Origin: Saccoglossus kowalevskii
Taxonomy: Eukaryota > Hemichordata > Enteropneusta > Harrimaniidae
NCBI RefSeq assembly: GCF_000003605.2
Contig: NW_003120438.1
Span: forward strand, 48,549-70,973
DNA length: 22,425 nucleotides
Direction: 5' to 3'
This document shows positions 1-22,425 of the stretch, one piece after another (position 1 is the first letter of the stretch; the number at the start of each line of letters is the position of its first letter). The translations under genes and the position numbers were made by a program. The notes beneath the pieces were generated by a model, which ran no database searches, was not told where the DNA came from, and worked only from the letters and a program-made list of their open reading frames with translations.

Positions 1-268
1 TTGAGTGCACCTTACATTCAGCTGGCATAAAGCTGGCATGCTTGCTTTCAAAACTGTCACATATCAAAATAGTGTATCTTTTGAATTATGACTCATATTA
101 CCGGTAGTAGAATAGTTAATAGCGTGCAAAGTGTTTATTAAAAGACAAAGCCAGCTAAGAGAAAGGCTGGGAGTTAAGTTACACTCAGACTGCACTGCAC
201 TGTGCAACTACATTTCCAGATTCCATATAATGAGGGTAGAGAGAGAGAGGGAGTGAAGAATTATGTAC
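1..268. other. Start of dynein intron 9
   Basis: Non-coding. It holds a short purine-rich GA tract (about 234-254, next to the exon 9 donor) and a 'cagctggcataaagctggca' type short duplication near position 20. No further dynein exon is visible before the window edge. Confidence 0.6.
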
Positions 269-536
269 CCTGTTATAATGTCTAATCCTTGATTAGTTTT
301 CATACTCCTCATGAAGACAGCTTGTAAATATGCCACTATATACATCTCAATCTGCTGTACTGTAGTTAAAAACTCCAAGTAAGCTTCCTCAAACTTGTCT
401 TTCTCCTTGCCTTCCACATCCAGTAAGATAGCAGTAGTTACATTGTCAGACATCAGATTCTTCATGGTCAAGACATGGTCTTTTACTATCTTGGATATAC
501 TAGGACCTTCCGTGTTAGGGTCACTGTACATTTTCC
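269..536 (-). CDS. DNAH5/DNAH8-like: Dynein heavy chain, coding exon 9 (last in window)
   Basis: 268 bases, phase 1 in and phase 2 out, acceptor TTTTATAG|GGAAA and donor ACAGG|GTACAT. It encodes about residues 635-723. The FEEAYLEFLTTVQQIEMYIV segment followed by AVFMRSMKTNQGLDII matches the FDQDYEEFxxxTxxLxxxLxxFMDxxFxxxxNTNQALxML block of the DNAH5/DNAH8 tail, including the conserved TNQ. Intron 8, which separates it from exon 8, is 11,574 bases long because of the nested transposons. The next exons, including the whole motor, lie outside the window. Confidence 0.88.
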
Positions 537-875
537 CTATAAAATAAATACAAAATCATTACAATGTGTATATGTCATTTTATCAAGGTTAGTCTAAATC
601 TAGCAATCTGATTGGCTGAAGAAAGGTCTTAAGTCTAAAGGTCTTACCTGGCACTAGAAGACAGGTTATCCAGCCTGGCAACTGAATAAACTGGCTTAAA
701 TATCTAACTGAATCATGATCACATGACTGTGAACACTGTTTATAGTGATTGTGGGTTTGTGATTGACTATCAAAACAAAGATACCTGATACAAATTATTA
801 TCGTCAAAAATGTTAATATATTGCACATTTTGCAAGGAAACTTCTCATGAGGAATGAACATGTGATGTCATCAAC
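537..875. other. Dynein intron 8, part left of the L1 insertion
   Basis: Non-coding intron sequence between exon 9 and the L1 target site. The open frames on the minus strand here have no family resemblance. No repeat boundary is seen before the target duplication at 876. Confidence 0.6.
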
Positions 876-887
876 AAGTTTATTGTT
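876..887. repeat. Left target site duplication of the L1
   Basis: aagtttattgtt, identical to 11367-11378. The element begins directly after it with aggttatacgcatgcgcc. Confidence 0.85.
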
Positions 888-1010
888 AGGTTATACGCAT
901 GCGCCGGTTTAGGTAACACCAGAGACACCGTGCTAGTCTCGTCGAGTTCTGTTTTTTTTAAACCTGTGACCATTATAACGAAATAATGTGTTAATAAGTG
1001 ATTGTTAGTG

Positions 1011-1828
1011 ATGTCTGGGAGTGAAGATCCAAATTTGGTGGGAAAGTCTGTGAAACTGGAAAGAAATGTCCAAGGGAAATCCGCAGTCCTCTTGGTGAGT
1101 CAACATTGATTGACAGCCATAGTGATGACATCATTAGTCCACAGATGGGTGGTGCACCGCGCAAGGCACGTCGTGTAGAAAGTGCCGAAGAAATTGCCAT
1201 GCATACTACTAGCAGTATGGAAAGACCGAAACTGACAGATTTCAAGAAATTGGATCTAATATTATGTAGACTGTATAAAATTGAGGATAAATTCTTGAAA
1301 TTAGAAGAAATAAAGAGTGAACTAGTCAATTTACGTGGAGAACAGGTGGACTTGACAAAATTTCTAGAACACGCACATGCTGAGAATAACGACCTAAAAA
1401 TAGACAAGGTTAGTAAAAGTGAAGGTAGTAAATTGAGAATCCGCCAAGATGATTTAGATGATAGGCTGCGCCGCAATAACTTACCGGTAATCTTCTACAA
1501 TATTCCTGAAATGGCAGAAGGACCAAATTGTGTAGAATTCATTGAAGAATTTATTAAGAATCACATGAAGCTAGTTGGGAGCATGCATATTGAACGGGCT
1601 CACAGGGCTCCGACTTTTCTGACTAGGAGAAATAGAGTTCGTCCTATTTATGTGTCATTTCTACGTTTTCAGTCTAAGGAGAATGTACGCAGTAATGCGG
1701 CAAAATGTTTGTCACATAAGCCGTATAAAGGAAATAGTTTGTTTATATCAGAAGATTTATGTGCTGCCACTCGGGCCGCTCGCAAAAATGTGTTGCCGAT
1801 GCTACGAAAATTGCCAATCCAGCAATAA
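1011..1828 (+). pseudogene. L1 ORF1 protein (coiled coil plus RRM-like domain)
   Basis: L1 ORF1p is an RNA-binding chaperone that trimerises on its own mRNA. The reading starts at the ATG at 1011 (MSGSEDPNLVGKSVKLERN), shifts frame near 1060-1095, and continues in the frame open to the TAA at 1826-1828. The middle part (about 1240-1440) is heptad-like and charged, a coiled coil. The C-terminal part has the L1 RRM hallmarks: DLDDRLRRNNLPVIFYNIPE, then MHIERAHRAP, then RPIYVSFLRFQSKENV, then LFISEDL. These match the RxNNL, ERAHR and RPIIxxFxxxxxKExI motifs of the Transposase_22 family. Apart from the early frameshift the frame is intact, which suggests a fairly young insertion. Confidence 0.85.
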
Positions 1829-2686
1829 TTAAATAATTAATTATTTAAAGAATAAAACATTTCATAACTTTTTCTGTGTATTTCATATCCAGCTGTACGC
1901 TGTTGTTTTCAGCACTTACTCATGCAGGTTACAACAATTGAGTTCAGCAGTTGACCTACATGCTTTGTGAACTTGATAAAGGTTGATCGTGTACAACTGG
2001 TAGTTGGAAGATTGAGATTAATATCCTTTTTCTCATTGAGTAATATTAAGTATATATATACATATATTATTTAATCTACTTTCTGTTACTTTTTAGTTAA
2101 TACCAAACCATGCTTTTTCTGTTTTATTGGATACATATTATGCCATATTTGTACAACAAAATAGCACAGTTCTTGGGTATAATATTACACGGAATCACGT
2201 GATACAGTTCATTGTTTGTCATTGTTCTATGCTAATAAAAAAATGGGTTATCAAGGAAAATATTAATACTGCAATTACAAAACGTGAATTGCGTTATTTA
2301 AAATGCTTTAGTTGGAAAGCAGCTTTGGCTACAAACAGAAAAAAAAAGATTCGTAATGTGTTCGAAAATCTGTTTAAACTTTTCACAGTGAATCAGACAT
2401 TTTAGTCGCAGGTTTTATTAGATTAAGTTTCCATAGTGAGACTAGCAACAGCAAAACAACTTGTCACTGCTCTTATTTAAATTTGAGTCTTTTTTTAACC
2501 AGCAGTGCATTTTTGTTAATAATTTTTTATTTACATCTGCCTTTCTTGTGAAGGGGGAGAGTTTTCTCCCTTTCTTTTCTTACTATGTTCTATTTTACTT
2601 TTTATGTTTCTTTGTGGTTTTCGTGTATTTTTTGTGAGCTTTTAGTGTGGGGTTATGTTATAGGAAAATACCATATGTAAATTATA
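1829..2686 (+). other. L1 spacer between ORF1 and ORF2
   Basis: AT-rich spacer inside the L1. It includes a 92-codon open frame at 2127-2405 with a basic stretch (ATNRKKKIRNVFENLFKLF) that resembles nothing I recognise and may be chance. A short hairpin (gaagggggaga ... tctccctt) sits at about 2550-2572, within the segment that is duplicated at 2903-2986. The spacer is unusually long for an L1, so part of it may be foreign. Confidence 0.5.
2490..2572. repeat. Direct repeat, copy 1 (L1 spacer)
   Basis: About 80 bases starting in a T-run and aaccagcagtgcattttt, through atttacatctgcctttcttg, to a hairpin-forming gggggagagttttctccc. Repeated in the same orientation at 2903-2986. This copy is in its natural place upstream of ORF2. 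Confidence 0.85.
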
Positions 2687-2890
2687 ATGAGTGATTTGAA
2701 AGTATTGTCGTTAAACGTTCAGGGGTGCTCTACTCCAGAAAAATGAAGGGATGTTTTCTGTTGGTTAAAAAAACAAAGATTTTAATATTTATTGTTTGCA
2801 AGATATACACTGTAAAATTGGGGATGAGGAAATATGAGAATTGGAATGGGGGCAGAGGTGTTTTTTTTAGTGTGTATCGAAGTATTTCCT
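2687..2890 (+). pseudogene. L1 ORF2 N-terminus (endonuclease start), broken
   Basis: ORF2 of L1 begins with an APE-type endonuclease that nicks the target DNA. The ATG at 2687 opens MSDLKVLSLNVQG, the typical first strand of the endonuclease (xxxSxNVxG, with the Asn active-site residue). An in-frame TGA follows after STPEK, then RDVFCWLKKQRF, and stops and a frameshift mark the rest (LQDIH-like text in another frame, then GRGVFF). After about 2890 the homology ends at a duplicated spacer segment. Confidence 0.75.
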
Positions 2891-2902
2891 GAGGAGTGGG
2901 AT

Positions 2903-2986
2903 TTTTTTTTAACCAGCAGTGTGTTTTTGTTCTTGATTTTTTATTTACATCTGCCTTTCTTGTGAAGGGGGAGAGTTTTCTCCCTT
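2903..2986. repeat. Direct repeat, copy 2 (misplaced L1 spacer)
   Basis: Near-identical second copy of 2490-2572, now downstream of the ORF2 start. It ends where the small TIR element at 2990 begins. It marks a rearrangement joint that removed the rest of the endonuclease and the reverse transcriptase. Confidence 0.85.
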
Positions 2987-2989
2987 CTT

Positions 2990-3157
2990 AATCTGTATTA
3001 GAAGCCGCATCCCCAATAGAAGCCGCACCCATTCTTTTTGAACAACCGAGACCCAAAAATTCACCAGGTCGCATATGTGTAGATGCTCTAATAGAAGCCG
3101 CATCTCCTCTGTTGCATTGTACCATTTTAATAGAAGCCGCAGCTTTTAATACAGATT
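2990..3157. mobile_element. Small TIR element with repeated GCGGCTTCTATT motif
   Basis: A 16-bp inverted repeat with one mismatch (aatctgtattagaagc at 2990-3005; its reverse complement at 3142-3157) bounds about 168 bases. Inside, the motif aatagaagccgca occurs four times (about 2998, 3015, 3090 and 3129), all on the same strand, reaching into both ends. Repeated subterminal motifs of this kind are typical of transposase-binding sites in non-autonomous DNA transposons. No clear target duplication was found, so the superfamily is not assigned. Confidence 0.6.
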
Positions 3158-3167
3158 TTACAGTACT

Positions 3168-3802
3168 TGAAATATCAAAGACTGAAAATTTGAAAATTAA
3201 TTAATTATGCAAATTAGGTAATTAATATGTACTGATATTACCCTAAAAACTATCAGGTCTGTGCAGTGTCCTATGACATCTATGTACCAAGTTTCATTGA
3301 AATGTGATGATTACTACTTGAAATATCGAAACCTGAAAATTAATTAATTATGCAAATTAGGGAATTAATATGCACTGATATTACCCTAAAAACTATCAGG
3401 TCTGTGCAGTGTCCTATGACATCTCTGTACCAAATTTTATTGAAATGTGATGATTAGTACTTGAGATATCAGTGGAAAAGCCAAAAAATGATTAATCATT
3501 ATGCAAATTAGGTAATTAATATTGCACAGATTTTTACCCAAAACAAACAAATCTGTGCATTAGATCAGAGCATCTATGTGCCAAGTTTTATCAAAATCCA
3601 ATGAGTGGTTCTTTAGGTTTCAGTGGAACAGTCATGGAACAGCTAAAAATCAGCAAATTATCATGCAAATTAGGTATTTAATATGCATGGATCTTTACCA
3701 AAACCTAATCAAATCTGCGCATTGGCCCAAAGCATCTATGCACCAAGTTTCATCAAGAATCAATGTATGGTTCTTGAGATATCAGTGGAACAGATGGACA
3801 CA

Positions 3803-3803
<1 letters not shown>
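3168..3803. repeat. Tandem repeat, about 150-bp unit, 4-plus copies
   Basis: Units begin near 3170, 3318, 3461, 3612 and 3774, each with a variant of ttgagatatcagtgga. They contain tatgcaaattaggtaattaatatgcac, a ctgtgca core and accaagttt(c/t)atcaaaatc. Copies 1 and 2 are closest; 3 and 4 are more diverged. The last unit runs into the CA microsatellite. The open frame across it (3576-3986) is a by-product of the repeat and is not a gene. Confidence 0.85.
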
Positions 3804-3848
<45 letters not shown>

Positions 3849-3850
3849 TA
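3804..3850. repeat. (CA)n microsatellite
   Basis: Nearly pure CA dinucleotides, interrupted once near the start (attcac) and once near the end (cgcacac). It closes the tandem-repeat block, a frequent arrangement in marine invertebrate repeats of this kind. Confidence 0.95.
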
Positions 3851-4228
3851 CAGACACACTAACTGCAAAAACTCCCATTGTGTGCTTCGCACACAGGTGT
3901 CAATAATTGTAGACAAAATTCAACATGAAATCGTTTCACTGCTATGTGCGCTAACATCTGCGAAGAGTGAAAAAACTCATGAGTAGAATTCTACCTTAAA
4001 ATGCTTAGACAATATTGCTGAGATAGGTACAATCGTGTCTTTTTTTGTGTACAACAATTTGCCGCAGTAAAATGTTATGTAAAATAACTTAACAATGTAA
4101 CACAAAGTAAGCCAATTGAATTTAAAACCGAGATTATAAAAATGTCTGTAACAGAGCTCTAAAAAACGAATCCGCTCTAAAATACGAATCCGCTCTTTTT
4201 TTGAAAAAATTCATACGTCTCACATCAA
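3851..4228. other. Unassigned sequence between the CA repeat and L1 ORF2
   Basis: It contains a perfect hairpin tgtgtgcttcgcacaca near 3880 and a short duplication of cgaatccgctct near 4170-4195. No protein similarity was recognised. It may be degenerate L1 or the tail of the tandem-repeat element. Confidence 0.5.
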
Positions 4229-4359
4229 ATGTATTATTGTTGTTTTCGAACCCCCTATTCAAAAGTGCTCACTACGGGACTGGCTACACTTAGTCATGGT
4301 GTTGAATATGGCGATTTAAATTTACCTAATTTAACAATATTTTCCAAGGCGTTAAAATT
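4229..4359 (+). pseudogene. L1 ORF2 segment left of the DIRS insertion
   Basis: The reading SHGVEYGDLNLPNLTIFSKA matches the GGLxxPNLxxFxxALKLxW motif that follows the RT domain in L1 ORF2. The frame stops being L1 exactly at 4359, the DIRS boundary, and resumes in the same frame at 10213. Confidence 0.8.
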
Positions 4360-4505
4360 AGGCAAGGGTTTTCCGAACCCGCCTATTCACATAGTTCATA
4401 CTCACCATAGACTCCAGTCAGTCAAAATGATTATTTTGAACTGTAGGCATTAATCAACGATTCTGCCAGGGACGGAGAGATAGAATCTAGGTCAGGGGAA
4501 GCCCC
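4360..4505. repeat. DIRS terminal repeat, 3' end of the element
   Basis: 4400-4505 is an inverted copy of 10089-10193 (ccatagactcc...gtcagtcaaaatga...taggtcaggggaagccc). The outermost 40 bases (aggcaagggttttccgaacc...) are specific to this end, as is normal for DIRS terminal repeats. Confidence 0.9.
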
Positions 4506-4664
4506 ATGACCCCAAGATTCTTTTACCCCTTACGTCATGAACCCACGTGACCGAGGCCACATGGCAGCGCCATAGGCGGCCATACAATCATTCTGGTTCC
4601 TTTTTCTCAGCCTCGAGGACTTAGACCAACGCGACGGAAAGAGTGGGGTGGTTGGGGGGAACCC

Positions 4665-4789
4665 GGAGTCTATGGTGGGTATGAACTATGTGAACAGGTG
4701 GGTTCGGAGAACCCTCGCCTAAATTCACTACGTTCAATTACCCATCATAGACTCAGGTCAGTCAAAATGACTATTTTGAACTGTAGGCA
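4665..4789. repeat. DIRS internal complementary region (ICR)
   Basis: Two halves meet at 4720/4721. 4665-4720 is the reverse complement of 4360-4415 (about 5 differences in 56, all transitions). 4721-4789 is the reverse complement of 10144-10212 (about 4 differences in 69). Together they form the complement of a circular junction of the element ends. In DIRS replication this region is believed to template joining of the two ends into a circle. Confidence 0.9.
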
Positions 4790-5193
4790 GAGTCAGACGC
4801 CGATAGGTGGCGGGTTTTTCCGAGCAAACAGAAAAAAAATGATGAAAACAAACTCAAAACCTTAGTTAAGACCCAAGAAGGGTTGTGTCTTACCTTGCCT
4901 GTGCTGTCCCCGAAGCAAGAAGCCAATGCTGCTGTGGTGACAGGGTTCGGTGTGCCAGAGAAAGCTAGACCCAAGCCGAATTCGAGGGTGATAAGCTTGA
5001 AGTAGGACCGAAACAGTTCGCATGAGGGCGTAGGTCGAAAAAAGAAGCGAAACCTGGCAGCTTCCAGGAAGTGCTAGTGGTACAGAAAATCTGCCCGCAA
5101 GAATGCCGAGACAGACTTATCGCCAATGCGCAGGGACTCCTGCGGTCGTTCGGGCTGGGTCGGTAATCAAAGCCTGACCCGCTACGACGGGGC
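4790..5193 (-). other. DIRS 3' non-coding region
   Basis: Sequence between the recombinase stop codon and the ICR. A 67-codon minus-strand frame at 4771-4974 has no recognisable domain and overlaps the ICR, so it is not called as a gene. Confidence 0.5.
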
Positions 5194-6060
5194 CTAACCT
5201 GAAGAGACCCTGCTCAATTGGGTGTCTCTTAGGTAGTAGTTGATGAAGACGTTCTGCGTTCTCCAGAAGCCTGCCCTCAGAATGTGTTCGAGGGTGGCGC
5301 CTGACGCTAGCGCTAGTGAGTTAGCAATCGCACGGACCTCATGTGCTCGTACTTGGGTCTCTGCAAGGTCTGTGTTGAGGAGGATAGTGTATTATAGACC
5401 TCCAGTACAGTCGCAGTAATCCACCTGGAGATGTACCTCAAAAACATGTGTTTGGTTCCCCGTCTGGAAAACCTGGTACGGTTCTCGTAGCAACTCAGCG
5501 CTCGAACCGGGCAGAGAAGCAATTCCTCCTGATCCCCCGGACTGACAATATTTAACAGCCGGGGCATGATGATCGGTTGGGAATCGTGTCCTGGGATTTG
5601 GTTCTTGGCGAGAAACCCGATTCGTGTCTTTAGTACAACTTGATCGTCCATAAAGGTAGCACAACCGTTCGCGAAGGACAGTGCGCCTAGCTCTGTCTGG
5701 CGCCTACCTGAGGCGAGGGCCAGTAGGAAGACTGTTTTCCACGTCAAAAACTTGAGTGGTGCTGAAAGCAGGGGCTCAAAGGGTGGTCTGCTTAGGGCTG
5801 ATAAAACAACCGACAGGTCCCAATTGGGTGGTTCCCTTGAACGGGCCATTGGCCTCTGATTATGGGAAGCAGTAAACAGTCTCCTAATAATGGGACAATC
5901 GGCTATACTTGCCCCCAAAGAGTTTTCTATAGCGGGGGACAAGGCTGATCTGTAGCCAATGATCGCTACATAGGACAGACCCACTTCGTCAAACAAGTGG
6001 ACAAAGAAGTCTACTACCTGGCCGATAGAGGGATGGCATGGATCAATCTCGCTTCCACTA
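5194..6060 (-). pseudogene. DIRS tyrosine recombinase (integrase)
   Basis: Catalyses strand exchange that integrates the circular DIRS DNA, using an R...HxxR...W...Y active site. The N-terminal core-binding part reads SIGQVVDFFVHLFDEVGLSY then IGYRSALSPAI (about 6040-5930). The catalytic half has TVFLLALASGRRQTEL (first Arg) and FLAKNQIPG. After a frameshift near 5370-5390 come VRAHEVRAIANSLALASG (HxxR, codons 5343-5332), LEHILRAGFW (Trp codon 5265-5263) and VFINYYLRD (Tyr codons 5238-5233). The reading closes at a TAG (5196-5194). All catalytic residues are recognisable, but at least one frameshift and one further stop in the alternative frame (at 5392) make it a pseudogene. Confidence 0.88.
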
Positions 6061-6795
6061 CACCAACTGGTGTATGCTCGCCATTTTGAGTTGTAGGCAG
6101 CGTTGGTGGAATCCCTGTTCGCCCTGGCCAGGACATTGGCAGCCCGCTTAGATAGACCTTTCTCCTGCGCGAGTCTACTGAGAGCCTCGATGCGTGTAAG
6201 TGGTACACTGCTGGGCTTGTTGGTAGTGTGCCGTCTGGTTGGGACAGCAAGTCCGGTGTGTCAGGCAGCACTACCAGTGTTTCGACTATCATTTCCAGCA
6301 GAGTTAATATGCAGGTGGGCTCTTGTCGAAGTTTCTCCAGTACCCGGTGAATTAGTGGGAAGGGAGGAAAGGCGTACACATCCATGTGGGACCAGGGGAT
6401 CGATAAGGCGTCTCCGGCCCAGGCTCCGGGCTAATCTGCACTGGCTCGGAAGGTTGTAAATGATTAGCTAGTTTGAATTTGCATAACAATACTGACAATG
6501 AACGTGCATTCAACGCCACAAGTTTTTTTGTTTTTTTAGCCAATCAGAATTCATCTTCCGAGCCAGTGCAGATCAGCCGCAGGCTCCTGGTGTCGGCAGG
6601 AGTGTTACGTACGTCGGGAGCTTGGCGTTCCAGGGTGCGGCAAACAGGTCTATCTTTGGACCGTCCCACAGCCGAAACAGCCTGGAGGCTACCAACTGGG
6701 GGATCTGCCACTCCATGTTCTGGAGACGGAGGCACCTTGAAAGGGCATCTGCCAGACCGTTTCTCCCCCTTGGAAGGTGGTGCGCGGTTAGCTCC
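6061..6795 (-). pseudogene. DIRS RNase H C-terminal part and linker to the recombinase
   Basis: 6795-6590 reads VELTAHHLPRGRNGLADALS, the last RNase H block (HxPG..N..AD.LSR). WDGPKIDLFAAPWNAKLPTY follows, a conserved DIRS linker. A MITE at 6428-6579 splits the linker; beyond it MDVYAFPPFPLIHRVLEKLR continues at 6385. Removing the MITE and one target copy brings the two halves into one frame. The linker later contains LLSQPDGTLPTSPAVYHLHA and shifts frame before the recombinase. Confidence 0.8.
6428..6579. mobile_element. 152-bp MITE with 8-bp target duplication
   Basis: 25-bp terminal inverted repeats (gggctaatctgcactggctc... at 6428-6452; partner at 6555-6579) match at 23 of 25 positions. 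Identical 8-bp flanks caggctcc occur at 6420-6427 and 6580-6587. The interior is AT-rich and non-coding. An 8-bp duplication is usual for hAT-type transposons, so a non-autonomous hAT element is the likeliest reading. It sits inside the DIRS linker coding region. Confidence 0.85.
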
Positions 6796-6802
6796 ACATT
6801 GT

Positions 6803-7925
6803 AATGTAATGTAATGTCATAGTCTTTATTGAAGTCATATCCTAAAAATGGACATAGATCTACATGCAAGTACAATAAAGCATGGGTGTCATTCCATGTC
6901 AGAAACATGATACACTAGAAGATACACTAGTATAAAAGAACTAAACTAAACTAAACACAACTAAAACAAACCCGAAAGTGGGTTAGAAATGCAAATTAAC
7001 TAAGTAAATGTTAGGATTACTTATTTAGATATCTGTGAAGCAGCTGTTTGCTTTCTCTTATGTTGAAACATTCGTATAAATATTTTGCTAGACATTTTAG
7101 CATGACAGTATTCTTTGTGCCTAGTATGTTAATAAAGCCCTCAGTGTTGCCCTCAGAGCACTGTCTAATTGTGTTGAGAAGGATTTGTCTTTCACGTTTG
7201 TATAACTGACATTTTAACAGAAAGTGCTCTTCATCTTCAATATCATTTGTATTGCATACAGGACAGCTTCTTTCGGTAATGTCAATTTTATGGTATTTGC
7301 CCATTTCAATTTGTAAAACATGTGCGCTTAATCTTAGTTTGGTCATTGATAATCTGTGTCATTGGTCAGCAGATAATTTTCAAGTCCAAATTCAGTTTTT
7401 AATTTTCTATAAGTACGTAGTTTATTTCTGTGGTTAATACCTTTATTGTCATTGTTTAGAGAATTCCTATATTGTTTATTTTGAAGTTTGTTTCAAGTGC
7501 TGTAGTAACATTATTTATTAGGTATTTGTTCTCATTAATCTTTACATTTTCCCACTCATGTTCCATATTAAAGTCTTTCAGAATTGTTTTAATATAATTG
7601 ACCCAATTTTGGCTGTCTGAGTTATCCATATGGATTGCCAATCTGTATGCTTCATTTATGAGGCTGTTTTCAGGCATATTACGCAATCTCAACCAATATT
7701 TAAACATCTGTCTGATACATGTAGTTATTAGGGGGTAGCGTCCCAATTCTAATAAGCAGGCAAGGTATGTGGTCCTGCAGTTTACTTTCAGTATGTACTT
7801 GCAAAATTTTAAGTGCATTTTTTCCATTGGTGACAAAAAGTGCATCAGATAGTTTTTATTTTTTCTTATGTCACATGTTCAAATTTCTGCACAATATGTG
7901 AGTATTTGTTTGATCATAGTGTCAA
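6803..7925 (-). mobile_element. 5'-truncated LINE inserted in the DIRS RNase H
   Basis: A non-LTR retrotransposon 3' fragment of 1123 bases, in the same orientation as the DIRS. The matching heptamer acattgt flanks it at 6796-6802 and 7926-7932. The 3' end is not poly(A) but a short repeat (cattacattacatt on the minus strand) after an aataaag motif, a tail type seen in CR1/L2/RTE-like rather than L1 elements. The DIRS RNase H reading stops at 7933 and resumes at 6795. Confidence 0.85.
7014..7917 (-). pseudogene. LINE ORF2 C-terminal domain
   Basis: The minus-strand reading begins FDTMIKQILTYCAEI at the truncation point. It continues MEKMHLKFCKYILKVNCRTT and LELGRYPLITTCI, the post-RT block (HLKFCKYxLxV...ELGRYPL) common in animal LINEs. 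A frameshift around 7346-7460 separates it from MTKLRLSAHVLQIEMGKYHK and the zinc-binding CPVC...DEEHFLLKCQLY motif (CxxC...HxxxxC), ending at a stop near 7017. The RT palm itself was lost by 5' truncation. The LINE clade is not resolved. Confidence 0.85.
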
Positions 7926-7932
7926 ACATTGT

Positions 7933-8505
7933 CAGGCACCAAAGGAGAATTTGCTCTGTTAGGACCGACAACAATGGGGAACGCATCCCCCCCTCCTTGT
8001 TGATGTAGGAGACCACCGCTGTGTTGTCTGTGCAGAGCAGGACTCTGTGGTCTCGAACTTCGGATCAAAAGCATGAAAGTGCTAGGTGCACTGCTTTCAG
8101 CTCGGGCCAGTTGATATTGGGGGCCATATTCCTTGGGCTTGTTTGTCCAATAGATGAGCTCCCCACCCTTGGAGGGAGGCGCTTGTAACCAGAGTCATAG
8201 CTGTGACGAGTGGGTCCAAGGGGACCCCCTGTCTGAAGTTGGTCAGTGTCAACCACCAGGACAGGGTTTCCTTTACTTGGTCCGGGATCAATACTCGCCT
8301 GTTTAGTTCCCATAGGTGAGCTCGGTGTTCCAATAACAAGCGTTGGACCGGGCGGCTGCATAGTGTGGCCTGGGGAACTACCCTTCGAACGAAGGTCATC
8401 ATTCCTATGAGCCGCATTAGTTCTCGGGGGACACTGAAGGAACGCTGACAAACAGCGTCAAACATGCTTCCCCCACTGCCTCGGTTGATGACCACCTGAG
8501 GAGGA
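7933..8505 (-). pseudogene. DIRS RT thumb and RNase H N-terminal part
   Basis: About 8460-8330 reads VPRELMRLIGMMTFVRRVVP and SRPVQRLLLEHR, the thumb/connection of DIRS reverse transcriptase. WWLTLTNFRQGVPL and LVTSASLQGWGAHL then open RNase H. After a frameshift near 8115 comes NINWPELKAVHLALSCF, a TGA, and VLLCTDNTAVVSYINKEGG. A G-run indel (about 7988) shifts the frame again before LSVLTEQILLWCL at the LINE boundary. The usual first catalytic Asp of RNase H (TDAS) is Ser here (codon 8183-8181). The RT fingers and palm with the catalytic Asp pair are missing upstream. Confidence 0.82.
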
Positions 8506-10081
8506 GAAGGAGCCACCACCTGGTCCTCCCTTTCCCGGGGGCGCGCCGCTACCCCTCCCTTCCGCAGAAGGTTATGAGCGCTTGCCTCCTGGCTGACTCT
8601 GGTTAGCGGAGCTAGTCCTAGGGCCTTGTGCTTGGGGCCCCCTCCGTTTACCCTTGGCAGCGGCCAACTGGCTAGCCTATTCGACTTGGACCATTTGGTT
8701 TGTTACACCCCGAAGCTCTGCGACTGCACCCACTATCTCCCCATCAAAGAGGGTGGGCGATGTCTAGTCTGCGTAACTGAGGCAGTGGCGTACTCCCTGA
8801 CTCAGTTCGCCGGCGAAAACACACGCGTCTAAAACCGCGTCCCGCTGCACAGTAGTAGCCCCGGCCAAGAGAGCCATATGACACTGGAGGATATCGCACA
8901 TAGCCGTGCGGTGGCCTACCATTAACTGTGTCGCCTGGTCTAGGAGGCGAGTGCATTCTGCGTCTGAGGTCTCAGGGTCCTGGGCGCGCACAAGAATGCG
9001 CTCCAGTGTGGCGCCCACGAATTCTAGGAAATTTATGGGTCGCAACTCTGCCCTCAAGGAATGTTGGATAGTCTCAGAATGGGTTGATGAGAATGACCAT
9101 GGAACGCGGCCGTCCCCCTTCACCCGGTTAGCAAAACAGAAGTTTGTGGTACTGGGGTCTGGGGAAGGATCCTTGGAGTCCGGTCGGGGTCTTCTAGTTT
9201 CGTTCCACGAATTGGGGTTCGAATTCAAGATTGCCCCGATGGGGTAGCGTTTGGTCCAGCGAAAGGGGTTATGCAGGAAGAGACGTGTTTAGAATGCGAA
9301 CGGTGCTTTCTGTGTTTCTTCCTACTTGCCGGCAGAGAGGCCGCAGTGGAGACAGCTCGCTCCGCCTGCAGGTGGTCTACTCTGCCTGTCAGGGACGCAA
9401 TTTGCCCCGACAGTCCTTCGACCAATGCCCTCATTTCAGCGGCAAAACCGGCGCAGTGCGAGGATGGATCCACAACGGGACCCAGCACGGGCCCCATAGG
9501 AGGAAAGACCTCCAGGGGCACAGTCTCGCTGTTGCCGGTAAAGTTGGGTAACCCACTGCCTGAAAAAACAGACTGTGCAGATACCCTCCGATCAGCGGGG
9601 AGAGACCGAAATACATCGGCACCCCCACTATCAGGCCCTTTGCTTAGTATCCCGGTATGAGAACTGGTAGCCGAGCACGAGGACTTATCACTCATGCCAA
9701 CGCACAACTCACTCATACCCATGCCGGTAGCACTTGCCGCACGACCTTTTCGCGAGCGAGCGACGTGGTCAGTCTCGGCTATTTTTACATACTGCTGGAA
9801 AGAATCCCAGGCTTCAGAAACCCAGTGATTGCAAATATTCTCTGGGCAGACACCTGAATCCTGAACGCCGTGGTACAATGGTAGCATTTAGCATGCGGGT
9901 TCCATTCATGCAAGTTCTGTGTACACTGATTGCAGATCCGCCTCAAAAACTGAGGAGATAATACCGGCGGCGAGCCTTTGGCGTTGCCATTGCATCTATC
10001 CATTTTTAAATACCGGTACATTATAAATAAAGGACGACATGCATGAGGGAAACGAATTACAGTTGTAAAAGGTGCCGCCAT
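8506..10081 (-). pseudogene. DIRS gag-like ORF1
   Basis: The DIRS gag forms the particle in which reverse transcription takes place. The minus-strand ATG at 10081 opens MAAPFTTVIRF. A Cys/His array follows: CNQC...NPHAKCYHC, then after a frameshift near 9870 CPENICNHWVSEAWDSFQQY, giving the CxxC...HxxCxxC...CxxC...W layout of DIRS ORF1. A Ser-rich middle and a coiled stretch (LVEGLSGQIASLTGRVDHLQ) come next. A further frameshift near 9230-9260 leads to LLDQATQLMVGHRTAMCDIL and AVLDACVFAGELSQGVRHCL, then a basic Gly-rich tail (about 8660-8530). At least three frameshifts or stops make it inactive. The many plus-strand frames here are antisense shadows. Confidence 0.8.
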
Positions 10082-10088
10082 GAAACCA

Positions 10089-10212
10089 GGGCTTCCCCTG
10101 ACCTAGATTCTATCTCTCAGTCACCGGCAGAATCGCTGATTAATGCCTACAGTTCAAAATAGTCATTTTGACTGACAGGAGTCCATGGTGGGTAATTGAA
10201 CGTAGTGAATTT
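10089..10212. repeat. DIRS terminal repeat, 5' end of the element
   Basis: Inverted partner of 4400-4505. The outermost bases (ending gaacgtagtgaattt) are specific to this end and recur in reverse complement at 4721-4740 in the internal complementary region. Confidence 0.9.
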
Positions 10213-11210
10213 GACTTGGATTAAAAAGTCCCAAGAAAAAAGTGCTCACCTGTGGAAAATATTTTAGTTTAATATTTTAGGAAAATTGACAGTATAAGAT
10301 TTGGGAAGCAGATGCAAATTTTATTAAAAAGTATACTACTTCAATTTAAAATAACTTTTGGTCGAAAATAATGGACATTTGGCATTCTTGTATAAATCAT
10401 CAAAAATTTAATTATCAAAGTCAGGTTTTGTGGCATAATTCAAATATTGCTATAAAAGATGATTATGTCAACAGGAGGTTGTGGCAGGAAAAAAGAATAT
10501 TTGGTATGTCAATGATTTACTAGGAGATTATGGCCATTTTTTAAGTTATGAAAAATTCAAGTGTAAATACAACTGCATGTTAATTTTTTTGAATTTTAAT
10601 CTGTGTTAAAAGCTATTCTCAGGTCATGGAAAATGGAGTTCTTAATGTTAGAGACAAACCTAAACCTCACAAAAAAATTTATTCAGATTTGGTTAAGAAA
10701 AATGCATCTCCTTTGGGCTGTCAAAATAAATGGGAAAACAGCTTGAAATTTAAATTCCGGACAAAGATTGGAAACCCATTTTTAAACTACCATTTCTTTG
10801 TACATTTGATTCCAGGCTGCAGGCATTTCATTATAAATTTTTACATAGGGCAATTTACACAAATAACACTTTGTGTTTTTAATGGAAATTTGTTGATAAT
10901 ACATTGTGCACTTTTTGTAATGCTGATATTGAATTGAAACTCTTGAGCATCTTTTTGTTACATGCACTACTACTAGAAGATTTGGGGGGAAATGTCAGCA
11001 ACTCTGGAAAAAATGGATAAACGTAGATATTTTATTGTCTGACAGGGATATTTGTTTTTATGTAATCTTCTCAACCTTTTTATTTTAATTTGTAAACAGC
11101 ACCTCTATTCTGAATCGAAAAACACTTGTATTGTAGAGCGACAAATAGCCATTAATAATGGTTCAATGTCTAAATTTAATGAAAAATGGAATAATTTTAA
11201 TTATGAGTAA
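10213..11210 (+). pseudogene. L1 ORF2 C-terminal region right of the DIRS insertion
   Basis: It continues the segment at 4229-4359 in frame (TWIKKSQEK) and then decays through many stops. In mixed frames one sees WENSLKFKFRTK, LQAFHYKFLHR, CTFC.....ETLEHLFVTC and FNEKWNNFNYE before a TAA at 11208-11210. The KFxHR and CxxC...ETxxHLFxxC motifs are the zinc-binding C-terminal block of L1 ORF2. It is not functional. Confidence 0.8.
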
Positions 11211-11366
11211 TTCATTTATTAGCCAGATTTGTCAGCTTATCAATAATGTTCCCCCACTTCCACTTTTTTTAAGCCATCCACTATTTATTTTTTGTAATTT
11301 TTTCTTTCATTTTTTTTTTGTAAATGTATTTATTTATTTAAAGTAATAAAAAAATATAAAAAAAAA
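11211..11366 (+). other. L1 3' UTR and A-rich tail
   Basis: T-rich 3' UTR with aataaa (about 11346) and an A-rich tail interrupted by one T (11349-11368), directly followed by the target duplication. Confidence 0.75.
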
Positions 11367-11378
11367 AAGTTTATTGTT
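11367..11378. repeat. Right target site duplication of the L1
   Basis: aagtttattgtt directly after the A-rich tail; the first two A could also belong to the tail, so the duplication is 10-12 bp. The flanking intron resumes with cctgctagcc. Confidence 0.85.
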
Positions 11379-12110
11379 CCTGCTAGCCAAGCCTATCATC
11401 TGTTTCATACATGTATTTTTTCCTTTTTTAGCTTTGACTGCAGAAATAGTTCATGACCGGTATTACTCCAGTTAGTTGAAATGGAGTTACTGGAATTAGT
11501 GGCAATTTTATATGCCTCACACCTATCTATGTGCAAGTTCAGCCCTGGAATCTGAATACAAAATTTAAAATGCACACTACACGGTGGGTAAACTCTGACC
11601 TCTGAAAATGTTTCAGAATGCCAGTTTATGCTTGGTTATTATCTACTGTTAGTATGCTAATTTTCACCAGAATTATAAACATGTTTTAAGGATTTGGAAT
11701 ACTTGTATACATGTGGCATGTCAGAGATACACAGCTTGTTTCCATATTTATGTAGTTATTACTCAGATCAATTGACAAAGTTACTATCAGTAGATTTGAA
11801 GGAACCCATCATCTTGTTTTTACAAGTGGGTGTATATAGAAGATAGAACCCATTGAACACAAGAATATGCTATTCTTATCATTCTCATATCTCACTACAC
11901 TACATGTTTGTAGTCTAAGCAGACTTTATCATACATATCAATGTACTTTACTGACTGAACAGACAACTACCCCGGTAATGTAAGGCATGTTTAACTCTTA
12001 TCAGGTAAAGTCAATGTAAAAGTGTGTAAAGCTGGCAGAAAATAATAGTTAATATCAACTTATTTTATAACAGAAAAATAGCTAACTGGTAACTGTATGA
12101 GATAACTTAC
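11379..12110. other. Dynein intron 8, part right of the L1
   Basis: Non-coding intron sequence from the L1 target duplication to the exon 8 donor. No repeat or gene recognised. Confidence 0.6.
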
Positions 12111-12338
12111 TCAACAAGGCAGCATTGTGTGCTGAGATGCCACTAGGGGCATTGATCAAATCATGCACCTCATCAGCATTGGAGGTTGCTTCACTCTCAT
12201 CATGTTCTTTTTCCTTGTGTCCATCAGTCTGTCCACCATCACTGAGTGTCTCCTCTTCTTCCACCACTGGCAGCATGCCTGCAGACTTCTGAGGACTGTA
12301 TGGTAGTCTTATACCAGGAGACTCTGCCAGAGTGTTTC
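12111..12338 (-). CDS. DNAH5/DNAH8-like: Dynein heavy chain, coding exon 8 (acidic insert)
   Basis: 228 bases, phase 1 to 1, acceptor GACAG|GAAAC and donor TTGA|GTAAGT. It encodes about residues 559-634 and is rich in Asp, Glu, Ser and Thr (VVEEEETLSDGGQTDG, KEKEHDESEATSNADE). It has no obvious counterpart in vertebrate tails, so the exon call rests on the open frame, both splice sites and phase agreement with exons 7 and 9. A symmetric phase-1 exon could be alternatively skipped without breaking the frame (inference). Confidence 0.78.
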
Positions 12339-13139
12339 CTGTCAATGAACACAGTAAGTGTACATAGTGTCTGGTCAAATATTTTTAGAAAATGGAGTCA
12401 GCCAAGTACACTCCATTTCATTGCAAAGTATCTATAGTAACAGTTCAGAATGCATATGTAGCATCCTAGCTGACGTAACATGTATATATATATAATAAGA
12501 AAATGCAATGTACTGCCTTGATGAATGAAGACAGTCAATGTTTGACACCTGGCTACATTATAAACATCATGGTTAAGTTAAGTCACTCATTGGTCACTCA
12601 AGTAAATCAAATTAAATTAACTGGATATTACAAGTTAAACTCAAAGACATTTCATCAGTTAGTGCATAATACATGATTGACATCAACAATAATTTCAACA
12701 TCATTAATAATGCTGTCACCTTACCATTAACTGTATAGCATGGCAGAATTCCCACTATAAACTATGTCTGTGAAATAAAACACAATGGCGTGTGCTCTGA
12801 TGCATTTACATAGTAAATGGAAAATTACGTCACATGCCATTATACATTTCCTTAGGAAATTAAATTAAAGTCACATGTTTTTATCAATTAAGCTATAGAA
12901 CGACAAAATGTATTGGTTTAATTTAAAATTGATGGGGGTTGCTGTTACGGTAACACTGATTCAGACTGTCTGTGGCCTATGTGAGTTGAAAGGCTTAACT
13001 ATTCAACTCTCTTATAGAGGTTAAGAATGTACTATAACCTTACACTTCATTACAAGTTATATTTGTTCCAATCTAAATCTATATTAAACAGTTGATAATT
13101 CAACCTCAGCAAGACATTCAGTTCAGATAGATTACTTAC
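12339..13139. other. Dynein intron 7
   Basis: 801 bases between exons 7 and 8. AT-rich, with a short (TA)n near 12482-12496. Nothing else recognised. Confidence 0.65.
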
Positions 13140-13352
13140 CAGCACTTTCAGTTTCAGTATCATCATAAATATCATCTCCGATCAAATCTTCCTTTCTTGG
13201 TCTTGGTAAACCCTCAGTTGCTTTGCTTAACTTAGTATACTGAGTCAAGGTATTAATGACATCTATTACTGCACGTATGCGATTTACAAACAGATCCAAG
13301 TGACCAAAGATGGTCTCTTCATCAGTGAAAGCTACACCATGGCCATCATCTC
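13140..13352 (-). CDS. DNAH5/DNAH8-like: Dynein heavy chain, coding exon 7
   Basis: 213 bases, phase 1 to 1, acceptor ATTTTAG|GAGATG and consensus donor CTG|GTAAGT. It encodes about residues 488-558. The middle reads IFGHLDLFVNRIRAVIDVIN, matching the conserved IFGKFExFxxRLxKIIDI helix of DNAH5/DNAH8-type tails, followed by TLTQYTKLSKATEGL. The C-terminal third is acidic (DDIYDDTETESAG). Confidence 0.9.
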
Positions 13353-14052
13353 CTAAAATACAATCAGAAGTCAAAGTGTAATCAAATGAATAGAGTCAAT
13401 GTGAAGGCCAAATGACAAATCAAATCATCAGAGACTTTTAAAATGCCTACTATTGTATTTTAAGTAAGTAAGCATGGTAAAAGCCATAAAAATGCAAAGA
13501 TGAAGAATGAAGAGATTGATTTAAATAAATATAGGCTGCAACTTAGTTTTGTTTCTAAATTCTTACCTTGTAAAATATGTCAAAACCCTAAGTGTCTAAT
13601 TCAGGTGTGTAACCCTAATTTTTTCTGGATTTATAATATACACCAAAGAGAGGTGACACACTGTACAAATAAAATAACATGGGTAGACATAAAATTCAAA
13701 AAGATTTAATATAGCAAATACAAAGGCACGATGTGCTCCATTGATGTGCTAAGAATATCTGTTCTGGCATTTTATAATCAATATGGACTGAGGTGATGGA
13801 AAGAGTTGTTTTTGTATCCACCACACCTAACACTAACCCTGCACCTACCCTCCAATGCTCCTTAATTTAATTGTATATGCCCCTTTTAGGAACACCTATA
13901 GTTATCTAGAGAGGGCATATACAATTGAATTGGGGGGCTCGGTTGAGGGTTACAGTTAGGAGTGGGGTTGGGTGGTACAAAAAGAACTATTTATGTGTTG
14001 TCTATCATTGCAACAACTACGAGAAGATTTTATGTGATGAACACAATGATAC
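13353..14052. other. Dynein intron 6
   Basis: 700 bases between exons 6 and 7. It carries the foldback element at 13804-13988. The 69-codon plus-strand frame at 13500 has no family resemblance. Confidence 0.65.
13804..13988. mobile_element. Foldback MITE-like element
   Basis: Two arms of about 75 bases in inverted orientation (outer agttgtttttgta / tacaaaaagaact; inner taattgtatatgcccc / gagggcatatacaattgaat) surround a loop of about 27 bases. The middle of the arms is C-rich on the left and G-rich on the right, with roughly 70 percent pairing by eye. No coding capacity; no clear target duplication. Confidence 0.7.
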
Positions 14053-14224
14053 CTGTTACTGATGGAGTTTTCGATGACTTGCCAATTCCTGGTGTGTATC
14101 TGGATCCAGATCTGGACTTGGATGGTGGTCCCTGACCCAGTGAACTGATAGATGGGAAATGAGTCAGTGAATGGGAACCACCAAGGTTATCTCGCAATGT
14201 TCGTACCAGGTTTTTATATTCATT
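14053..14224 (-). CDS. DNAH5/DNAH8-like: Dynein heavy chain, coding exon 6
   Basis: 172 bases, phase 0 in and phase 1 out, acceptor TTTCACAG|AATG and donor AACAG|GTATCA. It encodes about residues 431-487: NEYKNLVRTLRDNL, then a Ser/Gly/Pro-rich stretch (SISSLGQGPPSKSRSGSRY). It aligns with the NEEYQxxFxxTKxxL segment at its start only. It was found from splice sites and frame continuity between exons 5 and 7. The second half is low-complexity and probably a disordered insert. Confidence 0.83.
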
Positions 14225-14661
14225 CTGTGAAACAGATCAATATTATTATAATTGGGTGAGCATACACATTATGCAAGCACTATCAATAGTGATAGAGATA
14301 AATACACAATTTCTTAGGTAGTACAATATGAAAGCAAACAGATACATAATGCTGTATCATGTCAGAAAAAGCAATTTTGTTTCTTGTATCATAAGATTTG
14401 AAATTGAGGTAATATCATTAAGTTCAAAATGATCTCATAAATCAAGTCAATCATACATGTTTGATGGTAATGATTATGTACTCCCAGTGTAAATTTAGAA
14501 CATGACTGAAAATCTGATCTGAAAGTGTGACCCAAATGTGTTCATTGGATGACCTGAGAGTGTGATTTAATGGTGTGACCTGAATGTGTTTATACAACCT
14601 GAAAGTGCTAAATGACATGTTAAGTGAAAGCTGTACTGTAAAAACAATGACATGTACTTAC
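14225..14661. other. Dynein intron 5
   Basis: 437 bases. 14515-14620 holds loosely repeated phrases (gatctgaaagtgtgac, gacctgagagtgtga, gacctgaatgtgt, aacctgaaagtgc), probably a decayed short tandem repeat. No gene. Confidence 0.55.
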
Positions 14662-14877
14662 CGAGAGTTGAATACAAGCTTTGAGACGACCAAATAAGTT
14701 CTCAGTTTCAACATCTTTGTCTTTGCCTTTTCTCTTTGGTTTAGGCTTAGCAGGTGCACTGCCCAATTTGGTATCAATCTCCTCTTCTACTTTGTTCCAT
14801 ACCAAATCGTCTTTGTCATTGTTGGTGGTTTCAGCTTCGATGTAATCTTTGCAAGCATTTACTAATTGATTAGTGAT
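14662..14877 (-). CDS. DNAH5/DNAH8-like: Dynein heavy chain, coding exon 5
   Basis: 216 bases, phase 0 to 0, acceptor CTCAG|ATCAC and consensus donor TCG|GTAAGT. It encodes about residues 359-430. It starts ITNQLVNACKDYI, the expected continuation of the tail helix (VTNQxxxACKxYI in relatives), passes a conserved VWN, and then enters a Lys/Pro-rich stretch (PAKPKPKRKGKDKD). It ends in ENLFGRLKACIQLS. The basic stretch looks like a lineage-specific, probably unstructured insertion within the tail. Confidence 0.9.
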
Positions 14878-15197
14878 CTGAGAGAAAATGACCAAAACAT
14901 GTGATATTATGAAAATATTCATTTGACATGAAGGTATATAATGTCACTAGGTGTACATATGCACAAGGTGTGACTGTATGCAACACAAAACTTAAAACAA
15001 GTGTTGCTGCTGTAATGTAACAGATTATCATGCACACCTGAAACCCACCAACTTCTAGAATTTCATTATTAATTTTATCACCATGTTGATTATAATTTAT
15101 CAAGAGATTTTTTCTCTTCATTGAAGCCATCACATTTTACCAGGTGGCAAAAACAGCCTGTCTGAGGCTCTAAATGAAAACACAGTACAATATTCAC
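14878..15197. other. Dynein intron 4
   Basis: 320 bases, canonical GTGAAT donor and CTCAG acceptor. No repeat or gene recognised; the minus-strand open frames are read-through from exons 4 and 5. Confidence 0.6.
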
Positions 15198-15402
15198 CTT
15201 AGTAAATAACAATCCCAGATAACCACTCCTTGCATAGAACTTAGAAATGGAGTCCATCTGTTTGACACTATTCATTAATCCAGGCAATGCTGTACTCATC
15301 ATAGTAGCTGGCATAGCTCCACTTGATAACAGATCAAAGTGACGTCTCAAAGCTTCCAGATATTTCACTTTGTCTTTGGTCTCATTAGCTGCATCAGTAA
15401 TA
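15198..15402 (-). CDS. DNAH5/DNAH8-like: Dynein heavy chain, coding exon 4
   Basis: 205 bases, phase 2 in and phase 0 out, acceptor AATTAG|TATTACTG and donor ACTAAG|GTGAAT. It encodes about residues 290-358. It contains ITDAANETKDKVKYLEALRR, MMSTALPGLMNSVKQMDSIS and a terminal LGLLFTK. The pattern I(T)DAxNExKDxVKYLxxL, then MxxxxPxLxNxxKxxxxIS, is characteristic of DHC_N1 across axonemal dyneins. The acceptor has a weak polypyrimidine tract, but frame and homology require it. Confidence 0.93.
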
Positions 15403-16017
15403 CTAATTAGAGGTAAACAAACAAAATGTTAGACACTAAGTCTCAAACCAAGTATTTTGTTCTCTAATAAGTACATAAATAATACATATTTCAATGATCC
15501 AGCAAATATTAACTTAATTTTGGTTCATATGCATTTCTATTGGAGATGAGATTTTAGCTAATAGAGCAAATATGGTAATTATACACTTTGCAACTTATAT
15601 ACATATGGTACATGTATGTATATGTACTACCGGTACTATAATTTGACTATTAGGTCTTTGCAGACATTCAACTGATTATACATATAACTAGGGTTAACAA
15701 TTTTGTCATAATTTTTTGCTTCAAAGTAGTTTTTTTATTTAGAAACAAGTTATCAACTTTTGATATTTTTCCCCGAGTATGAAATATTTTTAAAAAAATA
15801 AAAAAAGAATGAGCAATTTTGGAACTATTTCCGGGGAATCCATGCAGCATTATTTTTTAAATCATGACAAACATACATGTAAAGTACGTACATATAATTT
15901 TTTTACCATGTTTGACCTATTTTTCATGCAAAAACTATTTTACGATTAATCTTTAAGATTTAAATTTTTTAGACATATTGAGTAAATGAAGCACAAAAGA
16001 AGATAAATCATTTTTAC
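15403..16017. other. Dynein intron 3
   Basis: 615 bases, AT-rich, with a T-rich stretch at 15700-15960. Nothing recognised. Confidence 0.6.
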
Positions 16018-16191
16018 CTTGCATCCACAATCTTCCATTTCTTCAAGACTTTTGACTTTGAGCTGATAAGGACTCCAATTACTGTCTTACACTCCTTGCC
16101 TTTCAGCTGCTCCATGATGTTGGAAAGCATACGTTGACGTCGTTTCCATCTTTCAAGCTCAGTTAAAGGGCCAGAATCGGGATCCATGAAT
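16018..16191 (-). CDS. DNAH5/DNAH8-like: Dynein heavy chain, coding exon 3
   Basis: 174 bases, phase 2 in and phase 2 out, acceptor TTTCAG|ATTC and donor GCAAG|GTAAAA. It encodes about residues 232-289, including LTELERWKRRQRMLSNIMEQ and VLKKWKIVD. This is the most diagnostic stretch of the gene: ELExWKxR followed by SKxLKxWxxxD is the signature of the axonemal dynein heavy-chain N-terminal tail (DHC_N1 region). It lies 461 bases downstream of exon 2. Confidence 0.93.
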
Positions 16192-16652
16192 CTGAAACAG
16201 AGAGAAGCATTGCTGAACATCCAACATTCTAAGAATGACAATCAACAAACTAAGTAATCAAGTATCGATGTAAGGAGACTTCATCAAAAACAAATCAATG
16301 TATTGAACTAATCTCATGTTCACATATATGAAGTTTCTGTTACTATATTTAAAACAGCAAATTAACAATGATATAATTATTTTTCAGTGGGGATTGTACA
16401 ATAGACTTTTAAGATTTATGTTCATGTACATAAATTCAGTTCAGATTTGTCCAATACAGTTGCTTACTGATTCTTTAAATTTCAGTGTATTATTCATATG
16501 TCAGTTATCACAACTTGTTATCCTATGTTTACAATTGTATACACCATTTCATTTTTAGTTTCTTTTAATGGCCTAACACTGCATTCAACCCCTAGCAACA
16601 GTTGCTGCTAAGGTACCATGTGTGCATGGTGAAGGTAACAATGTTTTCCTAC
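16192..16652. other. Dynein intron 2
   Basis: 461 bases, no repeat or gene recognised. The 80-codon plus-strand frame at 16316 is an AT-rich chance frame. Confidence 0.6.
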
Positions 16653-16804
16653 CTTTCATCACCACCATCAGCAAGTGCATTTTCTATTGTTGACATCCAA
16701 TCAGTGACCAGTGCCTCATATTCACTTACAATTGACTGATCATATGCCATGGCACGGTGTTTACTAAATTCATTGGTTACCAGGGTATCAGGTCTCCGTA
16801 AGAC
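16653..16804 (-). CDS. DNAH5/DNAH8-like: Dynein heavy chain, coding exon 2
   Basis: 152 bases, residues 182-231 plus two bases. The acceptor is TTAG|GTCTTACGG and the donor is GAAAG|GTAGGA, phase 0 in and phase 2 out. It reads VLRRPDTLVTNEF, then YEALVTDWMSTIENALADGG. In the vertebrate tail the equivalent stretch contains the conserved W of the KVWIKQ segment, here the W of TDWMST. It is too broken up to show as a long ORF, and was found by extending the dynein alignment between exons 1 and 3. It follows a 4.3-kb intron that holds the inverted-repeat element with the helicase fragment. Confidence 0.87.
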
Positions 16805-19263
16805 CTAACATTTTAAAGAAAATGGGCGTCAGCAAGTAATAAAAGTAATACATGTACACATGTACTTTGTAATGTACATATTCGGGATGGCAGAAATCAT
16901 ATAATTTGTTGTTAATAATTTTCATTGGATGCAAATATGGATGGATCAATTGCCAGGGAGTCACAAGGATGAATTATCTATAATTCAAGCAATTGCTTCA
17001 AACATATACCACAAGTGTTTTGACATCATACAAGGCGAACAAAACATTAACATATGCACACATACAGGTTATTAATTTATAAGGTACAAATGTAATAAAA
17101 TTTATACAATAACGATAGCATGCATTACAGAAAGACCGGACTGTGATTACAGCTGCAGAGTATACCAATAATCAATCAAACATATTAAAGATAGACTAAA
17201 CATTTACTGTCTAACTTTATTACTGATCAAAGCATATCAAGTTTTCAAATCACAAACCAGTATTGTTGTTGTTTAAATTTGAAATTTGTATTTACAGAAT
17301 CACATGCAATAGCACATCTACAGTGATTATACATCAAACAGACCTGAGACATAATTGTTGACACGTTTTTGTTAAGCAAAAAGCCACGAGACATGTTCTT
17401 GCCTCTCAAATAGTGTTTTAATTTTATTCACTCCAGTTATCATGTTCAGTACTGAACTTCATAACCATGGTATTTGGATCAGTGGAAATGTTGACAGGGA
17501 AAAACAACATATTTGAGGGGAAAAAACAAGTCTCATGGTTCTCTCACTCTCATCAAGATCTCAGAGTCTATTTCTATATCTATATGTCACTGACTACATT
17601 TATACATTAGAGAATCAAATCAGGAATGCAAATAATTATAGTTCAAGTTCAAAGCAGGGTGCATATAAGACATAGTTTACAAAACATGTATATATATTAA
17701 GTAAAATAATAACATATTGCATGCATTAAATGTATGGTCAAAATAAATCATATATGTATACAATTGTTGGCTTACATGTGCTTCTAATAGAACTAATATC
17801 ATAATGGTAAACAAATAAGTAAGCTGTTTGTCTAAAATTCATTCAGTCTAACCAAATCAGATCATAACCAAACATCATGCATTAATAATAACATTTAAAA
17901 TATTATTATGAGTGTTAGTTACATATAAACACACAGAGAACAGAACACATTTCACATCATCCCCATCAGGACACAATAGCATATGAATTTGATTTATGGA
18001 CCAATTCAACAAAAAATATAACAAACATTACATCTGCAAATTTAACACCTTTTACATACATGTAAGCATTATATTGTACAGATTTAATAAATCAAATTTA
18101 GCAATCTTTGTTTAAATATAGACTGGCGCAGTCGGGCTTAGATGATTGTCAATTAGAACACTCATTAACATAACTACCCGTTGAAAAACTGACGGGTTCT
18201 TGCAGGGTGAATATGAGTTGTGTCTCACTCTCACCATTTCTTCCTGGCGATGCCTTTGATTCTGGACAAAGTGCGGACAAGTGCACACAAAAGAAAAATG
18301 ATGAGTGAAGGTGGCAGAGAATGAGGTTAGCAAAGAAAAAAAATATATGGGTTAAAAAAATATAATGTAAACTGATGATGAAACCAGTATATGTTATACA
18401 AATGAAGATAGCAGGTATTTTACATGCAGCAATGGGTACATATATTGTATAGCAGACATTTAGCAAAACAGAAACACATTTGATAGTTGAGACCAATAAC
18501 ATATGACCTATTATTATAAATGTAGACTATACACACAAAGCATGTTTGTATGCATGATTCTATAGATAGAATACATGTATGTAAGTATAAGGCCGAGAAT
18601 AAAAAATAATTGTGTTTCTCTGGAGAACAGGTCCTCCTACTCTAGACATGTTTTGATAAACAATAGAGCTCAATTATCATAACAATAGACCCAATAGAAG
18701 TGATTAACATATTGTAATGTTATGCAAATTAGCTAACGTGTCAAGCTGTTTCCAGGGTGAAACCATAGACCCTGGTGAAACTGAAACCTTTTTTTTATGC
18801 AAATATTTGATTTTAATTTTATTTTTAGGCAAATTAACCAAGTCCTACTCACAAAAATGAATTTTTAATTTACAGTATATATGTACTTCCTCTAATGCTG
18901 TGAATGACTTTGTGTTCATTAATTTTTACCCACTCTGAAGTAGTAGATGACCAGACTAAGGAAATCCAATAAACTGACTACCGGTAACTTGCAGTTAGTA
19001 AATATTTGATTTTTCTGGCTGTGTATTGAAAATCATCATAAGTGTATTCCTTTCTAGTAATTTTGTTACTCTTTAATCAGAGCATGGAGCAAATTATCAG
19101 AGCTACACTCCTAAGGATACTATCCTCTCAGAGTAGCGGCATAAATAATAGAGTAGCGACCCGCTACGCTAAAATGTTTTGGATAGCATTCACTCCATTG
19201 ACCCATGCAAATGATGAATCAAGCAAATTGATAAGCCGATGTGTAACATAATTGCTCTTATTA
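16805..19263. other. Dynein intron 1, downstream part
   Basis: AT-rich intron sequence of about 2.46 kb. It shows an imperfect hairpin ccagggtgaaaccatagaccctgg (near 18752) and a hairpin gtagcgacccgctac (near 19153). A tRNA-like phrase at 18122-18200 (ggcgcagtcgg, then gggttcttgcag) is not convincing as a SINE head. No exon fits the dynein phase pattern. Confidence 0.55.
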
Positions 19264-19360
19264 GGCTGAAAACAAAAATATCTCTGTTTCTCGTTTCCGT
19301 GTGCATCATTTTGAACTATACGGTATGCGGCTCGAACGTTTTTTCCTTCTGAAGCATTCC

Positions 19361-19518
19361 AAAATGCTCTAGACTGTCGACAGTCCCTCTGGCCTTACGT
19401 GTGTGTGTTTTTTTTATTAATATTAATATTAATCAAACGCCGTAGGCGTTTGCGAAATGCCGAAGGCATTTCAAGCGAGGGCCGTAAGGCCCGAGAGACT
19501 GTTAATGTTATAGCCTGC
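19361..19518. repeat. Left inverted arm with hairpin array
   Basis: Almost identical in reverse complement to 20115-20266. In order it holds the 14-bp palindrome gactgtcgacagtc, a (TG)n/T-run, and (attaat)n. Three adjacent hairpins follow: caaacgccgtaggcgtttg, gaaatgccgaaggcatttc and gggccgtaaggccc. It ends gagagactgtt...tatagcctgc. Confidence 0.9.
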
Positions 19519-19706
19519 TGCGCCACCACTCGCCACTGTAGAGAAATTCTCCTGTAGCGTACCATCATGATTGACAGGCAGAGTGATGTCATAAAAATGC
19601 TAACCAATCACAAGTCACGCAGTCCCAGGTCAACAGGAAGTAAAAAAAATTGAGCCACCAGACGACGCAATAGTTTATAAACTTCGTTCAGTGCACTGCT
19701 TTGAAG

Positions 19707-20009
19707 ATGGCTTGTGACGATGCAGTTTCGCTGGCGTTGAAGAAACTTGGGTATGAAAGTATTCGACCAATCCAGCGACAAGTCATTGATGGCTATTTGC
19801 AGAAGAAAGATGTTTTTCTCACAGCGCCGACTGGCAGTGGCAAGTCGCTGACTTATGAAATGGCGCCATTCCTGCTGGACAGTATCGGTGACTTTGCCGA
19901 CGAACCATCATCCATTATTTTGATTGTATCGCCACTGGTCGCCCTGATGCAAGAACAGGCAGAAAACGATCTATACTCGGCGAGACGATCAAAGTCATGC
20001 GTGACATAA
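19707..20009 (+). pseudogene. RecQ-like SF2 helicase, N-terminal fragment
   Basis: The frame from the ATG at 19707 to the TAA at 20007-20009 gives 100 residues. It shows ALKKLGYESIRPIQRQVIDGYL (Q-motif-like motif 0 of RecQ helicases), LTAPTGSGKSLTYEMAPFLL (motif I/Walker A with the catalytic Lys) and IILIVSPLVALMQEQ (motif Ia). RecQ family helicases unwind DNA 3' to 5' and need about 350-400 residues with DEVH, SAT and motifs IV-VI, all absent here. Homology stops after MQEQ and the frame closes 16 codons later, so this is a truncated copy. The reading up to that point is unbroken, suggesting a recent capture. The region before the ATG (19520-19706) looks like an accompanying 5' region. Confidence 0.8.
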
Positions 20010-20114
20010 AAAAACCTCGCGATTTGACCTTTGCATAACAGTTTAACTCCGCCCATATGCAAATTATTACTACGTCATCGAGATGCATGCATAATTAATA
20101 GCAAGGCCAGTCCT

Positions 20115-20266
20115 GCAGGCTATAACAGTCTCTCGGGCCTTACGGCCCTCGCTTGAAATGCCTTCGGCATTTCGCAAACGCCTAAGGCGTTTGATTAATA
20201 TTAATAATAAAAAAAAACACACACACACGTAAGGCCAGAGGGACTGTTGACAGTCTAAAAATGCTC
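20115..20266. repeat. Right inverted arm with hairpin array
   Basis: Mirror of 19361-19518. It differs by a 5-bp indel after actgtt, a changed loop (cctaagg instead of the gta loop), a shorter attaat run and a one-base change in the outer palindrome (gactgttgacagtc). The three hairpin stems are fully conserved between arms. Confidence 0.9.
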
Positions 20267-20381
20267 TTGTACTCGCACTTGTCTTAAATCCCCCCCCCCC
20301 CACCATTTTAGCTCAGTATTAAAAAAAAATTCGCCTCATTTTAAAATTTCAAAACGAGAAACAGAGATTTTTTTCCTGGCC

Positions 20382-21151
20382 TTAGCAATGTTCACCTAAA
20401 TCAAAGTTTCTATGGTGAAACAACGGAATATTTGAACGATTTAGTACAACAAATATATTTCTTGTTTTATATGTGGTTGATTGAAGATGTGCTTCTATTA
20501 TTAGAGCAAACAATGTACCTGCTTATCCAATTGTTAAGTTTGATCTCTTTTCTCTACTTGGTGTTATGAGAATGCTAGAACACATTGAGTTACAATTTGA
20601 TAGAGAACAACTGAACTCAACCAGATTCTAACTTGGCCAAGAAAATAATGCACAACTTGGCCAGTTGTGAATGTCGAGGTGTAAACTGGCCATTGGTCAA
20701 AAATTACCACCTTCTTTCATGTCTGTTGCCGTGGCGGCATTTCATTTCCAAATGTTATATGCTACACAGCACGCCCAGTGACGCATACTGTAGAAGGAAC
20801 TGTTCTTTTTGCAACCAATAACTTAGTACTGATACATTTTATCTACACAATGTAGGAGTACACCCAGGGTTTGTGCTAGTGTCTTGGCAAGACGAGTCCC
20901 ACTTACAAAGTTTTAAGAAATTGAAATTTGACCCCTGATAACTTTATTAGAGATTGGACCCCAGCTTGTCTGAAAAACTGGGTCCCTCTTCAATAATTGG
21001 AGTCCGGGAAGCAAAATATGGGGTTAACGCAATCCCTGACACCAATTCAATTTTCATCGCCTGTATTTCCTGGGCACTATTTAGTTGTGAACACTAAATG
21101 CATCAAATGCCTACAACATTAATATGCCCTGGGTATATATTCAATCTTTAC
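20382..21151. other. Dynein intron 1, upstream part
   Basis: Intron sequence up to the exon 1 donor. Contains an imperfect hairpin ggaccccagcttg...ctgggtcc near 20955-20985. No gene recognised; the small frame at 20633 is not supported. Confidence 0.55.
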
Positions 21152-21694
21152 CTGTTTGCCGGATGTAGCATGTATGCTAGTCGTTTCTGCCAGCGCTGCT
21201 GCATATTTGTCCATCTGACTCAAAAACTGGGCTGTGTTCTCTTCACTACACTGCCCCCAATCTTTTTGGGCTCGTATCAGCGGTATATACAGATCAGTGA
21301 GCAAGGAATTGAGATTCTCGACTGTGCTGTGTCTCAGCTCACCACAGAAGATTTCCCTTTCCATGCGCACTGCATCGACCTCGCGATCAACGTTATGCCG
21401 TAAAAAATACAAACAAGTCGTCTCCTCGATGTTGACATCTTTGATGTGAGCCAGGGAACCAACGACGTGAAGTTGACGAGTGCTTTGCAAAGGTGCCACA
21501 CCACCGGTCGTTTGTGGCCTGTCAGAGTAGAAAAACAATTTATTAGGCCCACCAGGTCCGAGGAACTGGTTTATCATCTCCAGCGTCTCGGGCTCAGTGA
21601 GGAAATCTTCTAGCAAAGTCGGGTTGTCGTGGAACCCGCCGATGTGGAATGATTCCTGAATTTTCGTCGCAATCCACCAGTGTCGTTCATCCAT
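21152..21694 (-). CDS. DNAH5/DNAH8-like: Axonemal dynein heavy chain (DNAH5/DNAH8 class), coding exon 1
   Basis: This exon encodes residues 1-181 of an outer-arm dynein heavy chain, the ATP-driven motor of cilia and flagella. The N-terminal tail encoded here binds intermediate and light chains and docks the motor on the A-tubule; the AAA motor lies outside the window. The text starts MDERHWWIATKIQESF and runs through an FLGPGGPNKLFFY segment and an LTDLYIPLIRAQKDWG segment. These have the pattern of the extreme N-terminus of DNAH5/DNAH8 relatives (ARH..., then a FYY/FFY strand, then LLSDIFIPAL). The donor CAG|GTAAAG follows codon 181, phase 0. An in-frame TAG lies 9 bases upstream of the ATG. 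That TAG also forms a good splice acceptor (T-rich tract then TAG|TTC at 21700/21701), so a short upstream exon is possible. Assignment to DNAH5 versus DNAH8 is not resolved; the dynein family call is firm because the later exons fit too. Confidence 0.9.
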
Positions 21695-22425
21695 GTTGAA
21701 CTACAGCAAAAAACTCCAGCTCCTGCACAGAAAATAAATTATTCGAGGCTCAATAATACCTCGTTTTTTCGCTTTTCCAGATCGCACTCAACTTATGTTT
21801 ACTGTTGCACAGATGAGCGCCATTTTGTAATTTGTTGTTAGGAACCAAGGATACCCGGATGTCAATTTTTGACAACGTCAGTAAGTTTTGATTCTTTTGT
21901 TTTTAGGGGCGCCATTTACATGGGACAGTTTTTCTCGAATACTCAGCGTTTACACAATTTTTTTTACTGTCTCGAACCGATTCGAGTCGTTGGGCTCTCA
22001 ATCTGATTAAAATCTGATGTAGTGTACGGGCTTTAATTATTTTGGCTATAAACTTATTTTAATTTTATTTTTTATTACTTTTGTTATTAATGCCCTTTTA
22101 TTTTATTATTTTACTTTGATTTTGATTTTGTGATTTTTTTTTAATTTCGCCCTACCTACATCTGATCCGACGCCTATGTAAGTCCCGTTCAAATCTCGCG
22201 TAAGTAACAGTCAATCACAGCCCTCCTTTTATACAGGCTGTCGGTTGCTTACTTTTCAGTGTAGCGACACTCTACGAGCAATCTTTTTGTACATTATATT
22301 TTGCCCACTTAAATAAACCATTAATAGAAAATTGCTAGTATATTTTTATTTGCAAAAGAAATTCCACAGCATTTTACAATTTTTGTCATTACATTGAATA
22401 TTTTTTTCACTTCCAACAAATGTGT
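21695..22425. other. 5' flank of the dynein gene
   Basis: Upstream, on the minus strand, of the first recognised coding exon. No TATA or ORF stands out. A T-rich stretch followed by TAG at 21701-21703 could be the acceptor of a 5' UTR intron. 22000-22150 is T-rich. Further out a few short hairpins (gtgtagcgacac near 22259) and an aataaa on the plus strand (22311) are seen, without a gene attached. Confidence 0.5.
21841..21854. promoter_or_regulatory. Possible RFX X-box-like site
   Basis: ggaaccaaggatac has the CC-NN-GG centre of the RFX X-box (GTNRCC-NN-RGYAAC type) that drives many ciliary genes, and lies about 150 bases upstream of the dynein ATG. The outer positions match poorly on both half-sites (about 9 of 12). 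Location and gene class make it plausible, the sequence alone does not. Confidence 0.2.

Follow-up and report, generated by a model that had tools for sequence, protein, structure and literature searches.

Kolobok elements use TTAA as their target, and PIF/Harbinger elements use a 3-bp TWA target and carry GGC-type ends. The AcademH lineage of the Academ superfamily was reportedly defined by Kojima in 2020 (Mob DNA 11:15). The presence of a RecQ helicase in Academ is reported in a passage of PMC3627910, and target duplications of 9 or 10 bp for AcademH and of 3 or 4 bp for AcademX are given in a passage of PMC10045372, citing Kojima 2020. AcademX, as described in such passages, belongs to the same Academ superfamily but carries a nuclease instead of a helicase. 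An excerpt of PMC10799480 deals with the fungal helicases of AcademH and KolobokH. In a section of PMC9587614, KolobokH is reported from fungi only, its RecQ following the transposase domain on the downstream side, and the RecQ of a rhodophyte Kolobok is placed on the complementary strand.

The DNA analysed here (the window, a stretch of 22,425 nt, to which all positions refer unless stated otherwise) was from Saccoglossus kowalevskii (GCF_000003605.2, contig NW_003120438.1, positions 48,549 to 70,973 of the forward strand). Region 19264-20381 of the window consists of two nested transposons and not of one: a RecQ-carrying copy, shortened and non-autonomous, sits within a second, unrelated small transposon (MITE). 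Both elements look like known kinds, the RecQ-carrying one like a rare and little-studied group. With good though not full confidence, the inner 888 bp are assigned as a non-autonomous internal-deletion derivative of an AcademH-kind DNA transposon, lying in an older MITE; membership in AcademH itself is likely. The coordinates of the respective features are collected in Table 1.

Table 1. Features of the nested transposons and their flanks, with positions in the window
Feature	Position	Strand	Basis
TTA, target-site duplication of outer MITE, left	19261-19263		read directly
Left half of outer MITE, GGC terminus; last 9 bases are the target site of the inner element	19264-19369		genome matches
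Outer inverted repeat (23 nt), left copy	19274-19296		96% complementary to 20352-20374
AAAATGCTC, 9-bp target-site duplication of inner element, left	19361-19369		9/9 in register
Inner element, 888-bp non-autonomous RecQ-carrying DNA transposon, AcademH-like	19370-20257	+	arms, duplication, sister copies
Left terminal inverted repeat with TAGACTGTC as its terminal motif	19370-19520	+	arm alignment, folding; motif layout by eye
Region upstream of helicase ORF	19521-19706	+	read from letters
Putative CCAAT	19604-19608	+	by eye
Putative TATA-like TTTATAAA	19674-19681	+	by eye
100-codon ORF; codons 1 to about 85 are RecQ helicase start	19707-20009	+	Pfam, PDB, comparison with C4505 copy
Internal deletion junction (about 589 joined to about 1553 of C4505 copy)	19958-19961		comparison with C4505 copy
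Right terminal inverted repeat	20112-20257	-	arm alignment, folding
AAAATGCTC, 9-bp target-site duplication of inner element, right	20258-20266		read directly
Right half of outer MITE, GGCC terminus, 23-nt outer repeat at 20352-20374	20267-20381		letters, inverted pair
TTA, target-site duplication of outer MITE, right	20382-20384		read directly

The inner arms (19370-19504 and 20123-20257) are 135 nt long and 96% complementary without gaps, and lengthen to about 150 nt once the left arm is allowed a 6-nt insertion, which confirms the nearly identical inverted arms of about 150 bp described in an earlier note on this DNA. The unit that they enclose begins with TAGAC and ends with GTCTA, and is bounded on both sides by the 9-bp direct repeat, which matches at every base in register. 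The outer inverted pair is shorter (23 nt, 96%).

The other contents of the window were recorded alongside. The nested transposons are located downstream of an exon-like ORF (21119-21694, minus strand) that matches the beginning of a dynein heavy chain of the flagellar outer arm (7kzm_C, 7.4e-12). Between 4355 and 10212, GC-rich minus-strand ORFs are enclosed by repeat pieces, both inverted and direct (4399-4504 versus 10089-10194, 92%; 4721-4789 versus 10144-10212, 94%), and this part was judged by eye as a DIRS-like retroelement with tyrosine-recombinase-like and RNase H-like ORFs, for which no Pfam match was found. At 7017-7346 (minus strand), a weak match to zf-RVT (0.0073, under its cut-off) suggests a LINE remnant, and at 3186-3783 a unit of about 142 nt is present in four tandem copies, 61-100% identical to the reference copy. 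An Rfam scan of the window at the gathering threshold gave no match to a structured RNA.

The ORF of the inner element (100 aa) matches the Pfam family DEAD (PF00270, 3.2e-12), and the nearest solved structure by PDB search is E. coli RecQ (1oyw, 8.2e-8). Of the helicase, it holds no more than the initial part, as the earlier note had stated; the note had not separated off the last 15 codons or so, which are non-helicase and stem from the opposite end of the element, across the deletion junction. A peptide pattern of the ORF matched 14 stretches of the viral_contigs collection, none of which was confirmed, and region 19264-20381 had no match in the 'phages' collection.

A longer relative is a copy on contig C4505, which has the same ends as the window element, a length of 1,853 bp and an 8-bp duplication. 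Its RecQ start, on the plus strand, is longer (123 codons counted from its ATG), and a second gene, a minus-strand ORF of 230 codons (listed from TTG), is convergent with it. Over query residues 1-87, the helicase ORF of the window shares 95% identity with the C4505 protein, and the two copies are 98.3% identical across 595 bp, so the family has moved fairly recently. In the coordinates of the C4505 copy, the deletion junction is about 589|about 1553 in the window, 243|1302 on both C3219 and C3953, and 384|1534 on C2563, which makes three distinct junctions in the four copies whose junction is readable; the copies on C3896, C3048 and C4622 have one end in the stretch examined. The three junctions go back to distinct internal deletions within a shared parent layout, a pattern that abortive gap repair would be expected to leave. 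On contig C1554, a left arm resembling that of the window (score 125.5 versus 88 for the best of 200 shuffles) precedes a degraded RecQ in which pieces of DEAD (7.8e-8) and Helicase_C (7.3e-6) are recognisable; the left end and RecQ were the parts read there. Of the options in the earlier note, derivation by deletion from a larger RecQ-carrying transposon family is upheld by the C4505 copy with the same arms, a longer RecQ and a second gene, and is also backed by the C1554 RecQ and by the RecQ fragments in other TAGACT-ended elements; the arms and the helicase do co-occur elsewhere, namely in the sister copies.

The genome was also searched with the RecQ protein. Thirty of the 34 matches were cut out for inspection, giving 28 loci other than the C4505 copy and the window (2.3-3.4 kb each). 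Inverted arms bracket the RecQ piece in 8 of the 28 (C2716, C814, C2261, C3901, C3744, C1549, C4485 and C4505:901k), and a TAGACT-type end is present on one or both sides of all eight, the second arm of C2261 probably not being the true end; bracketing arms were not found around RecQ at the other 20 loci within these stretches. The RecQ pieces begin at a similar place, roughly 280-445 bp from one end, in the elements ending in TAGACTTGC and TAGACTGGC, with 41-55% amino-acid identity. Target duplications were scored in the seven elements with both ends readable, the length being taken as the best in-register match among 7-11. They matched at 9/9 positions in three elements, 8/8 in one, 7/8 in one and 7/9 in two; the best length was thus 9 bp in five of the seven and 8 bp in two, the latter below the published 9-10, and the 8-9 bp target sequences differ among the seven.

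A genome search with the second gene of the C4505 copy gave 43 matches. Fragments of this gene lie opposite RecQ at 4 of the 28 loci (C814, C3744, C1549 and C2847), and of two further loci fetched from the second-gene matches, C1603 has RecQ opposite and C2444 has no RecQ match; when the contigs of the 43 second-gene matches were compared with the 34 RecQ matches, only C4505 and C3744 had the two adjacent. The predicted protein is Cys-rich with an N-terminal CxxC...CxxC domain, its predicted structure has a mean pLDDT of 52.6, too low for use in a fold search, and it had no Pfam match below an E value of 0.06. A GT that may be a splice donor of the second gene was noted by eye near L031:1973. 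The second gene most likely encodes the transposase.

DUF6589 (PF20231), which we take to be the Academ transposase domain, was not named in any paper found by the literature search. The genome search for it gave 11 matches on 9 contigs and none in 14 control genomes. On four of the nine contigs (C3659, C1306, C14 and C1561) RecQ lies 3-5 kb from DUF6589 and is convergent with it each time, and on the other five no RecQ match is present among the 34. At C3659 a largely open RecQ (DEAD 2.2e-20, Helicase_C 5.2e-16) is followed downstream, on the other strand, by two ORFs matching DUF6589 (1.9e-11 and 1.4e-8), and at C1306 one ORF matches it at 3.9e-29; with one C1306 exon as the query, 9 matches on 9 contigs were obtained, the four contigs above included. 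The DUF6589 gene convergent with RecQ is a putative transposase. No element ends were found for these loci in the stretches examined of C3659 and C1306, and DUF6589 was not found within an element with TAGACT ends: none of the contigs with DUF6589 matches is among those of the 43 second-gene matches. Separately, a gene of the DUF6589 type, represented by three ORFs and beginning with an N-terminal CxxC...CxxC, was found at C1075:7000-11598, on a contig without a RecQ match among the 34; the first 397 aa of this gene gave 10 matches on 6 contigs, and it is a possible AcademX-type element.

Since it combines RecQ with 9-bp duplications, the window element is nearest to AcademH. The RecQ-type SF2 helicase of that lineage is represented by its start in the window and by its later motifs on C1554, and the window duplication (9/9) falls within the 9-10 bp of AcademH. 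A helicase carried on a DNA transposon and 9-bp duplications are thus common to both, and the same genome has RecQ convergent with DUF6589 at four loci. The likeness is incomplete, however: DUF6589 was seen only outside the TAGACT-ended copies, two copies have 8-bp duplications, and strongly self-folding arms were seen here, in the subfamily ending in TAGACTGTC only. KolobokH was considered as well. It too is a DNA transposon with a RecQ helicase, and the complementary-strand RecQ of the rhodophyte Kolobok, in the section mentioned above, matches the layout here; that section, however, places KolobokH only in fungi and its RecQ downstream of the transposase domain. KolobokH was rejected on its target, the targets being 8-9 bp long and varied in the seven elements and not TTAA.

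The TAGACT group could instead be a separate RecQ-carrying superfamily outside Academ, with the Cys-rich second gene as its transposase and a convergent likeness to AcademH, a reading that we regard as unlikely. It would account for a second gene that has no Pfam match and no detectable tie to DUF6589 (an hhalign comparison with the beginning of the DUF6589 gene on C1075 gave a probability of 0.5%), for the lack of any listed contig with both second-gene and DUF6589 matches, and for the 8-bp duplications beside the 9-bp ones; moreover, KolobokH also has RecQ (in the section of PMC9587614), so the helicase was probably acquired more than once. Against it, the RecQ pieces at the DUF6589 loci are relatives of those in the TAGACT group, C3659, C1306, C14 and C1561 being among the 34 matches obtained with one query; the convergent two-gene layout is common to both sets; and the 9-bp duplication fits AcademH as given in the passage of PMC10045372. 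Assignment to AcademH is accordingly preferred as the likely one.

The left arm (135 nt) was searched in the 572-Mb genome, and the best 40 of 55 candidates, the two of the window included, were scored. Eleven of these 40, distributed over 8 contigs, span the full 135 nt at 96-100%; one on C2563 covers 41-135 at 99%; three break off at 72-87 nt; two have nearly the full arm length at 70-75%; and 23 are confined to the inner hairpin part (within 46-135) at 79-94%. The inner arms are no chance occurrence. Because 23 of the best 40 hold the inner hairpin part alone, part of the arm also exists without the element, and the hairpin part (19433-19504) may belong to a repeat family wider than the TAGACTGTC element. 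Self-folding of the two inner arms of the window was stronger than that of dinucleotide shuffles (z -6.7 and -6.3, respectively; none of 200 shuffles as good). With mononucleotide shuffles, the arms of three TAGACTGTC copies (n=6) gave z of -5.8 to -7.8, versus +0.9 to -2.5 for the eight arms of four other elements of two end types, and strong folding was thus rejected as a trait of the whole group; hairpins that are not common to all elements speak against a required role. By eye, the TAGACTGTC arms have the terminal motif, an adjoining inverted copy, a direct copy about 125 bp in and two further internal hairpins, and the TAGACTTGC and TAGACTGGC elements have a similar motif layout in arms without notable folding. 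This repeated subterminal motif may be a transposase binding site. A more far-reaching proposal is that the TAGACT-ended elements are a distinct animal RecQ lineage, that their CxxC...CxxC second gene is a transposase unrelated to DUF6589, and that the three-copy arm motif of the TAGACTGTC subfamily (direct, inverted, and direct about 100-130 bp in) extrudes hairpins which are unwound by the element's own RecQ during transposition; we consider this combination decidedly unlikely.

Capture of a host RecQ gene fragment by a non-autonomous transposon, the Pack-MITE-like option of the earlier note, is very improbable. Long inverted repeats that enclose only the 5' end of the helicase and its upstream sequence are what it would predict, but the helicase start recurs in elements with other arms, at the distance and amino-acid identity given above for the TAGACTTGC and TAGACTGGC elements; the longer C1554 copy, with a similar left arm, keeps later helicase motifs; and the second gene accompanies RecQ in several elements. 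The evaluation was done by comparison among the transposon RecQ copies.

The outer sequence is a separate repeat, unrelated to the inner element. Its left half (19264-19369) was found in its own genome in 163 candidates, the best 40 of which, the window included, have 80-100% identity. None of the other 28 loci with inner arms, which represent 25 places of about 3 kb each, has the outer arms. Among the matches listed, the inner and outer repeats share three contigs, namely that of the window, C3226 and C1595; they lie about 48 and 64 kb apart on the latter two, respectively, and within 40 kb of each other in the window only. Because the inner element has its own 9-bp duplication and the outer arms are absent at the other loci examined, a RecQ-type element is taken to have been inserted into a MITE. 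The earlier note had treated 19264-20381 as one element and had taken its GGC ends and TTA flank as a hint of PIF/Harbinger. As one copy was read, the outer repeat does have a 3-bp TTA duplication, GGC/GGCC ends and the 23-nt inverted repeat, and shares with PIF/Harbinger-type MITEs the TTA flanks, the ends and the many copies of its left half; the hint thus holds for the outer MITE, but not for the inner element, whose 9-bp duplication differs from a 3-bp target. A single composite PIF/Harbinger element enclosing the helicase, for which the outer repeat, its ends and the TTA on both sides would speak, is extremely improbable in view of the inner duplication, the outer arms missing at the 28 loci, and the at least 40 matches of the outer left half, of which, among the matches listed, only that of the window has an inner repeat within 40 kb. 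Co-occurrence of the outer repeat with the helicase, also looked for, was not found elsewhere in the loci examined. Two MITEs flanking a helicase pseudogene, another option of the note, were rejected, as one single 9-bp duplication surrounds the whole 888-bp unit.

The KP type of the P element is a repressor of transposition. That the truncated 100-codon ORF is likewise maintained, for example as such a repressor, is scarcely credible: the frame is open, CCAAT and TATA-like motifs are putatively present upstream (by eye) and the identity to the C4505 protein is high, but the copy, 98.3% identical to C4505 across 595 bp, is so young that its frame could be open without any selection, and its junction differs from those of all three other copies with a readable junction.

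For the preferred reading of an internally deleted AcademH-kind element in a MITE, the following course is proposed. The full element would have two convergent genes starting near opposite ends, one for the RecQ-type helicase and the other most likely for a large transposase, which a fuller copy would supply in trans to the short ones. The transposase would recognise the TAGACT-type ends and the repeated subterminal motifs, move the DNA and leave a target duplication of 8-9 bp, and we infer a role of the helicase in this transposition. Short copies would arise when gap repair following excision is aborted and the central parts of both genes are lost, and the window copy would have been inserted fairly recently into an older small TTA-flanked, Harbinger-like MITE.

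DNA transposons encoding helicases are uncommon, and the window element adds a member to this known kind. With several deletion derivatives, at least three TAGACT end types and candidate loci with RecQ and DUF6589, the genome is a source from which the ends of the group, its target duplication and its minimal substrate could be defined. In genome annotation, such pieces may be mistaken for RecQ genes or pseudogenes of the host. Should the helicase prove to act on the self-folding arms, the family would provide a testable case of a transposon-borne helicase for its own structured ends.
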